NCBI RefSeq assembly: GCF_013415845.1
Contig: NZ_CP058907.1
Location: forward strand, 372,001-436,000
DNA: 64,000 nt
From: Rhodopseudomonas palustris
GTDB taxonomy: Bacteria; Pseudomonadota; Alphaproteobacteria; Rhizobiales; Xanthobacteraceae
Reading direction: 5' to 3'
This document shows positions 1 to 64,000 of this stretch, piece by piece (within the stretch, counting starts at the first letter, position 1; every line of letters begins with the position of its first letter). A program made the translations under genes and the position numbers. The notes under the pieces were generated by a model. It saw only the letters and a list, made by a program, of their open reading frames with translations, was not told the origin of the DNA and made no database searches.

Positions 1-678
1 CAGATGGACCATGAAGGCCATGCCGAACAGCGGCGTCGCCAGATTGACGATCGGGATCGACACGAAAGCCGCGATGATCAGGCCGCCGATGAACACCGTG
101 GTGGCGTTGTCGCGCCGCATCGCCTTGGCTTCCGGCGCGGTGCGGAAACGCATCGCGGCGAGTTCGAAATATTCCCGGCCGAGCAGCCACGCGGTCGCGA
201 CGAAAAACACGATCGCGCCGGCGCCGGCGACGAACAGGAACGGCAGCGCCACCAGGTACACCAGGATGGTCAGCAGGGCGGTCTTCACCGTTTCCCAGGT
301 CGCAAGGCCGATCGGGAGTGCGACGCCCGGCGCTTCGTGCGGATAGGATTCACGTTCGACGTGCTCGGCCGCCTCGTCGACGAAGATGCCGGCGACCAGT
401 GAGGTCACCGCCGGCATCAGGAACACAGCGCCGACCACGATGCCGAGGCCGGCAGCGATCGACAGCACCCAGGACAGGATATTCAGCGGAGTCTGGAAGC
501 CGCCCAGCGCCGCCTCGGCCCAGAGCTCGCTTGACGTGGCCGCCCAGCTCAACAGCCGTTGCAATCCGATCGCCGCCACCGCGATCAAGGCCAGCGCAAA
601 GCCGACCGAGCGCCACAGGATCGAGCGCATCGGCGGCGATAGAATCTGGGTCAGCGCCTTGATGGCGGCGTCGAGCAT
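1..678 (-). CDS. CysZ/EI24-family membrane protein, 3' end cut by window edge
   Basis: 226 codons are visible from an ATG at 678 and the frame is still open at base 1, so the C-terminus lies outside the window. The protein begins MLDAAIKALTQILSPP and has several hydrophobic segments (about residues 20-45, 65-95, 125-165 and 195-215), with a charged stretch DEAAEHVERE between them. This is the pattern of the EI24/CysZ-like family, often annotated as sulfate transporter family protein in alphaproteobacteria. Sulfate uptake is known for E. coli CysZ; here it is only inferred by family, and no cys genes lie next to it. It is transcribed away from aceK's 3' end with 87 bp between them. Confidence 0.8.
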   Translation of the reverse strand, partial: MLDAAIKALTQILSPPMRSILWRSVGFALALIAVAAIGLQRLLSWAATSSELWAEAALGGFQTPLNILSWVLSIAAGLGIVVGAVFLMPAVTSLVAGIFVDEAAEHVERESYPHEAPGVALPIGLATWETVKTALLTILVYLVALPFLFVAGAGAIVFFVATAWLLGREYFELAAMRFRTAPEAKAMRRDNATTVFIGGLIIAAFVSIPIVNLATPLFGMAFMVHL

Positions 679-765
679 GGCGGCGTCCTCGTCCCGAAAA
701 ACAGCCTCGAACAGGTAGAGAGCGCGCCGATGTTCGGCAAGGGCCGGGACGTCTGCGTCGCGCGC

Positions 766-2598
766 CTACCGTCGCAGCCGCCGCGAGGCCGGATAATTCA
801 TCACCTTCGGCACCTTGCCGTCGCGAAGTGCGCGCTGCATGCCTTCCCAATAATCCGCCTGCATCAGCTCGGGATGCGCATCACGGAAGGCGCGGCGCAG
901 GCCGGGGTCGTCGATCCGCAGCCCCTCCAGCATCTCCTGCGGCCGGAACACCACGCCGTCATCGAATTCGCCTGGCGCAGCGCCGTCGCTGCGAACCGTG
1001 ACCGAGGTCAGCGGCTCCACCGCGTCGTAGTCGAACAGGTACACTTTGCGAATGCGGCTGACGCCGTAATTGCGGCCGTCGAGATCCTTGTTGAAGATGT
1101 CGGCCGCGGCATTGTTCTTGATGCAATCGCCGAGATTGATCACCGCGGCGCGGGATTCGGCCGCGGACGCGTTGGCGAGATACAATGGCAGCGGCGTCAG
1201 CTTGATCTGCACGATCAGATGCCGGAATACCAGCGCGCCGCGATCGAGCGTCACCGTTCCGATCCCTGCTTCCAGCAGTTCATCGAGCAGCTCCGCCGCG
1301 AACATTGCGCGGTCGAGCTTGACGTTGGAATAGATGATGTTGTCGAGCATCGAGCCGGCGCGGTCGATCTCGTGCACCAGGTTGTATTTGCGCAACACCT
1401 CGTCGAGGCCGTCGAAGTAATCGAACTTGTAGTCGTCGGTCGGATGGTCGCGGATGATCTTCAGCACATAGGCCGACGACGGCGTCGTGAAGGCGATCGC
1501 GACCGTTCCCTTGAAGCCTGGCGCGGTGGCGAGTCTCTCCTTTGTCTTGCGATGTTCCGCCAGGATCTCGCTCATCACCGCGACCTTGCCGAGGTGATGG
1601 AAGCCGATGCACGAGTACTGCGTGCCGAGCGGCCGCTTCGGCATCAGCTCGTAAAGCAGCCGGGCCAGTTCATGATAGCGCGGATTGGTGGCGTGATAGT
1701 TTGCCAGCGTCGAGGAGAATGCGTATTGCAGCTCGTCGCTGTCGGTCAGCACAGCGTCGACGACCAGCCCGTCCTTCTCGTTGAGCAGCGCGATCAGCAG
1801 CGGCAGGTTGCGCATCGGCATGTCGCCGCGGTCCCGCAGCTTGATCCGCCCGACCAGGCAGGCGCCCCGATTGCGGAAGAAGCCGGCGTCGGCGATCTCG
1901 ATTTTGACCGGTTCGCCGGGCCGCGGGCTGAGCGGCTCCAGCGCCGTCTCGATCGCCTGCGCGGCGAGCGCCGCGTCGCCGTCTCGATCGCGCCACGGCA
2001 CGCGGAAGCCGGCCTCGTCGAGAATCCCGGCGATCACCTCCGCGGTGATAGGCAGCGTGGTCGTGGTCGTCTTCAGCACTGCCGCGGGCGACGTGGTGCG
2101 CCGCGCGGTGGAGCCGGCGTCATAGGAAACCGGCCGCCATTCGTCGCTGACCAGCTTGCGGCGCAGCGACTGCCAGAACGCGAAGGCGAAATCGGCCTCG
2201 TAGCGGCCCTCGATTGCGGCCAGCAGTTCGGCCTCGGCGGTCGGCCAGAGCTGTTCGTCTGTGGTTAGCTCCGGCAGCCCCGCTTTCAGCAGCGGCACCA
2301 GCTGGTCGATGCAGGCCGTGTACAGCCCGATCCGGATCTTCGACAGCCGCACCGTCACCGGCCAGTCGCGCGCCTCGAACGCCGCCTGAGCCAGCGCCGG
2401 GATTCGCCGCGACACCGCGTAATAGTTATCGAAAGCCGACAGCACCACGCGCGCCAGCAGGCGCGCCTGATCGTCGGGATCGTCGGTGCGGTACAGCGCG
2501 TCGAGCAGGTCGAAGTCGGGCTCGGCGATCCGCGTGGCGTGTTCGATCTCGGAGGCACCGAGCGGCCGGGCGCGGGTGTGGGAAGCAGTGGCGGTCAT
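766..2598 (-). CDS. aceK: Isocitrate dehydrogenase kinase/phosphatase AceK
   Basis: 610 residues, close to the family's usual 570-610. AceK phosphorylates and dephosphorylates isocitrate dehydrogenase in the cytoplasm, switching carbon between the TCA cycle and the glyoxylate shunt. Recognisable AceK blocks include the N-terminal DNYYAVSRRIPALAQAAFE region, YSCIGFHHLGKVAV near the middle, the kinase ATP-site strand SSAYVLKIIRDHPTDDYKFDY, and the C-terminal SRIRKVYLFDYDAVEPLT block with acidic metal-binding residues. The ATG at 2598 gives MTATASHTRARPLG, a short disordered start before the conserved part. The glyoxylate-shunt genes aceA and aceB are not adjacent, unlike in enterobacteria, so the gene is probably a single transcription unit. 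Confidence 0.97.
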   Translation of the reverse strand: MTATASHTRARPLGASEIEHATRIAEPDFDLLDALYRTDDPDDQARLLARVVLSAFDNYYAVSRRIPALAQAAFEARDWPVTVRLSKIRIGLYTACIDQLVPLLKAGLPELTTDEQLWPTAEAELLAAIEGRYEADFAFAFWQSLRRKLVSDEWRPVSYDAGSTARRTTSPAAVLKTTTTTLPITAEVIAGILDEAGFRVPWRDRDGDAALAAQAIETALEPLSPRPGEPVKIEIADAGFFRNRGACLVGRIKLRDRGDMPMRNLPLLIALLNEKDGLVVDAVLTDSDELQYAFSSTLANYHATNPRYHELARLLYELMPKRPLGTQYSCIGFHHLGKVAVMSEILAEHRKTKERLATAPGFKGTVAIAFTTPSSAYVLKIIRDHPTDDYKFDYFDGLDEVLRKYNLVHEIDRAGSMLDNIIYSNVKLDRAMFAAELLDELLEAGIGTVTLDRGALVFRHLIVQIKLTPLPLYLANASAAESRAAVINLGDCIKNNAAADIFNKDLDGRNYGVSRIRKVYLFDYDAVEPLTSVTVRSDGAAPGEFDDGVVFRPQEMLEGLRIDDPGLRRAFRDAHPELMQADYWEGMQRALRDGKVPKVMNYPASRRLRR

Positions 2599-2948
2599 TG
2601 CGTGGGGTCAGCGCATCTCGTCGTTTCGCGCCTCCGGCCGTTTGTCGGCGCCGACCTGTCAGCCGGCCGCCGACCGAACCACCGGGGCGATCACGCCATC
2701 ATGGGAGGCTTTGGGGCCTGGAAGCGTGATCTGACGCAAACCACCCCCCACCGAAAGATGGATGCGACAATCTGCCGGGGGCGGCGCGATTGCGGTCGAG
2801 CGGGATGGGCGACCGAGGCTGGCCGGTTAGCGGGCGAGGCAGAGGACGAGCAACCGCGCGCTGTCCAGCCTGCCCGCGTGACGTCTTTAGGCTTTCCAAG
2901 ATCAACGGGTGCGATCAGTATGACGACGTCGTTCAGCTTCAGGCTGCC
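2599..2948. other. 350-bp intergenic region upstream of aceK
   Basis: This lies between the aceK start and the stop of the secreted hydrolase gene, both on the minus strand. I find no open frame with family resemblance, no RNA gene and no strong hairpin with a T-run. It should hold the aceK promoter, but I cannot point to convincing -35 and -10 boxes. Confidence 0.6.
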
Positions 2949-3797
2949 TCATGGCTGCGTGGGTGGCGGAGCGACGGACGCGTTCGGCTCGATCTTCGGT
3001 GTCACGGTCTCGTTGGTCTCGAAGAACGTCAGCGCGGCGGCTGAGAAGCCTTCGGGAGTCTCGTACATCAGATGGTGCGTTGCGTCCTTGAACTGGACCA
3101 GCCACGCTCCGGGAATCGCGGAGGCAATCGTCTTCGAACTCTCGGTGCCGACCACGTTGTCGGCGGTGCCGACCACCAGCATCACCTGATTGTCGATCGA
3201 CGGCAGCTTATCCAGCGGGGTCTTCCACTGGGTGGTGGCCTCGACCTGCCGGGCCACGATCGGGTCGGTCGGCACCCGGCCGTGCAGCGCCTTGGCGACG
3301 TTGCTGCCGTCGGTCGAGGTGGCATGGATCAGCGCTTTGTTGAACCGGTCCGGATACTGCAGCAGCAATTGCTGGGTAATCGTGCTGCCCATCGAATAGC
3401 CGAGCACATCGCTGCGCTTGACGCCGAGCGCATCGAGCAGCCCGGTCACGTCGGCGGCGAACAACGGATAGCTGAAGGCGGTGTCGTTGGCGGTCGAGTG
3501 CCCCATGCCGCGATTGTCCATCAGAATCAGCTGATGGTCTTTCGCCAGTGCCTCGACCACCTGTGGCGGCCAGTTCTCGGCGGTGCCGCCGAGCCCCATG
3601 ATCATCACCATCGGCGCGCCCTGGCCGATCAGCTTGTAGCCGATCGAAATGCCGTTGGCGTCGACCTGATAGATGGTGCGCCCACCCGCGTCCTGGCCGA
3701 TCGCCTTGCCGGCCGGCGCGATCGGATCGGCGATGGCGGAGGTTACGGAGACCAGCGCAAACGCGCCTAAAAACAGAAGTCTAGCCAGCCTTGTCAT
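2949..3797 (-). CDS. Secreted or periplasmic alpha/beta-hydrolase
   Basis: From the ATG at 3797 the product is 282 residues, opening with a signal peptide (MTRLARLLFLGAFALVSVTSAIADP, cleavage likely after ...SAIA). The GGGGTG stretch about 7 bases upstream supports this start over an in-frame ATG at 3818. The alpha/beta-hydrolase fold is shown by the oxyanion-region GLGGTAENWPPQV, the DNRGMGHS loop, the nucleophile elbow GYSMGS, an acid candidate in GTADNVVG and a histidine candidate in DATHHLMYETPEGF. The proline-rich tail (SVAPPPTQP) is probably disordered. The substrate cannot be read from the sequence; esterase-type activity is inference from the fold. It is followed by lepA in the same direction. 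Confidence 0.85.
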   Translation of the reverse strand: MTRLARLLFLGAFALVSVTSAIADPIAPAGKAIGQDAGGRTIYQVDANGISIGYKLIGQGAPMVMIMGLGGTAENWPPQVVEALAKDHQLILMDNRGMGHSTANDTAFSYPLFAADVTGLLDALGVKRSDVLGYSMGSTITQQLLLQYPDRFNKALIHATSTDGSNVAKALHGRVPTDPIVARQVEATTQWKTPLDKLPSIDNQVMLVVGTADNVVGTESSKTIASAIPGAWLVQFKDATHHLMYETPEGFSAAALTFFETNETVTPKIEPNASVAPPPTQP

Positions 3798-3912
3798 GCG
3801 AATCACCCCGCAGCGCATCGACTAACTGACGATTAGCAGGGGGCGGGATCGGCTGTCCTTGATCGGGCCACGACAAGCAAGTCGAGGCCTTCGCCGAGTG
3901 GTGGCCTGGTAC

Positions 3913-5724
3913 TCAGCTATCCACCTTCAGCGCCGCAATGAACGCTTCCTGCGGAATGTCGACCTTGCCGAACTGCCGCATCTTCTTCTTGCCCTCCTTC
4001 TGTTTCTCCAGAAGTTTGCGCTTTCTGGTGATGTCGCCGCCGTAGCATTTGGCGGTGACGTCCTTGCGCAGGGCGCGGACGGTTTCGCGGGCGATCACCT
4101 TGCCGCCGATCGCCGCCTGGATCGGGATCTGGAACATGTGCGGCGGGATCAGCTCTTTCATCTTCTCGACCATGGCGCGGCCGCGGCCCTCGGCGCGCGT
4201 CCGGTGCACCAGCATCGACAGCGCGTCGACCGGCTCGGCATTGACCAGGATCTGCATCTTGACGAGATCGGCCGGTTTGTAGTCGGTGAGGTGATAGTCG
4301 AACGAGGCGTAGCCCTTCGACACGCTCTTCAGCCGGTCGTAGAAGTCGAAAACCACCTCGTTGAGCGGCAGGTCGTACTTCACCATCGCGCGGGCGCCGA
4401 CGTAGGTCAGTTCTTTCTGATTGCCGCGGCGATCCTGGCACAGCTTCAGAACCGAGCCCAAGTATTCGTCGGGCGTCAGGATCGTGGCTTCGATCCACGG
4501 CTCCTCGATCTCGGCGATCTTCACCACGTCCGGCATGTCGACCGGATTGTGGATCTCCATCTCGGTGCCGTCGGTTAGCTTCATCTTGTAGATCACGCTC
4601 GGCGCGGTCGCGATCAGATCGAGGTCGAATTCGCGGCTGAGCCGCTCCTGGATGATCTCCAGATGCAGCAGGCCGAGGAAACCGCAGCGGAAGCCGAAGC
4701 CGAGCGCGGCCGAGGTTTCCATCTCGAACGAGAAGCTGGCGTCGTTCAGTCGGAGCTTGCCCATCGCGGCACGCAGCGTCTCGAAATCGTCAGCGTCGAC
4801 CGGGAACAGGCCGCAGAACACCACCGGGATCGCCGGCTTGAAGCCCGGCAGCATGTCGGTAACCGGCTTCTTGTCGTCAGTGATGGTGTCGCCGACGCGG
4901 GTGTCGGCAACTTCCTTGATCGCCGCGGTGATGAAGCCGACCTCGCCGGGGCCGAGTTCTTCGACGTTGACCATCTTGGGCGTGAAATAGCCGACGCGCT
5001 CGACGTCGTAGGCGGCGCCGGTGCCCATCATCCGAATGCGCTGACCCTTCTTGAGCACGCCATCGACGACCCGCACCAGCACCACGACGCCGAGATAGAC
5101 GTCGTACCAGCTATCGACCAACAACGCCTTCAGGGTCGCGTCGCGGTCGCCCTTGGGCGGCGGCAGCCGAGTGACGATCGCTTCCAGCACGTCGGGCACG
5201 CCGAGGCCGGTCTTGGCCGAGATCATCACCGCGTCGGAGGCGTCGAGGCCGATCACGTCCTCGATCTGCTGCTTGATCTTCTCGGGCTCGGCGGCCGGCA
5301 AATCGACCTTGTTGAGCACGGGCACGATCTCGTGGCCGGCGTCGAGCGCGTGATAGACGTTGGCGAGCGTCTGCGCTTCGACGCCCTGGCTGGCGTCCAC
5401 CACCAGCAGCGAGCCTTCGCACGCCGCCAGCGACCGCGACACTTCGTAGGCGAAGTCGACGTGGCCGGGCGTGTCCATCAGGTTGAAGATGTAGTCCTTG
5501 CCGTCATGGGCGCGGTATTTCAGACGAACGGTCTGCGCCTTGATGGTGATGCCGCGCTCACGCTCAATGTCCATCGAATCGAGCACCTGCTCCTTGCCGG
5601 CCATTTCACGGTCGGACATGCCGCCGGTGATCTGGATCAGGCGGTCGGCGAGCGTCGACTTGCCATGGTCGATATGGGCGACGATGGAGAAGTTGCGGAT
5701 GTTGTCGATGGGGGCGGTTGTCAT
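3913..5724 (-). CDS. lepA: Elongation factor 4 (ribosome back-translocase) LepA
   Basis: 603 residues from the ATG at 5724 ([28 protein letters not shown]), matching the usual length of about 600. LepA is a translational GTPase that acts on stalled or mistranslocated ribosomes. GTPase motifs are intact: G1 [10 protein letters not shown]2 region [13 protein letters not shown]3 DTPGHVDF, G4 NKVDLP, G5 SAKTGLG. The LepA-specific C-terminal domain ends in [36 protein letters not shown], a signature that separates it from EF-G. The frame stays open upstream of the ATG, but that extension has no family resemblance. It diverges from the GT39 gene across 105 bp. Confidence 0.98.
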
Positions 5725-5829
5725 TGCGGCCAGATAGCATCGCGACTCAGGCCGGGCAAGGCGAACGGAAGCCGCAACCTCCCGAAAAACCGCCGGTTTT
5801 GCGATGCTTGACGCGACCGGCGGAAGCGG

Positions 5830-7407
5830 ATGATGTCCGCCGCGCCACGCCTCCAGCCCAGGGCCCGGATGTCCCCTCGTTCCACCCCCCGCCGCCCCTT
5901 CGCTCCACTGACGCGCTGGCTCGACGCCCTGCTCGATCCCAAGCGGCAGGAGCTTACCGTTATCTGGACGCTGCTCGCCTATATGGCGGTCTGGACCGCG
6001 TACCGGATCATCGCCACCTGGCCGCGCGATCTGCATGCCGACGAGACCGAGCTGTATGGTTGGTCGCGGCATCTGGCGCTCGGCACCGACAAGCATCCGC
6101 CGTTCTCGGCCTGGGTGGCGCGCGCCTGGTTCACGCTGGTTCCGCCGTCCGACCTGTCGGTGCATCTGCTGGCGACCGCCAATATCGCGCTGACGCTGTA
6201 CATCGCCTGGCGGACGATGCGGCGCTACATGGACGCCGAGAAGTCGCTGTTCGGGCTGGCGCTGCTGACGCTGATCCCGTTCTTCAATTTCATCGCCCTG
6301 AAATACAATGCCAATGCGGTGCTGCTGCCGCTGTGGGCACTCACCATCCATTGCTTCCTGCGCGCGCTGGAAAGCCGCGCCGTGCTGTGGGGGGCGCTTG
6401 CGGGTGTGTTCGCCGGCGCCTCGATGCTCGGCAAATATTGGTCGATCGTGCTGGTCGTCGCGCTCGGGCTGGCGGCGCTGATCGATCCGCGGCGCGGCCG
6501 GTTCTTCGCCTCACCGGCGCCGTGGCTGATGATCCTGTGCGGCGGCCTGGTGTTGGGCCCGCATGTCTGGTGGCTGGCCGACCACGGCTTTCCGACGCTC
6601 GCCTATGCGGCCGCGCACGAGTCGGCCGACTTGGCCGATAACCTGCGGGATACGCTCACCTATCTGCCCGGCGCCGTCGCCTATGCGGCGGTGGCGCTGA
6701 TCACCGCCGCGGTGGTGCTGCGGCCGTCGCGCGCGGCGCTGGCCGACATCGCGGGGCCCGCTGGGTCGGAGCGGCGCACCATCCTGCTGATCCAGCTGCT
6801 GCTGATCGTGGCGCCGATGCCGGTGGCGCTGGCGACCGGTATCCGGATCGTTCCGCTATGGGCGATGCCGGCCTACACGCTGCTGCCGATCGTGCTGCTG
6901 GCCTCGCCGCTGATCGCGGTCGGACGCGACGCGGTGCGGCGCTGCCTGATCGTTGCGTCCGCGGTGTCGCTCGGCTCGCTGGCGCTGTCGCCGGTGGTGG
7001 CGCTGGTGATCCACCTCAGCGATCCGCCTGGACCGTTCGAATACGCCTCGCTGCTCGCCGACCACGTCGACCGCGAATGGCGCCGGAACATCGACGAGCC
7101 GGTGCCGCTGGTTGCCGGCGAAACCGTCCTGGCCGAGAACACAGCGTTCTATCTGCGCACCGACACGCTGGGCTTCGAAACCGCGGACCTCGCCGCGCTG
7201 AAGCAGCGGGCGGCGGCGCGTGGCGCCATCCTGGTGTGCCCGGCCGACGACAAGGGCTGTATCGCGACCGCCGAGCAGATCATCGCCGGCCAGCCCCAGA
7301 TCCTGCGCGGCAAGGTGTGGCTCAGCCGGCCGCTGTTCGGGCAGCCGGGAGGGCGGGTCAGCGACGTGTTCTTCCTGGTATTGCCTTCGGGGACGAACGC
7401 GAAATAG
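5830..7407 (+). CDS. GT39/ArnT-type membrane glycosyltransferase
   Basis: 525 residues, a polytopic inner-membrane protein with about 10-12 hydrophobic helices. After the first helix it carries [19 protein letters not shown], matching the acidic first-loop motif of the GT-C fold PMT/ArnT families, which use polyprenyl-phosphate sugars. The sequence [15 protein letters not shown] just after it is also typical of bacterial glycosyltransferase family 39 proteins. A soluble C-terminal part of about 120 residues follows the last helix (from roughly residue 400). The acceptor (lipid A, protein or glycan) cannot be told from context. The first ATG is used; ATG codons slightly downstream (for example before SPRSTPRRP) are possible starts. 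Confidence 0.85.
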
Positions 7408-7458
7408 CCGAGACTCGCTCTCAGCGAGGCGGCCTGGTCGACCGGCCTTGCGGCGGGG

Positions 7459-7791
7459 CTATTCTTCTTCGCCGAACTTCGAGCCCATCAGCTCGGTGAT
7501 CGCATCCAGCGCCTGGCGCGCTTCGGGGCCGCTCGCCGAGACGGTCACGGTGGTACCGATTCCGGCGGCCAACATCATCAGGCCCATGATCGAGGTACCG
7601 CCGACGGTCTCGCCGTTGCGGGTGACCCAGACCTCGGCATTGAAGCGCTCGGCCATCTGCACAAACTTGGCCGAAGCCCGCGCATGCAGGCCGCGCTTAT
7701 TGATGACGGGAATCTCACGGGAAATCTTATCGCCGGAAGCGCCGGAGGCTTGGTCCGGTCCGGAACCGGGCTGAGGCGCGTCGATGGTCAT
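7459..7791 (-). CDS. ptsH: HPr phosphocarrier protein of the nitrogen/regulatory PTS
   Basis: 110 residues. The HPr active-site histidine lies in NKRGLHARASAKFV, and the regulatory serine region is GGTSIMGLMMLAAG, the site phosphorylated by HprK. An N-terminal extension of about 20 residues precedes the HPr core, common in alphaproteobacteria. Its ATG overlaps the stop of the EIIA gene by four bases (ATGA, 7788-7791), so the two are translationally coupled. It closes the chvI-chvG-hprK-EIIA-ptsH cluster. With no sugar permease in the window, the role is regulatory phosphorelay rather than sugar transport. Confidence 0.96.
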   Translation of the reverse strand: MTIDAPQPGSGPDQASGASGDKISREIPVINKRGLHARASAKFVQMAERFNAEVWVTRNGETVGGTSIMGLMMLAAGIGTTVTVSASGPEARQALDAITELMGSKFGEEE

Positions 7792-8189
7792 TTACCGGCC
7801 AATACCCGACTGGCGATGGTGACATATTTGCGTCCGGCCTCCTGGGCCAGCGCAATCGCCTCCGGCAGCGAGCGTTCCTCGCGGACTTTGGCGAGCTTCA
7901 CCAGCATGGGCAAATTAATGCCCGCGAGCACTTCGACTTTCGGCCGGCTCATGCAGGAAATCGCCAGGTTGGACGGCGTGCCCCCGAACATGTCGGTCAG
8001 GATCGCCACGCCCTCGCCGCTGTCGACGCGGTTGACCGCCTCGATGATGTCACTGCGGCACAGATCGGCGTCGTCTTCGGCGCCAATCGTGACGGCTTCG
8101 ATTTGTTGCTGTGGCCCCATCACGTGTTCCAGCGCTGCCTTGAACTCGTCGGCAAGGCGCCCGTGGGTCACAAGTACCAGACCAATCAT
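7788..8189 (-). CDS. PTS system EIIA component, mannose (ManX) type
   Basis: 133 residues from the ATG at 8189 (MIGLVLVTHGRLADEF), preceded by AGGAG with 6-base spacing. The phosphorylatable histidine is in VTHGRLA near residue 9, and the fold signature TDMFGGTPSNLA follows near residue 70. This is the mannose-family EIIA that in alphaproteobacteria lacks its EIIB, EIIC and EIID partners and passes phosphate between HPr and targets. It overlaps ptsH by four bases and is 187 bp downstream of hprK, a gap that may hold an internal promoter. The partner kinase EI(Ntr) (ptsP) is not in this window. Confidence 0.95.
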   Translation of the reverse strand: MIGLVLVTHGRLADEFKAALEHVMGPQQQIEAVTIGAEDDADLCRSDIIEAVNRVDSGEGVAILTDMFGGTPSNLAISCMSRPKVEVLAGINLPMLVKLAKVREERSLPEAIALAQEAGRKYVTIASRVLAGK

Positions 8190-8376
8190 CGGAAACTCCT
8201 CGCGGGTGCTTGTGGTGCACCGCGCGAACCGGTCACTTTGACCATCCAGAGCCCCTATGCAAGGGGGTCTTCGCGATTCTCCGTCGAAGGCAAGGCGGTG
8301 AGGAGCTGCGGCGGGGCCGTTCAGTGACGATTGTGTGGCTGATATAGTTACCAAATCGCTGCGAACAAACCTCCAA

Positions 8377-8844
8377 TCACGCTTCCTCCCCGGCCATGCC
8401 GGTTGTCGTCAGAGCAGCCACTACCAAGGGTAGCGGATCGTAGCCGGCGGCGACCGGAACCCGCGGCAATTGGACGCCGCCGATTTCGGTCCGCAGTGCC
8501 GCCGTTTCCGGCATTCGCGACGCGTCCGCGGCTACCAGGTCGACCACCAGACCGACCGTTGCGGCGGCGACCGACGCTGTTTGCCGCAAGCCAACACCGC
8601 GGATTTCGATCAGGCCTGCCAGCTCCGGCACCTGCCGGACCGTCAGCCGTCCCTGATCCGGTTCCATGAAGACACGGTCGTCGCCGATCAGTTCCGCGCG
8701 CGGAATCTGCCCGGCGCGCCCGGCCAGGATCAGCGCCCAGGCCAGTCGCGATTTCCCGGAACCTGAAGGGCCGCGAATCACCACCGCCAGGTCCCCGACC
8801 TTCACGGCGGAGGCATGGACGGTGCGCGGCACAGCTTCGGTCAT
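8377..8844 (-). CDS. hprK: HPr kinase/phosphorylase, short alphaproteobacterial form
   Basis: 155 residues, only the C-terminal catalytic half of the roughly 310-residue Firmicute enzyme, as usual in alphaproteobacteria. It has a Walker A motif GPSGSGKSRL (about residues 25-34), the acidic IGDDRVF strand, and the HprK-type EIRGVGLRQ loop. The predicted reaction is ATP-dependent phosphorylation of the HPr serine. Its ATG overlaps the chvG stop by four bases (ATGA, 8841-8844), so it is co-translated with the sensor kinase gene, linking envelope sensing and PTS regulation in one operon. Truncation here is the family norm, not decay. Confidence 0.95.
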   Translation of the reverse strand: MTEAVPRTVHASAVKVGDLAVVIRGPSGSGKSRLAWALILAGRAGQIPRAELIGDDRVFMEPDQGRLTVRQVPELAGLIEIRGVGLRQTASVAAATVGLVVDLVAADASRMPETAALRTEIGGVQLPRVPVAAGYDPLPLVVAALTTTGMAGEEA

Positions 8845-10643
8845 GTCGCCGGCAGCCGGACGATGAAGCGGGCGCCGGCGATGGTCGGTTCGCCGTCCTC
8901 GCCCCGCGGGCCGACCCGGTTCTCAGCCCAGATCTTGCCGCCATGAGCTTCGACGATCTGCTTGGAGATCGACAGGCCGAGGCCCGAATTCTGGCCGAAG
9001 CCCTGGTGCGGCCGGTCGGTGTAGAAGCGCTCGAAGATCTTCTCGAATGCGTCGTCGCGGATGCCGGGGCCCTCGTCCTCGACGATGATCTCGATCTCGG
9101 TCTTGCGCCGGCGGCACAGAATCCGGACCTTGCCGCCTTCGCGCGAGAACGACTGCGCGTTCGACAGCAGGTTGGAGATCACCTGGCCGAGCCGGGAGTC
9201 GTGGCCGGGCACCGAAAACTGATCTGCAGCCGCGCCGTCGAATTTCACCTCGACCAGCGCGTTGTGACCGAGCCGGGTCTCATTGGCGACCAGCGTCAGC
9301 GTCGTCAGCAGCCGGCGCAAATCGACCTGCGCGGCGTCCTGGCGCTGCAATTCGGCGTCGAGCCGGCTGGCATCGGAAATGTCCGAGATCAGCCGGTCGA
9401 GCCGTTTGACGTCGTGTTCGATCACGCTGAGCAGCCGCGCCCGGCTGGTGTCGGTCTTGGCGAGCGGCAGCGTTTCGACCGCCGAGCGCAGCGAGGTCAG
9501 CGGGTTCTTCAGCTCGTGGCTGACGTCGGCGGCGAACCGCTCGATCGCCTCGATGCGGTTGTACAGCGAGTCCGTCATGTCGCGCAGCGCGCCGGACAGA
9601 TGCCCGATCTCGTCGCGGCGCCTTGTGAAATCCGGGATCTCGACCCGGGCGCGGATGCGGCGGCGGACCCGCTCGGCGGCGTCGGCGAGCCGGCGCACCG
9701 GGCCGGCGATGGTCGAGGCCAGCAGCACCGACAGCACGAACATCACCACCGCGGCAACGCCGAACACTTTGAGGATTGCGAGCCGCTCGGCGGTGACCAT
9801 CTGGTCGATATCGTCGCCTTGGGTCGACAGCATCAGCGAGCCGTAGATCGCGCGGAAGCGTTGCACAGGCACCGACACCGAGACGATCACTTCGCCGCGG
9901 TCGTTGATGCGCACCATGCTGCTCTTCTGGCCTTTGAGCGACTGGGCGACTTCCTGATAGCCGTTGCCGTTCTCCGGTCCGAGCTCGCGATACAGCGGCA
10001 GGTCGCCGCGATTGAACCAGGTGCGGATCGCAATCATCGCCCGCTCGACGATGCTGGGTTTTTCGGCGGTCGGCGGCGGCAGCTCGAACCGCATCACGTC
10101 GCCGCGGCCATACAGGCTGCGGCTGTCCAGGATCAGCACGCCATCGCGATCGTAGATCCGGGCGCGGGTCTTGGTCGGCGAGATCAGCCGCCGCAGCACC
10201 GGGGCGACGCGCTCCGGATTGATCGGGAAATCCAGCACCGCATATTCGTCCGGCGGGCCGTAGCTCTCACCGGGCTTGAGATCGAGCAGCCGGTCGGGAT
10301 CGATGGTGATGGTGTTGGTTTCGACGGTCGCGGATGCGGCGATCGCGCCGGCGATGATTTCGGCCTGCACCAGCAGGCTCTGCGCCCGCGCGTCGATCAG
10401 GCCGGCGCGGAATTGCGACAGGTACAGAATGCTCGCCGACAGCGCCATCAGGCCGGCGAGGTTCAGCGACAGAATCCGCCGCGTCAGGCTGGAGAAGCTG
10501 AGCGTGAAGAAGAATTGGCCGGTACGGCGCACCCAGTCGAGCGGCCGCGGCCAACGGCGACCGTGCACCGGAGTCTCGTCGCGCACCGGGGATTCGTCCT
10601 CGGTGTCACGGCGGTCTGAATCAGGCGAGGTGCGATCTAGCAA
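8841..10643 (-). CDS. chvG: ChvG-type envelope-stress sensor histidine kinase
   Basis: 600 residues. Layout: cytoplasmic lead of about 50 residues, first transmembrane helix near 55-80 (LNLAGLMALSASILYLSQF), a periplasmic sensing domain to about residue 290, second helix (VFGVAAVVMFVLSVLLAS), HAMP, H-box VSHELKNPLTSLRSAVETL with the phosphorylated histidine, N-box VISNLLSNAQSF, then EDEGPGIRDDAFEKIFERFY and GLGLSISKQIVEAHGG. This is the ChvG/ExoS/BvrS sensor known in rhizobia, Agrobacterium and Brucella for acid and envelope signals. The start used is TTG at 10643 (MLDRTSPDS); no ATG in frame is better placed, so the N-terminus is uncertain. It is followed by hprK with a four-base overlap. 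Confidence 0.95.
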   Translation of the reverse strand: MLDRTSPDSDRRDTEDESPVRDETPVHGRRWPRPLDWVRRTGQFFFTLSFSSLTRRILSLNLAGLMALSASILYLSQFRAGLIDARAQSLLVQAEIIAGAIAASATVETNTITIDPDRLLDLKPGESYGPPDEYAVLDFPINPERVAPVLRRLISPTKTRARIYDRDGVLILDSRSLYGRGDVMRFELPPPTAEKPSIVERAMIAIRTWFNRGDLPLYRELGPENGNGYQEVAQSLKGQKSSMVRINDRGEVIVSVSVPVQRFRAIYGSLMLSTQGDDIDQMVTAERLAILKVFGVAAVVMFVLSVLLASTIAGPVRRLADAAERVRRRIRARVEIPDFTRRRDEIGHLSGALRDMTDSLYNRIEAIERFAADVSHELKNPLTSLRSAVETLPLAKTDTSRARLLSVIEHDVKRLDRLISDISDASRLDAELQRQDAAQVDLRRLLTTLTLVANETRLGHNALVEVKFDGAAADQFSVPGHDSRLGQVISNLLSNAQSFSREGGKVRILCRRRKTEIEIIVEDEGPGIRDDAFEKIFERFYTDRPHQGFGQNSGLGLSISKQIVEAHGGKIWAENRVGPRGEDGEPTIAGARFIVRLPAT

Positions 10644-10748
10644 TGGCCATCAGCCCGATGGTTACCGACACGCGCTTGGCGCGCGTCGCGGAGTGTAGCG
10701 CAATGCAGCGACATCGTCAGCCGCAGCGCCGGCGGCATGCCGCCCCGA

Positions 10749-11450
10749 TCAGATTTCCTTAAAGCGATAGCCGACGCCGTACAGCGTCTCGATCATCTCG
10801 AACTCGTCGTCGACCGCCTTGAACTTCTTGCGCAGCCGTTTGATGTGGCTGTCGATGGTGCGGTCGTCGACATAGACCTGATCGTCATAGGCGGCGTCCA
10901 TCAGCGCATTGCGGCTCTTCACCACGCCGGGCCGGGTCGCGAGCGCCTGCAGGATCAGGAATTCGGTGACGGTGAGGGTCACCGGCTCGTTCTTCCAGGT
11001 GCAGGTATGGCGCTCCGGGTCCATCCGCAGCGGGCCGCGGTCGAGCGCCTTGGCGTCGTTTTCCTTCGGAGCCGCAGCCGGGTCCTTCGGCGCCGAACGC
11101 CGCAGCACCGCCTTGACGCGCTCCACCAGCAGCCGCTGCGAGAACGGTTTGCGGATGAAATCGTCGGCGCCCATCTTCAGGCCGAACAGCTCGTCGATCT
11201 CCTCGTCCTTCGAGGTGAGGAAGATCACCGGCAGATCGGACTTCTGGCGCAGCCGACGCAGCGTCTCCATGCCGTCCATCCGCGGCATCTTGATGTCGAG
11301 GATGGCGAGGTCGGGCGGCGTGGTCCGGAAGCCGTCGAGCGCCGAGGCGCCGTCGGTGTAGGTCATGATCCGGTAGCCTTCGGCTTCCAGCGCGATCGAG
11401 ACCGAAGTCAGAATGTTGCGGTCGTCGTCGACCAAAGCGATTGTAGGCAT
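10749..11450 (-). CDS. chvI: ChvI-type OmpR-family response regulator
   Basis: 233 residues from the ATG at 11450 ([26 protein letters not shown]). The receiver domain has the acidic pair VDDD, phospho-acceptor Asp in [14 protein letters not shown], Thr/Ser in FLTSKD and Lys in IRKPF. The winged-helix output domain (about residues 140-230) ends [39 protein letters not shown], the OmpR/PhoB pattern. Partner of ChvG; in rhizobia the pair controls exopolysaccharide, motility and acid responses. First gene of the chvI-chvG-hprK cluster, with 105 bp before chvG. A longer in-frame extension upstream of the ATG has no receiver-domain resemblance. Confidence 0.96.
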
Positions 11451-11683
11451 GAGGCTTCTTTCCGAAACGGCGTGGCGAGACAGCGAAACGATTCGGCGAT
11501 CCGCGGTGTGAGGTGGCCCAGAAAGCACAGTCAACGAGCAATGCAAGCTGGGCTGAAATGTGGCCGGTTCCGAATTCGCGCGATCGGGGCAGGCCGGCCT
11601 TGATATATGCCGGTTTTTCGTGCCGCAAAGGGCTCCCGGTGCCAATCGTTGGCAGGAACTGAACTCCATTCGACAGGTCTTTG

Positions 11684-12418
11684 ATGCAACCGACCCCCGA
11701 TTTCAGTGCCCCGAAGCTCGCCAAAACGCTGCTGCGCCGTCGCCGCGAGGGCGCGCTCGCGACGCTGATGGAAAACAGCGGTGCGCCATATTGCTCACTG
11801 GTGAATCTCGCCAGCCATCCTGACGGCTCCCCGCTGCTGCTGATCTCCCGTCTTGCGATCCATACCCGCAACGTCCTGGCCGACCCGCGGGTGTCGCTGA
11901 TGCTTGACGAGCGGAGTGCCGGGGACCCGCTCGAGGGGGCGCGGATCATGTTGGCCGGCAGGGCTGTTCTGGCGCGCCCTGATGAGCTGCCGCTGTGGCG
12001 TCGGCGGTATCTCGCGGCGCATCCGGCGGCGGAGGGCTACATCGACTTCGCCGACTTCTCGCTGTTCAAGATCGAGAGCTCGGGACTTCATTTGGTGGCC
12101 GGGTTCGGCCGGATCCTGGACTTGTCGCCCGACCGTTACTTGACCGATCTGACCGGCGCAGAGGCGCTGCTCGAGGTCGAGGCTTCGGCGGTCGAGCACA
12201 TCAATGCCAATCATCCAGATACAATGAAGTTGTACGCCACTCAGCTACTCGGCTCTGGCGAAGCCGACTGGCGCTGCACCGGCATCGATCCGGAAGGGCT
12301 GGATCTGCAATGCGAGCGTGCGACGCTGCGGCTCGATTTTCCAAGTCGCGTGGAAAACTCTGCTGCATTGCGGGACATGCTGAAACGCATGGCTGACATT
12401 GCCCGCAAAACGGAATGA
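11684..12418 (+). CDS. HugZ-like pyridoxamine 5'-phosphate oxidase-fold protein with DUF2470 domain
   Basis: 244 residues. The N-terminal split-barrel (about 10-155) has [61 protein letters not shown], the FMN/heme-binding flavin-reductase-like fold of the HugZ/HutZ group. The C-terminal DUF2470 domain carries [11 protein letters not shown]. HugZ relatives bind or degrade heme, but many family members have unknown roles, and no heme-uptake genes are nearby. The ATG at 11684 is used; a TTG lies one codon upstream. It diverges from chvI and precedes pckA by 188 bp. Confidence 0.8.
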
Positions 12419-12517
12419 CTTGAGCCAGCGCAATGTCGCTCGGCGGTAAACGAAATAATGCCGGCCGGGTTGGCAAACCCCTCGTTCGCCACTATTCAGT
12501 CGCCCCACTGGATCAGG

Positions 12518-12540
12518 GCGGTATATATTGACGTTACCGC
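12518..12540. promoter_or_regulatory. Spaced inverted repeat upstream of pckA
   Basis: Arms GCGGTA (12518-12523) and TACCGC (12535-12540) are perfect complements around an 11-base AT-rich core containing TATATTGACGT. They sit 67-89 bases before the pckA GTG start, so they could be an operator or overlap the promoter. Six-base arms can arise by chance, so this is weak. Confidence 0.3.
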
Positions 12541-12606
12541 GGCCAGTGATGCGCGTTGGCGGCAATCGCGCGATCGAGACAACGCGGATTCGAGGAGGAT
12601 CTATTC

Positions 12607-14220
12607 GTGCAAGAGACGGGCGTGCATAACGGTGCATATGGCACCGACAAATTCGGCCTCAAAAATCTCAAAGGCGTGTACTGGAACTTCGGTGCACCTC
12701 AGCTCTATGAGCACGCCCTGAAGAACGGCGAAGCGGTGTTGTCGTCGGACGGCGCCCTCGTTGCTGACACCGGCGTGTTCACCGGCCGCAGCCCGAAGGA
12801 CAAGTTCACGGTCCGCGACGCCACCACCGAAAACACCATGTGGTGGGGTGGTAATCAGTCGATCACTGCCGAGCAGTTCGAGACGCTGTATCAGGACTTC
12901 CTCAAGCACGCCGAAGGCATGACCCTGTTCGCGCAGGACCTGTACGGTGGCGCCGATCCGACCTTCCGCATCAAGACTCGCGTTTACACCGAGCTCGCCT
13001 GGCACTCGCTGTTCATCCGCACGCTGCTGCGCCGTCCCGAGCGCGCCGAGCTGGAGAACTTCGTTCCCGAGCTGACGCTGATCGATTTGCCGAGCTTCCG
13101 CGCTGATCCGAAGCGCCATGGCTGCCGCTCCGAAAACGTCGTCGCGATCGACTTTGCCCGTAAGATCGTGCTGATCGGCGGCACTCAGTACGCCGGCGAA
13201 ATGAAGAAGAGCGTGTTCACCACGCTGAACTACTACCTGCCCGAGAAGGGCGTGCTGCCGATGCACTGCTCGGCCAACGTCGGCCCGAACGGCGACACCG
13301 CGATCTTCTTCGGCCTGTCCGGCACCGGCAAGACCACGCTCTCGGCCGATCCGAACCGCACGCTGATCGGTGACGACGAGCACGGCTGGGGCAAGGACGG
13401 CGTCTTCAACTTCGAAGGCGGCTGCTACGCCAAGTGCATCAAGCTGTCGTCCGAGAACGAGCCGGAAATCTACGCCGCCTCGACCCGCTTCGGCGCCGTG
13501 CTCGAGAACGTCGTGCTCGGCGATCTCGATCGCAAGCCGGACTTCGACGACGGCTCCAAGACCGAGAACACCCGCTCGGCCTATCCGCTCGAGTCGATCC
13601 CGAATGCGTCGCTGACCGGCCGCGCCGGCCAGCCGAAGAACGTGGTGATGCTCGCCGCCGACGCGTTCGGCGTGATGCCGCCGATCGCCAAGCTGACCCC
13701 GGCGCAGGCGATGTATCACTTCCTGTCGGGCTACACCGCCAAGGTCGCCGGCACCGAGCGCGGCGTCACCGAGCCGACCCCGGAATTCTCGACCTGCTTC
13801 GGCTCGCCGTTCCTGCCGCGCGATCCGTCGGTGTACGGCAACATGCTGCGCGAGCTGATCGCCAAGCACAATGTCGACTGCTGGCTGGTCAACACCGGCT
13901 GGACCGGCGGCATCTACGGCACTGGCCACCGCATGCCGATCAAGGTCACCCGCGCGCTGCTCACCGCCGCGCTGGACGGCTCGCTGCGCAATGTCGAATT
14001 CCGCACCGATCCCTACTTCGGCTTCGCGGTCCCGACCGCGCTGCCGGGCGTGCCGAGCGAAATCCTCGATCCGGTGAAGACCTGGGCCGACAAGGCCGCG
14101 TTCGACACCACCGCGCGCAAGCTGGTCGGCATGTTCCAGAAGAACTTCGCCAAGTTCGAAGCGCAGGTCGACGCCGAAGTCCGCGCCGCCGCGCCGGACG
14201 TCAAGATGGCGGCCGAGTAA
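12607..14220 (+). CDS. pckA: Phosphoenolpyruvate carboxykinase (ATP)
   Basis: 537 residues from a GTG at 12607 ([28 protein letters not shown]), which has a strong GAGGAGGA ribosome site 7 bases upstream; this outweighs an earlier in-frame ATG at 12556. The enzyme converts oxaloacetate and ATP to PEP, CO2 and ADP, the first step of gluconeogenesis. Motifs: [18 protein letters not shown]-loop [15 protein letters not shown], metal site IGDDEHGWG, and [18 protein letters not shown]. Codon use is strongly biased to GC-rich codons, consistent with high expression. A perfect intrinsic terminator follows the stop. Its neighbourhood with chvI is conserved in rhizobia. Confidence 0.98.
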
Positions 14221-14245
14221 GCGCGCCAGCGACCAGTTGAAACGC

Positions 14246-14275
14246 AAAGGGCGGCCCGCGAGGCCGCCCTTTTCT
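14246..14275 (+). terminator. Rho-independent terminator of pckA
   Basis: A perfect 10-bp stem, AAGGGCGGCC (14247-14256) pairing with GGCCGCCCTT (14262-14271), extendable by one A-T pair, with a CGCGA loop and a short T-run (TTTTC) after it. It starts 26 bases after the pckA stop and lies before the convergent gene end at 14298. Confidence 0.85.
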
Positions 14276-14297
14276 TGTCCGCGTACTGACGCGGCGA

Positions 14298-15173
14298 TTA
14301 CTTCAGCGACGCCGTCTTGCCGGTGGCGACGTTCGTCACCGAGCCGTCTTCGAGGCTGATCCGGTAGACCTCGCGCAGCACGTTGCCGGCAAAGCCGAGC
14401 TCGACGATCGACACAGTCTTGAAGGTGGCGTCGACGCCGTCCGGCAGGATCTGGTTGAACTCCTTGGCGGCCTGATTCATCTGCGCCTGCAGATCCGGCG
14501 TGAACTTGGCCATGCTGTAGACCAGCGTGGTGTGCGGATTGTGCGAGCGCAGCTCCTTGCCGTCCTTGACGACGTTGACGCCGCTGACGCCGACGGTGCG
14601 GACCAGATCCTTGGCGGCGTCGCCCATCGCCGCATAGACCGGGCCGGTGCAGCGCGGCAGCGGACCGTCGCGCAGCGGCGTCAGCGCTGCAGTGGCGGTG
14701 GTGTTGAACGCCATCATGTCGTCGAAGCTCTTGCCTTCCTTGACCAGGCCGAGGTCGAACCACCACGGCCGGCCGGCGCCCTTGGCCGCTTCGGTGGTGT
14801 AGAACGTCTTCAGCTTGACGGTGAGCACCGGCGGCAGCTTCGGCATCGCCGCCAGCATCTTCTCCGGCGTCGCCGGATCGGCGCTGTGGACGTGCACCAC
14901 GGTGACGTGCGGGATGTTGAACATCTGCGCTTCGGTGTCGAGCTTGGCGTTCAGCAGCTTTTCCTTCAGCGGCCCGCGGATGGTGCTGTCGAGAACGTCG
15001 TTGACGTTCTTGGGCAGGGTGTAGACCAGGCCGAAGGTGCGGGCGTGATCGCGAAATTCGGATTTCGACAGCGCGCTGTTGTCGATCGTGCCGTCGGCGG
15101 CAGCGGCGACGCCGGCGGAGACCGCCACGGCGAGCAGCACGGAAGTAATCGAAGTCAGCAGGGTGTTGCGCAT
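14298..15173 (-). CDS. Secreted protein with two 2H-phosphoesterase-like motifs
   Basis: 291 residues from the ATG at 15173 (MRNTLLTSITSVLLAVAVSAGVAAAADG), a clear signal peptide cleaved near residue 26. I do not recognise a named family. The mature part has two His-x-Thr-x motifs, HVTV at 89-92 (IPHVTVVHVHS) and HTTL at 214-217 (NPHTTLVYS), each in a hydrophobic strand and 125 residues apart. That is the layout of the 2H phosphoesterase superfamily (2'-5' RNA ligase/cyclic phosphodiesterase), but a secreted member is unusual. Function is inference only. It diverges from the beta-lactamase gene across 268 bp and converges on pckA. An upstream in-frame extension is rejected because it lacks a signal peptide. 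Confidence 0.75.
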   Translation of the reverse strand: MRNTLLTSITSVLLAVAVSAGVAAAADGTIDNSALSKSEFRDHARTFGLVYTLPKNVNDVLDSTIRGPLKEKLLNAKLDTEAQMFNIPHVTVVHVHSADPATPEKMLAAMPKLPPVLTVKLKTFYTTEAAKGAGRPWWFDLGLVKEGKSFDDMMAFNTTATAALTPLRDGPLPRCTGPVYAAMGDAAKDLVRTVGVSGVNVVKDGKELRSHNPHTTLVYSMAKFTPDLQAQMNQAAKEFNQILPDGVDATFKTVSIVELGFAGNVLREVYRISLEDGSVTNVATGKTASLK

Positions 15174-15441
15174 GAGTTGGCCCTTCGCGGGATTTGAACG
15201 GAGGTGATGCGATCGCGCCGACGCTGCCCGGATCGGGCGCGACGTTCGATCGGCATCAGGCGGTCGATGACGAGACATCGACTGCGAATTACCGATGCTG
15301 CATGACAGTGCTGTTGCAGACGCCCGGCCGCGGCCTGAGGCGCACTGTCGCAGATCGGCGCGTTGGATGACAAAGTGGCCGCAACACCGCCTCGTTTCGT
15401 CCTGATACATATCGTCCGAATATCCGGGTAGCAGGTGATGA

Positions 15442-16317
15442 ATGATCGATCGGCGTGAATTGATGAAGGCCGCGACGGGGCTTGCCGGCTTAGGCCTGTT
15501 CGGCAGTTCCGCCGCGCTGGCAGCCGACGCACTCGCCGATATGTGCGCGCGGCTCGAAGCCGGCAGCGGCGGCCGGCTTGGTGTCGGTGTGCTCGACACC
15601 GCCAGCGGCCGCATGATCGGTCATCGTCTCGATGAGCGGTTTCCGATGTGCAGCACCTTCAAGGTGTTGGCCGCCGGTCTGGTGCTGGCGCGAGTCGACC
15701 GCAAGCAGGAAAAACTCGATCGCCGGGTCAGCTACGCCAAGGCGGACCTCGTCACCTATTCGCCGGCGACAGAGAAGCACGTCGAGGATGGCATGACGAT
15801 CGCCGAGCTGTGCAAGGCGGCGATCACGCTGAGTGACAACACCGCTGCGAACCTTCTGCTGGCGAGCTTCGGCGGCCCGGCCGGTCTCACCGCGTTCGCC
15901 CGCTCGCTCGGCGACGAGACCACGCGGCTCGACCGGATCGAAACCGAACTCAACGAGGCGCTGCCGGGCGATCCGCGCGACACCACTTCGCCGCGGGCGA
16001 TGGCGCAGGATCTGCGCGCGCTCACACTCGGCGACGCGTTGTCGCCTGCGTCGCGCGCGCAACTGATCACTTGGCTGAAAGCCAACACCACGGGTGGCAC
16101 GCGCTTGCGCGCCGGCGTGCCGCCGGGCTGGACCGTCGGCGACAAGACCGGCACCGGCGGTCGCGGCACCGCCAACGATATCGCGGTGCTGTGGCCGCCG
16201 CAGCGCACGCCGTTGATCGTCACCGTGTATCTGACCGGCGCGACGGTGGTGCGCGATCAGCAAAACAAGATCATCGCGGACGTCGGCGCCGCGGTGGCGG
16301 ACGCCATGCGCGGCTGA
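15442..16317 (+). CDS. bla: Class A serine beta-lactamase
   Basis: 291 residues, the normal class A length. It hydrolyses beta-lactams in the periplasm through an acyl-serine. All catalytic motifs are present: STFK at 71-74 (preceded by Cys), SDN at 131-133, the omega-loop ETELN at 167-171 holding the general-base Glu, and KTGTGG at 235-240. The N-terminus MIDRRELMKAATGLAGLGLFGSSAALAADA has two arginines before the hydrophobic stretch, so Tat export is possible. No Cys follows KTGT, so the extra disulfide of KPC/IMI-type enzymes is absent. No ampR-like regulator is adjacent and base composition matches the chromosome, suggesting a resident gene. Confidence 0.95.
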   Translation: MIDRRELMKAATGLAGLGLFGSSAALAADALADMCARLEAGSGGRLGVGVLDTASGRMIGHRLDERFPMCSTFKVLAAGLVLARVDRKQEKLDRRVSYAKADLVTYSPATEKHVEDGMTIAELCKAAITLSDNTAANLLLASFGGPAGLTAFARSLGDETTRLDRIETELNEALPGDPRDTTSPRAMAQDLRALTLGDALSPASRAQLITWLKANTTGGTRLRAGVPPGWTVGDKTGTGGRGTANDIAVLWPPQRTPLIVTVYLTGATVVRDQQNKIIADVGAAVADAMRG

Positions 16318-16332
16318 GCCGCGCACGGCGCG

Positions 16333-17460
16333 TCACGACCGCTTGGCGGCTTTCTTCTTCGCCGCCTTGGTTTTCGCGGTGGTCTTCTTCACGGCCGTCT
16401 TGGCTGTCTTCTTCGTCGCGGCTTTCTTTGTGCCGCCCTTAGGGGCGGAGGCTTGCTCACGCATCAGCGTCTTCAGATAGGCGTCGGTCTTGTCGACGTT
16501 GAATTCGGTCCACATGATCAGGTGGTCGGACATCTGGAAGGTGCGCCAGGTGTTGAAGGCCGCGCTCGCCGGCATCACGCCTTTGTAGAGCTTCGGATCA
16601 TTGAAGGCGTACTGATAGAAGTTGAACACGCCGGCGTTCGAGCACTCGATGCCGCGGGTCTCCTTGAAGAACGCGATCTGGTCGTAGAACTTGTCCTCGG
16701 AAACGTTGCTGCCCTTTTGTCTCAACAGCGGCTCCGGAATCACGAAACGGTTCTTGGTCAGCGCCTGGAAGGTCGCATCCTCGCGGCCGAAGATGTTGAA
16801 GTCACCGAGCAGAACCAGGTTCTCCGGCGAGTAGTCCACCGGGTCGTCGAGGTTGATGTAACTCTTGGCCTTGTCGGCGAGCAGCTTCGCGGTTTTCTCG
16901 ATCTCCTCGATCCGCTTCGGGTCGTCCTTCTTGCCTTCGCCGTAGTAGATGTGGACGGTGCACAGATTGAACTTCGCCCAGCCGGACTGGAAGCCGCAGA
17001 TGAATGGGGTGCGGGCGATTTGCGCGACCAGCTTGCTGGCCGACTTGCTCGGCAGCACAAGTTCGCCTGCGAGCCCGGTGAAGCGGACCCGCGAGCGGTT
17101 AAACAGAAAGGCGAGCCGTTCGCCGTTGCCGCCGTCGGCAAGGCTGACGTCGTTGTAGATGTAGTCCCAGTCGCGGCCGAGAATCCGAACGACCTGTTTG
17201 AGCGCGACGAGATCCTGCCGGACTTCCTGGACGGCAACCAGATCGAACCGGCTGATGCATTCGGCGATGCAGTACAACGCATCGGGAATCCGGCCGCGAT
17301 ACTTGGTGCCGCCGAATTCGCGGATGTTCCAAGTCGCGAGCAGGAAGTTGCCCGGACCTTTGGCCGGCAACCGCCGTAAGCCGGTGCGCAGGCCGGTGAG
17401 GGTGGTGATAAGGCGGCCGCGATCGGCGTCGCTCATTCTGCGGAGGCCGGTGTAGTCCAT
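16333..17460 (-). CDS. Endonuclease/exonuclease/phosphatase-fold protein with Lys/Ala-rich histone-H1-like tail
   Basis: 375 residues with a strong AAGGAGGATCGC ribosome site before the ATG. Residues about 35-325 form an EEP (DNase I-like) domain: ATWNIREFGG, DLVAVQEVR (metal-binding Glu), TVHIYYG, LLGDFNIFGR and MSDHLIMW supply the catalytic Asn, Glu, His, Asp and final Asp-His. The last 45 residues are almost only Lys, Ala and Thr (KKAATKKTAKT... ending KKKAAKRS), as in bacterial histone-H1-like tails, and probably bind DNA or other polyanions. The combination suggests a nuclease anchored to nucleic acid, though phosphatase activity is possible. Lone gene between bla (convergent) and the TauE gene. 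Confidence 0.85.
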   Translation of the reverse strand: MDYTGLRRMSDADRGRLITTLTGLRTGLRRLPAKGPGNFLLATWNIREFGGTKYRGRIPDALYCIAECISRFDLVAVQEVRQDLVALKQVVRILGRDWDYIYNDVSLADGGNGERLAFLFNRSRVRFTGLAGELVLPSKSASKLVAQIARTPFICGFQSGWAKFNLCTVHIYYGEGKKDDPKRIEEIEKTAKLLADKAKSYINLDDPVDYSPENLVLLGDFNIFGREDATFQALTKNRFVIPEPLLRQKGSNVSEDKFYDQIAFFKETRGIECSNAGVFNFYQYAFNDPKLYKGVMPASAAFNTWRTFQMSDHLIMWTEFNVDKTDAYLKTLMREQASAPKGGTKKAATKKTAKTAVKKTTAKTKAAKKKAAKRS

Positions 17461-17538
17461 GCGATCCTCCTTGGTACTGAAAGGAGGAAGGTTAGCGCCT
17501 CGGAACGAGCGGGTGCAACTACTGATTGTAACCGGCGG

Positions 17539-18342
17539 TCACGTCAGGAAGTACATCGCACCGCGATAGCAGACGTACAGCCCGACCGCGATGACCACCG
17601 CGGAGAATACGCTGCGCAGCACTTTGTCGTGGCCGCCGATCAGTTTGCCGGTGCCGATCCCGATCAGGCCGCCGATCAGGCCGCCGCCGATGAAGGTGCC
17701 GGCGAGCCGCCAGTCGATCAATCCCGACAGCGCGTAACTGGTCGCGGTCGAGGCGCCGAACGCCACCACGGCGACCAGCGAGGTGCCGATTGCCGAGGTC
17801 AGCGGCATCCCGGTGGCGAGGATCAGGCCAGGCACGATCAGGAAGCCGCCGCCGATGCCGAGGAAGCCGGCCAGTAGTCCGACGCCGAAACCGGTGCCGA
17901 TCAGCCGCGGCAGCATCGCCCTAGCGGTGTCCCGCGTCAGCCTCACGGCCGGATCGCCGCCGCCGCGATTCTTGCGCGACATCAGCGCGCCGATCACGAT
18001 CATTAATAGCCCGAACAGGATCAGCAACTTCTGGCCGTCGACCTGCTTGGCAATGGTGGCGCCGGCAAATGCGCCGCCGATGCCCGCCGCGGAGAACACG
18101 ACCGCGCAGGCCCAGCGCACATTGCCGGCGGCCCAGTGCGACAGCATGTTGGCCAGCGCGCTGATCGCCACCGCAATCGACGAGGTGCCGATCGCCATGT
18201 GCGGCGAGCGCACCCCGACCACATAGACCAGGAGCGGCACCGCCAGCACCGAGCCGCCACCGCCGATCAGCGCCAGGATGAACCCGACCAGGGCCCCCGA
18301 CGCGACGGTGACGAGGTCAGTGAAAGGAATATTCGGCAGCAT
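17539..18342 (-). CDS. TauE/SafE-family sulfite/organosulfonate exporter
   Basis: 267 residues with eight or so hydrophobic helices arranged as two repeats, each opening with a glycine-rich stretch (GALVGFILALIGGGGSVLAVPLLVY near residues 15-40; GLLAGFLGIGGGFLIVPGLI near 155-175). This duplicated pattern marks the TauE/SafE (DUF81) family of anion exporters for sulfite or sulfonates. It is divergent from an MBL-fold protein resembling persulfide dioxygenases, 93 bp apart, so the two likely share control and the exporter may remove the sulfite produced. Substrate is inferred from family and neighbour. Confidence 0.9.
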   Translation of the reverse strand: MLPNIPFTDLVTVASGALVGFILALIGGGGSVLAVPLLVYVVGVRSPHMAIGTSSIAVAISALANMLSHWAAGNVRWACAVVFSAAGIGGAFAGATIAKQVDGQKLLILFGLLMIVIGALMSRKNRGGGDPAVRLTRDTARAMLPRLIGTGFGVGLLAGFLGIGGGFLIVPGLILATGMPLTSAIGTSLVAVVAFGASTATSYALSGLIDWRLAGTFIGGGLIGGLIGIGTGKLIGGHDKVLRSVFSAVVIAVGLYVCYRGAMYFLT

Positions 18343-18435
18343 GAAATTCTACAAAAAGCTCCTTGTGCACATAAAATATGCTAATAAATCTGACTTGCAC
18401 GCAATGTAAATTCTCTCGGATCAGGACACTCGCTC
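18343..18435. promoter_or_regulatory. AT-rich divergent promoter region of the sulfur pair
   Basis: The 93 bp between the TauE/SafE start and the MBL-protein start are much AT-richer than the flanking genes, especially around 18370-18395 (ATAAAATATGCTAATAAATC). Both promoters must lie here. In Xylella and Agrobacterium, comparable genes are under the persulfide-sensing ArsR-type repressor BigR, which binds AT-rich sites; no such regulator gene is in view and I see no clear palindrome. Confidence 0.5.
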
Positions 18436-19332
18436 GTGACCAGCCCGTCCTCGCCAGCCATCCGTGCGTTCTTCGACGAGCCGACCAACACGGTCAGCTA
18501 TCTCGTCTCCGATCCTGCCAGCGGCCGTGCGGCGGTGATCGATCCGGTGCTCGACTATGACCACGGGGACGGCTCGGTCGACGTCCGCTCGGTCGAGACG
18601 ATCCTGGACGCTGCGCGCGCCGACGGGCTGATGATCGACTGGGTGCTCGAGACTCATGCCCATGCCGATCACCTGTCCGGCGCGCCCTACATCAAGGCCA
18701 AGACCGGCGCCCGGGTCGGGATCGGCGAGCATATCAAGGACGTGCAGAAGATCTTCCGGCCGCTGTTCAACGCCGACGATCTGCGCACCGACGGCAGCGA
18801 TTTCGATCACCTGTTCAAGGACGGCGAGCGGTTCATGATCGGCGGCCTCACGGTCGAGGTGATGCACACGCCCGGTCACACGCCGGCCGACATCGCCTAC
18901 AGGATCGCCGATGCGGTGTTCGTCGGTGACACGCTGTTCATGCCTGACTACGGCACGGCGCGGGCCGACTTCCCGGGCGGCGACGCCCACCAGCTGTATC
19001 GCTCGATCCAGAAGCTGTTGGCGCTGCCGCCGCAGACCCGGCTGTTCATGTGCCACGACTACAAGGCGCCGGGCCGCGACACCTATGCTTGGGAAACCAC
19101 CGTTCAGGCCGAGCGCGAAGGCAACGTGCATCTGCGCGGCGGGGTGAGTGAGGAAGACTTCGTCGCGATGCGGACCAAGCGCGACGCGACCCTGAAGGCG
19201 CCGACGCTGCTGCTGCCGTCGATCCAGGTCAACATCCGCGCCGGCCGCTTCCCGAAGGCGCAGCACAACGGCGTGCGCTATCTGCTGCTGCCGGTGCGCC
19301 CAAGGCCCGGCGCCGAGGCCGGAATTAGCTGA
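18436..19332 (+). CDS. MBL-fold hydrolase of the persulfide dioxygenase (ETHE1/Blh) type
   Basis: 298 residues from a GTG start. The metallo-beta-lactamase fold has the metal motif THAHADHLSGAP, the second-site MHTPGHTP, and VGDTLFMPDYGTARADFPGGDAHQLYRSI, all typical of the ETHE1/Blh group, which oxidises glutathione persulfide to sulfite and glutathione using Fe(II). The phrase YIKAKTGARVGIGEHIKDVQKIF also follows the Blh pattern. The partner is the divergent TauE/SafE exporter, which fits a sulfide-detoxification pair: sulfite made by this enzyme would be exported. The activity is family inference. Confidence 0.85.
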   Translation: MTSPSSPAIRAFFDEPTNTVSYLVSDPASGRAAVIDPVLDYDHGDGSVDVRSVETILDAARADGLMIDWVLETHAHADHLSGAPYIKAKTGARVGIGEHIKDVQKIFRPLFNADDLRTDGSDFDHLFKDGERFMIGGLTVEVMHTPGHTPADIAYRIADAVFVGDTLFMPDYGTARADFPGGDAHQLYRSIQKLLALPPQTRLFMCHDYKAPGRDTYAWETTVQAEREGNVHLRGGVSEEDFVAMRTKRDATLKAPTLLLPSIQVNIRAGRFPKAQHNGVRYLLLPVRPRPGAEAGIS

Positions 19333-19430
19333 CGGTGGCGGCCGCGGCCAACCGACGCGCCAAACCTTAACACGGTGTTAACCGCCGAGGTGTGGAGTGC
19401 CGACGCGAGATTCGTCATGGGAGCCGCGCG

Positions 19431-19793
19431 ATGGCTGACATCATGAGCGTGCTGGCGTCGGGTTACTCGTCCGCGGCGCTGCAGACGCCGTCGAAGACCA
19501 AATACGTCAATGTCGATCCGGCGCTCTACAACGGCACCTGGACCGGCACCTATTCGAACACCAAGAAGTTCTCGATCACCGTCTCGGACGTGCAGGGTTT
19601 CCGCGCGCAGGTGAAGTATCAGAGCGAAGGCACGGTGAAGTATCAGAGCGTGTTGATCAAGGACGGCGCGTTCCGGATCGGCGACACCAAGTTTGCGCTT
19701 GGTAAGAACGACACCGCCTCGATCCGCAACGTCGTCACCGATGCGGCGACCGGCCAGACTCAGCTCGTCACCGGCACCGCCAAGCGAAGCTGA
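19431..19793 (+). CDS. Conserved hypothetical protein, 120 residues
   Basis: The ATG at 19431 (MADIMSVLASGYSSAAL) follows GGGAG by 7 bases. I do not recognise a named family. After a short N-terminal segment, NVDPALYNGTWTGTYSNTKKFSITVSDVQGFRAQVKYQSEGTVKYQSVLIKDGAFRIGDTKFALGKNDTASI alternates polar and hydrophobic residues as in a small beta-sandwich, ending in a Thr-rich tail. No signal peptide is clear. Base composition matches the chromosome. It stands alone between the MBL gene and the convergent rpoH. Confidence 0.7.
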   Translation: MADIMSVLASGYSSAALQTPSKTKYVNVDPALYNGTWTGTYSNTKKFSITVSDVQGFRAQVKYQSEGTVKYQSVLIKDGAFRIGDTKFALGKNDTASIRNVVTDAATGQTQLVTGTAKRS

Positions 19794-19853
19794 GGCATCG
19801 CGCTCACGGCTTGCCCTCCGCCGCTCTTCGTACGGGGCATTTTCATCAGTTGT

Positions 19854-19920
19854 CGTTATGGCCGGGCTGGTCCCGGCCATCTGTGTTTCCGGGCTTCAGA
19901 TGTGGATGCCCGCACGAGGC
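19854..19920. repeat. Palindromic intergenic repeat, family A (degenerate copy)
   Basis: TTATGGCCGGGCTGGTCCCGGCCAT forms a hairpin, followed by a weaker half ending GGATGCCCGCAC. It matches the better copies at 22587-22680 and 59566-59646. It lies in the gap between the hypothetical gene and the convergent rpoH. Confidence 0.75.
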
Positions 19921-19944
19921 TAGGCGCGCCGCGCGAGCAACCAA

Positions 19945-19975
19945 ACAAAAACCCCGCCGGTGAGGGCGGGGTTCG
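19945..19975 (-). terminator. Rho-independent terminator of rpoH
   Basis: A perfect 9-bp stem, AACCCCGCC (19950-19958) with GGCGGGGTT (19965-19973). Read on the minus strand it is followed by TTTTTG at 19951 down to 19945, the expected U-tract. It lies about 30 bases after the rpoH stop. Confidence 0.85.
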
Positions 19976-20002
19976 TAGCTATCAGCTCTGCGCGGCTTGC
20001 GA

Positions 20003-20902
20003 TCAGTGCGCGGCTTCCAGAGCCGCCTGTTCCTGGCGGGCGATGGTGCCCTTGACGGCGCTCTGCACCTTCTCGAACGCCCGCACTTCGATCTGGCGCA
20101 CGCGCTCGCGCGACACGCCGAATTCGGAGGCGAGATCTTCAAGCGTCATCGGCTCGTCGGCGAGGCGGCGGGCCTCGAAGATCCGCCGTTCGCGCGGGTT
20201 CAGCACCTGGATCGCCCCGTTGAGCGCGGCCCGGCGCTGGTCGAGCTCTTCGTGCTCGGCCATCACCGCTTCCTGGCTCGGCGACTGATCGACCAGCCAG
20301 TCCTGCCATTCGCCCGGCTCGCCGTCGTCGCGGATCGGCGCGTTGAGCGAAGCGTCGCCGCCGAGGCGGCGGTTCATGTCGACCACGTCCTGCTCGGTCA
20401 CCCCGAGCCGGGTGGCGATCAGCTTGACCTGGTCGGGATGCAGATCGCCCTCGTCCAGCGCCGAGATCTTGCTCTTCGCCTTGCGCAGATTGAAGAACAG
20501 CTTCTTCTGGTTCGCGGTGGTACCCATCTTCACGAGTGACCACGAACGCAGGATGTACTCTTGAATCGACGCCTTGATCCACCACATCGCGTAGGTGGCG
20601 AGGCGGAAGCCCTTCTCGGGCTCGAACCGCTTCACCGCCTGCATCAGGCCGACGTTGCCTTCCGAGACGACCTCGGAGATCGGCAGGCCATAGCCGCGGT
20701 AGCCCATCGCGATTTTGGCGACGAGGCGAAGGTGGCTGGTGACGAGTTGATGCGCCGCGTCGCGATCACCGTGTTCGCGCCAGCGTTTGGCGAGCATGTA
20801 CTCTTGCTGAGGCTCGAGCATCGGAAACTTGCGGATTTCCGCAAGGTAGCGAGCAAGGCCGGATTCTCCGTTGAGAATCGGGAGAGTAGCAGCACGGGCC
20901 AT
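20003..20902 (-). CDS. rpoH: RNA polymerase sigma-32 factor RpoH
   Basis: 299 residues, with GGAGG before the ATG. It directs RNA polymerase to heat-shock promoters. Region 2 reads LVTSHLRLVAKIAMGYRGYGLPISEVVSEGNVGLMQAVKRFEPEKGFRLATYAMWWIKASIQEYIL; the RpoH box NQKKLFFNLRKAKSKI, specific to sigma-32 proteins, is present; region 4 ends FGVSRERVRQIEVRAFEKVQSAVKG. Alphaproteobacteria often have several rpoH paralogues and I cannot tell which this is. It lies downstream of rluD in the same direction, 221 bp away, an arrangement conserved in the class, and is closed by an intrinsic terminator. Confidence 0.97.
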   Translation of the reverse strand: MARAATLPILNGESGLARYLAEIRKFPMLEPQQEYMLAKRWREHGDRDAAHQLVTSHLRLVAKIAMGYRGYGLPISEVVSEGNVGLMQAVKRFEPEKGFRLATYAMWWIKASIQEYILRSWSLVKMGTTANQKKLFFNLRKAKSKISALDEGDLHPDQVKLIATRLGVTEQDVVDMNRRLGGDASLNAPIRDDGEPGEWQDWLVDQSPSQEAVMAEHEELDQRRAALNGAIQVLNPRERRIFEARRLADEPMTLEDLASEFGVSRERVRQIEVRAFEKVQSAVKGTIARQEQAALEAAH

Positions 20903-21123
20903 TCAGCGCCCTCCAATTGGTTTCAGGCCCCCGATAGCGGGCGGCCAGGCAGACGGGCCGCTGTGTCAAAGCCGACCGGCCTGCGAAGGTTCCGCGTTGG
21001 CTCATCCCAACGCACCTGCAATATACAATACGTTAGTCGCGCAAGTTTAGTTACGGTCTTGTCACGTCGTTGTTACGCCGCAACAACGCGGTGAAATGAT
21101 TTACGTTTTCTGACTTTGCTGCG

Positions 21124-22128
21124 TCATTCCGTCGCCGTCAGCGCGGCCTGAAGATGGGCCAAATCGGCCGGCAGGGGTGATTCCCAGGTCAGCACCTCGC
21201 CGGTCGAGGGGTGCTCCAGCGTCAGCAAATACGCGTGCAGCGCCTGCCGTCCGAGCCCTGCCAACGCGGCGCGCCCCGCCGGGGCGAGCTGGTTAGCCTT
21301 GGTCTTGAAGTGCGGCCCGTAGACGTCGTCGCCGAGCAGGGGATGGCCGAGATGGGCGAGGTGCACCCGGATCTGATGGGTCCGGCCGGTCTCGAGCTGG
21401 CAGGCGATCAGCGCCGCGACCGGCTTGCCGTCCTTGCCGGAGAAGTTCTCCAGTACCTCCCAATGGGTAATCGCCTCCCGGCCGCCCTGGCGCACCGCCA
21501 TCTTCTCCCGCGCATGCGGGTGGCGGTCGATCGGGGCGTCGATCGTGCCGTATTTGCGGCCCGGCACCCCCCAGACGAAGGCGAGGTAGCCGCGGCGCAG
21601 TTCCCCGGTGCGGCCGTGGTCGGCGAATTGCGCGCTCAGCGACTGGTGCGCTTTGTCGTTCTTGGCCGCCACCATCAGGCCGGTGGTATCTTTATCCAGC
21701 CGGTGCACGATCCCCGGCCGCCTCACCCCGCCGATCCCGGACAGCGACGCCCCGCAATGCGCGATCAGGGCGTTGACCAGGGTCCCGGTCTCGTGCCCGG
21801 CCGCCGGGTGGACCACCAGCCCGCGCGGCTTGTTCAGCACGATGATGTCGGCGTCCTCGTAGACGATGTCGAGCGCGATCGCCTCGCCGGCCGGCTCGGC
21901 CGGGACCGGCGGCGGCACGTCGATTGTGATCGTCTCGCCCGGGGAGGCGTGATAAGCGGGGTCGCGGACGAGGGTGCCGGCGATCGCCACCCGGCCGTCG
22001 AGGATCAGCGCTTTCAGCCGCGACCGCGACAGCTCGGGGCAGCGCGCCGCCAGCACGCGGTCGAGCCGCTGCGAGCCCTCGTCGCCGGCCACCACCACAT
22101 TCACGGGATTTTCCGGCGTTTCGCCCAC
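21124..22128 (-). CDS. rluD: RluD-type 23S rRNA pseudouridine synthase
   Basis: 334 residues from a GTG at 22128 (VGETPENPVNVVVAGDEGSQRLDRVLAA); a second GTG at 22104 is also possible, and a much longer open frame upstream has no S4-domain resemblance. The N-terminal S4 RNA-binding domain (LDRVLAARCPELSRSRLKALILDGRVAIAG) is followed by the catalytic domain with GIVHRLDKDTTGLMVAAKND, which holds the catalytic Asp, and ETGRTHQIRVHLAHLGHPLLGDDVYG. Predicted targets are the uridines of helix 69 of 23S rRNA. It is upstream of rpoH on the same strand and divergent from the small membrane protein at 22171. Confidence 0.93.
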   Translation of the reverse strand: MGETPENPVNVVVAGDEGSQRLDRVLAARCPELSRSRLKALILDGRVAIAGTLVRDPAYHASPGETITIDVPPPVPAEPAGEAIALDIVYEDADIIVLNKPRGLVVHPAAGHETGTLVNALIAHCGASLSGIGGVRRPGIVHRLDKDTTGLMVAAKNDKAHQSLSAQFADHGRTGELRRGYLAFVWGVPGRKYGTIDAPIDRHPHAREKMAVRQGGREAITHWEVLENFSGKDGKPVAALIACQLETGRTHQIRVHLAHLGHPLLGDDVYGPHFKTKANQLAPAGRAALAGLGRQALHAYLLTLEHPSTGEVLTWESPLPADLAHLQAALTATE

Positions 22129-22170
22129 AACCGCACCTTCCAAAACAGCCGCCTTCAAACAGAGATTCGC

Positions 22171-22506
22171 ATGACCGACACCGCCACGCCCGACCCCACC
22201 CCCGAGCAGGCCGCGCTGTTTGCGCGGGTGCGGCGGATGATGCTGATCGCGGGCCTGACCACGACGCTGGCGGTGGCCGCGGTGTTGATCGCCATCGGCT
22301 ATAAGCTTTTCCGCGCCGAGGGAAGCGCGCCGGCCGCCACCGAGCACACCCTGCGGCTGCCGAAGGGCGCCCGCGTGGTCTCGACCGCCTCCGCCGGCGA
22401 CTATGTGGTCGTCACCCTCGACATCGGCGGCGCCACCGAGCTGCGCACCTTCGAGGCCAAAACCCTCAAACCCACCGGCCGCCTGACCTTCGCGACCGAA
22501 CCGTAG
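22171..22506 (+). CDS. Small single-span membrane protein (DUF6476-like)
   Basis: 111 residues (MTDTATPDPTPEQAALFARVRRMMLIAGLTTTLAVAAVLIAIGYKLF). One transmembrane helix at about 25-47 follows a short cytoplasmic lead; the rest (LRLPKGARVVSTASAGDYVVVTLDIGGATELRTFEAKTLKPTGRLTF) looks like a small periplasmic beta domain. Short proteins of this layout occur divergent from rluD in many alphaproteobacteria and are of unknown function. I am fairly sure it is a real gene and not of its role. Confidence 0.8.
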   Translation: MTDTATPDPTPEQAALFARVRRMMLIAGLTTTLAVAAVLIAIGYKLFRAEGSAPAATEHTLRLPKGARVVSTASAGDYVVVTLDIGGATELRTFEAKTLKPTGRLTFATEP

Positions 22507-22586
22507 GCGGTGGGGCGCGTTCGTTCGGTTCCGTCCGTCTTGAAGACGAGCGCCTTGCCTTTAGATCGATGTCTTGCCCCACTAAC

Positions 22587-22680
22587 GTCGTCATGGCCGG
22601 GCTTGCCCCGGCCATCCACGGCCACAGGCACGGCCATTCTTTAAGGATGGATGCCCGGGTCCGAGCCCGGGCATGACGGA
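22587..22680. repeat. Palindromic intergenic repeat, family A
   Basis: CGTCATGGCCGGGCTTGCCCCGGCCAT forms one hairpin, then a variable middle (with CACGGCCATTCTTTAAGG), then GGATGCCCGGGTCCGAGCCCGGGCATGACG forms a second. The outer ends CGTCATG and CATGACG are also complementary, so the whole unit can fold as a cruciform. It lies between the small membrane protein and tRNA-Glu. Confidence 0.85.
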
Positions 22681-22746
22681 TTTCGGAAAAGGCCGCCCCC
22701 CGATCTTGCGGCGGCGCGGTTTCGCGGCTATTGGTTCGGCCCTCAC

Positions 22747-22821
22747 GCTCCCTTCGTCTAGCGGTTAGGACGCGGCCCTCTCAAGGCTGAAACAGGGGTT
22801 CGATTCCCCTAGGGAGCGCCA
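22747..22821 (+). tRNA. tRNA-Glu (anticodon CTC)
   Basis: 75 bases including an encoded CCA. The acceptor stem GCTCCCT pairs with AGGGAGC, the D arm is GTCTAGCGGTTAGGAC, the anticodon stem CGGCC/GGCTG encloses loop CTCTCAA (anticodon CTC, reading GAG), and the T arm is CAGGG-GTTCGAT-CCCTA-like. All arms fold in the standard way. It sits alone, upstream of the convergent PAS-GGDEF-EAL gene. Confidence 0.97.
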
Positions 22822-22870
22822 TTCGCGTTAATAGCTGCGGATGCCGACCTCACGCAGGTCTTCCCGGCGA

Positions 22871-25393
22871 TCAGTTATTCGAGCCGGCTCCCCGCTCAAT
22901 ACCCGCCGCCACCACCGGCGCCTGATCTGCTGCGACCGGCCGTGAGAACACGTAGCCCTGCACGAAATCACAGTCGAAGGCGGTGAGCAGATCGACCTCG
23001 GCGGCCAGTTCGGCGCCTTCGGCGACGACGCTCATGCCGAGGCCGTGCGCCAGCGCGATGATGCCGCCGAGCAGTTTGCACTTCTCGGGCACGGTGGCGA
23101 TGCCGTCGACGAAGGTGCGGTCGATCTTCAGGCGATTGAACGGCAGGCGTGTCAGATAGCCGAGCGACGAATAGCCGGAGCCGAAATCATCGAGCGCGAG
23201 CTGGATGCCCAGCTTCGACAGCGCCGCGAGCGTCGTGCTGACTTTCTGTTTGGTGTGATCGACGAACAGATTCTCGGTCAGCTCCAGGCACAGCAGCTCC
23301 GGCGGCAGGCCGGTGTCGGCCAGCACCGTGGCCACGACTTTCTCGAAATCGCCGTTCCAGATCTGCGCCGGAGACACGTTCACCGAGATGGTCCTGGCCG
23401 GCAGTCCGGCGTCGAGCCAGCCGCGCATCTGCTTGCAGGCATCGCGCAGCACCCAATGGCCGAGATCGACGATCAGGCCGGTGGTTTCCGCGATCGGAAT
23501 GAACTCCGCCGGTGAAATCGGCCCGCGTTCGGGATGGCTCCAGCGCAGCAGCGCTTCGAAGCCGATGACCCGACCGGTCTTGAGGTCGATCTGCGGCTGG
23601 TAATGCGTATTGAGGCCGCCGCTGTCGACGGCATGGCGCAGCCTCCGGCCGAGGTCGAGCTTCTGATCGACCGCCTCGGCATACATCGGCTCGAACAGCT
23701 GCGCCCGGCCGCGCCCGGCCTCTTTGGCCATATAGAGCGCAAGATCCGCATTGCGCGAGGCCTTCTCCGCGGTTGCGCCGTGCTCCGGCAAGATGGCGAT
23801 GCCGATGGTGGCGCCGATGCAGGCCTCGCCTTCGGCAAGCTCGACCGGGACTGATAGTTTCGCGATCAACCGGTCCGCAAGGGCGGTCGTCGCTTCGACA
23901 GACGTATTTGGAGAGTTCGTCAGCACCGCAAATTCGTCGCCGCCGATCCGGGCGATAAAGGCTTGCGGACCCAGCTCCTGTCGCAACACTCCCGCCACGT
24001 GAATCAGCAGGCTGTCGCCGGTGGAATGGCCGAGGGAATCGTTGACCTCTTTGAAGCGATCGAGGTCGATCAGGTACAGCGCGTTCTGGCCGTGCTCCGC
24101 CATCGGGTTCTCGAACAGATCGGCGAGCTTGCGCTTGTAGAGCGCGCGATTAGCAAGGCCGGTCAGCGGATCCGTATAGGCGAGCTGCTCGAGCCGGCGC
24201 TCCGCCTCCTTGCGATCGGTGACGTCTTGCGCGGTGCCGATCAGGCCGATGACCCTCCCGTTCGAAATCTCGGCCTTGCAGATGATGGCCAGATCGCGTG
24301 GCGTGCCGTCGGTGTGCAGAATCCGAATGTCGGTAGCTTCCGTCGTGCTGGTGCGAAGAACGCGCTTCTGGATCTTCAGCAGGCGTGCGGCGTCATCGTC
24401 CAGAAAATAAGGCTCTGTGCCTTCATAGGTCGGTTCGAACGCATCGGGCTCCAGGCCAAGCAGCTGATAGAGTTCGGGCGACCACACGGTCCGGCCGGTG
24501 TCGAGCCGATGAGTCCAGGTCCCGATCCGGCCGAGCCGATGAGCCTCTTCCAACGCTCCGGTGCGCTGGTCGAGCAATGTTCTGGCGGCCGCAAGCTGGG
24601 TGATGTCGCTGGCTGTGCCGCGATAGCCCAGGAATGTCCCGTCATCGGCAAAGATCGGCTTGCCGCTGGTCGAAATAATGATCCGCGAGCCGTCGTTGCC
24701 AATCGATGTGTAGATGAAGTCACGGAACGGGCGATGGGCTTCCATATCGTCCCGGTGCAGGGCCATGGAGCCTTCTTCGTCGGGCGCATAAGCGAGCTCC
24801 CACCGCGCCTTTCCGCCGGACGCGACGGTCTGCAGCGCCGCATTGCCATCGAGTGATTTCGGATAGGGAAGCAACCGATGGTCGGGGCCGGACTCCCAAC
24901 ACCAGTCCGACGCGGTGCTGACGAAATCTGCCAGACGCTGTTCGCTCACGGCCAGCTGCCGGAGGGCAGATGTTTCAGGAGTTGCATCGCGGACGATGCC
25001 GAACACCCGCTGGACCTGACCGTTCGCATCGAACTCCGGCTCGCCGTGCACGACGCAATCGAGCAGACGGCCATCAGGCTTGATCAGTTTCGTTTCCACC
25101 GCAAACGGCCGGCCCTCCGTCCAGCACGCGGCGTAGTGAGCCTGCAGAATCGCGTGGCTGTCGGTGAGGTCATGGTCACGAGCCGGCGCGAGCGGAACGG
25201 AATCGTCGGGCGTGTCGGCATCGTAGAGCGACGTGAATTCAGCCGACATCCAGAAATCGGTTGCGGCGGCGCTGTAAGACTCCCAATACGCAGCGCGCGC
25301 CATCCGCATCGCGCGACGCAGCGACCACTCCTGATGCCACCCCCGCGGTTCTCGTGGGTAAGGCTGCCGCAATGACACTCCCCGAACGGCCAT
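22871..25393 (-). CDS. PAS-PAS-PAS-GGDEF-EAL cyclic-di-GMP enzyme, both catalytic motifs intact
   Basis: 840 residues, cytoplasmic by sequence. Three PAS/PAC sensing modules lie at about 40-150, 160-280 and 285-400. The diguanylate cyclase domain starts YTDPLTGLANRALYKRKL and has an intact GGDEF at 484-488. The phosphodiesterase domain has EAL at 613-615, SVNVSPAQ, LELTENLF, DDFGSGYSSLGYL, and KIDRTFV, so both synthesis and hydrolysis of c-di-GMP look possible. In such tandem proteins one activity usually dominates, set by the PAS input, whose ligand is unknown. No transmembrane helix was seen. It converges on the tRNA-Glu gene. The ATG at 25393 is taken as start; later methionines (for example near residue 29) are possible. 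Confidence 0.93.
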   Translation of the reverse strand: MAVRGVSLRQPYPREPRGWHQEWSLRRAMRMARAAYWESYSAAATDFWMSAEFTSLYDADTPDDSVPLAPARDHDLTDSHAILQAHYAACWTEGRPFAVETKLIKPDGRLLDCVVHGEPEFDANGQVQRVFGIVRDATPETSALRQLAVSEQRLADFVSTASDWCWESGPDHRLLPYPKSLDGNAALQTVASGGKARWELAYAPDEEGSMALHRDDMEAHRPFRDFIYTSIGNDGSRIIISTSGKPIFADDGTFLGYRGTASDITQLAAARTLLDQRTGALEEAHRLGRIGTWTHRLDTGRTVWSPELYQLLGLEPDAFEPTYEGTEPYFLDDDAARLLKIQKRVLRTSTTEATDIRILHTDGTPRDLAIICKAEISNGRVIGLIGTAQDVTDRKEAERRLEQLAYTDPLTGLANRALYKRKLADLFENPMAEHGQNALYLIDLDRFKEVNDSLGHSTGDSLLIHVAGVLRQELGPQAFIARIGGDEFAVLTNSPNTSVEATTALADRLIAKLSVPVELAEGEACIGATIGIAILPEHGATAEKASRNADLALYMAKEAGRGRAQLFEPMYAEAVDQKLDLGRRLRHAVDSGGLNTHYQPQIDLKTGRVIGFEALLRWSHPERGPISPAEFIPIAETTGLIVDLGHWVLRDACKQMRGWLDAGLPARTISVNVSPAQIWNGDFEKVVATVLADTGLPPELLCLELTENLFVDHTKQKVSTTLAALSKLGIQLALDDFGSGYSSLGYLTRLPFNRLKIDRTFVDGIATVPEKCKLLGGIIALAHGLGMSVVAEGAELAAEVDLLTAFDCDFVQGYVFSRPVAADQAPVVAAGIERGAGSNN

Positions 25394-25462
25394 CTTTCAC
25401 CACCCAAGACGAACCCGCATCATGGTACAGTCGTAACATGAGGCTACCCGGCTTCAGAGCGA

Positions 25463-25562
25463 AAGTTCCAACGAGATCAGAGCGCTCGCCATCGTGGTAT
25501 AATTTGCGTGAACCGACTTGGAACCGGCGTGGCCGCGCCGGAGTAGATCGAGGTTGGAACTT
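25463..25562. repeat. 10-bp inverted repeat with an 80-bp spacer
   Basis: AAGTTCCAAC (25463-25472) and GTTGGAACTT (25553-25562) are perfect complements in the gap upstream of the GGDEF-EAL gene and downstream of the methionine gamma-lyase gene. A related TTGGAACC lies between them. This may be a pair of regulator sites or chance. Confidence 0.35.
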
Positions 25563-25593
25563 CGGGTTCCGCCTTGTCGGAACAACGCGTAGT

Positions 25594-26778
25594 TCATAGC
25601 GCCCCAAGCAAGTCCTGTTTCAGATCCTCATAATCCTCCAGTCCTACTGAGATCCTGATCAGTCCGTCGGTAAATCCGTGCCGCGCGCGTTCGGCCGGAT
25701 CGTAGGTCGCGTGGGTCATGCTGGCCGGGTGTTGGATCAGGGTCTCGGCGTCGCCGAGACTGACCGCTCGCGTCGCCAGCTTCACCTTGTCCATGAAGCT
25801 GCGGCCGGCTGCTAATCCGCCTCTGAGCTCGAGTGCGATCATGCCGCCGGGCTGGCGCATCTGCCGCTGCGCGAGGTTGCGCTGCTTGTGGCTGTCGAGA
25901 CCGGGGTAGTACACGGCGGCGACGGCGGGATGCGCTTCGAGATCGTGCGCGAGCTTTACGGCGGTGGCGCTGTGGCGATCCATCCGCAGGTTCAACGTCT
26001 TCAGGCCGCGCAGGATCAGGAAGGCGTCGAACGCCGAGATGCAGGCACCGTTCAGCTCCTTAATGCCGACGAAGCGGAGCTGATCGATGATCTCCTTCGG
26101 CCCCACCACCGCGCCGGCGAGCAGGTCGCCATGGCCGCCGAGATACTTCGTCGCCGAATGGGTGACGAGATCTGCGCCGAGATCGAGCGGGCGCTGCAGA
26201 TAAGGCGTGCAGTAGGTGTTGTCGACGACGAGGCGAGCGTCGGCGCGCCGGCAGATCTCGGCGCAGGCGGCGATGTCGACCAGCCGCATGTTCGGATTGG
26301 TCGGGGTCTCGGTGAACACCAGCCGGGTATTCGGCCGTAGCGCGGCCTGCAGATTGGCCGGATCGGTGAGATCGGCGAACACCACCTCGATGCCGAACCG
26401 TGGCAGATGATGCTCGAACAGACCGAAGGTGCAGCCGTACAGCATCTGGTCGGCGATGATGCCGTCGCCCGTCTTCAGCAGCGTCCAGATCAGCGCCGTC
26501 AGGGCTCCGACGCCCGAGGCGGTGGCGAGCGCGGCCTCGCCGCCTTCCAGCGCCGCCAGTCGGCTCTCCAGCACCGCCACCGTCGGATTGCCGACCCGCG
26601 AATACACGAAGCCTTCGGCCTCGCCGGCGAACCGCGCCGCGCCCTCAGCGGCGCTGGCGAACGCGTAGGTCGAGGTCAGGAACAGCGGCGGGTTGAGCGC
26701 ACCGTGATGCGCCAGCGGGTCGTAGCCGTGGTGGATCGCGGTGGTGGCAAAGCCGGGCGAGTGGGACGATTCGGTCAT
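25594..26778 (-). CDS. mdeA: Methionine gamma-lyase (PLP-dependent)
   Basis: 394 residues from the ATG at 26778 ([21 protein letters not shown]), preceded by AGGAGCC; an upstream in-frame extension is rejected. It cleaves L-methionine to methanethiol, ammonia and 2-oxobutyrate. It belongs to the Cys/Met PLP family: [49 protein letters not shown] with the PLP lysine. The motif [13 protein letters not shown] contains the active-site Tyr and the Cys characteristic of methionine gamma-lyases, separating it from cystathionine lyases and synthases. It is divergent from an Lrp-type regulator with 109 bp between, the mdeA/mdeR layout known from Pseudomonas putida. Confidence 0.88.
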
Positions 26779-26825
26779 GGCGGGGCTCCTTTTTGGCGAG
26801 TATGGCCCGAAGCCCGCTTCTAAAC

Positions 26826-26862
26826 TTGCCAATCATGCTATCAAACACATACAAATTGGCAA
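26826..26862. promoter_or_regulatory. Inverted repeat between mdeA and the Lrp regulator, candidate operator
   Basis: TTGCCAAT (26826-26833) and ATTGGCAA (26855-26862) are perfect 8-base complements separated by 21 AT-rich bases, inside the 109-bp divergent promoter. Lrp-family regulators bind paired sites of this sort, so it probably controls both genes. Confidence 0.6.
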
Positions 26863-26887
26863 TCTTCTTCACTTTGCTGCGCAGCAT

Positions 26888-27373
26888 ATGGTCAATCCTG
26901 CTAAAATCACCCTGGATGCGATCGACCTGAAAATCCTCGCCGAGCTGCAGGCCGACGCCCGGATTCCGAATATCGTGCTGGCCGAGAAGGTCGGGTTGTC
27001 GCCGTCGCCATGCTCGCGGCGGGTCAAGCTCTTGGAGCAGGCCGGCGTGCTGGCGAGCTATCGGGCGCTGGTCGACCGCGCCGCGGTCGGGCTAGCGGTC
27101 ACGGCGTTTGCGTTCATCCGGGTCGAGCGGCATTCCCGCGACAATGCCGAGAGCTTCATCGAAGCCGTGCAGACGATGCCGGAAGTGATCGCCTGCCATC
27201 TGGTGTCCGGAGACAGCGACTTCCTGCTCGAAGTGGTAGTGCCGGACATCGCCAGCTATGAGACCACCGTGCTGCGGGGCCTGCTGGCGCTGCCAACAGT
27301 GCGCGACATCCGCACCTCGTTCGCGATGCGCAGCTACAAGCTCAGCGGGCCGTTGCCGCTGCCGGCGGCGTGA
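26888..27373 (+). CDS. Lrp/AsnC-family regulator, probable MdeR
   Basis: 161 residues from the ATG at 26888 (MVNPAKITLDAIDLKILAELQADARIPN). N-terminal helix-turn-helix IVLAEKVGLSPSPCSRRVKLLEQAGVLASYRALVD, then the RAM ligand-sensing domain (TAFAFIRVERHSRDNAESFIEAVQTMPEVIACHLVSGDSDFLLEVVVPDIASYE). Divergent from the methionine gamma-lyase gene, as mdeR is from mdeA in P. putida, so it likely activates that gene in response to methionine or another sulfur amino acid. The role is inferred from position and family. Confidence 0.9.
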   Translation: MVNPAKITLDAIDLKILAELQADARIPNIVLAEKVGLSPSPCSRRVKLLEQAGVLASYRALVDRAAVGLAVTAFAFIRVERHSRDNAESFIEAVQTMPEVIACHLVSGDSDFLLEVVVPDIASYETTVLRGLLALPTVRDIRTSFAMRSYKLSGPLPLPAA

Positions 27374-27811
27374 TCACGCCGGCAGGTGCTGTCTCACCCA
27401 GCGCACGATCTCTCCCGCCGGCATCGCGCCCGAGGTCCGGGCGCGCTCGCGTCCGTTGTCGAACAGGATCATGGTCGGGATGCCCTGGATGCCGAGCCGG
27501 CCGGCGACCTGCTGTTCGTTGTCGGAGTTGAGCTTGATCAGGCGGACATTCGGCTCCAGCTCATGCGCGGCCTGCTCGTAGGCCGGCGCCATTGCTCGGC
27601 ACGGTCCGCACCACGGCGCCCAGACATCGACCAGCACCGGCACGCTGCTGCGCGACACCTGCTTGTCGAGCTGATCGCCGCTGACGTCGGCCGGATGGCC
27701 TTCGAACAGTCTATGACCGCACTTGCCGCATTTGCCGTCCAGCGCCGGCCGCTGCTCCGGCAGCCGATTGACCCCGCCGCAATGCGTGCACACCACGAGA
27801 CGGTCGGACAT
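27374..27811 (-). CDS. trxC: Thioredoxin TrxC (zinc-binding thioredoxin 2)
   Basis: 145 residues. The N-terminal zinc module has two CxxC pairs (VCTHCGG and GKCGKCGH), followed by a thioredoxin fold with active-site WAPWCGPCRAM and the cis-proline IQGIPTMILFDNG. This is the layout of E. coli TrxC, a cytoplasmic disulfide reductase linked to oxidative stress. It converges on the Lrp-type regulator gene; the two stop codons abut at 27373/27374 without space for a terminator. Confidence 0.95.
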   Translation of the reverse strand: MSDRLVVCTHCGGVNRLPEQRPALDGKCGKCGHRLFEGHPADVSGDQLDKQVSRSSVPVLVDVWAPWCGPCRAMAPAYEQAAHELEPNVRLIKLNSDNEQQVAGRLGIQGIPTMILFDNGRERARTSGAMPAGEIVRWVRQHLPA

Positions 27812-27850
27812 CGTCGGATCTCCTCGATCGATTATCTAGGCGTTCCCTTC

Positions 27851-27937
27851 GTCATTGCGAGGAGGCGAAGCCGCCGAAGCAATCCAGTTCGGCGGGCGCG
27901 GCTGTTGGATTGTTTCGCCTTCGGCCCCGCAATGACG
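27851..27937. repeat. Palindromic intergenic repeat, family C
   Basis: Begins GTCATTGCGAGGAGGCGAAG and ends GCCTTCGGCCCCGCAATGACG, with internal GCAATCCAG and TTGGATTGTTTCG that also pair, so the unit folds as a long imperfect hairpin. It fills the gap between trxC and the alcohol dehydrogenase gene. A half copy (CTTCGCTTCGCTCACAATGACG) lies near 31316-31337. Confidence 0.8.
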
Positions 27938-27950
27938 GTGCGAGGCGTCG

Positions 27951-28934
27951 CTATGGCACCAGCACCGCCGCACCGAGCAGTTCGCCCGCGCGGAGTTTGT
28001 TCAAAACCGTGTTGGCCTCACGTAGCGGAAAGGCATGGGTCTCGGTCCGGATGCCGGCCTGCTGCGCCACCTCGAGAAAATCGACACCGTCCTGCCGGGT
28101 GAGGTTGGCGACCGAAACGAGCTGGCGTTCCTCCCACAGCAGGTCGTACGGAAAGCTCGGGATGTCGCTCATATGGATGCCGGCGCAGACCACGCGGCCG
28201 CCTTTGCGCACCGCCTTCAGCGCGGCTGGTACCAGGCTGCCAACCGGCGCGTAGATGATCGCGGCGTCGAGCGGCTGCGGCGGTTGCTCCTCGGAAGCGC
28301 CGGCCCACACTGCGCCGAGGCTGCGGGCGAAGTCCTGAGCCGCGACATCGCCGCCGCGAGTGAAGGCGTACACCTGCCGTCCTTGCCAGCGCGCGACCTG
28401 CGCCACGATATGGCCGGCGTCACCGAAGCCGTAGATTCCGAGCCGCTCGGCCGCGCCGGCGATCACCAGCGAGCGCCAGCCGATCAGTCCGGCGCACAGT
28501 AGCGGCGCAATCGCAACGTCATCGCCGGCCTCGCCGAGCGGAAATGCGTAGCGCGCGTCGGCGATGGCGTGAGACGCAAATCCGCCGTCGCGGGTGTAGC
28601 CGGTGAACAGCGGCGCATCGCACAGATTCTCCATGCCGCTTCGGCAGTAGCGGCACAGCCCGCAAGTGTGGCCGAGCCAGGGAATGCCGACGCGGTCACC
28701 GATCTGATGTGTGGTGACCCCAGCGCCGACCGCCGCGACGCGGCCGACGATCTCATGGCCGGGAATGATCGGATAACGGATGTTCGGCAATTCGCCATCG
28801 ACGACGTGAAGGTCAGTGCGGCAGACGCCGCAAGCGCTCACCGTGACCAGCACCTCGCCGTCACCCGGCTGCGGCGTGTCGCGCGATTGCCATTGCAGCG
28901 ACGTGCCCGGTGCCGTCAGCACCATCGCATCCAT
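27951..28934 (-). CDS. Zinc-dependent alcohol dehydrogenase family protein
   Basis: 327 residues, medium-chain dehydrogenase/reductase. Catalytic zinc ligands: Cys in CGVCRTDLHVVDGE and the following GHEIVGRVAAVG with His-Glu. A structural zinc site is present in LGHTCGLCRYCRSGMENLC (four cysteines). The cofactor region is variant: IYGFGDAGHIVAQVARWQGRQVYAFTRG has GFGDAG where GxGxxG is usual. It most resembles the AdhA-type group, but substrate is not readable. Single gene between trxC and chaB on the same strand. Confidence 0.88.
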   Translation of the reverse strand: MDAMVLTAPGTSLQWQSRDTPQPGDGEVLVTVSACGVCRTDLHVVDGELPNIRYPIIPGHEIVGRVAAVGAGVTTHQIGDRVGIPWLGHTCGLCRYCRSGMENLCDAPLFTGYTRDGGFASHAIADARYAFPLGEAGDDVAIAPLLCAGLIGWRSLVIAGAAERLGIYGFGDAGHIVAQVARWQGRQVYAFTRGGDVAAQDFARSLGAVWAGASEEQPPQPLDAAIIYAPVGSLVPAALKAVRKGGRVVCAGIHMSDIPSFPYDLLWEERQLVSVANLTRQDGVDFLEVAQQAGIRTETHAFPLREANTVLNKLRAGELLGAAVLVP

Positions 28935-29007
28935 CGCGGGCTCCTGGGTCGGAGATCGGATACGATGGATATAGCGCGCGTGGCCTTATCGATCAAAGCC
29001 GAGCCGA

Positions 29008-29229
29008 TCAGCTCCGTTCGCGCGCCACCCAGTTTTCGCCCTGCTTGCGGTAAAGCTTCTTCACCGCAGCCCATGCGACGCGATGTGCGGTAGCCTCCTG
29101 CTCCTCCGGGCCTCGATCCTGGTACTCGGCGAAGGCGTTGTTGAAGGCCGCGATGTAGATCTCCTGAGCGTGCAGTGGCAGCCGGACTTGCAGTCCCGGC
29201 GCAAGATCGTCGGTGGAAGCATAAGGCAC
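29008..29229 (-). CDS. ChaB-family protein
   Basis: 73 residues from a GTG at 29229 with a strong AGGGAGG ribosome site. PYASTDDLAPGLQVRLPLHAQEIYIAAFNNAFAEYQDRGPEEQEATAHRVAWAAVKKLYRKQGENWVAR follows the ChaB pattern (LP.HAQEIY..AFN.A), a small helical family named after the putative regulator of the E. coli ChaA cation antiporter. No chaA lies nearby, and the biochemical role of ChaB proteins is poorly known. Divergent from pcm across 229 bp. Confidence 0.88.
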   Translation of the reverse strand: MPYASTDDLAPGLQVRLPLHAQEIYIAAFNNAFAEYQDRGPEEQEATAHRVAWAAVKKLYRKQGENWVARERS

Positions 29230-29458
29230 GCGGGCCCTCCCTTGTCGCGCCGCTTCGCCGAGGAACTGGCTTCCGTGATCGCCCGTTCCTGGCTGTGCGT
29301 CGCTACCTGTCGCGACGCTCGCATCCGATTGCGGCAAGCTCGCGTCGCAGGTCTGGCGTTGACGCCGGTCAATCGGCCGGCCCGTTGCGGCTCCTAGACT
29401 GAAGCGAGCTCGGCCGGTCAGGCCCGGCCAACAAAATAACAAGCACGGGGAGATGGCG

Positions 29459-30181
29459 ATGACGTCTCCAGCTTCGGACTTGCCGCCGCTCAGCGGTCGT
29501 TCGTTCGCGGTGCTGCGCGAACTGATGGTCGAGCGCCAGATCGCAGCGCGCGGCGTGCATGATCCGCGCGTGCTTGCCGCGATGCGCAAGGTGCCGCGCG
29601 AAGCCTTCCTGCCGGAACCGATGCGTGATCTGGCGTACGAAGACGCGCCGGTGCCGATCGCCGCCGAGCAGACGATGTCGCAGCCCTACATCGTGGCGCT
29701 GATGGTCGAGGCGCTGTTACTGCAGGGCAGCGACAACGTGCTCGAAATCGGCGCCGGCTCCGGTTATGCCGCCGCGGTGCTCGGCGAGATCGCCGGTCAT
29801 GTCACCACGGTGGAGCGCATCGCTACGCTGGCGGACGCTGCGGCGGCGAAGCTCGCCGAGCTCGGTTACGGCGATGTCGACGTGCATCGGAGCGATGGCA
29901 CCCGCGGTTGGCCCGCAGCGGCGCCTTACGACGCGATCGTGGTCGCCGCCGGCGGGCCGCAGGTGCCGGAGTCGCTGAAGGCCCAGCTCAAGATCGGCGG
30001 ACGGCTGGTGATGCCGGTCGGAGCCGATCAGCAAGCCCAGGAACTGGTGCGGCTGACGCGGCTCGGCGAGGCCGATTTCAAGCGCGAGCATCTCGGCGAC
30101 GTGCGTTTCGTGCCGCTGCTCGGCGCCGAAGGCTGGCAGCAGCCGGAGCCGGCCGGCAGGACGGCACGCGAAAAGGGATGA
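29459..30181 (+). CDS. pcm: Protein-L-isoaspartate O-methyltransferase
   Basis: 240 residues. The ATG at 29459 is preferred to one six bases upstream because GGGGAG is then at the right distance. It methylates isoaspartyl residues in damaged proteins using SAM. The family block REAFLPEPMRDLAYEDAPVPIAAEQTMSQPYIVALMVEALLLQGSDNVLEIGAGSGYAAAVLGEI contains the SAM-binding GAGSGY loop, followed by VERIATLADAA and the YDAIVVAAGGPQVPESL strand. The C-terminal 20 residues (EPAGRTAREKG) are less conserved. Followed after 151 bp by a UspA gene, both stress-related. Confidence 0.95.
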   Translation: MTSPASDLPPLSGRSFAVLRELMVERQIAARGVHDPRVLAAMRKVPREAFLPEPMRDLAYEDAPVPIAAEQTMSQPYIVALMVEALLLQGSDNVLEIGAGSGYAAAVLGEIAGHVTTVERIATLADAAAAKLAELGYGDVDVHRSDGTRGWPAAAPYDAIVVAAGGPQVPESLKAQLKIGGRLVMPVGADQQAQELVRLTRLGEADFKREHLGDVRFVPLLGAEGWQQPEPAGRTAREKG

Positions 30182-30332
30182 TCGACCTTGCGGAAGATCA
30201 GCATTGCCCGATCTTCATCGGTCTGGAACAAAGGCGGTGCTAAAGTTCGAGGATTGGCCGTCGGCGCCCGTCACGGCCCCCCTCTCGACCACTTCGAATC
30301 AAATCCAACAAGACGCAGCCGGGGAGCGCGAC

Positions 30333-31157
30333 ATGATCAAGGATCTCATCGTCAATCTCGAACGTAGCAAGGATCGCCAGCAGATCACCGACATTGCGCT
30401 CGGCGTCGCCGAGCTGTTCGGCGCCCATGTGGCCGGCTGCTGCTTCGCCTATGATTCGCTGCCGAGCTTCACGATGCCGGACTTTCCGTCAGACGTGCTG
30501 AGCAAGATGCTGGCGGCGAGCGAAGAAGCGGCGCGCGCAGCGGTCGCCCAATTCGAAACCGCCTGCAAACGCGAGGGCGTCTCGGCCGAGCATCATCTGC
30601 TCGAGACCGCCTATGGCACCTCGGGACGTTTCCCGAAGATGGCGCGCCGGTTCGATCTGTCGGTGATCATGCAGTCGGATGCCGAGAACGGCGACAACGA
30701 CATTCTGATCGAGCAGGTGCTGTTCGATTCGGGGCGGCCGCTGTTGATCGTTCCTTACATCCAGAAGACTCCGGTCAAGCTCGATCGCGTGATCTGCTGC
30801 TGGGACGGCAGCCGCGCCGCGACCCGCGCCATCAACGACGCCAAGCCGTTCCTGCGCCGCGCCGGACAGGTCGAACTGGTGATCGTACGCGATCACAAGG
30901 TGCGCGATCCCAATGAGCTGCGCGGCATCGAGATGGCCAATCACTTGGCGCGCTATGACGTCAAGGTCGACATCAAGACCATCACGGCGCCCGATATCGG
31001 CGTCTCCGGCACGATCTTGTCGCATGTCGCCGATACCTCGGCCGACCTCTTGGTGATGGGCGGCTACGGCCACTCCCGCCTGCGCGAATTCGTGCTCGGC
31101 GGCGTCACCCGCGAGATGCTGACGTCGATGACCGTGCCGGTGCTGATGTCGCATTGA
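30333..31157 (+). CDS. Universal stress protein, tandem UspA domains
   Basis: 274 residues from the ATG at 30333, with GGGGAG upstream. Two Usp-like halves: the first (1-145) starts MIKDLIVNLERSKDRQQITDIALGVAELFGAHVAGC and is diverged, lacking an obvious ATP motif; the second (about 150-274) starts LDRVICCWDGSRAATRAINDA and ends with ADLLVMGGYGHSRLREFVLGGVTREMLTSMTVPVLMSH, the G-2x-G-9x-G-type nucleotide motif (GGYGHSRLREFVLGGVT). A cytoplasmic stress protein; its trigger is unknown. Confidence 0.92.
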   Translation: MIKDLIVNLERSKDRQQITDIALGVAELFGAHVAGCCFAYDSLPSFTMPDFPSDVLSKMLAASEEAARAAVAQFETACKREGVSAEHHLLETAYGTSGRFPKMARRFDLSVIMQSDAENGDNDILIEQVLFDSGRPLLIVPYIQKTPVKLDRVICCWDGSRAATRAINDAKPFLRRAGQVELVIVRDHKVRDPNELRGIEMANHLARYDVKVDIKTITAPDIGVSGTILSHVADTSADLLVMGGYGHSRLREFVLGGVTREMLTSMTVPVLMSH

Positions 31158-31190
31158 AGCGGTCGTTCGGCACTCCCGCCAAATCCCGAT

Positions 31191-31308
31191 CGTCATTCCG
31201 GGGCGCGCGCAGCGCGAACCCGGAATCCCGAGATTGTTGCGGATCAGGCCGTTTCCACCACGTCGGGATTCCGGGTTCGCTTGCTAACGCAAATGCCCCG
31301 GAATGACC
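31191..31308. repeat. Palindromic intergenic repeat, family B
   Basis: Starts GTCATTCCGGGGCGCGCGCAGCG, carries GAACCCGGAATCCCGA and then GTCGGGATTCCGGGTTCGC in the opposite sense, and ends ATGCCCCGGAATGAC. Outer ends pair, as do the inner CCCGGAATC/GATTCCGGG arms. It is followed directly by a half copy of family C. It sits between convergent usp and GH4 genes. Confidence 0.85.
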
Positions 31309-31354
31309 GCTGGATTTCTTCGCTTCGCTCACAATGACGGGCAGCGAAGTAACG

Positions 31355-32635
31355 TTACACACACTTCCGAATATACGGCCGGTTGATCTCCCACAATTCG
31401 TCCAGGATCTTTTCGGCCGCGATGGCCGAGTTGACCACCGGATCGATCAGCAGCGCCTGCAGGGCCAGTTCCTTCGAGGCGTGGACGGCGGCCTCGACCG
31501 CGAGCTGCTGCACGCTGGCCTGCATCAGCATCAGCTTGGCGATCGGGTCGGGCAACGGGCCGAGCGACACCGGATGCACGCCGGCAGCATCCACCGTCAC
31601 CGGGACTTCGACCGCGAGCTCCGCCGGCAGGTTGGGGATCACGCCGCGATTGATGACGATGCCGGATTCGATGAAGCGCTTCTGGTTGTGCAGCATCGCG
31701 GCGATCACCGCGGCGCCGCGCTCGCCCGACGGTTCGGTCCACCACTGCGGAATCGGCATGGTGCCGCCGAGCACGCCATTCAGCTGGGTGAGAAATTCGC
31801 CGCGCCAGCGTTCGTCCTGGTCGAAATCGTAGCCCTTCTCGCCGGCTTCCCAGCCATACGGCAGATACTCGCCGAGATGATCATCGCTGCAGGTCAGCCA
31901 ATAGCCGAACGCGCGATACAGCCGTCGCGTGAACCGCCACGCATCGGGATCAAAGCTCTGTTCGGCGGCGCGAAACCGCGGATACAGATCCTCGCCGGTG
32001 TCGCGGTGACGGATCTCGGTCAGACACTGGAAGTGATTGAGCCCGGCGCCCCACACTTCAATCTCTTCGCGCGGCATCTGCATGATGTAGGCGACCGCGT
32101 CGCGGCCCATGAAGATGCCGTGACATAGCCCGATGTGGCGCACCTTGGTGTAGCGGCCGAGCGCCAGAATGATCCGGCTTTCGGGATTGGAGTAGTTGAG
32201 GAACAGCGCGGTCGGGCACAGCTCCTCGATGTCGCGGATGAAGTCGAACACCAAAGGGAGCGTGCGCAGCGTGAAGAACAATCCGCCCGGGCCGCCGTTC
32301 TCGCCGAGGGCGTGACGGATGCCGTGCTTCTTCGGTACCTCGAAGTCCTGCTTCCACAGCCGGTTGCGATCGATCGCGGTGGCGTTGATGACGAAGCCTG
32401 CGCCGTCCAGTGCGGCGCGGCGGTCGGTGGTCTGTTCGATGATCAGTCCGGCACCGGACCTTGCGTTCATCAGCTTCGCCAGCTCGGTCATTCTGCCGAG
32501 CGCTTCCGGATTGCGTCCGACCAGCGTCAGCGTCGAGCCGGCCAACACCGGCGACGCGAACAGGTCACGAAACATGCTGAGACCGAACGACGCACTGGAG
32601 GCGCCGAGGAACACGATCTTGGTGGTGTTGGTCAT
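31355..32635 (-). CDS. Glycoside hydrolase family 4 (alpha-galactosidase/alpha-glucosidase type)
   Basis: 426 residues. GH4 enzymes are NAD+- and Mn2+-dependent glycosidases that act by oxidation and elimination. The N-terminal dinucleotide fold opens [34 protein letters not shown] holds the substrate-binding Asn, and [12 protein letters not shown] the metal-binding Cys and His. GENGGPGG and [34 protein letters not shown] are typical of the MelA branch. Sugar specificity cannot be fixed from sequence. It is divergent from a PfkB-type sugar kinase with 223 bp between; no transporter gene is adjacent. Confidence 0.92.
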
Positions 32636-32858
32636 CTCAGGTCGCCTCCGCCTGCAGGCCGTTTAGCCGCGTGAGACGGGGCGATCCGCGCACGGGCTTT
32701 CGCCTGCTATCCGCTGCGAACGGATATGAAGTGAACCGCACCCGTGCGGACGCGGTCTTGACGCCGATCAACGGCACCGGCAGATGGCCACGCCACACTG
32801 ACTGCCCGCCCGCCTGTCGAAATTTCATCAAAAGCATCAAACCGGAGTGCGCCTCGCG

Positions 32859-33797
32859 ATGGTCGACATCGTCACCCTTACGCCCAATCCTGCGATCGAC
32901 CTGTCGACGTCGGTCGAGCGTTTGGTGCCGAGCCGCAAGCTGCGCTGTGCGGCGCAGAAGCGCGACCCCGGCGGTGGTGGTATCAACGTGGCGCGTGTGG
33001 TCCAGCGGCTCGGGGGAAACGTCGAGGCGATCTTTCCGGCCGGCGGCTTCACCGGCAAGCTGCTCAAGCTGCTGCTCGACGAGGAGAACGTCCCAAACCG
33101 CATCGTCGAAGCGGTCGCGGAGACCCGCGAGGACTTCTCGGTCAGCGAAAATGCTACCGGCGAACAATTCCGCTTCGTGCTGCCCGGCCTGCCGCTGGCC
33201 GAGCACGAATGGCGCGGCATGCTGGAGACTCTGGCGGCGACCTCGCCGGCGCCGAAGATCGTGATCGGCAGCGGTAGCCTGCCGCCGGGCGTGCCGGTCG
33301 ATTTCTACGCGCAGGCCGCCGCGGTGGCGAAACAGATCGGCGCGAAGTTCTTCCTCGATACCTCCGGCAAGCCGCTGACCGCGGCGCTGGCGCAGGGCGT
33401 CACGCTGATCAAGCCGAACCTGCGCGAGATGCAGGAGCTCGCCGGCCGCCCGCTCGGCTGCGAGAAGGAATGGGTCGACGCTGCGCGCGCGCATATCACG
33501 GCCGGTCAGGTCGAGATCGTGGCGCTGTCCCTCGGCCATCTCGGCGCGCTGCTGGTCACCAAGGACCAGGCGCTGCGGTCGCCGGCGTTGCCGGTGACCC
33601 CGGTGTCGACGGTCGGTGCCGGTGACAGCTTCCTGGCTGCCATCGCGCATCGCCTGGCGCAGGGCGGTTCGGTCGCGGACGCGTTCCGGCTCGGTCTTGC
33701 GGCCGGCTCGGCGACTCTCACCGTGCACGGCACGCAGCTGTGCGGGCCGGCCGAGGTCGAACGGCTGTACGGGCAGGTGATCATCGAGCCGATCTGA
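32859..33797 (+). CDS. PfkB-family 1-phosphofructokinase/6-phosphofructokinase (LacC/FruK/Pfk-2 type)
   Basis: 312 residues from the ATG at 32859; a GTG at 32847 is a possible earlier start. Ribokinase-superfamily motifs: TLTPNPAIDLS, KRDPGGGGINVARVVQRLG (substrate loop), GSGSLPPGVPVDFYA, LIKPNLREM, and the catalytic anion-hole/base motif TVGAGDSFLAAI. This group phosphorylates fructose-6-P, fructose-1-P or tagatose-6-P, and the sequence is closest to the Pfk-2/hexose-kinase branch. The neighbours (GH4 glycosidase, glgC, glgA) fit a role in sugar or storage-carbon use. Confidence 0.9.
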   Translation: MVDIVTLTPNPAIDLSTSVERLVPSRKLRCAAQKRDPGGGGINVARVVQRLGGNVEAIFPAGGFTGKLLKLLLDEENVPNRIVEAVAETREDFSVSENATGEQFRFVLPGLPLAEHEWRGMLETLAATSPAPKIVIGSGSLPPGVPVDFYAQAAAVAKQIGAKFFLDTSGKPLTAALAQGVTLIKPNLREMQELAGRPLGCEKEWVDAARAHITAGQVEIVALSLGHLGALLVTKDQALRSPALPVTPVSTVGAGDSFLAAIAHRLAQGGSVADAFRLGLAAGSATLTVHGTQLCGPAEVERLYGQVIIEPI

Positions 33798-33911
33798 GCG
33801 GGCGCCTCGGTTCTGGTTGCTCGCGCGGTTTTGCCGCGCCGCGCAGGAACCGTTCGCGGAACCCCTGGTTGACGTGCGCAATGGCTGGCGGCGCGTTGCC
33901 AGGGAGTGCGC

Positions 33912-36224
33912 ATGTCCCAAGACGAAGCCCGACTTCAAGACACCGACATCCCTGACACCGCCGACGGCACGGTCACCTATGATGGCCCGGCGGGCGGTTG
34001 GGGGTCGCTGCAGGGGATCAGTCAGATCTTCGGCAGGGAGTGGAGTTCGCCGGCCGCGATCGAAACCCTGATGCGCCAAAACAAGCCAAAAGGCTTCATG
34101 TGCGTCTCGTGCTCCTGGGCCAAACCCGCCGACCACCACACGTTCGAATTCTGCGAGAACGGCGCCAAGGCGACGCTGTGGGAGCTGACCAGCGCGCGCT
34201 GCACGCCGGAGTTCTTCGCCGAGCACAGCGTCACCGAGCTGCGCGGCTGGGCCGACTACGACCTTGAAATGCAGGGCCGGCTGACCGAGCCGATGCGCTA
34301 TGACGCAACGACCGATCACTACGTGCCGTGTTCGTGGGACGAAGCGTTTCAGGCGATCGGCGAGCATCTGCGTTCGCTCGACCCGAAATCGGTGATCTTC
34401 TACGCCTCCGGCCGCGCCAGCCTGGAGACGTCGTATCTTTATGCGCTGTTTGCGCGGCTGTACGGCAACAACAACCTGCCCGACAGCTCCAACATGTGCC
34501 ACGAGACCACCTCGGTGGCGCTGAAGAAGCTGCTCGGCGTCGGCGTCGGTACAGTCGTGTTCGACGATCTGGCGAAGTGCGACGCGATGTTCTTCTTCGG
34601 CCAGAACACCGGATCGAATAGCCCGCGCTTTCTGCACCCGCTGCAGGAAGCCGCCAAGCGCGGCGTCGAGATCATCACGTTCAATCCGGTGCGCGAGAAG
34701 GGGCTCGAAAGCTTCGTCAATCCGCAGAACCCGGCCGAGATGCTGACCGGGCGCAAAACCCGGATCAGCAGCCAATATCATCAGGTCAAAGCCGGCGGCG
34801 ATGTCGCCGTGCTGATCGGCTTGTGCAAGCATGTGTTCGCCCGCGACGACGAGGCGAGGCGCGAGGGGCGCCGCGTGCTCGACGTCGATTTCATCGAAGT
34901 GCACACCCATGGTCTCGACGAATTCGAAGCCAAGGTTCGCGCCATCTCCTGGGACGAGATCGAGCGCGAGTCGGGTCTCAGCCGGGAGGCGATCGAGTCC
35001 GCCGGCGATGTTTATGTGAAAGCCGAGCGTGTGATCGGTGTCTATGGCATGGGCCTGACCCAGCACGCCCACGGTTTTCTCAACGTCGCGATGTTCGTCA
35101 ATCTGCTGCTGCTGAGGGGAAATATTGGCCGCGACGGCACCGGCATTTCGCCGGTGCGCGGCCACTCCAACGTGCAGGGCCAGCGGACCGTCGGCATCTC
35201 GGAGAAGCCCGAGCTCGTGCCGCTGGACAAGATGGCCGAGCAGTTCGGGTTCGACCCGCCGCGCGACAAGGGCATGAACACGGTGGAGGCGTGCCACGGT
35301 CTCCTTGAAGGCAAGGTCCGAGCCTTCATCAGCCTCGGCGGCAATTTCGTTCGGGCGATCCCGGAGCGTGATGCGATGGAAGCCGCCTGGACGCGGATGC
35401 AGCTCACGGTGCAGATCGCCACCAAGCTGAATCGCAGCCATCTGATCAACGGCAAGGCCGCCTATCTGCTGCCCTGCCTCGGCCGCACCGAGCAGGATAT
35501 CCAAGCGACCGGCCCTCAAGCGGTGACGATGGAAGATACATTCAGTTGCATTCAGGGCTCGATCGGTCTGCGCAAGCCGGCCAGCGAGCAGCTCAAGTCG
35601 GAGCTGGCGATCGTCGCCGGCATCGCCAAGGCGACGCTGCCGGACAACCCGAAGCTGAAATGGGACGACTGGGTCGGCGACTACGGCCTGGTGCGTGACC
35701 TGATCGCCGAGAGCTATCCGGAGATGTTTCACGACTTCAACGACCGGATGTTTACGCCCGGCGGGTTCTACAAGGGCAACGCGGCGCGCGAGCGGATCTG
35801 GAAGACCGAAAGCGGCAAGGCGGAGTTCACCACGCCGGACCGTCTGAATTCGATCGGCTTCGACGATGCGCCCGGCCGCTACCGGTTGATGACGCTGCGC
35901 TCCAACGATCAGTTCAACACCACAATCTACGGCATGAGTGACCGGCTGCGCGGCATCGAGGGACGCCGCGACGTGTTGCTGATCAATCCGGACGAGATGG
36001 CACGCGCCGGGCTGAGCGAAGGCCAGGAGGTCTGGCTCGAAGGCGACGCCGGTGACGGCGTGCATCGCGAAGCCGGGCCGCTCCGGGTGACACCGTTCAG
36101 GCTGCCCGATGGCTGCCTCGGCGCCTATTATCCGGAGATGAACTCGTTGATGCCGGTGTGGCACCATGACGACCCGTCGAAAACGCCGGCGGCCAAATCG
36201 GTGCCGGTGCGGATTCGGACCTGA
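33912..36224 (+). CDS. FdhF/YdeP-family molybdopterin oxidoreductase
   Basis: 770 residues from the ATG at 33912 with AGGGAG five bases upstream. It is a bis-molybdopterin enzyme of the formate-dehydrogenase-alpha-like subgroup typified by YdeP. The N-terminal GFMCVSCSWAKPADHHTFEFCENGAKA has cysteines in place of the standard FeS motif; SSNMCHETTSVALKKLLGVG offers a Cys at the position of the Mo-ligating Sec/Cys of FdhF; FFFGQNTGSNSPRFLHPL and GMGLTQHAHG are cofactor-binding. The C-terminal domain follows from about residue 640 (RYRLMTLRSNDQFNTTIYG). In E. coli ydeP is linked to acid resistance; the substrate is unknown. No electron-transfer subunit is adjacent. Confidence 0.9.
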   Translation: MSQDEARLQDTDIPDTADGTVTYDGPAGGWGSLQGISQIFGREWSSPAAIETLMRQNKPKGFMCVSCSWAKPADHHTFEFCENGAKATLWELTSARCTPEFFAEHSVTELRGWADYDLEMQGRLTEPMRYDATTDHYVPCSWDEAFQAIGEHLRSLDPKSVIFYASGRASLETSYLYALFARLYGNNNLPDSSNMCHETTSVALKKLLGVGVGTVVFDDLAKCDAMFFFGQNTGSNSPRFLHPLQEAAKRGVEIITFNPVREKGLESFVNPQNPAEMLTGRKTRISSQYHQVKAGGDVAVLIGLCKHVFARDDEARREGRRVLDVDFIEVHTHGLDEFEAKVRAISWDEIERESGLSREAIESAGDVYVKAERVIGVYGMGLTQHAHGFLNVAMFVNLLLLRGNIGRDGTGISPVRGHSNVQGQRTVGISEKPELVPLDKMAEQFGFDPPRDKGMNTVEACHGLLEGKVRAFISLGGNFVRAIPERDAMEAAWTRMQLTVQIATKLNRSHLINGKAAYLLPCLGRTEQDIQATGPQAVTMEDTFSCIQGSIGLRKPASEQLKSELAIVAGIAKATLPDNPKLKWDDWVGDYGLVRDLIAESYPEMFHDFNDRMFTPGGFYKGNAARERIWKTESGKAEFTTPDRLNSIGFDDAPGRYRLMTLRSNDQFNTTIYGMSDRLRGIEGRRDVLLINPDEMARAGLSEGQEVWLEGDAGDGVHREAGPLRVTPFRLPDGCLGAYYPEMNSLMPVWHHDDPSKTPAAKSVPVRIRT

Positions 36225-36495
36225 GGCGGCATTCCAGCTTGATCCACGTCATCGCCTGTTCACGCCGTTCGATTAAGCCGCGGCAGGATGCGTCGTGTCG
36301 CACGCGCGTCATGCGGCCGGGTTGCGGCTTGCTCCAGCCGAATGATCGAGTTGCGCCAGCGCACGGCGGGGTGGCATTGCAAGGCTTGCACGCGTCGGCC
36401 ACTATGCGGCGCTGCGACATCGCCGTCGGAACGCGCAAGACACCGTCGCGCACAGTGGGAATGGCCGGTTTCCGGCCGCTGGAATGAGAGGCCGC

Positions 36496-37758
36496 ATGAG
36501 TCAAGGTGTCACCGCTCCGTTCGCCCGTCATGCGATGGCTTACGTGCTGGCGGGGGGACGCGGCAGCCGGCTGATGGAGCTCACCGACTGGCGTGCCAAA
36601 CCTGCGGTGTATTTCGGCGGCAAATCCCGCATCATCGATTTCGCGCTGTCGAACGCGCTGAATTCGGGTATCCGCCGCATCGCGGTGGCGACGCAGTACA
36701 AGGCCCACAGCCTGATTCGGCATCTGCAGCGCGGCTGGAACTTCTTCCGCCCGGAGCGCAACGAGAGCTTCGACATTCTGCCGGCCAGTCAGCGCGTCTC
36801 GGAAGAGATGTGGTACCGGGGGACGGCCGACGCCGTCTTTCAGAACATCGACATCATCGAGAGCTACGATCCGAAGTTCATCGTGCTGCTGGCGGGCGAC
36901 CACGTCTACAAGATGGACTACGAGAAGATGCTGCAGCAGCACGTCGAGCAAGGCGCCGACGTCACGGTCGGCTGCCTCGAAGTGCCGCGCGCCGAAGCGA
37001 CCGCGTTCGGCGTGATGCACACCGATACGACCGACCGCATCATCTCGTTCCTGGAAAAGCCGGCCGATCCGCCGGCGATGCCCGGCAAGGCCGACAAGTC
37101 GCTGGTCAGCATGGGCATCTACGTGTTCGAGACCAAGTTTCTGCTCGACGAGCTGCGCCGTGACGCAGCCGATCCGAATTCGTCGCACGATTTCGGCAAG
37201 GACATCATCCCCTACATCGTCAAGCACGGCAAAGCGGTGGCGCATCACTTCGACAAGTCGTGCCGCCGGTCGAGTTCGGAGGCCGTCAGCTATTGGCGTG
37301 ACGTCGGCACGGTTGACGCGTATTGGGCGGCCAATATCGATCTCACTGACATCGTGCCGGAGCTCGACCTGTATGATCGCGAGTGGCCGATCTGGACCTA
37401 TGGCGAGATCACCCCGCCGGCGAAATTCGTCCACGACAAGGAAGGCCGCCGCGGCGAAGCGGTGTCGTCGCTGGTGTCCGGCGGCTGCATCATCTCAGGC
37501 GCGTCGCTGCGACACTCGCTGCTGTTCACCGGCGTTCGCGTTCACTCGTTCTCCCATGTCGAGAACACTGTGGTGCTGCCTTACGCCGACATCGGCCGCT
37601 CGTGCCGGCTGAAGAATGTGGTGATCGATGCCGAGGTCAAGCTGCCGGCCGGTCTGGTGGTCGGTGAAGATCCAGAGTTTGACGCGAAGCGCTTCAGGCG
37701 TACCGAAAACGGCATCTGTCTGATTACCCGCGCGATGATCGAGAAGCTCGACGCATGA
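36496..37758 (+). CDS. glgC: Glucose-1-phosphate adenylyltransferase
   Basis: 420 residues from the ATG at 36496, with GAGAGG just upstream; an ATG four codons earlier (36484) is possible. It makes ADP-glucose from ATP and glucose-1-phosphate, the committed step of glycogen synthesis. Motifs: [39 protein letters not shown] (nucleotide loop and regulatory region), [21 protein letters not shown] and FLEKP, then a left-handed beta-helix C-terminal domain ([36 protein letters not shown]). It overlaps glgA by four bases (ATGA), so the two form one operon. Confidence 0.97.
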
Positions 37759-39206
37759 CGACACTGGCGGTTCTATCTGTTGCGTCGGAACTGTTTCCGC
37801 TGATCAAGACCGGGGGCCTCGCCGATGTGGCCGGCGCATTGCCGGCCGCCCTGCGTGCCAACGACGTCGCCGTCACCTCGCTGCTGCCGGGCTATCCGGC
37901 GGTGCTCGGCGGTATCGAGGATCCGCAGCAGGTCCACAGCTTCAACGAGCTGTTCGGCGGCACCGCGCGGCTGCTGGCGGCGCGCTGCGGCGATCTCGAT
38001 CTATTTGTGCTCGACGCTCCGCATCTCTATGTCCGGCCCGGCAATCCCTATGTCGGCCCGGATGGCAAGGACTGGCCCGACAACGGCCTGCGTTTTGCGG
38101 CGCTGGCGCAGGTCGGCGCCGCGCTCGGCCAGGGCCTGCTGCCGCACTACAAGCCGGATGTGCTGCACGCCCATGACTGGCAGACCGGGCTGTTGCCAGC
38201 CTATCTGAAATATAGCGGCCGGCCTGGGCCGAAGACTGTCTTCACCATCCACAATCTGGCGTTCCAGGGGAGGTTTCCCTACGAGCTGCTCGGCAGGCTG
38301 GGCCTGCCGGAGCGCGCCTTCGGTCTCGACGGCATCGAGTATTACGGCGGTATCGGTTATCTCAAGGCCGGCCTGCAACTCGCCGACCGCATCACCACCG
38401 TGTCGCCGACCTACGCGGCCGAGATCCAGGGTTCGGAAGCCGGCATGGGCCTCGACGGCCTGCTGCGGCTGCGCGCCGATCGGCTGTCCGGCATCCTCAA
38501 CGGCATCGATACCGACGTCTGGAATCCGGCCAGCGATGCGTTGATCTCCGCCACCTACGATGTCGAAAGCATCGCAGCCCGCGCCCGCAACAAGAAGGTG
38601 CTGCAAGCGCGGTTCGGTCTGAAGCCCGAGCCGGGCGCATTGCTGTACGGCGTGATCAGCCGGCTGTCGTGGCAGAAGGGGCTCGATCTCTTGCTCGAAG
38701 CCCTGCCGCAATTGATCGGTGGTGGTGCCCAGCTCGCCCTGCTCGGCTCCGGCGATGCCGAACTCGAACAGGGCTACGCGGCCGCGGCTCGCAAGTATCC
38801 CGGCCAGGTCGGCGCAGTGATCGGCTACGACGAAGCGCTCGCGCATCAGATCCAGGCCGGCGCCGACGCGCTGCTTGTGCCGTCGCGATTCGAACCCTGC
38901 GGCCTGACGCAGCTCTGCGCCCTGCGCTATGGCGCGGTGCCAGTGGTGGCGCGGGTGGGCGGTCTGGCCGATACGGTGGTCGACGCCAACGAGATGGCGA
39001 CTGCCACAGGCGTCGCGACCGGCGTCCAGTTCGCACCGGTGACGACTGACGCGCTGATCAAGGCGTTCGGCAAAACCCGCGCGCTGTTTGCAGACGTCGT
39101 CGCCTGGCGCAATCTGCAGATCAACGGCATGACCACTGATGTGTCCTGGAAGAACCCGGCGCAGCACTACGCGAAGCTGTATCGCGATCTGGTGGCGGAG
39201 CGCTGA
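37755..39206 (+). CDS. glgA: Glycogen synthase (ADP-glucose)
   Basis: 483 residues, GT5 family. It adds glucose from ADP-glucose to glycogen. The N-terminal [20 protein letters not shown] has the ADP-glucose-binding [21 protein letters not shown] and [16 protein letters not shown] are GT5 signatures; the C-terminal domain has [17 protein letters not shown] and [35 protein letters not shown] with the catalytic Glu in EPCGL. The start overlaps glgC by four bases. The stop lies only 33 bases before the left end of the inserted element at 39240, so insertion has possibly cut glgA from any original downstream genes. Confidence 0.97.
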
Positions 39207-39239
39207 GCCGGTCGCCGGCGAGGTGTGCCCATCATCCCC

Positions 39240-39266
39240 GGTATTGTGGCGCAAACGCCACAAGCA
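39240..39266 (+). repeat. Left terminal inverted repeat of the element
   Basis: 27 bases; the first seven are CGGTATT. It contains a perfect 8-bp palindrome, TTGTGGCG (39245-39252) and CGCCACAA (39257-39264), around CAAA. It matches the right end at 24 of 27 bases in inverted orientation. Confidence 0.8.
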
Positions 39267-39298
39267 TTTGAGCCGGTAATCATCCATATCCACCGGCA

Positions 39299-39700
39299 TG
39301 AGCCCGAACGGCAATCAGTACGCTGTTCACCTCTTGAAGGATCTCCGCGCCACCTTGGACGGGGCTCGCCAGGCCGAAACAACAATCCGAGATCGGGAGG
39401 AGTAGCTAGGCCACCTCGACGCCTCGCTGCGCATTATTCATCCCGACTATAGGGTCGACAGCGTCGCTCCCAAGCGATGCGCCGCGTCAAGCTGTTCGGA
39501 GGCGGGGAGCTTAACCGGCTCATCCTGGACGCGTTGGGGCGCTTAAGGGCGCCACTGTCAGGCTGGAAATCGCCTAGGCTATCGTGGTCGTGAAGGGCTA
39601 TGGCGCGGAGGCGTTGCCGGCCTCGCCAAGCGCGGGCGAATCTCACCGATGAGGAGTTACCAGAACGGCTCAAAGCGTACCGCTTCTCCGAACCCAAGGT
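39299..39700 (+). pseudogene. Decayed small gene inside the element
   Basis: An ATG at 39299 reads MSPNGNQYAVHLLKDLRATLDGARQAETTIRDREE, then a TAG at 39404, then in the same frame LGHLDASLRIIHPDYRVDSVAPKR. Continuing in a shifted frame gives RRVKLFGGGELNRLILDALGRLRAPLS, and in another shift KGYGAEALPA near 39595-39625. The pieces join into a plausible small helical protein of about 130 residues (a coiled N-terminal half, then a winged-helix-like region), of a type I recall as a common hypothetical in rhizobia. At least one stop and two frameshifts make it non-functional. The family assignment is from memory and uncertain. Confidence 0.55.
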
Positions 39701-39892
39701 GAGTATTGCTAATAAGCCATCGCGCGTCGCTAACCGCATCGTTCTTCTTCGTCTATCTTGCGGTGATGGAGCTTCAGGGAGTAGCTTTGGAGGTGATTTA
39801 GAAGAGGCGAAAAAACTACGTAGAGTATTTTGAGCATAAAAAAATAACGCGATACCTTCGACATAAAGCCGGATACCAAGGCAGGAATCTTG

Positions 39893-40669
39893 ATGGGGCT
39901 TAAAGAAGATTACGAAGCCAAAAAGGCCGCAGATGAGGACCGGTACAACAGAAAACAGCGGGCCGACAAAGAAGCTAAATGGGCGCGGGAGAGTTTTCTC
40001 CGCCACCCAGATAGAATGATCAAGTACACTGGATACTTGCAGCTTTATACCCTCGTCCTCTCCGTCTCTACCATCCTTCTTTTCGCCGCTACAATTTACA
40101 ATGCAGTGGTGCTGCATTCCACCGATGAGAAAATCGGGGAGTCCTATACCGCGGTCCAGCGGCCATTCGTTACCGCCAAGGATGTGATAGTCGATGAGAA
40201 TGTGATGCCGGGCTACTGGATGTTCGGCGTTCGATTCGAGAACAATGGGAACACCCCAACTTACAAAATGAACTACTCGTCCATTTCCAGTCTCAGCCTC
40301 CCAACTGACCCGGAAGATGCGCCGCGCGATCCAAGTCAAATTGTATCTAAAGGCACCGCCTTGATCGGACCTAAGGGGCAGTACCTTCCGGAAGGAACTC
40401 AAAGCGGAATATTGGTAAAGACCGCGGAAGAACTCGCCGCCTCCAGAGGTAAATATTTCATTCGTGGTGTGGCTCGCTATCGCGATCTCTTCAAGGGATC
40501 GGAGGAACACATCACAAAGTACTGCTTTGCGGTCACCCCATACCTTGAAGGCAACATTCTGAAGGCAGGAATTCAGCGCTGCCTTTACTGGAACTGCGCA
40601 GACGACGAGTGCAAGGAAGACAAAGAGCGCTACGAAGCCGCACTCAAGAAGGTGAACACTCCCAAATAG
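39893..40669 (+). CDS. Hypothetical single-span membrane protein carried by the element
   Basis: 258 residues from the ATG at 39893, with AGGAA 6 bases upstream. Residues 1-45 are very charged (EDYEAKKAADEDRYNRKQRADKEAKWARE) and likely a cytoplasmic coiled coil. One transmembrane helix lies at about 53-76 (YTLVLSVSTILLFAATIYNAVVL). Then comes a soluble domain with TAVQRPFVTAKDVIV and VRFENNGNTPTYKMNY, the RPF/W...NxGxTP pattern of a widespread uncharacterised class of one-span proteins. The C-terminus has four cysteines, three of them in a short RCLYWNCADDEC stretch. Codon use is AT-richer than in neighbours, pointing to transfer. The frame is intact while the gene before it has decayed. Function unknown. 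Confidence 0.8.
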   Translation: MGLKEDYEAKKAADEDRYNRKQRADKEAKWARESFLRHPDRMIKYTGYLQLYTLVLSVSTILLFAATIYNAVVLHSTDEKIGESYTAVQRPFVTAKDVIVDENVMPGYWMFGVRFENNGNTPTYKMNYSSISSLSLPTDPEDAPRDPSQIVSKGTALIGPKGQYLPEGTQSGILVKTAEELAASRGKYFIRGVARYRDLFKGSEEHITKYCFAVTPYLEGNILKAGIQRCLYWNCADDECKEDKERYEAALKKVNTPK

Positions 40670-40737
40670 CGCCGCCGCCCATCGGTTGACGGGGCTAATC
40701 CCACCGCAAACTGCCGCCATCCACCAGGAGAGGCGGC

Positions 40738-40863
40738 ATGGCCAAACGTCGGAAGCAATCCCAAAAGCCCACTCATAACCCGGACTTCTGGTTCAAGGCG
40801 GCGGACTCTGTCGCCCGCATTATTGAGGCTGTTGCACTCCTTGTAGGTAAGTTTTGGACTTGA
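40738..40863 (+). CDS. Small ORF of 41 residues at the right end of the element
   Basis: ATG at 40738 preceded by AGGAG (CCAGGAGAGGCGGC) at good spacing. The product starts MAKRRKQSQKPTHNPDFWFK and continues AADSVARIIEAVALLVGKFWT: a basic N-terminus and a C-terminal amphipathic or hydrophobic helix that could sit on a membrane. The stop lies five bases before the right terminal repeat. No family recognised. Coding is supported only by the ribosome site and the sensible residue pattern. Confidence 0.5.
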   Translation: MAKRRKQSQKPTHNPDFWFKAADSVARIIEAVALLVGKFWT

Positions 40864-40868
40864 TCGGC

Positions 40869-40895
40869 GCTTGTGGCGTTCGTGCCATAATACCG
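40869..40895 (-). repeat. Right terminal inverted repeat of the element
   Basis: 27 bases, inverted relative to the left end, with three mismatches. It is followed at once by the second copy of the ATCATCCC direct repeat (40896-40903). Confidence 0.8.
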
Positions 40896-40950
40896 ATCAT
40901 CCCCAGCATCTCGCCTTGCCGCAGCGATGGTCTTGATCGCCGTCGCGGCT

Positions 40951-40971
40951 CGTGACAGCGATACTGTCACG
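40951..40971. promoter_or_regulatory. Perfect palindrome upstream of the crotonase gene
   Basis: CGTGACAG (40951-40958) and CTGTCACG (40964-40971) are perfect 8-base complements around CGATA, 43 bases before the crotonase ATG. No T-run follows, so an operator is more likely than a terminator. The binding protein is unknown. Confidence 0.5.
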
Positions 40972-41014
40972 ACGATCCCGCCAAGGGACGCGAACGACAA
41001 CAAGGGAGAAACCC

Positions 41015-41815
41015 ATGCCCGGCCAGGATACCGTGCTGATCGAGCGCGACGGTCCGGTGACCATCGTCACGATTAATCGCCCCGAGCGCCGCAACGCCGT
41101 TGATGGCGCGACCGCCAAAAAACTGTACGACGCCTTCCTGGCGTTCGATGCCGACGAGTCCGCTTCCGTTGCGGTGTTCACCGGCGCGGGCGGCACGTTC
41201 TGCGCCGGGGCCGATTTGAAAGCGGTGGCGGCGGGCGATGCCGAAAAGAAGCGCGAAATCGCCGGCCACAATACGCTGGCGCCGATGGGGCCGAGCCGTC
41301 TGCGGCTGTCCAAGCCGGTGATCGCGGCGGTCGAGGGCTTTGCGGTCGCCGGCGGGCTCGAACTGGCGCTGTGGGCCGATATGCGCGTGGTCGCCGAAGA
41401 CGCGACGTTCGGGGTGTTCTGCCGCCGTTTCGGCGTGCCGCTGATCGATCTCGGCACCATCCGGTTGCCGCGGCTGATCGGCCATTCGCAGGCGATGGAT
41501 CTGATCCTCACCGGCCGGCCGGTGGCGGCCGACGAGGCGCACCGCATCGGCCTCGCCAACCGCTTGGTGCCGCGCGGTGAAGCGCTGCCGAGGGCGATCG
41601 AACTCGCCAAGCAGATCTCGCAATTTCCGCAAACCTGCCTGCGCGCCGACCGGCTGTCCGCCTTCCAGCAATGGGATCTGCCCGAAGAAGACGCGATCAT
41701 GAACGAGATGCGCGGCGGGCTGAAGGTCATCCAGTCCGGCGAGACTCTGTCCGGAGCGACCCGCTTCGCCCAGGGCGAAGGGCGGCATGGGGCGTTCGGC
41801 AAGCCGGCTCCATGA
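41015..41815 (+). CDS. Crotonase (enoyl-CoA hydratase/isomerase) family protein
   Basis: 266 residues with GGGAG upstream. Crotonase-fold features: VTIVTINRPERRNAVDGATAKKL, oxyanion-hole GAGGTFCAGADLKAVA, and GFAVAGGLELALWADMRVVAEDATFGVFCRRFGVPLIDLGTIRLPRLIG, where the second oxyanion Gly lies. The acidic pair of classical hydratases is not obvious here, so hydratase activity is uncertain and another acyl-CoA reaction is possible. Four-base overlap (ATGA) with the following DUF1566 gene shows an operon. It is the first chromosomal gene right of the inserted element. Confidence 0.88.
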   Translation: MPGQDTVLIERDGPVTIVTINRPERRNAVDGATAKKLYDAFLAFDADESASVAVFTGAGGTFCAGADLKAVAAGDAEKKREIAGHNTLAPMGPSRLRLSKPVIAAVEGFAVAGGLELALWADMRVVAEDATFGVFCRRFGVPLIDLGTIRLPRLIGHSQAMDLILTGRPVAADEAHRIGLANRLVPRGEALPRAIELAKQISQFPQTCLRADRLSAFQQWDLPEEDAIMNEMRGGLKVIQSGETLSGATRFAQGEGRHGAFGKPAP

Positions 41816-42384
41816 TCAGGCGTAGCGACCAGGCCGGGACCGGCAGATCGCATCGCGGTGCGATTGCCGCGTTGCTTTGCATTGCGCTGTCGTTCGCCGC
41901 CTCCGCGGCCCGCGCCGATTGCTACGACCGCGACCGCAGCGGCCATCAGACGCGCTTTCGTCTGGCGGCTGCGGAGGCGATCGACCAGCGTACCGGGCTG
42001 ATCTGGCAGCGCTGCTCGGTGGGCAAGAGCTGGAGCGACAACGCCGGCTGCAAGGGCGAGGCTGGTTATTTGGGCCTCGATCAGGCGATCGCCGCGGCGA
42101 GCGCCGCTGGCAATGGCTGGCGCGTGCCGTCGGGCGCGGAGTTGGAGAGCATCGTCGATACCGACTGCGGCAGCCCGGTGGTCGATACCACGGTGTTTCC
42201 CGACATCGTGCCGACCGAGGAAGGCCTGGCCAAATACTGGTCCGTCACGCCGTACGGAATGCTCGACCTGTACTGGAATTTTGACTTTGTCGACGGCCAT
42301 CCGGACAGCAACAGCCGGGGTATCCGCCTCGCCGTGCGGCTGGTGCGCGCGGCCAAACCCGAAACCAAGCCGAACGCGAACTAA
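41812..42384 (+). CDS. Secreted DUF1566 (Lcl C-terminal-like) domain protein
   Basis: 190 residues. Signal peptide at 1-35 (GAIAALLCIALSFAASAARADC, cleavage likely before DCYDRD). The mature part has the DUF1566 pattern RLAAAEAIDQRTGLIWQRCSVGKSW...LDQAIAAASAAGNGWRVPSGAELESIVDTDC...YWSVTPYG. Several cysteines likely form disulfides in the periplasm or outside. DUF1566 domains resemble C-type-lectin-like surface modules, but no ligand can be named. Its start overlaps the stop of the crotonase gene. Confidence 0.85.
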   Translation: MIRRSDQAGTGRSHRGAIAALLCIALSFAASAARADCYDRDRSGHQTRFRLAAAEAIDQRTGLIWQRCSVGKSWSDNAGCKGEAGYLGLDQAIAAASAAGNGWRVPSGAELESIVDTDCGSPVVDTTVFPDIVPTEEGLAKYWSVTPYGMLDLYWNFDFVDGHPDSNSRGIRLAVRLVRAAKPETKPNAN

Positions 42385-42399
42385 GCGCTGCGGCCAGCC

Positions 42400-43119
42400 T
42401 CAAATCAGCCTCAGGCCCTTGAGACTGGCGTGGCCGTTCTTGCCGACGATGATGTGGTCGTGCACTGCGATGCCGAGAGGCTCGGCGATCGCCACGATCG
42501 ATTTCGTCATCTGAATATCGGCCTGCGACGGCGTCGGATCGCCCGAGGGGTGATTGTGCACCATGATCACCGCGGTCGCCGACAATTCCAGTCCGCGTTT
42601 GACGATCTCGCGCGGATACACCGGCGTGTGGTCGACGGTGCCGACCTGCTGCAGTTCGTCGGCGATGAGCTGGTTGCGCTTGTCGAGGAACAGGATTCGG
42701 AACTGCTCCTTGTCGGCGAACGCCATGGTGGTGCGGCAATAGTCGATCACTGCCGACCAGGACGACAGCACGGTTCGCTGCTTCACCTGCCCCTTGGTCA
42801 CCCGCGCAGCCGCAGCCGCGATCAGTCCGATCTCGATGATGGCGGCTTCGCCGACCCCGCTGACTTCGCGCAGCCGTTCGGCCGGCGCATGCACCGCCTC
42901 GGCGAACGAACCGAACCGGGCGATCAGCTCCTTCGCGATCGGTTTGACGTCCCGGCGCGGCAGCGCCCGGAACAGCACCAGTTCGAGCAGTTCGTAGTCG
43001 GATAGCGCGTCGGAACCGGCCTCGCGAAACCGCTCCCGCAGCCGCTCGCGATGGCCATGATAATGCGGCGCTTCGGCAAATCCTGGCTGCTGCAGTCGCT
43101 CGGCGTTGTCTGTCGGCAT
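42400..43119 (-). CDS. radC: RadC-family JAB/MPN-domain protein
   Basis: 239 residues from the ATG at 43119 ([14 protein letters not shown]); a GTG two codons upstream is possible. The N-terminal helix-hairpin-helix part ([52 protein letters not shown]) precedes a JAB/MPN domain with the metal motif [17 protein letters not shown] and an upstream Glu. Despite its name, E. coli RadC has no proven DNA-repair role. It converges with the DUF1566 gene (15 bp apart). The motif residues are all intact. Confidence 0.92.
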
Positions 43120-43213
43120 GTCCACGGCCGCGCATTTGATGCTGCCACAACCATGCCGTGCCGGGCGGCATTTGCAACCCGAATCCGGCCCTTCTTTCGG
43201 GCGCTTAACAGAA

Positions 43214-43456
43214 TCAGTCGGCGCTCGGTAGCCGCCGCATCGTGAATTCGATGGTGTCGCCGGGCAGTTCGCGCCAGCTCTCGACGCTGCTCATGTAGGC
43301 CGCCTTCGGCCACGCCTCGAGAAACTCCTTCGCCTTGGCGCGGGCGGCGGGCCTGGGCAGCACGAAGGTCTCGCGCAGAAAGCCGTCGGCAGGCCTGCTG
43401 CGCTGCGCCATCCGCGTCGCAAGATCGCGCGGCAAGTCCCGGGGACGATCGACCAT
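43214..43456 (-). CDS. Conserved hypothetical protein, 80 residues
   Basis: The ATG at 43456 ([49 protein letters not shown]) has GGAGG close upstream; an in-frame extension further upstream is unlikely. No known domain. The C-terminal half, [28 protein letters not shown], looks like a small alpha/beta fold. Arg- and Pro-rich, no signal peptide. It is divergent from ku across 106 bp, so a DNA-related role is possible but only by position. Confidence 0.65.
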
Positions 43457-43562
43457 GGCGGCGCCTCCGCTGCGCTCCTTCGCACCCAAGATAGTCGGTC
43501 CCGGGAACGAATCCGAGTCCTTCGACTTTGAGTCCGGTTCGAGTAGCAGTGGAGTATGCGTC

Positions 43563-44555
43563 ATGGCCCCCCGCGCCAACTGGAAGGGCTTTCTACGGTT
43601 GTCCCTGGTGACCTGCCCGGTAGCGCTCTACCCGGCCACGTCGGATTCCGACAAGATCAGCTTCAATCAGATCAACCGCGCCACCGGCCACCGGATCAAG
43701 TACCTCAAGGTCGACGCCGAGACCGGCGACGAGGTGCCGACCGACGAGATCATGAAGGGCTATAAGGTCGATACCGACAGCTACATCGAGATCACCAAAG
43801 ATGAACTCGACAATCTTGCGCTTGAATCGACCCGCACGATCGAGATCGATCAGTTCGTGCCGCGCGCGGAGATCGACGATCTGTATCTGGTGCGCCCCTA
43901 CTATCTGGTGCCGGACGGCAAGGTCGGCCACGACGCCTATGCGGTGATCCGCGAGACCATCCGGTCGATGGACAAGGTGGCGCTGGCGCGGGTGGTGCTG
44001 ACCAACCGCGAGCACGTCATCGCGCTGGAGGCGCGCGACAACGGCCTGGTCGGAATGCTGTTGCGCTATCCGTATGAGGTGCGCGATGCCGCCGATTATT
44101 TCGACGATATCCAGGACGTGAAGATCACCAAGGACATGCTCGACCTCGCCAAGCACATCGTCGAACAGAAGTCCGGCCATTTTCGGCCGGACCTGTTCGA
44201 GGATCACTACGAGACCGCGCTCACCGAACTGATCAACACAAAGATGGCCGGACAGCCGGTCAAGCCGCAGGCCCGTCCGCGCGGGGACAACGTTGTCGAT
44301 CTGATGGACGCGCTGCGGAGGAGCCTCGGCGAGGGCGGAAAGTCGGTGCCGGCAACTGCATCGAAAAACTCAGGCGCGGACAAGCCCGCCGCCGCCAAAC
44401 CTGCCAAAGCCAAGAAGCGCAAGACCGCGCCTGGCCAGAAGGAAATGCTGCTGCCGATCTCAGGTGCGGGCGCCAGTAAGGCCAAGGACGAGACCGCGAA
44501 GACGAAGAAGCCGGCGCGGAGCCCGGCGACGGTGAAGACGAGGAAGGCTGGTTAG
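43563..44555 (+). CDS. ku: Non-homologous end-joining protein Ku
   Basis: 330 residues from the ATG at 43563 (MAPRANWKGFLRLSLVTCPVALYPATSDSDKISFNQIN). Bacterial Ku forms a homodimeric ring on DNA ends and recruits LigD. The core (1-260) is typical: VPTDEIMKGY, FVPRAEIDDLYLVRPYYLVPD, KVALARVVLTNREHVIALEARDNGLVGMLLRYPYEVR, DLAKHIVEQKSGHF. The C-terminal 65 residues are rich in Lys, Ala and Pro, a tail known to bind DNA in mycobacterial and rhizobial Ku. No ligD is in the window, so the partner must lie elsewhere. Confidence 0.96.
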   Translation: MAPRANWKGFLRLSLVTCPVALYPATSDSDKISFNQINRATGHRIKYLKVDAETGDEVPTDEIMKGYKVDTDSYIEITKDELDNLALESTRTIEIDQFVPRAEIDDLYLVRPYYLVPDGKVGHDAYAVIRETIRSMDKVALARVVLTNREHVIALEARDNGLVGMLLRYPYEVRDAADYFDDIQDVKITKDMLDLAKHIVEQKSGHFRPDLFEDHYETALTELINTKMAGQPVKPQARPRGDNVVDLMDALRRSLGEGGKSVPATASKNSGADKPAAAKPAKAKKRKTAPGQKEMLLPISGAGASKAKDETAKTKKPARSPATVKTRKAG

Positions 44556-44596
44556 TGGCGCCTCGCCGAGGCTGTGCGAGCAAAGCCTCTCAACGA

Positions 44597-44753
44597 GTCA
44601 TTCCGGGGCGCGAGCATAGCTCGCGGACCCGGAATCCATATGCCGCAGCAGCGCGGAGAAGCACCGCGTGAGTCAACCGCGGACCGTGCTTCAATCGAGA
44701 GTCTAGGGGTTATGGATTCCGGGTTCGCCGCTGCGTGGCGCCCCGGAATGACG
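44597..44753. repeat. Palindromic intergenic repeat, family B
   Basis: Opens GTCATTCCGGGGCGCGAGC and closes GCGCCCCGGAATGACG, with ACCCGGAATCCATA and TATGGATTCCGGGTTCG forming the inner arms. Same layout as 31191-31308 and 53109-53234 with a longer middle. It lies between convergent ku and map. Confidence 0.85.
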
Positions 44754-44813
44754 AAGGTGGAAAATCCAGATGGGTCAGGGCGAGAGAGGGCTGTGCCCAC
44801 GCTAGGCTGACCG

Positions 44814-45638
44814 TCAGCCCTGGAACGGCGGCTTGTCGAGGCCCTTGGGAGAGGCGGTGAAGATTTCGCAGCCGTCTTCGGTGACGCCGATCGAGTGTTC
44901 GAACTGCGCCGACAGAGAGCGGTCGCGGGTCACCGCGGTCCAGCCGTCGGACAGGATCTTCACATAGGGTTTGCCGAGATTGATCATCGGCTCGATGGTG
45001 AAGAACATGCCGGGCTTCAGCACCGCACCCTGCCCCGGGCTGCCGACGTGAATGATGTTCGGCTCGTCGTGGAACAGCCGGCCGAGGCCGTGGCCGCAGA
45101 AGTCGCGCACCACGCTCATCTGCTGCGGTTCGACGAAGCTCTGGATGGCGTGGCCGATGTCGCCGGTGGTGGCGCCCGGTTTGACGGCCGCGATGCCGCG
45201 CAACAGCGACTCGTAGGTGACGTCGATCAGCCGCTCGGCTTTGCGGGCGATCGGGCCGACCGGATACATCCGGCTGGAATCGCCGTACCAGCCGTCGACG
45301 ATCATGGTCACGTCGACATTGACGATGTCGCCTTCCTTCAGCGGCCGGTCGCCCGGCATGCCGTGGCAGACCACGTGGTTGAGCGAGGTGCAGGTCGAGT
45401 AGCGGTAGCCGCGGTACATCAGCGTGGCCGGATAGGCGCCGTTGCTGAAGGCGAAGTCGCGAACGAAATCGTCGATCCGCGAGGTCGGAACCCCCGGCTT
45501 GACGATGTCGACGAGTTCGTCGAGGCAGCGCGCCACCACTTGGCCAGCCTTGCGCATACCGGCGAAGCCGGCGGGGCCGTGCAGCTTGATCTGCCCGGTC
45601 TTGCGCTGGGCGGTTTCGGTGGCGTCGACGTAGCTCAT
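44814..45638 (-). CDS. map: Methionine aminopeptidase, type I
   Basis: 274 residues. It removes N-terminal Met from new proteins. The metal ligands are in place: VDVTMIVDGWYGDSSRMY (two Asp), GHGLGRLFHDEPNI (His), MFFTIEPMIN (Glu) and SAQFEHSIGVTEDGCEIFT (Glu). CHGMPGDRPLKEGDIVNVDV is the family signature. A short N-terminal extension (MSYVDATETAQRKTGQIKLHGPAGFAGMRKAG) precedes the core. Divergent from the K+/H+ antiporter gene. Confidence 0.97.
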   Translation of the reverse strand: MSYVDATETAQRKTGQIKLHGPAGFAGMRKAGQVVARCLDELVDIVKPGVPTSRIDDFVRDFAFSNGAYPATLMYRGYRYSTCTSLNHVVCHGMPGDRPLKEGDIVNVDVTMIVDGWYGDSSRMYPVGPIARKAERLIDVTYESLLRGIAAVKPGATTGDIGHAIQSFVEPQQMSVVRDFCGHGLGRLFHDEPNIIHVGSPGQGAVLKPGMFFTIEPMINLGKPYVKILSDGWTAVTRDRSLSAQFEHSIGVTEDGCEIFTASPKGLDKPPFQG

Positions 45639-45833
45639 GCGGACCAGTCTGTTTAAGGGTGATTTGAGCCCAATCTAGTGACCGCAGCCCGATGCAGCAA
45701 GCGCGGGCGCCGGCCGTCTGGGTCGCCGGCCGGACATGGCCGCGGTAAGCGGCCTCGGCGGCAATGCTCTCTTGGCGACGCAATCCGGCGACGTTAAGGA
45801 TGAACAGCACCTTCACCAAATCGCAGAGAGGCA

Positions 45834-47627
45834 ATGGAGTCCCTCGACTCGGTCAGCATCGCCATTCTGCTCGGTTCGGTCCTGGTGATGGCGGGAATCC
45901 TGTCGAGCCTGCTGGCGCTGCGGTTCGGCGCGCCGCTGCTGCTCGTGTTCCTGGTCATCGGCATTCTGGCCGGCGAGTCCGGTCCCGGCGGCATCAACTT
46001 CAACGATCTCGGCACCACCTACCTCGTCGGCTCGGTCGCGCTGGCGCTGATCCTGTTCGACGGCGGTTTGAAAACGCGATTCTCCAGCATCAAGGCGGTG
46101 CTGGCGCCGTCGATGGGGCTGGCCACGGTCGGCGTGCTGCTCACCGCGCTGGTGACCGCGCCGGTTGCCCGATACGCGCTCGATCTGAGCTGGGTCGAAG
46201 CGCTGCTGGCGGGCGCTGTCGTCGCCTCGACCGACGCAGCGGCGGTGTTCCTCCTGGTCCATGCCCAGGGGCTGCGGCTGCGCCCGCGCGTCGGTGCGAC
46301 CCTGGAGGTCGAATCCGGCACCAACGATCCGTTCGCGGTGTTCCTCACCTTGATGCTGGTCGAGCTGATCACGCGCGGTGAAAGCTCGATCCTGCATGTG
46401 CTGATCGAGTTCGTCCGCGAGGCCGCGCTCGGCGCGGTGATCGGCGTGGTCGGCGGCCGCGTCGTGGTGATGGCGCTGAACCGGGTGGCGCTACCGCAAG
46501 GCCTGCATGCGCCGTTCGTGACCACCGCAGCGCTGGTGGTATTCGGTGCCGCGCAGATGTCGCATGCCTCGGGATTTCTCGCGGTGTATCTCGCCGGCAT
46601 GATCATCGGCAATCAGCCGACCCGCGCGCACAATTCCGTGGTGGCGTTTCTCGATGCTGCCACCTGGCTGGCGCAGATCGTGATGTTCGTGCTGCTCGGC
46701 CTTCTGGTATCGCCGCAGCGGCTGATGGGCAGCATCGGCCCGGCGGTGGTGATCGCGCTCGCCCTGATGCTGGTGGCGCGACCGCTCGCGGTGTTCATCT
46801 GCCTGGCGCCGTTCCGCTTCAACTGGCGGGAGCGGCTGTTTATCGCCTGGGTCGGCCTGCGCGGCGCGGTCGCGATCTTTCTGGCGTCGATCCCGATGCT
46901 GGTCGGGTTGTCGAAGGCGTATCTGTATTTTGATGTCGCCTTCGTGGTGGTGCTGATCTCGCTGATGCTGCAGGGCTGGACGCTGGCGCCGGCGGCCCGC
47001 AAGCTGCTTGTCGCGCTGCCGCGCTCCGATCGCGGCCCGCGCCGTATCGAACTGGATCTGCCCGGCCAGCTCGAACAGCAGCTGGTCGGCTATGCGGTCC
47101 GGCCGAAGAGCCTGTATCTGAAGCGCGGCCTGATCCCGTCGTGGTCGAAGCCGACGCTGGTGATCCGCGATCAACGCATTCTCACCCCCGAAGAGGCCGA
47201 GCCGGTGGCCCCCGGCGACTACGTCTATCTGCTGGCGCCGCCCGAGAAGGCCGCGGCGCTCGATCGCTTCTTCGTCGACATGCCGCCGTCGACGGCGCCG
47301 GATCCGCATCTGCTCGGCGACTTCATCGTGCCGGGCGAGACCTCGCTCGGCGATCTCGCCGCCGCCTACGGAATCAGCGTGCCGCCCGGCCAGGAGGCGC
47401 TGACGCTGGCCGATTACTTCGACATCTATCTCGATCAGGCCCCGATGGTCGGCGCGACGCTGCCACTGGATTCGATCGTGCTGGTGGCGCGCAGCCTCGG
47501 CGGCGGCCGCGTCAATGTGGTCGGCCTGCGGCTGCCGGAGGAAGAAGACGAAGCTCCGACGCCGACCCGGCTCACCAAAGTCAGGACCAAGCTGTCGGAG
47601 GTCTGGTCGTTGCTGGCCGGCGTGTAG
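45834..47627 (+). CDS. Potassium/proton antiporter, CvrA/NhaP2 type
   Basis: 597 residues. About 12 transmembrane helices (1-400) of the CPA1 fold, with LILFDGGLKTRF, VVASTDAAAVFLLVH and VESGTNDPFAVFL supplying the ion-binding acidic residues. A cytoplasmic C-terminal part follows, with a TrkA-C-like domain (VRPKSLYLKRGLIPSWSKPTLVIRDQRILTPEEAEPVAPGDYVYLLAPPEKAAALDRFF) and a CorC/HlyC-like end (DFIVPGETSLGDLAAAYG). This is the layout of CvrA/NhaP2, which expels K+ in exchange for H+ and affects volume and osmotic balance. SD GAGAGG is before the ATG. Single gene, convergent with mepA. Confidence 0.93.
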   Translation: MESLDSVSIAILLGSVLVMAGILSSLLALRFGAPLLLVFLVIGILAGESGPGGINFNDLGTTYLVGSVALALILFDGGLKTRFSSIKAVLAPSMGLATVGVLLTALVTAPVARYALDLSWVEALLAGAVVASTDAAAVFLLVHAQGLRLRPRVGATLEVESGTNDPFAVFLTLMLVELITRGESSILHVLIEFVREAALGAVIGVVGGRVVVMALNRVALPQGLHAPFVTTAALVVFGAAQMSHASGFLAVYLAGMIIGNQPTRAHNSVVAFLDAATWLAQIVMFVLLGLLVSPQRLMGSIGPAVVIALALMLVARPLAVFICLAPFRFNWRERLFIAWVGLRGAVAIFLASIPMLVGLSKAYLYFDVAFVVVLISLMLQGWTLAPAARKLLVALPRSDRGPRRIELDLPGQLEQQLVGYAVRPKSLYLKRGLIPSWSKPTLVIRDQRILTPEEAEPVAPGDYVYLLAPPEKAAALDRFFVDMPPSTAPDPHLLGDFIVPGETSLGDLAAAYGISVPPGQEALTLADYFDIYLDQAPMVGATLPLDSIVLVARSLGGGRVNVVGLRLPEEEDEAPTPTRLTKVRTKLSEVWSLLAGV

Positions 47628-47651
47628 CCTGGAACAACTCAAACGAAGTGA

Positions 47652-48614
47652 TTAGTCCGGCTTTTTGTCGGGCGCGTTCAGCACCGTCCGGCATTCGGCC
47701 GGCAGTTCCGACAGCGTGAGCTGATGCCGCGGCGGAGGCGGCTTGAGCGGCGGCTTCGGATGCAGCACTGCGTCGCTGAACCAGTAGGCGAAGTCGGAGG
47801 CATCGCAGCCTTCGCCCGGCGGCGGTTCGGCCTGCGCTTCGCAGCCCTCGATACCGGCGGGGCAGCGCAGCCGGATGTGGAAGTGGTAATCGTGGCCGTA
47901 CATCGGCCGCACCTTGTGCAGCCAGCCGCGGTCGCCTTTGGCCTCGCGGCACAGCGCCTTCTTGATCGCAGCGTTGACGAAGATTCGGTCCACCTGTGGC
48001 TCCAGCGCCGCGGCGCGGATCACCTTCCAATGCGTCGGCGTCCAGGCCGACGGCTCGATGTCCAGCCGGTCGCTGCGGACCATCATCACCGCCGACATCT
48101 CTTCGCGCTCGTTGCGCGACAATTGCCGGTTCGGCATCGGCGTCAGCCAGATATCGGCGTCGAGCCCAACCTGGTGGCTGGCGTGGCCGGTCAGCATCGG
48201 CCCGCCGCGCGGCTGGGACATGTCGCCGACCAGGATACCGTTCCAGCCCGCCTGCTCGCGCGCCTTGTCGGCGACTCGCTCGATCAGCCGTACGGTGGCG
48301 GGAAGCGCCCACGCCCGATTGCGCGACAGGCGCATCACCTGCCAGCTCGGCCCGTTGATAGGTAGTGAAATGCCGCCGGCCATGCAGCCCTTGGCGTAGA
48401 ATCCGATCGGGCGGGGCTGTTGCGCGGTTGGGCGCAGCTTGCGGGCGAACAGCTCGCGTGCCGCGAGGTTGGGATCGTCCGGATGCGCCAGCGGAGGCAG
48501 CGGTTTGGGATCGAGCGTGCCTTTGTCCTGGGCCACGGCAGCCGGGACGAGCGACATCATCGCAGCAAGTAAGCTGGCGAGCCGGACCGGAGCAGCAAGA
48601 ATCGCGCGGCGCAT
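47652..48614 (-). CDS. mepA: Penicillin-insensitive murein endopeptidase MepA
   Basis: 320 residues from the ATG at 48614 (MRRAILAAPVRLASLLAAMMSLVPAAVAQDK), with a signal peptide; an in-frame upstream extension lacks one and is rejected. It cuts D-Ala-mDAP cross-links in peptidoglycan in the periplasm. LAS-metallopeptidase motifs are present: MLTGHASHQVGLDADIWL (His and Asp zinc ligands) and PMYGHDYHFHIRLRCP (final HxH). A Pro-rich segment near the C-terminus (HPKPPLKPPPPRHQ) may be a flexible link. The cysteines in ECRTVLNAP and nearby may form disulfides. Confidence 0.94.
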   Translation of the reverse strand: MRRAILAAPVRLASLLAAMMSLVPAAVAQDKGTLDPKPLPPLAHPDDPNLAARELFARKLRPTAQQPRPIGFYAKGCMAGGISLPINGPSWQVMRLSRNRAWALPATVRLIERVADKAREQAGWNGILVGDMSQPRGGPMLTGHASHQVGLDADIWLTPMPNRQLSRNEREEMSAVMMVRSDRLDIEPSAWTPTHWKVIRAAALEPQVDRIFVNAAIKKALCREAKGDRGWLHKVRPMYGHDYHFHIRLRCPAGIEGCEAQAEPPPGEGCDASDFAYWFSDAVLHPKPPLKPPPPRHQLTLSELPAECRTVLNAPDKKPD

Positions 48615-48993
48615 TCCATCACTATACCGCACGCGCGCCTGATCTCGACGGGCACGCGGGGGCTTTGGCTTGGCCGGGCGGGGATGACTTCCGCTGAATT
48701 CGTCCGTTCTTAAGCCCACGCTAACCTTGCCGGAGTCTGGCGCAATTTGCAGCGCCGGGTGGGCAATCGCTCACCGCGTGGGCAATGTCGGGCTGGAGTC
48801 CGCGGAAAGACCGTCGAATCCCTCTGCTGGAGGTTATTCGACACCGTCTTGAACCTGCGACTTGCCTGCCCGGCGAGCACATCCCGGTCCGGCCCGCCCC
48901 CTTCCAGCCTGCGACATCCCTGCCGTTATACAATTTTTTCAGACACTTATTGCACAACCAGGGCGTCATTTGCGTGTTGGTGGGGCGTGGTGA
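48615..48993. other. 379-bp divergent intergenic region
   Basis: This lies between the starts of mepA and the PAS-GGDEF-EAL gene. No gene with family resemblance was found on either strand. An AT-rich patch at about 48923-48955 (TTATACAATTTTTTCAGAC) probably contains the promoter of the rightward gene, but I cannot fix the boxes. Confidence 0.6.
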
Positions 48994-51231
48994 ATGCCGC
49001 AAGTCCGGCTGAAGAAAAAGAAGACGGCCCGAATCCGTCCGCCTGCCGGCAGCGCCAAGCCGCGCCGCAGCGCGCTGCCCGCCCCCAAGACGTTGTCGAA
49101 ACCGCGCCGGACGGCGCGGCCGGCGGATGTTGCAGAAGGTGAGCGCGCGGTAGCGGCCGCGCTGGAGGAAGCCAGGCGCTCGCACGCGCGGCTGCGTGAG
49201 GCGATCGACATCCTGCCCCAAGGTATCGTGTTCCTCGATGCCGAGGGCCGCTACATCCTCTGGAACAAGCGCTACGCCGAGATCTACAAGGCAAGCGCCG
49301 ATCAGTTCAGTCCCGGCGCGCGGATCCAGGATACGATGCGCATCGGCATCGCGCGCGGCGACTATCCGGAGGCCGAGGGCCGCGAGGAAGAATGGATCGC
49401 CGAGCGGCTGCAGCGGATGTTTAATCCCGGCTCCAGCCATGAGCAGGTGCTGGCCGACGGCCGCTGCATCCAGATCGAAGAGCGGACCACTTCCGACGGC
49501 GGCATCATCGGCCTGCGCGTCGACATCACCGAGCTGAAGCAGCGCGAAGCCTCGTTCCGGCTGATGTTCGAAAGCAATCCGGTGCCGATGATCGTCTGCG
49601 CGGTGAACGACGAACGCATCCTCGCCGTGAACGATGCCGCGGTCGAGCACTACGGCTACTCGCCGTCCGAATTCGCCTCGCTGACGATCCGCCGCCTGCA
49701 GGCATTCGAGACCGAGCTGCCCTGGGCCGGCAACCACACCCATGAAGAGCGCACCGCGCGCACCTGGAAGCACGTTAAGGCCGACGGCTCGCTGATCGAT
49801 CTGGCGATCTACTCCCGTCAGCTCACCTATAATGGCGAGCCCGCGGTGCTGCTGGCGCTGATGGACATCACCGAGCGCAAGCGCGCCGAGATGCGGCTCG
49901 CCTTCATGGCGCATCATGACGGCCTCACCGGACTGCCGAACCGCAATTCGCTGCGCAAGCGGCTCGACGAGCTGCTGATTCAGACCCGACGCACCGGCGA
50001 GAAGATCGCGGTGCTGTTCGTCGGCATCGACAATTTCAAGGCCGTCAACGACACGCTCGGCCATGCGGTCGGCGACAAGCTGCTGCGCGGTGTCGCCCGC
50101 CGGCTGCGCTCGACGCTGCGTGAGGAAGATCCGCTGGCGCGGCTCAACTCCGACGAATTCGCCGTGATCCAGACCGGCATCAAGCGGCCCGAGGATATCG
50201 TGCTGCTTGCTAAGCGGCTGCTGCACGCGATCGCCGAGCCCTATCTGCTGCAAGGCCATTCGGTGGTGGTCGGCGCCAGCATCGGCATCGCGGTGGCGCC
50301 CGGCGACGGCGACGATTCCGAAAAACTGCTGATGAACGCCGACATGGCGCTGTCGCGCGCCAAGAAAGACACCCGCGGCACCTTCAGCTTCTTCGAAGTG
50401 GGGATGGACGCGCGTGCCCAAGCGAGGCGCAAGATCGAGACCGATCTGCGTGCAGCGTTGCAGCACGAAGTGCTGCGCCCTTACTATCAGCCACTGGTCC
50501 GCCTCGCCGACGGCCGCATCACAGGTAGCGAAGCGTTGGTACGCTGGCCGCATCCTGAGCGCGGCATGATCTCGCCGGCCGAATTCATTCCGGTCGCCGA
50601 AGACACCGGACTGATCAACGCCATCGGCGCGCAGATCCTGCGCTCGGCCTGCATGGATGCTGCGCGCTGGCCGGACGATGTCCGCGTCGCCGTCAACTTG
50701 TCGCCGTTGCAGTTCCGGGTCGGCAATCTGCTGTCGGTGGTGATGGATGCGCTGAAGCAATCCGGCCTGCCGCCGCGCCGGCTGGAGCTCGAGATCACCG
50801 AAACGCTGCTGCTCGAAAAGAGCAGCCAGGTGCTGGCGACGCTGCATGCGCTGCGCGCCCTCGGGGTGCGGATCTCGATGGACGATTTCGGTACCGGCTA
50901 TTCGTCGCTGAGCTATTTGCGCAGCTTCCCGTTCGACAAGATCAAGATCGATCAGTCGTTCGTCCGCGGGCTGTGCGACAATCGCGAATCCCAGGCGATC
51001 GTGCGCTCGATCATCAGTCTCGGCAACGGCCTCGGCGTCACCATCACGGCCGAGGGCGTCGAAAGCGAGGCGGAGCTGAGCTGGCTGCGTGCAGAAGGCT
51101 GCCAGGAGGCGCAAGGCTTCCTGTTCAGCCAGGCCCGCCCGAACGCCGAAATCACCGGGCTACTCGACCTGCAGCAGAGCGGAGCCTCCGCCGGTGCAGA
51201 GTTTGCGATGGGATCGGCGCGGGTAGCTTAA
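48994..51231 (+). CDS. PAS-PAS-GGDEF-EAL protein with degenerate GGDEF, probable c-di-GMP phosphodiesterase
   Basis: 745 residues. A very basic N-terminus (1-45, MPQVRLKKKKTARIRPPAG...) is followed by PAS modules at about 65-175 and 180-300, a GGDEF domain (HHDGLTGLPNRNSLRKRL) and an EAL domain. The GGDEF active site reads NSDEF at 385-389, so the two glycines needed for GTP binding are gone and cyclase activity is unlikely. The EAL domain is complete: EAL at 513-515, NLSPLQF, LEITETLL, DDFGTGYSSLSYL, KIDQSFV and AEGVES. It should hydrolyse c-di-GMP, possibly with the dead GGDEF as a GTP sensor. No transmembrane helix seen. Divergent from mepA. Confidence 0.93.
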   Translation: MPQVRLKKKKTARIRPPAGSAKPRRSALPAPKTLSKPRRTARPADVAEGERAVAAALEEARRSHARLREAIDILPQGIVFLDAEGRYILWNKRYAEIYKASADQFSPGARIQDTMRIGIARGDYPEAEGREEEWIAERLQRMFNPGSSHEQVLADGRCIQIEERTTSDGGIIGLRVDITELKQREASFRLMFESNPVPMIVCAVNDERILAVNDAAVEHYGYSPSEFASLTIRRLQAFETELPWAGNHTHEERTARTWKHVKADGSLIDLAIYSRQLTYNGEPAVLLALMDITERKRAEMRLAFMAHHDGLTGLPNRNSLRKRLDELLIQTRRTGEKIAVLFVGIDNFKAVNDTLGHAVGDKLLRGVARRLRSTLREEDPLARLNSDEFAVIQTGIKRPEDIVLLAKRLLHAIAEPYLLQGHSVVVGASIGIAVAPGDGDDSEKLLMNADMALSRAKKDTRGTFSFFEVGMDARAQARRKIETDLRAALQHEVLRPYYQPLVRLADGRITGSEALVRWPHPERGMISPAEFIPVAEDTGLINAIGAQILRSACMDAARWPDDVRVAVNLSPLQFRVGNLLSVVMDALKQSGLPPRRLELEITETLLLEKSSQVLATLHALRALGVRISMDDFGTGYSSLSYLRSFPFDKIKIDQSFVRGLCDNRESQAIVRSIISLGNGLGVTITAEGVESEAELSWLRAEGCQEAQGFLFSQARPNAEITGLLDLQQSGASAGAEFAMGSARVA

Positions 51232-51246
51232 ACCTCGCGCCGCCTA

Positions 51247-53003
51247 CTACTTGGCCTCGGCGCCGAGGCCCAGCGCGTCGGCCATCACCCGGAACACGTC
51301 GGTGTTCTCCAGCGAACCGCGAACGCGGTCGCTGCCGGGGCCGGCGGCGGTCAGGATCACGTCCTCGCCGGAGTGCACGCTGGCATTCATCATCGCCGGC
51401 AGATTGCCGATGCGCAGCACCGCCCCGGGCACGCCCTTGTACTTGTCGTTGGCCTTGAAGGTGCCGGGCTTGTCGCCCGCCTCGGTCGGCTGGTTCGGCC
51501 CGTCGAGCTTCGGCCGCAGCGTCTCGTAGTGATCCGGAAGACTGGCCGAGAAGATCGCGATGCGCCGGCTGACATCGACGCGGTCCGGATAGCCGTCCGC
51601 ATCGGGTGCCGGATAGTTCGGAAAGCCGGCGCGTTCGTACACGCCGATCCGCTCGCGCAGCGGCACGTCGTCACCCTCGGCGAGATCGTCGCGCACGGTG
51701 CCGACCAGCGCGTTGGGATGGTTGTGATCGGCCACCACCAGGATCAGCGTGTCGTCGCCGCGGGCCTTGGCCCAGTCGCGGGTCTGGCGCACCGCGTTGT
51801 CGAGCATGATGGTGTCATAGACGGCGCGCTCCATGTCGAGCGCATGGGCGTATTTGTCGATCAGGCCGGATTCGACCATCAGGAAGAAGCCCGCGTCGTT
51901 CTTCGACAGCACATCGAGCGCGACCGCGACCTGCTGGGTCAGATCAGGCTGGTCGGGGTTCTTGGCGACGCCACCACCTTTCAGGAAACGGCGGTCGAGC
52001 ACGCCGTCCATGTTGCCGGGCGCGAACAGGCCGAGCAGTTTTCGCGGGCCCGTCTTGCTCGCCGCGTCGAGGTCGGTCGTGTTAGTGACGACCGCGTAGC
52101 CGGCGTCGCGGAACTTCGCCAGATAATCGATATCATCCTTGCGCTTGCCGTTCGCGCTCTTTGGCAGGAAGTAAGCGGCGCCCCGCCCATCAGCACGTCG
52201 GGCTGCGCGGCATAGAACTGCGCGACGATGTCGTCATAAGTCGCGCGGCGGCGGGTGTGGGCGATCACCGCGGCGGGCGTCGCGTCTTCCACTTCGGTGT
52301 TGGTGACGATGCCGATCGACAGCCCCAGCCGTCGCTTCGCGACCGACGCAAGCGTTTCCACCTTGGGATCGTCGAGCGGGTCGGGGGTGCGGTCCGCATA
52401 GACCCCCATCGCGTTGACGGCGGCCTTGTGGCCGGTCGCGTAGGCGCTGGCCGCATTGGCCGAGTCGGTGATGATCGAGTCGCTGCCCGCGGTCGAGACC
52501 AGCGCCATCTGCGGCATATCGTCGATCGCCAGCTTGCCGCCCGCACGGCCTTCCTGAATGCCTTTCGACAGCAGTCGTGCCGCCACCCGATGCGCCGGCG
52601 ACAGCCCGTCGCCGATAAACAGGATCACGTTCTTGGCCCAGCGTGGCCCGGTGTCGTACACGGTCCAGCTCACGCTGCGGCGCGCAGCGCCGTCGCCGGC
52701 TTCGACGGTGTAGCGGCCGGGCGTGCTCAGCGTCACGTCGCGCAGCAACAGCGCCGATCGCGGCTGGCCCGCTTCTTGCGCGATCAGCTCCGGCGCCTTG
52801 CCGAACACGCTCGCGGCGTCAGCGCCATTGATGGTGATGCTGGCTTTATCGGCGGTGACTTCGCCGGCGAATTCGACCTTGAGGTCGAATCTGGTGCCGG
52901 CCAGGATCTCGGCGCGGTCGATTGGATAAATGGTTTGGGCCGAAGCGGCTGAAACGAACATCAGTGACGCAAACGCCGTCGCGACAATATGCTTGGTCAT
53001 CAT
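51247..53003 (-). pseudogene. Alkaline phosphatase (PhoA family) with a single-base frameshift
   Basis: Two overlapping frames together encode one alkaline phosphatase of about 585 residues. The 5' part starts MMTKHIVATAFASLMFVSAASAQTIYP (signal peptide) and has WAKNVILFIGDGLSPAHRVAARLL and the nucleophile motif TDSANAASAYATGHKA. It runs to VLMGG near 52185. The rest (YFLPKSANGKRKDDIDYLAKF ... FLMVESGLIDKYAHALD ... VVADHNHPN) lies in the next frame to the stop at 51247. The break is at a run of four Gs on the coding strand (52181-52184), where one more G would restore VLMGGGAAYFLP. As given, translation ends early and lacks the C-terminal metal ligands. True mutation, phase variation and sequencing error cannot be told apart here. 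Confidence 0.85.
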
Positions 53004-53108
53004 AAACGGTCCTGATTGGCGCGCGGACCGTATGAGCGGCAAATGACGGCTGGATGACGAAGGCGCATGGCGGTGGCTGTTGCTCGATCTTAGCAACCAA
53101 CCACGCAT

Positions 53109-53234
53109 GTCATTCCGGGGCGCGTGAGCGCAAGCTCGCGCGAACCCGGAATCTCGACGTTTGGGGCACTGCCGGTCGTTCAACAACCTCGAGATTCCGG
53201 GTTCGCGAGCTGCGCTCGCGCCCCGGAATGACGG
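53109..53234. repeat. Palindromic intergenic repeat, family B
   Basis: Opens GTCATTCCGGGGCGCGTGAGCG, closes CGCTCGCGCCCCGGAATGACGG. Inner arms are GAACCCGGAATCTCGA and TCGAGATTCCGGGTTCGC. It is a very regular copy, between the phosphatase gene start and the argG stop. Confidence 0.88.
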
Positions 53235-53244
53235 TGAGTTGCTA

Positions 53245-54627
<1,383 letters not shown>

Positions 54628-54682
54628 TCAAACTTCGCGGCCAGCGGCACGCGTTTAATCGCGGCGGAGGTGCGGATGCGGC

Positions 54683-55462
54683 TCAGGCGGCCGGCGCCGG
54701 GCCGATGTCCTGGCCGCGCCATTTCTTCAGCCGCAGCCGGTACAGCGGCCAGAACGCGCGGGTCAGCGCCGCGTCGATCGCCTCGTCCGAGGTCTGGCTC
54801 CAGGCCCAGCGGTAGATCAGTGCGTAAAGCAGCCAGATCACCAGGAAGGTGACGAGGCCGGCGATGGCCACATCCGTGAAGAAGTGTCCGCCGAATGCCA
54901 TCCGCAGGCCGCTGGTGACGGTGCCGAAGGTGAAGGCCGCCGCATAGGCGTAGGGGCGCACCGCCGGCGGGGTCAGCGCCGCGGGCGCGAAGGTCCAATA
55001 GGCGGTGGCGCCCTCGCCGGAGAAGAACGAGCAGTTCTTCGGGCAGGCGCCGGAATTGTCCCACCACGCCTTGAACTGCCACGGGCCATTGAATTCGGTC
55101 ACCGCGGCCGGCCGCGGCCGGCCCCAATGGCTCTTGAAGGTCATGTTGGTGAGGACGCCGGCCGACAGCGTGATGCTGATCAGCAGAAACGCCACCGTAC
55201 GGCCGGGCATCACCAGCGGCCGGTCCGGCCGGATCATCTTATAGACCAGCGCGAAGATCGACGGCGCCGCGATCGCCCAGGCGACCCACATCGCAAAGTC
55301 GCGGGCGAATTCGAGATCCGGCATCGCGCGCATCGGGAAGGTCTTGGCGGCCGTGTCGTAGAACAGGCCGGCCAGCCACAGGTCGAGGCCCGGAAACAGA
55401 CCGAACGTCAGCCCGATGCCGGCGAACAGCGCCAGCGCGATGAGAAGTCCGTTGCGGTTCAT
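54683..55462 (-). CDS. PAP2-family lipid phosphatase-like membrane protein
   Basis: 259 residues from the ATG at 55462 (MNRNGLLIALALFAGIGLTFGLFPGLDLWLAGLFYD). Five or six transmembrane helices. PAP2 motifs: the first, TFKSHWGRPRPAAVTEFNG (KxxxxxxRP type); the second, CPKNCSFFSGEGATAYW, with SGE where SGH is usual; and the third, GLRMAFGGHFFTDVAIAG (R and H). The second-motif His is therefore replaced by Glu, as in the LpxE/LpxF-like group. Substrates may be lipid A or isoprenyl phosphates. It overlaps the upstream membrane-protein gene by four bases (ATGA). Confidence 0.88.
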   Translation of the reverse strand: MNRNGLLIALALFAGIGLTFGLFPGLDLWLAGLFYDTAAKTFPMRAMPDLEFARDFAMWVAWAIAAPSIFALVYKMIRPDRPLVMPGRTVAFLLISITLSAGVLTNMTFKSHWGRPRPAAVTEFNGPWQFKAWWDNSGACPKNCSFFSGEGATAYWTFAPAALTPPAVRPYAYAAAFTFGTVTSGLRMAFGGHFFTDVAIAGLVTFLVIWLLYALIYRWAWSQTSDEAIDAALTRAFWPLYRLRLKKWRGQDIGPAPAA

Positions 55463-55959
55463 GGGGCGCGGTTTACCGGAGGCGGTTCGGGTTGGGAAGG
55501 CGGCAAGGGCGCACGCCGGCGCGGCGGATCGCGCCAGGCGCCAGCGTTGCGGCCAGCGACCAGCCAATACACCATGCCGCCGACGATGCCGGCCCCGGTC
55601 ATGATTTCGAGGTGGCGGCGGATGATGCCATCGAAATGCAGCGTCGCGGGATCGAACGGCACCAGGCCGAGATAGCAGGCCACTCCGACCAGGCCCCCGC
55701 CGATCGCATAGGCCAGCGCGCTGCGGATCGAGAACGCCTCGGTGATCAGCACCACCACCAGCGCCGGCAGCAGGGCGAAGCCGGACACGAAGATGAAGCC
55801 GAAGCCCATCATGATATTCAGCGCGTCGGGGTCGATCGGGCCGTCGGCGATCTGGCTCAGCTCGGGAAACAGCAGCATCCCGACCACCACCAGGCCGGCG
55901 GCGATCGAGGCGAGCAGAAAGCCGATCGCGATCACGAACAGGCGGCCGAGCAATGCCAT
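55459..55959 (-). CDS. Hypothetical membrane protein, four predicted helices
   Basis: 166 residues. Four hydrophobic helices (about 7-32, 48-75, 80-100, 115-135) are followed by a Pro/Arg-rich cytoplasmic tail (PPRRRAPLPPSQPEPPPVNRAP). No named family recognised. It is translationally coupled at both ends: its start overlaps the stop of the HD-domain gene by one base (TGATG) and its stop overlaps the PAP2 start by four bases. So it is part of a three-gene run with HD-domain and PAP2 proteins, perhaps helping in lipid or nucleotide phosphate metabolism (inference from position). Confidence 0.8.
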   Translation of the reverse strand: MALLGRLFVIAIGFLLASIAAGLVVVGMLLFPELSQIADGPIDPDALNIMMGFGFIFVSGFALLPALVVVLITEAFSIRSALAYAIGGGLVGVACYLGLVPFDPATLHFDGIIRRHLEIMTGAGIVGGMVYWLVAGRNAGAWRDPPRRRAPLPPSQPEPPPVNRAP

Positions 55960-56552
55960 CAGTGGGGTGCTCCGGAAGCTTGCTGCGCTGCCATCCGCGC
56001 CCTGGTGTCGTTGTCGAGTTCGGCGCGGATCGCGCTCACCAGCGGATGAACTGCGGTGTGCCTGGCGCCGTAATCGAGATTGAACGCGTAGTCGAAGTCG
56101 GCCGGGTTGAGGCCCTGGGTGTGTTGCAGGATGGTCTCCAGCTTATCGAGCCCCTTGGCGAGCCGTCCTTCCGGCGAGGCTCCGGTCTCGTAGTCGTGCC
56201 ACAAACCCAGAAGCTCGGCGCGGCGGTTATCGTCGAGCGACTGCGTCAGAGTTTCGATATCGGCGCGCTCCCGTGCGACTCTGTCGTCACCCTCCACCTG
56301 GGCCACCGCCGGCACGTCGCCGTGCAGGGCTTCGCCGAGGTCGTGGACGATGCAGATCTTCAAAAGGCGAGCGACGTCGATATCGCCGAGCCCGTCGGCG
56401 AGCAGCATCGCCATCAGGCACAGACGCCAGGTGTGTTCGGCGGTGCTCTCGGGGCGGCCGGTGGACGTGTACCCGCTGCGGATCACGCTCTTGAGCCGCT
56501 CGGCTTCCCGCAGGAAGGCGAGCACGCCCTTGATCTCGTTGGCGGGCAGCAT
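55959..56552 (-). CDS. HD-domain phosphohydrolase (YfbR/HDDC2 type)
   Basis: 197 residues. The metal-binding HD set is complete: TAEHTWRLCLMAMLLADGL (first His), ICIVHDLGEALHGDVPA (HD pair and the following Glu), and KGLDKLETILQ (last Asp). This is the 5'-deoxyribonucleotidase YfbR / HDDC2 group, which hydrolyses nucleoside monophosphates. The substrate is inferred by family only. It follows rlmN on the minus strand with 4 bp between and precedes the coupled membrane protein and PAP2 genes. Confidence 0.9.
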   Translation of the reverse strand: MLPANEIKGVLAFLREAERLKSVIRSGYTSTGRPESTAEHTWRLCLMAMLLADGLGDIDVARLLKICIVHDLGEALHGDVPAVAQVEGDDRVARERADIETLTQSLDDNRRAELLGLWHDYETGASPEGRLAKGLDKLETILQHTQGLNPADFDYAFNLDYGARHTAVHPLVSAIRAELDNDTRARMAAQQASGAPH

Positions 56553-56556
56553 TGGA

Positions 56557-57756
56557 TCAGTCCGTCATCGCCATCGCGCGGAGCGCGTTGCGTTCGCGCA
56601 CCGAGAGCTTTTCGGTTTCGGACTTGAGCTGGCCGCAGGCCGCCAGAATGTCGCGGCCGCGCGGGGTGCGCACCGGCGACGAGTAGCCGGCGTTGAAAAT
56701 GTATTCCGAGAACTTCTCGATCTGGTCCCAGTCCGAGCACTCGTAGTTCGAGCCCGGCCATGGATTGAACGGGATCAGATTGATCTTGGCCGGAATTCCC
56801 TTGAGCAACTGTACCAGCTTGCGCGCATCGTCGAGCGAGTCGTTGACGCCCTTCAGCATCACGTATTCGAAGGTGATGCGGCGAGCGTTGGACGCGCCCG
56901 GATAGTCGCGGCAGGCCTGCAGCAATTCCTTCAGCGGATATTTGCGGTTCAGCGGCACCAGCTCGTCGCGGAGTTCGTCGCGCACCGCGTGCAGCGAGAT
57001 CGCCAGCATCACGCCGATCTCGTCGCCGGTCCGCTTGATGTTCGGCACCACGCCGGAGGTCGACAGCGTGATCCGCCGCCGCGAGATGCCGATGCCTTCA
57101 TTGTCGGAGACGATCAGCAGCGCGTCGCGCACCGCATCGAAATTGTACAGCGGCTCGCCCATCCCCATCATCACGATGTTGGTGATCAGGCGGTTGCCGT
57201 TCGGGGTCTCGCGGTCGATCCAGTCACCCAGCCGGTCGCGCGCCACCATCACTTGGCCGACGATCTCGCCGGCAGTGAGGTTGCGCACCAGGCGCTGGGT
57301 GCCGGTGTGACAGAACGCGCAATTCAGGGTGCAGCCGACCTGGCTGGAGACGCACAGCGTGCCGCGGTCGGTCTCCGGGATATAGACGCACTCGACCTCG
57401 TGAGCCTTCTGGCCGTCGCCGCCGCTCGGCAGCCGCAGCAGCCATTTGCGGGTGCCGTCGGCCGAAATCTGCTCGGCCACAACTTCGGGCCGGTCGACCG
57501 TGAAGTGCTCCGCCAGCGTTGCCCGCATCTCCTTGGAGACATTGGTCATTTCGGAGAAGTCACGGGCGCCACGGACATACATCCAGTGCCAGAGCTGCTG
57601 CGCCCGCATCTTGCGCTGGGGCGGCGCCACCCCGACGTCGCCGAGCCGGTCGCACAATTGCGCCCGCGACAGCCCGATCAGCGACGGCTTGGCCGGCGGC
57701 ACATAGGTTTCCAGCGGGGTCTTCTCGACCAGGGCCGAGGCTGCAGAAGGCGTCAT
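56557..57756 (-). CDS. rlmN: 23S rRNA/tRNA adenine C2-methyltransferase
   Basis: 399 residues from the ATG at 57756 ([26 protein letters not shown]). RlmN is a radical-SAM enzyme that methylates C2 of A2503 in 23S rRNA and A37 of some tRNAs. The FeS cluster motif is [13 protein letters not shown] (CxxxCxxC); SSQVGC precedes it; [12 protein letters not shown] and [10 protein letters not shown] follow; the C-terminal [19 protein letters not shown] has the second catalytic Cys. A short extra N-terminal region (about 25 residues) is present. First gene of a run rlmN, HD-domain, membrane protein, PAP2. Confidence 0.97.
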
Positions 57757-57942
57757 CGCATCACGTTCAGGTTGGTGGCCGGCCAATCCGCGCCGGGCGT
57801 GCAGAGCGGGGCACAAGCCGCCGGTCGCCATGCATATAAGAACCCGCCGCCCGGTTGTCGCCGGCTGGCGGGTCGTCTGTGCCGGAATGCTTTACCGAAC
57901 GGGGCGGCCGGCCTCAATAGCGGCGGCCCGCGGGGCGGGCTC

Positions 57943-58518
57943 TCAGCTGCCGCAGGCCTGCGCCACCTTGTCGAGCGCCTGGGCCAGCCCCTTCAGCGAA
58001 AACACGTCAGTGCTGGCGGTTCCCTTGGCGGAGACACCCTTGACGGTGATTTCGGCGCCGCGGCGCATCGCCTCGACCAGCCGTTCTTCCTCGGCGGCGT
58101 TCTTGATCCAGATGCCGTCGCCCTGAGTGTACATCGCGAACGAGCTACCGGCGACCTCGATGGCCGATTCCGAGCCCGGCTTCAGCGGATAGCCGACCAT
58201 CACCGAGACCTCGTTGACCACCTTTTCGGACGGCCGGGTCGAGATGAACGCATAGGCCGGATCGCGCGGCCGGTTCGGCGGGGTGGTCTTCGAGGACGAG
58301 GGCTTGGCCAGCGCGAAGCACACCTTCTTGCCGCCGGGGGACGCCGTATAGGCGCCCCAGCTGCCGAACTGGCCGATCAGCGTCGGCTCCCCGCCGCCCG
58401 AGGCGGCCGCCGGCGTCGCGGCCGGTTTGCCCTTGGCTTCGCGCGCCACTGCAGCGTTGCCCGCTGCAACCATCAATGAACCCGCCAACGCGGCAATCAG
58501 CATTCGCCTCATGATCAT
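57943..58518 (-). CDS. Invasion-associated locus B (IalB) family periplasmic protein
   Basis: 191 residues from the ATG at 58518 (MIMRRMLIAALAGSLMVAAGNAAVAREAKG), a signal peptide; MRRML two codons later is a possible start. The mature domain follows the IalB pattern: IGQFGSWGAYTASPGGKKVCFALAKPSS, VSVMVGYPLKPGSESAIEVAGSSFAMYTQGDGIWIKNAAEEERLVEAMRRGAEITVKGVSAKGTASTDVFSLKGLAQALDKVAQAC. The name comes from Bartonella; free-living relatives have it too, so no role in invasion should be assumed. Two Cys may form a disulfide. Same strand as rlmN, 186 bp upstream of it. Confidence 0.9.
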   Translation of the reverse strand: MIMRRMLIAALAGSLMVAAGNAAVAREAKGKPAATPAAASGGGEPTLIGQFGSWGAYTASPGGKKVCFALAKPSSSKTTPPNRPRDPAYAFISTRPSEKVVNEVSVMVGYPLKPGSESAIEVAGSSFAMYTQGDGIWIKNAAEEERLVEAMRRGAEITVKGVSAKGTASTDVFSLKGLAQALDKVAQACGS

Positions 58519-58670
58519 GGGCAAGTCTGGTCCCTCATCATTGTGACTGCAAAATGGCTCGCGGGGGTCGCTGGTCACGACGCCCGGAATAACCGGGCCG
58601 GTCGATTCTGGAAAGCCGTCAGCGGGCGTTGCTCACCGCCGATCGGCCTCGGCATGTAGCTGGCGTACCG

Positions 58671-59507
58671 TCAGGATTTGGCCCGCCCGGCCCGATGCGC
58701 GGACCATTGCTGATCGTTCCATTGCAGCAGGTCTTCGGCGCCGGAGCTGCGCAGATGGGTGCCGCCGTCCTGCACCACCATCTCGCCGGTGATGTAGCCG
58801 GCCTGATCGGAGATCAGGAAGCTGGCGAGATTGGCGAGTTCGTCGTGGCGACCGACTCGGCCGAGTGGCACCCGGTCCGCCGGATTGGCGGAGCGGCCGT
58901 CGGGCCTGAGCTGCGCGGTTGCACCCGCGGTCGGAAATGCACCCGGCGCGATCGCCACCAACCGGATCTGCTTCGGTCCCCATTCGACCGCGAGGCTCTT
59001 GGTCATCGCCAGCACCGCCGACTTGGCCATTGCTGACGGCACCGTGAAGGCGCGGCCGGTGATCGTCGAGGTCGACAGGATGCTGAGCACGACGCCCGCA
59101 TGTTCGCCGTCGATCCAGCGCCGGCCGGCGCCGAGCGTGCAGTACATCGCGCCGTGCAGCGTCGGCGCCAGGATCGCGTCGGCGGCACGCGCCGACAGGC
59201 GTTCGGTCTGTGCGATGAAGGTCGCAGCGGCGTTGTTGACCAGTACGTCAAGCGGCGCCGTGCGCCAGATCTCGTCGAGCATGGCTTCGACCGCTTGCGG
59301 ATCGCGCACGTCGCACACGATGGTGTCGACTTGGTTGCCGTGTGACCGGAGTTGCTCCGCGGTCTCTTGCAGCACCTCGGCGCGTCGGCCGCACAGCACC
59401 AGCGACGCACCGAGTTCGGCAAAGCGTGCCGCCATCGCGGCGCCGAGTCCGGAGCCGCCGCCGGTAATCAGAATCCGTCTGTTCGCGAGCAGTCCAGCCT
59501 CGAACAT
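58671..59507 (-). CDS. Short-chain dehydrogenase/reductase
   Basis: 278 residues. The Rossmann motif ILITGGGSGLGAAMAARFAELGA binds the NAD(P) cofactor; the LVNNAAA segment and AEWGPKQIRLVAIAPGAFPTAG are typical SDR blocks. In the catalytic region the sequence is LSILSTSTITGRAFTVPSAMAKSAVLAMTKSLAVEWG: a Ser is present, but Ser-Ala-Met-Ala-Lys stands where Tyr-x-x-x-Lys is expected, so the catalytic Tyr appears replaced by Ser. FaBG-like SDRs of 2,4-dienoyl-CoA reductase type also lack the Tyr, which suggests an acyl-CoA substrate. Confidence 0.88.
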   Translation of the reverse strand: MFEAGLLANRRILITGGGSGLGAAMAARFAELGASLVLCGRRAEVLQETAEQLRSHGNQVDTIVCDVRDPQAVEAMLDEIWRTAPLDVLVNNAAATFIAQTERLSARAADAILAPTLHGAMYCTLGAGRRWIDGEHAGVVLSILSTSTITGRAFTVPSAMAKSAVLAMTKSLAVEWGPKQIRLVAIAPGAFPTAGATAQLRPDGRSANPADRVPLGRVGRHDELANLASFLISDQAGYITGEMVVQDGGTHLRSSGAEDLLQWNDQQWSAHRAGRAKS

Positions 59508-59565
59508 CGCGCGCCTCCTTGATTAACCGCGAAGCGGAATTCGTGCGGAATTAGTCCCACATGCA

Positions 59566-59646
59566 GCGTCATGCCCGGACTTGATCCGGGCATCCATCAT
59601 CTTTCGAGAACGGATGGATTGCCGGGTCAAGCCCGGCAATGACGAC
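59566..59646. repeat. Palindromic intergenic repeat, family A
   Basis: CGTCATGCCCGGACTTGATCCGGGCATCCAT folds as one hairpin and ATGGATTGCCGGGTCAAGCCCGGCAATGACG as the second; outer ends are complementary. It lies between divergent SDR and quinone oxidoreductase genes. Confidence 0.85.
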
Positions 59647-59738
59647 ACGGCAGAGCGCGCGGGCCGAATCCGATTGTCCCTCGCGTGCAAATCCGGCAGA
59701 ACGGCAGGCAATCAGAAACCTCGCACCCGGGTGGATAC

Positions 59739-60713
59739 ATGAAGGCTATTCTCTGCCAGCAATATTGCGGTCCCGACGATCTCGTTTACGCCGACGTGCC
59801 CGATCCGGTCGCCGGCCCCGGTGAAGCGGTGATCGCGGTCAAGGCGGCGGCGCTGAACTTCTTCGACATCCTGATGATCCAAGGCAAGTACCAGATCAAG
59901 CCGCCGTTCCCGTTCTCGCCGGGTGCGGAAGTCGCGGGCGTGATCGAAAGCGTCGGCGAAGGCGTCACCGACCTGAAGGTCGGCGATCGCGTGGTGGCCT
60001 CGTGCGGTCACAATGGCGCGCGCGAGAAGATCGCGCTGCCGGCACAGATGATCGTGAAGATTCCCGATAATCTCGATTTCGACCGCGCCGCCGGCATCAT
60101 CATTATCTACGGCACCGCGCTGCATGCGCTGGAAGACCGCGCCAGCCCGAAGCCGGGCGAGACGCTGGCGGTGCTCGGCGCTGCCGGCGGCACCGGCCTC
60201 GCAGCCTGCGAGCTCGGCAAGCTGATGGGCCTCAAAGTGATCGCCTGCGCCTCGTCGGAGGAGAAGCTGGCTTTCGCCAAGCAGCACGGCGCCGAACTGA
60301 CGCTGAACTACGCGACCGAAGATCTGAAAGAGGGTCTGAAGAAGCTGACCGGCGGCAAGGGCGTCGACATCATCTTCGATCCGGTCGGAGGCACGTACGC
60401 CGAGGCTGCGTTGCGCTCGATCGCCTGGGAAGGCCGCTTCCTGGTGATCGGCTTTGCGGCCGGCGACATTCCGAAGATGCCGCTCAACCTCGCGCTGCTG
60501 AAGGGCTGCGATATCCGCGGCGTGTTCTGGGGCGCGTGGACCCGGCTCAATCCGGAGAAGAACCGCGCCAATCTCGAGAAGCTGGTCAAGTGGGCGGCCG
60601 AGGGCAAGATTTCCTCGCACGTCGACCGCACCTTCCCGCTGGCGCAGACCGCCGACGCCCTCAAGGTGCTCGCCGGCCGTCAGGCGATGGGCAAGGTGAT
60701 CCTGCATCCGTGA
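59739..60713 (+). CDS. NADPH:quinone oxidoreductase family protein
   Basis: 324 residues from the ATG at 59739 (MKAILCQQYCGPDDLVYADVPDPVAGPGEAVIAVKAAALNFFDILMIQGKYQIKPPFPFSPGAEVAGVIESVGEG). Zinc-free medium-chain dehydrogenase; the cofactor loop is VLGAAGGTGLAACELGKLMGLKVIA. VDIIFDPVGGTYAEAALRSIAWEGRFLVIGFAAGDIPKMPLNLALLKGCDIRGVFWGAW is the QOR-family block. No zinc ligands. It probably reduces quinones or enoyl substrates with NADPH. Confidence 0.9.
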   Translation: MKAILCQQYCGPDDLVYADVPDPVAGPGEAVIAVKAAALNFFDILMIQGKYQIKPPFPFSPGAEVAGVIESVGEGVTDLKVGDRVVASCGHNGAREKIALPAQMIVKIPDNLDFDRAAGIIIIYGTALHALEDRASPKPGETLAVLGAAGGTGLAACELGKLMGLKVIACASSEEKLAFAKQHGAELTLNYATEDLKEGLKKLTGGKGVDIIFDPVGGTYAEAALRSIAWEGRFLVIGFAAGDIPKMPLNLALLKGCDIRGVFWGAWTRLNPEKNRANLEKLVKWAAEGKISSHVDRTFPLAQTADALKVLAGRQAMGKVILHP

Positions 60714-60725
60714 GAATGCTGAATC

Positions 60726-60825
60726 GTAGGGTGGGTTAGCGCGCAGCGCGTAACCCACCGATTCACATCACCGCGCGAAGATGGTGGGTTACGACGCAAG
60801 AGCGCCTAACCCACCCTTGTATCAG
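60726..60825. repeat. Palindromic intergenic repeat, family D
   Basis: Starts GTAGGGTGGGTTAGCGCGCAGCGCGTAACCCACC, then a short middle, then GGTGGGTTACGACGCAAGAGCGCCTAACCCACCCT. The GGGTGGGTTA and TAACCCACCC arms can pair within each half and between the halves. A fourth repeat family distinct from A-C, between convergent genes. Confidence 0.85.
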
Positions 60826-60845
60826 CGAGCTACGAGTGATCGCCG

Positions 60846-62981
60846 TTACGCCGGCATCAACTCCGGCCTCGTAGCCGCGGCGGGCTCGCTTGCGACCGGT
60901 TGCGCGCTCGCCAGCAGTCCCGGCATCAGCGCTTCAGCAGCCTCGGCGCCCGATATCACCACGGCCTCGATGCCGGCGCCGATATTGCCGCCGCCCGCGA
61001 TGACAAGATTGCGCAGCGGCGACTTCGAGCCTTTGAGCTGCCCGGCGTGCGACATGCCGTAGATCGAACCGAAGCTGGCCCAATCGTAGCGCGCGTAGGT
61101 CACCGGGCTCGCATCGGTACGGTACACGATGTGCTGCGACAGGTTGGGGATCACGGTTTCGGCCGCCGCGATCATGCGGTCGCCGAGCTCCTGTTTGCGG
61201 CGCAGATACGCCTCCGAACGCCGCCAGGATTTCCAGTCGTGTTCGGGCTCCGGCGGAAACCAGCTTTTCGCCTCCGCGTGGGGCACCAGATGAATCAGCG
61301 ACAGGATCGAGTGTCCTGCTGGTGCGGCGGTTGGGTCGAGCTTCGACATCATCGCCAGCCCGACCCGCATCGGCGCGTGCAGATGCACCGACGGGCGGAT
61401 GTCCGGCACGCAGTCGAGCCCGAGATACACGCTGAAGCAGGAATTTGCCGGCGCCGCCTCGGTAATCCAGCGCCGGGCGTGCTGCGGCAGCGCCTCGGAT
61501 GGGACGAGGTCGAGCAGCGTGCGCCTCAGGTCGGCATTGGAGATCACCGCGCGGGCCCGCACCGTCGCCCCGTTGCCGAGCACCACGCCGGCGGCCGTGT
61601 CGTTCTCAACCAGGATGCGTGCCACGGGCGACTTGAGGTTTACCTCGCCGCCGCGCGCCTCGATCGCCGCGACTAGCGCGTCGGAGACGACGCCCGAGCC
61701 GCCGCGCGGATAGTAGCCGCCGTGGAAGTAATAGCCGAAGATCGGCACCATCCGGGCGCAGGTCGGCGGCTCGCTGCCGTCACCGATGTAGCCGGCGAGG
61801 CCGTTGATGAACGCCACCGCCGCGGGATCCTGGACATAGGTCGCGACTAGGTCCGCGAACGGCCGATTCATCCAGCGATAGGCGTGCGGGTGGTTGCGCG
61901 GAAATGCCAGCAGCTCATCGATGCTCGACGGCATTCCAGGCACGCCGCCGCGGCCGGCGGCGGTCGCGAACATGTCGTCGAAGATCGCTTTGATCTCGTC
62001 GAACAGGGCCGAGAGGCGGGCGGCGCTGGCCGGAAACCGCTCACCAAGCAGCCGGACGTAGTCGCGCCAGTCCGCTGGAACCTCAATCGCGCCCGCCTGG
62101 GTGTGGAAGCTGTGCGTCACCCGCTCCCAGGTGATGCGATTCCCAACGCCGAGCCGCTGCAGCAGCGTCGCGAACGGCCCGCCCGGCTGCACGCCGGAGA
62201 AGTCGTGCGGTCCGGCGTCGAACCGGTACAGCACCGGCCGGCCGCGATGATGCGCCTTGCGCAAATAAGTGTGGCAATAGCCGCCGGCGACGACGTGCTG
62301 CTCGAACACTTTCACCTTCAGCCCGGCGTCGGCGAGCAGCGCCGCCGCCGTCAGGCCGCCAATGCCGGAGCCGATCACCACGACGTCGCAATCCTGCCCC
62401 TCGAACGGCGCGAACGACGGCGCCGGCCAGCGATAGCTTTCCCGCGACGCCGCCATTCGGTTCAGGATCAGGTGAATGGCCAGCTTCGGTCCGAAGATCG
62501 AGATCAGCGCGCCGACGCTGACGATGGCGGTGATGACCTCGCCCGGCGCGTCGACATAGCGGCAGGCGGCAATCGCGCCGAACAGCACCGCCCAGAGAGC
62601 GGTGATCGCAGCATTGACCAGGAAGAACTGCGGCGTGTCGGCGTTGTCCGGATGGGCGGCGCGCGAATAGTCGGAGGTCCAGGGCCGCTTTGCCGCTAGG
62701 CTGAGCGCGCTGATCCCGGCCAGCCCCGCGAACGACAGCCACAGCGCGTTGCCGGCGGCGACAGCAGGCGCGATCAGTGAGAGCGCTGCGAGAGCTGCGA
62801 ATAGCGCCAGCCCGCCGGCTTCGAGCACGAACAGCTCGCTGCGATACGCCCGCCAGGCATTACCCGCCAGAGACAGCCCGAGGCCGAGCCAGATCGCCCA
62901 GGAGGGTTGATGGAGCGCCAGCAGTGCCCAGAACACCGCAAAGGGAACCAGGACCAGCTTCACCGTCAGGAAGGTCTTCAT
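60846..62981 (-). CDS. Membrane-domain fusion to a CrtI/RetSat-like FAD oxidoreductase
   Basis: 711 residues with GGAGGC before the ATG. Residues 1-185 contain six or so hydrophobic helices (starting MKTFLTVKLVLVPFAVFWALLALHQPSW and including KRPWTSDYSRAAHPDNADTPQFFLVNAAITALWAVLFGAI). From about 195 comes a complete flavin oxidoreductase of the phytoene desaturase/retinol saturase type: CDVVVIGSGIGGLTAAALLADAGLKVKVFEQHVVAGGYCHTY (FAD-binding) and, near the end, LRNLVIAGGGNIGAGIEAVVISGAEAAEALMPG. Such enzymes desaturate, saturate or isomerise polyenes or lipids. The substrate is unknown and no carotenoid genes are near. Divergent from a TetR regulator, which likely controls it through operators at 63039-63087. 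Confidence 0.88.
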   Translation of the reverse strand: MKTFLTVKLVLVPFAVFWALLALHQPSWAIWLGLGLSLAGNAWRAYRSELFVLEAGGLALFAALAALSLIAPAVAAGNALWLSFAGLAGISALSLAAKRPWTSDYSRAAHPDNADTPQFFLVNAAITALWAVLFGAIAACRYVDAPGEVITAIVSVGALISIFGPKLAIHLILNRMAASRESYRWPAPSFAPFEGQDCDVVVIGSGIGGLTAAALLADAGLKVKVFEQHVVAGGYCHTYLRKAHHRGRPVLYRFDAGPHDFSGVQPGGPFATLLQRLGVGNRITWERVTHSFHTQAGAIEVPADWRDYVRLLGERFPASAARLSALFDEIKAIFDDMFATAAGRGGVPGMPSSIDELLAFPRNHPHAYRWMNRPFADLVATYVQDPAAVAFINGLAGYIGDGSEPPTCARMVPIFGYYFHGGYYPRGGSGVVSDALVAAIEARGGEVNLKSPVARILVENDTAAGVVLGNGATVRARAVISNADLRRTLLDLVPSEALPQHARRWITEAAPANSCFSVYLGLDCVPDIRPSVHLHAPMRVGLAMMSKLDPTAAPAGHSILSLIHLVPHAEAKSWFPPEPEHDWKSWRRSEAYLRRKQELGDRMIAAAETVIPNLSQHIVYRTDASPVTYARYDWASFGSIYGMSHAGQLKGSKSPLRNLVIAGGGNIGAGIEAVVISGAEAAEALMPGLLASAQPVASEPAAATRPELMPA

Positions 62982-63038
62982 GCTGCCTCCGGGGCTCAGG
63001 GTCCGCTAAAAACCGGCTTTGACCTCGGTTCTGCTTGC

Positions 63039-63054
63039 GGTACCACTTGGTACC
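63039..63054. promoter_or_regulatory. TetR-type operator, site 1
   Basis: GGTACC-ACTT-GGTACC: two GGTACC hexamers with a four-base spacer, an inverted repeat because each hexamer is self-complementary. Same form as site 2, with centres 31 bp apart (about three helical turns), in the divergent promoter of the flavin oxidoreductase and TetR genes. Confidence 0.75.
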
Positions 63055-63067
63055 AATCCTATCACAT

Positions 63068-63087
63068 CTGGTACTGAATGGTACCAG
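63068..63087. promoter_or_regulatory. TetR-type operator, site 2
   Basis: CTGGTAC (63068-63074) and GTACCAG (63081-63087) are perfect 7-base complements around TGAATG. The site ends 33 bases before the TetR ATG. It shares the GGTAC-N6-GTACC core with site 1, so one dimeric regulator should bind both. Confidence 0.8.
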
Positions 63088-63120
63088 AATCTGTCCCAAA
63101 CCCGGCCGATTACCTAAGTC

Positions 63121-63741
63121 ATGGAAAAACAACAAGAACCAGTGCACGACGCGCGCCGCGCCGCGATCCTGCAGGCGGCCTTCGATGTTTTCGTCGAAAA
63201 GGGGTTCGAGGCGGCGACCACCGCCGAGATCGTCCGCCGGGCCAGGACCTCGAAGCGGACGCTGTACGAGTTCTTCGCCAGCAAGCAGGAGATCCTGACG
63301 GCCCTGATCCGCTATGGCGCCACCAAGATGCAGCCATCGCCGGAGCTCCCCGAGCCACAAAACCGGCAGCAGTTTCTCGTCGTGCTGGAGCAGTTCGGCC
63401 GGATCTTCCTTAGCGAGCTCCTGCATCCCGAGCGGACCGCGATGTATCGGCTCGCGATCGCCGAGGCGGCGCGCGGCGGTGGTTCGGTCGCAGGAGAGCT
63501 GGAAGCCAGCGGTCGGGCGCCGGTGACGCAAGCCGCGACCCGGTTCTTCGAGCAGGCTGCTGCTCGCGGCATCATTCGCCGCGAGCAGGTCGCGACGCTG
63601 ATCAGCGTGTTCTTTTCGGTGCTGATCGGCATCACGCCGCTGCAGGTGCTGCTCGGTGAGCCGCCGATCAGCGCGGATGCGATTGCGCAGCGGGCAGCGC
63701 TGGCGACGCAGGTGATGGCGCGGATGATCGAGCCGGCCTGA
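63121..63741 (+). CDS. TetR/AcrR-family transcriptional regulator
   Basis: 206 residues (MEKQQEPVHDARRAAILQAAFDVFVEKGFEAATTAEIVRRARTSKRTLYEFFASKQEILTALIRYG). The N-terminal TetR helix-turn-helix is clear, with AATTAEIVRRARTSKRTLYEFF as recognition region. The C-terminal ligand/dimer domain (LLHPERTAMYRLAIAEAARGG...ALATQVMARMIEPA) is of the common AcrR type, ligand unknown. Divergent from the membrane/flavin oxidoreductase gene; two matching palindromes in the 139-bp gap suggest it represses that gene and itself. Confidence 0.93.
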   Translation: MEKQQEPVHDARRAAILQAAFDVFVEKGFEAATTAEIVRRARTSKRTLYEFFASKQEILTALIRYGATKMQPSPELPEPQNRQQFLVVLEQFGRIFLSELLHPERTAMYRLAIAEAARGGGSVAGELEASGRAPVTQAATRFFEQAAARGIIRREQVATLISVFFSVLIGITPLQVLLGEPPISADAIAQRAALATQVMARMIEPA

Positions 63742-63759
63742 GGCCGTTCGGCAGCGTTG

Positions 63760-64000
63760 TTACGCCTCGTCCTCCAGCCCGCGCTGCATCGCTGCGCGCG
63801 CGGCTTCGCGGTGTTCGGGCGTGATGTTGCTGGCGACCATCCGCAGTGCGGTGGCGAGGATCGCGGCGTCGTCGGTGAAGCCAAGCACCGGCAGAATGTC
63901 GGGCAGGAAATCGAACGGCAAGATGAAGTAAGCGATCGCGCCGAGCAGCGCGATCTGGACGTGCCGCGGCGTCTGCCGGTCGAACGCGCAGTAATACGCC
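63760..64000 (-). CDS. DUF1232 (YkvA-like) membrane protein, 5' end cut by window edge
   Basis: The frame is open from the window end to a TAA at 63760-63762. The visible 79 residues read AYYCAFDRQTPRHVQIALLGAIAYFILPFDFLPDILPVLGFTDDAAILATALRMVASNITPEHREAARAAMQRGLEDEA. The block ALLGAIAYFILPFDFLPDILPVLGFTDDAAILATAL is the DUF1232 signature, a short helical-hairpin membrane domain of unknown function. The N-terminus is beyond the window. Convergent with the TetR gene. Confidence 0.88.
   Translation of the reverse strand, partial: AYYCAFDRQTPRHVQIALLGAIAYFILPFDFLPDILPVLGFTDDAAILATALRMVASNITPEHREAARAAMQRGLEDEA

Follow-up and report, generated by a model that had tools for sequence, protein, structure and literature searches.

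A probable transposase-less derivative of an IS1595-family cargo transposon in the Rhodopseudomonas palustris chromosome

The window analysed here, a stretch of 64,000 nucleotides of Rhodopseudomonas palustris DNA (positions 372001-436000 on a single 5.32-Mb contig), contains a transposon-like unit of 1,657 bp at 39239-40895 which, judged by comparison with its relatives, is very probably a transposase-less derivative of a cargo-carrying transposon of the IS1595 family (transporter-IS type), shaped by an internal deletion and by an insertion that duplicated 8 bp of its target. A previous sequence-only reading had described the unit as a mobile element but had found no link to a named family; this link can now be made, because relatives with the same ends encode an IS1595-type transposase. 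What had been an anonymous 1.7-kb insert could thereby be traced to a named transposase family as its relic, and would exemplify a membrane-protein gene that was delivered to a chromosome and persisted there after the mobile machinery was lost.

Ends, interior and insertion site

The ends of the window element are CGGTATTATGGCGCAAACGCCACAA. Its two terminal arms form an inverted repeat of 27 nt that matches at 24 of 27 positions (89% complementary), and each arm is abutted on its outer side by the same octamer (Table 1). The match and the right arm had been described correctly before, whereas the left arm had been placed one base off; the octamer reported directly outside both ends was recovered there with 8/8 identity. 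The termini read CGG. Their outermost C is counted to the element, since the two sides carry it in inverted orientation, in contrast to the octamer, which is a direct repeat. A search with a degenerate pattern derived from the two arms (at most 3 mismatches) gave 2 places in the 64-kb window, both of them the arms, and 0 in 100 shuffles; among 16 genomes of the genus it again finds the window's two arms only, which makes the element single-copy. Octamer pairs drawn at random from the 1-kb flanks were identical in 7 of 200,000 cases.

The interior had been called AT-rich, and its G+C content is indeed lower than that of the surroundings, albeit AT-rich in a relative sense only: 54.3% in the element interior against 65.2% at 36000-39200, the membrane-protein gene itself having 51.4%. 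One intact membrane-protein gene and one small ORF, of 258 and 41 aa, are present as previously described. The 41-aa ORF belongs to no Pfam family and has no tblastn relative below E 0.7 among the loci compared. The earlier observation that the element carries no transposase also held, since neither approach produced a match: tblastn with the transposases of six relatives gave a best E of 0.022 in the element, and a transposase profile run over the whole window returned nothing at E<=0.1. The pieces of two broken genes at ~39298-39798, in contrast, had been overlooked. The first, whose start lies 60 bp inward of the left end, is what is left of a gene for a coiled-coil/winged-helix-like protein of ~150 aa; in tblastn it matches the protein of locus L060 at 59% over aa 1-61, 76% over aa 62-90 and 68% over aa 93-111, and its profile matches have E-values of 5e-5 and 3e-4. 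Directly after it comes the latter part of a DUF6471 gene (54-58% over the last 26 aa by tblastn, profile matches at E 4e-5 and 8e-5), followed by the membrane-protein gene. The profile scores of both remnants are modest.

Table 1. Features of the window element and its target duplication (positions in the window)
Feature	Coordinates	Strand	Remarks
Left target-duplication copy, ATCATCCC	39231..39238	.	8/8 same as right copy
Left terminal inverted repeat, CGGTATTGTGGCGCAAACGCCACAAGC	39239..39265	+	inverted-repeat comparison of both arms
Broken remnant of ~150-aa coiled-coil/winged-helix-like gene	39298..39622	+	stops; pieces in three successive frames
Broken remnant of DUF6471 gene	39630..39798	+	two frames; start approximate, first part unrecognisable
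Intact gene for 258-aa membrane-anchored protein	39893..40669	+	ATG 39893; ORF from TTG 39890
41-aa ORF	40738..40863	+	coding status uncertain
Right terminal inverted repeat, CGGTATTATGGCACGAACGCCACAAGC (minus-strand reading)	40869..40895	-	inverted-repeat comparison of both arms
Right target-duplication copy, ATCATCCC	40896..40903	.	identical octamer, abuts right end

The element lies between an ORF at 37755-39206 which we take to be glgA and, on the other flank, a gene with its ATG at 41015 which is presumably enoyl-CoA hydratase-like, both having been named by eye. The sequence-only reading had proposed to compare strains for an empty site after glgA. A flank-only query aligned across the uninterrupted junction in 5 of the 15 congeneric genomes compared (76-90% identity), the remaining 10 aligning on the glgA side only and being uninformative on the insert. 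None of the three congeners whose alignments were inspected has the octamer conserved at this site, so that the exact pre-insertion sequence is unseen.

Relatives with the same ends and their transposases

In the taxonomic family, 45 of 391 genomes, the element's own among them, contain the 25-bp end with at most 3 mismatches, and a control with the reversed pattern gave 0 among the matches listed. Across the order, a stricter limit of 2 mismatches gave 9 matching genomes out of 397, 6 of them outside the family. From these matches we assembled 23 other inverted pairs, i.e., 18 same-contig pairs of the family, one pair (L085) obtained with a looser pattern, and four of the five pairs from outside the family, the G571 pair at a contig start being left out. 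Several further candidates were set aside before the tally, namely two extra pairs in L065 (6/8 matching octamer positions each), one in L084 (2/8), two in L087 (0/8 and 6/8) and the 46-bp unit of L088 (8/8). An exact 8-bp duplication flanks 21 of the 23 pairs (17/19 in the first set and 4/4 outside the family), the exceptions being L068 and L074. Among the single ends examined, including L073 and L079, there was no exact pair besides L085 and the 46-bp L088. Elsewhere in the genus, the stretches examined around IS1595 transposase loci have no such ends, and one of these loci (L023) has its own, different ends.

The first 19 pairs provide 38 ends, of which at least 35 agree at each of positions 1-23 and 31 to 34 at positions 24-26, while past position 26 agreement is near noise; positions 1-25 are favoured by the search pattern, the fall-off beyond them is not. 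The ends share a conserved palindromic core, TGGCG-CAAA-CGCCA, and have a C before GG in 38/38 cases, these ends having been chosen by pattern. Compared with this consensus over positions 1-26, the left end of the window element has 1 mismatch (position 8) and the right end 2. That an inverted repeat and an octamer merely happen to coincide around an ordinary acquired gene is extremely improbable, given the outcome of the shuffles and the recurrence of the same ends with exact duplications in the other pairs, even if the membrane-protein family is also known without such ends, for example in an Afipia MAG (L005).

By profile, the 23 pairs enclose 14 full-length transposases and 2 remnants, with none in the other 7; full length was judged by ORF length and E-value, and the L062 frame stops a few residues early. 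The sequence-only reading had proposed to look for a full-length relative that shares the ends and encodes a transposase; 14 of 23 pairs are of this kind, and the ends are paired termini elsewhere. The L060 copy, on which the Pfam and NCBIfam assignment was made, matches DDE_Tnp_IS1595 (1e-35) and Zn_ribbon_IS1595 (6e-10) in Pfam as well as transpos_IS1595 above the cut-off in NCBIfam, and an alignment of ten of the first twelve copies has a mean column identity of 82%. The IS1595 family is characterised by a DDE_Tnp_IS1595 domain, accompanied outside the IS1016 group by an N-terminal zinc ribbon, by an 8-bp target duplication and by a terminal 5'-GG; ends of the 27-bp type with 8-bp duplications suggest this family. 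Judged by these matches, the ends of the window element are those of IS1595-type transposons, the family being assigned via ends and remnants only, because no transposase sequence is left in the element. By analogy with the relatives, we infer that the insertion would have been made by a DDE transposase of the IS1595 family acting on the window ends. The element's own genome has a partial IS1595-type transposase at C1:3057470-3057949 (C-terminal half, profile positions 168-324 of 327) with no recognisable inverted ends in the stretch examined. Since the search of this genome yielded no cognate transposase that is complete, the window element is probably immobile now.

Full relatives measure 3.1-6.3 kb, and the 6.3-kb element includes a second, different IS1595-type transposase gene (L077:5393-6316). 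Short units with the same ends also occur, with an exact duplication at 46 bp (L088), 411 bp (L076) and 684 bp (L172), and without one at 575 bp (L074). Two places consist of two ends back to back and little else, L088:5001-5046 (46 bp, 8/8) and L065:3858-3895 (38 bp, 6/8). Some target octamers are shared between genomes: CGCGGGCC is present in L070 and L071 and its reverse complement GGCCCGCG in L066, and GGGCCGCG in L075 and its reverse complement CGCGGCCC in L064, which suggests a preferred or repeated target. On the Bradyrhizobium septentrionale plasmid pBs1S1c (NZ_CP088286.1), two places match the end, with no mate within the stretch examined; one of them is an exact end, and a gene annotated as DUF6471 lies ~340 bp away from it (L120:7001-7609).

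A related class of ends was met as well. A 57-bp match in the congener G015 falls in a separate unit with ends CGGCCTTAGGTAGCAAATGCACCA, and ends of this type also bound units in G088, G256 and a second congener, G004, where one of the two has 4 mismatches. All four units have an exact 8-bp duplication, a transposase or pieces of one, and the winged-helix gene or a fragment of it, and three of four have DUF6471; the transposase and winged-helix counts are not independent, because the units were found via those matches, and the ends, the duplications and the DUF6471 count are independent of the route of discovery.

Accessory genes and cargo

Complete relatives usually have the order end, winged-helix-like gene (reading inward), cargo slot A, transposase gene, DUF6471 (in divergent orientation relative to that gene), cargo slot B, end. 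The layout of the window element equals this order minus the stretch between the winged-helix gene and DUF6471, the usual place of the transposase and slot A. The ~150-aa winged-helix-like protein is encoded in 19 of 23 pairs (a fragment in L074), its gene lying within ~200 bp of an end and pointing inward in 16 of the 19, and distant from the ends in L066, L071 and L078. Its structure model (mean pLDDT 88) comprises a long helix and then one domain; a fold search of the PDB gave nothing at E<=1e-3, the best weak matches (E from 0.012) being mostly winged-helix proteins, including forkhead and SmtB. DUF6471 is present in 16 of 23 pairs, without a match in L071, L074, L076, L061, L069, L172 and L174, and in L066 it stands apart from both the transposase and the membrane-protein gene. 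In the library searched, no paper containing the word DUF6471 was found.

The slot A ORFs, chosen by eye, gave Pfam matches in 6 of the 14 elements with a transposase, a minority of the ORFs in the remaining 8 having been searched: MmeI-type restriction (L060), Fic (L063), HicA with a neighbouring DUF1902 (L067), PemK (L070), DprA (L071) and SocA/Panacea (L077). A membrane protein of the window type is encoded in 9 of 23 pairs, 6 of these 9 proteins having been in the profile used, and adjoins DUF6471 in 8 of the 9 (not in L066); a profile built without other element sequences (the window protein plus eleven database relatives) still finds it in 6 of the first 19.

The 258-aa protein of the window has 20 database relatives at E<=1e-3 (itself included), mostly on short contigs and 0 with a Pfam domain, and it belongs to no Pfam or NCBIfam family. 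Its AlphaFold2 model (mean pLDDT 90) shows long N-terminal helices, which contain a hydrophobic stretch as read by eye, and a strand-rich domain; the PDB gave no match at E<=1e-3 by fold, and none at E<=0.1 by sequence with the membrane-protein alignment. The sole PADLOC match, PDC-M15A at E 0.053, was not accepted. A plasmid collection searched with the element DNA and with the membrane protein produced no match. The 90% cluster of the protein encoded at 39893-40669 is represented on 27 contigs. When the family was followed outside the elements, the stretches examined at 29 non-own loci (from 36 places) revealed either an end or a core gene in 8 cases, one of these eight (from G077) having been in the profile; as a control, 15 loci around glgA gave no match with the four profiles. 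The membrane-protein family is therefore a frequent, not an exclusive, rider of these transposons. In the window, its gene is intact beside two broken genes, which would be explained if it was retained by selection because it is useful.

A broader reading, which we consider unlikely, is that these IS1595-type transposons constitute, within the order, a coherent two-slot cargo lineage with at least two end classes, in which a core of transposase, winged-helix-like protein and DUF6471 would be combined with toxin-antitoxin, restriction or DNA-processing genes in slot A and a recurrent membrane-anchored protein in slot B. If it were true, the membrane-protein gene of the window would be a selected module outliving its transposon, perhaps with a role in defence, exclusion or maintenance.

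Origin of the window element and comparison with known systems

The proposed course of events comprises a transposition into the interval between glgA and the enoyl-CoA hydratase-like gene, with an 8-bp target duplication, and an internal deletion that would have reached from within the winged-helix gene into DUF6471, removing the end of the former, slot A, the transposase and the start of the latter. The leftovers of the winged-helix gene and DUF6471 would have been broken by stops and frame changes, while the membrane-anchored protein gene in slot B would have remained intact. We infer that the transposase was lost by this deletion; the order of the two events is almost evenly balanced, with a slight lean towards an insertion that came first.

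Decay in situ, i.e., insertion of a complete transposon whose transposase was then deleted and whose remainder decayed except for the membrane-protein gene, stands at just below an even chance. It is consistent with the stops or frame changes in both remaining core genes, with the drift of both ends (1 of 26 positions off the consensus on the left, 2 on the right), and with the sister-class members of the same genus in G015 (L002) and G004 (L186), which have broken transposase genes; moreover, the deletion of a complete transposon after insertion would look the same as the window element. Against it, the two copies of the target octamer have stayed identical, and there are forms that lack a transposase although their core genes are open; both points can be reconciled with this reading. 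One such form is L072, from another genus, which shares the layout, keeps its genes open and is flanked by an 8/8 duplication while lacking a transposase, so that loss of the transposase need not accompany general decay; its deletion junction differs from that of the window element, since its DUF6471 start is complete.

L072 counts in favour of the possibility, to which we give somewhat less weight, that the window element is a true mobile insertion cassette, a unit that had already lost its transposase when a cognate IS1595-type transposase moved it in trans. Units of this composition do recur: of the 23 pairs with these ends, 7 have no transposase match, and 6 of these 7 have an 8/8 duplication. 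However, the own genome has no second copy of the element, and no sister derivative appeared in 390 other genomes of the family, in a blastn search of limited sensitivity (pieces up to ~250 bp, two candidates per genome scored). Near-identical transposase-less copies within one genome were likewise not seen, L068 and L069 in G356 matching each other in parts only (82% over 454 bp), and G108, G409 and G217 have ends and no transposase match. The sequence-only reading, which had suggested cargo mobilised in trans, thus holds for a transposable element with cargo and an 8-bp target duplication and without its own transposase; the trans movement is kept as one of two possible courses, the element being single-copy and the search having given no sister derivative. 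Whichever order applies, a transposase-less derivative of an IS1595-family transposon remains our preferred reading. Its 26-bp end offers a usable probe, which picks up complete units as well as deleted and miniature ones across several of the order's families and thereby opens to testing the choice of travelling cargo, the need for the individual accessory genes and the movement of deleted forms in trans.

Both IS with passenger genes and transposase-less mobile insertion cassettes are already in print. Among eukaryotic relatives of IS1016/IS1595, Merlin elements have 8- or 9-bp duplications and ends in GG, according to a passage of PMC8101967; the 8-bp duplication of the window element is alike, whereas the element is bacterial and a C precedes GG at the ends of its group. 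With MITEs it shares its non-autonomous nature, and short units with the same ends exist, but at 1,657 bp it carries an intact gene of 258 codons. A mobile insertion cassette is defined, in sections of PMC3913671 and PMC3129680, by two inverted repeats, a target duplication, a passenger gene and no transposase, and the first of these sections has MIC231A1 mobilised in trans by IS231A. The window element has inverted ends, a target duplication and a passenger gene and lacks a transposase gene, and autonomous elements with the same ends are found in other genomes (14/23 pairs); unlike MIC231A1, it would have moved in trans in one of the two readings only, and its genome yielded no complete cognate transposase. 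IS copies with passenger genes are treated as transporter IS (tIS), with Siguier et al. 2009 as the reference, in parts of PMC3129680 and PMC9330008. The IS1595 tIS resemble our case in their 8-bp duplications and short inverted ends, the relatives with the same ends having both Pfam domains, and differ in that the window copy has no transposase (no DDE_Tnp_IS1595 domain in the element). No title on such elements in this order was found in the library searched, and they may be in print elsewhere. A further difference from IS1595 tIS is that the full relatives often add the winged-helix-like gene and DUF6471, a recurrent accessory gene set that we regard as the mildly new part of these results.
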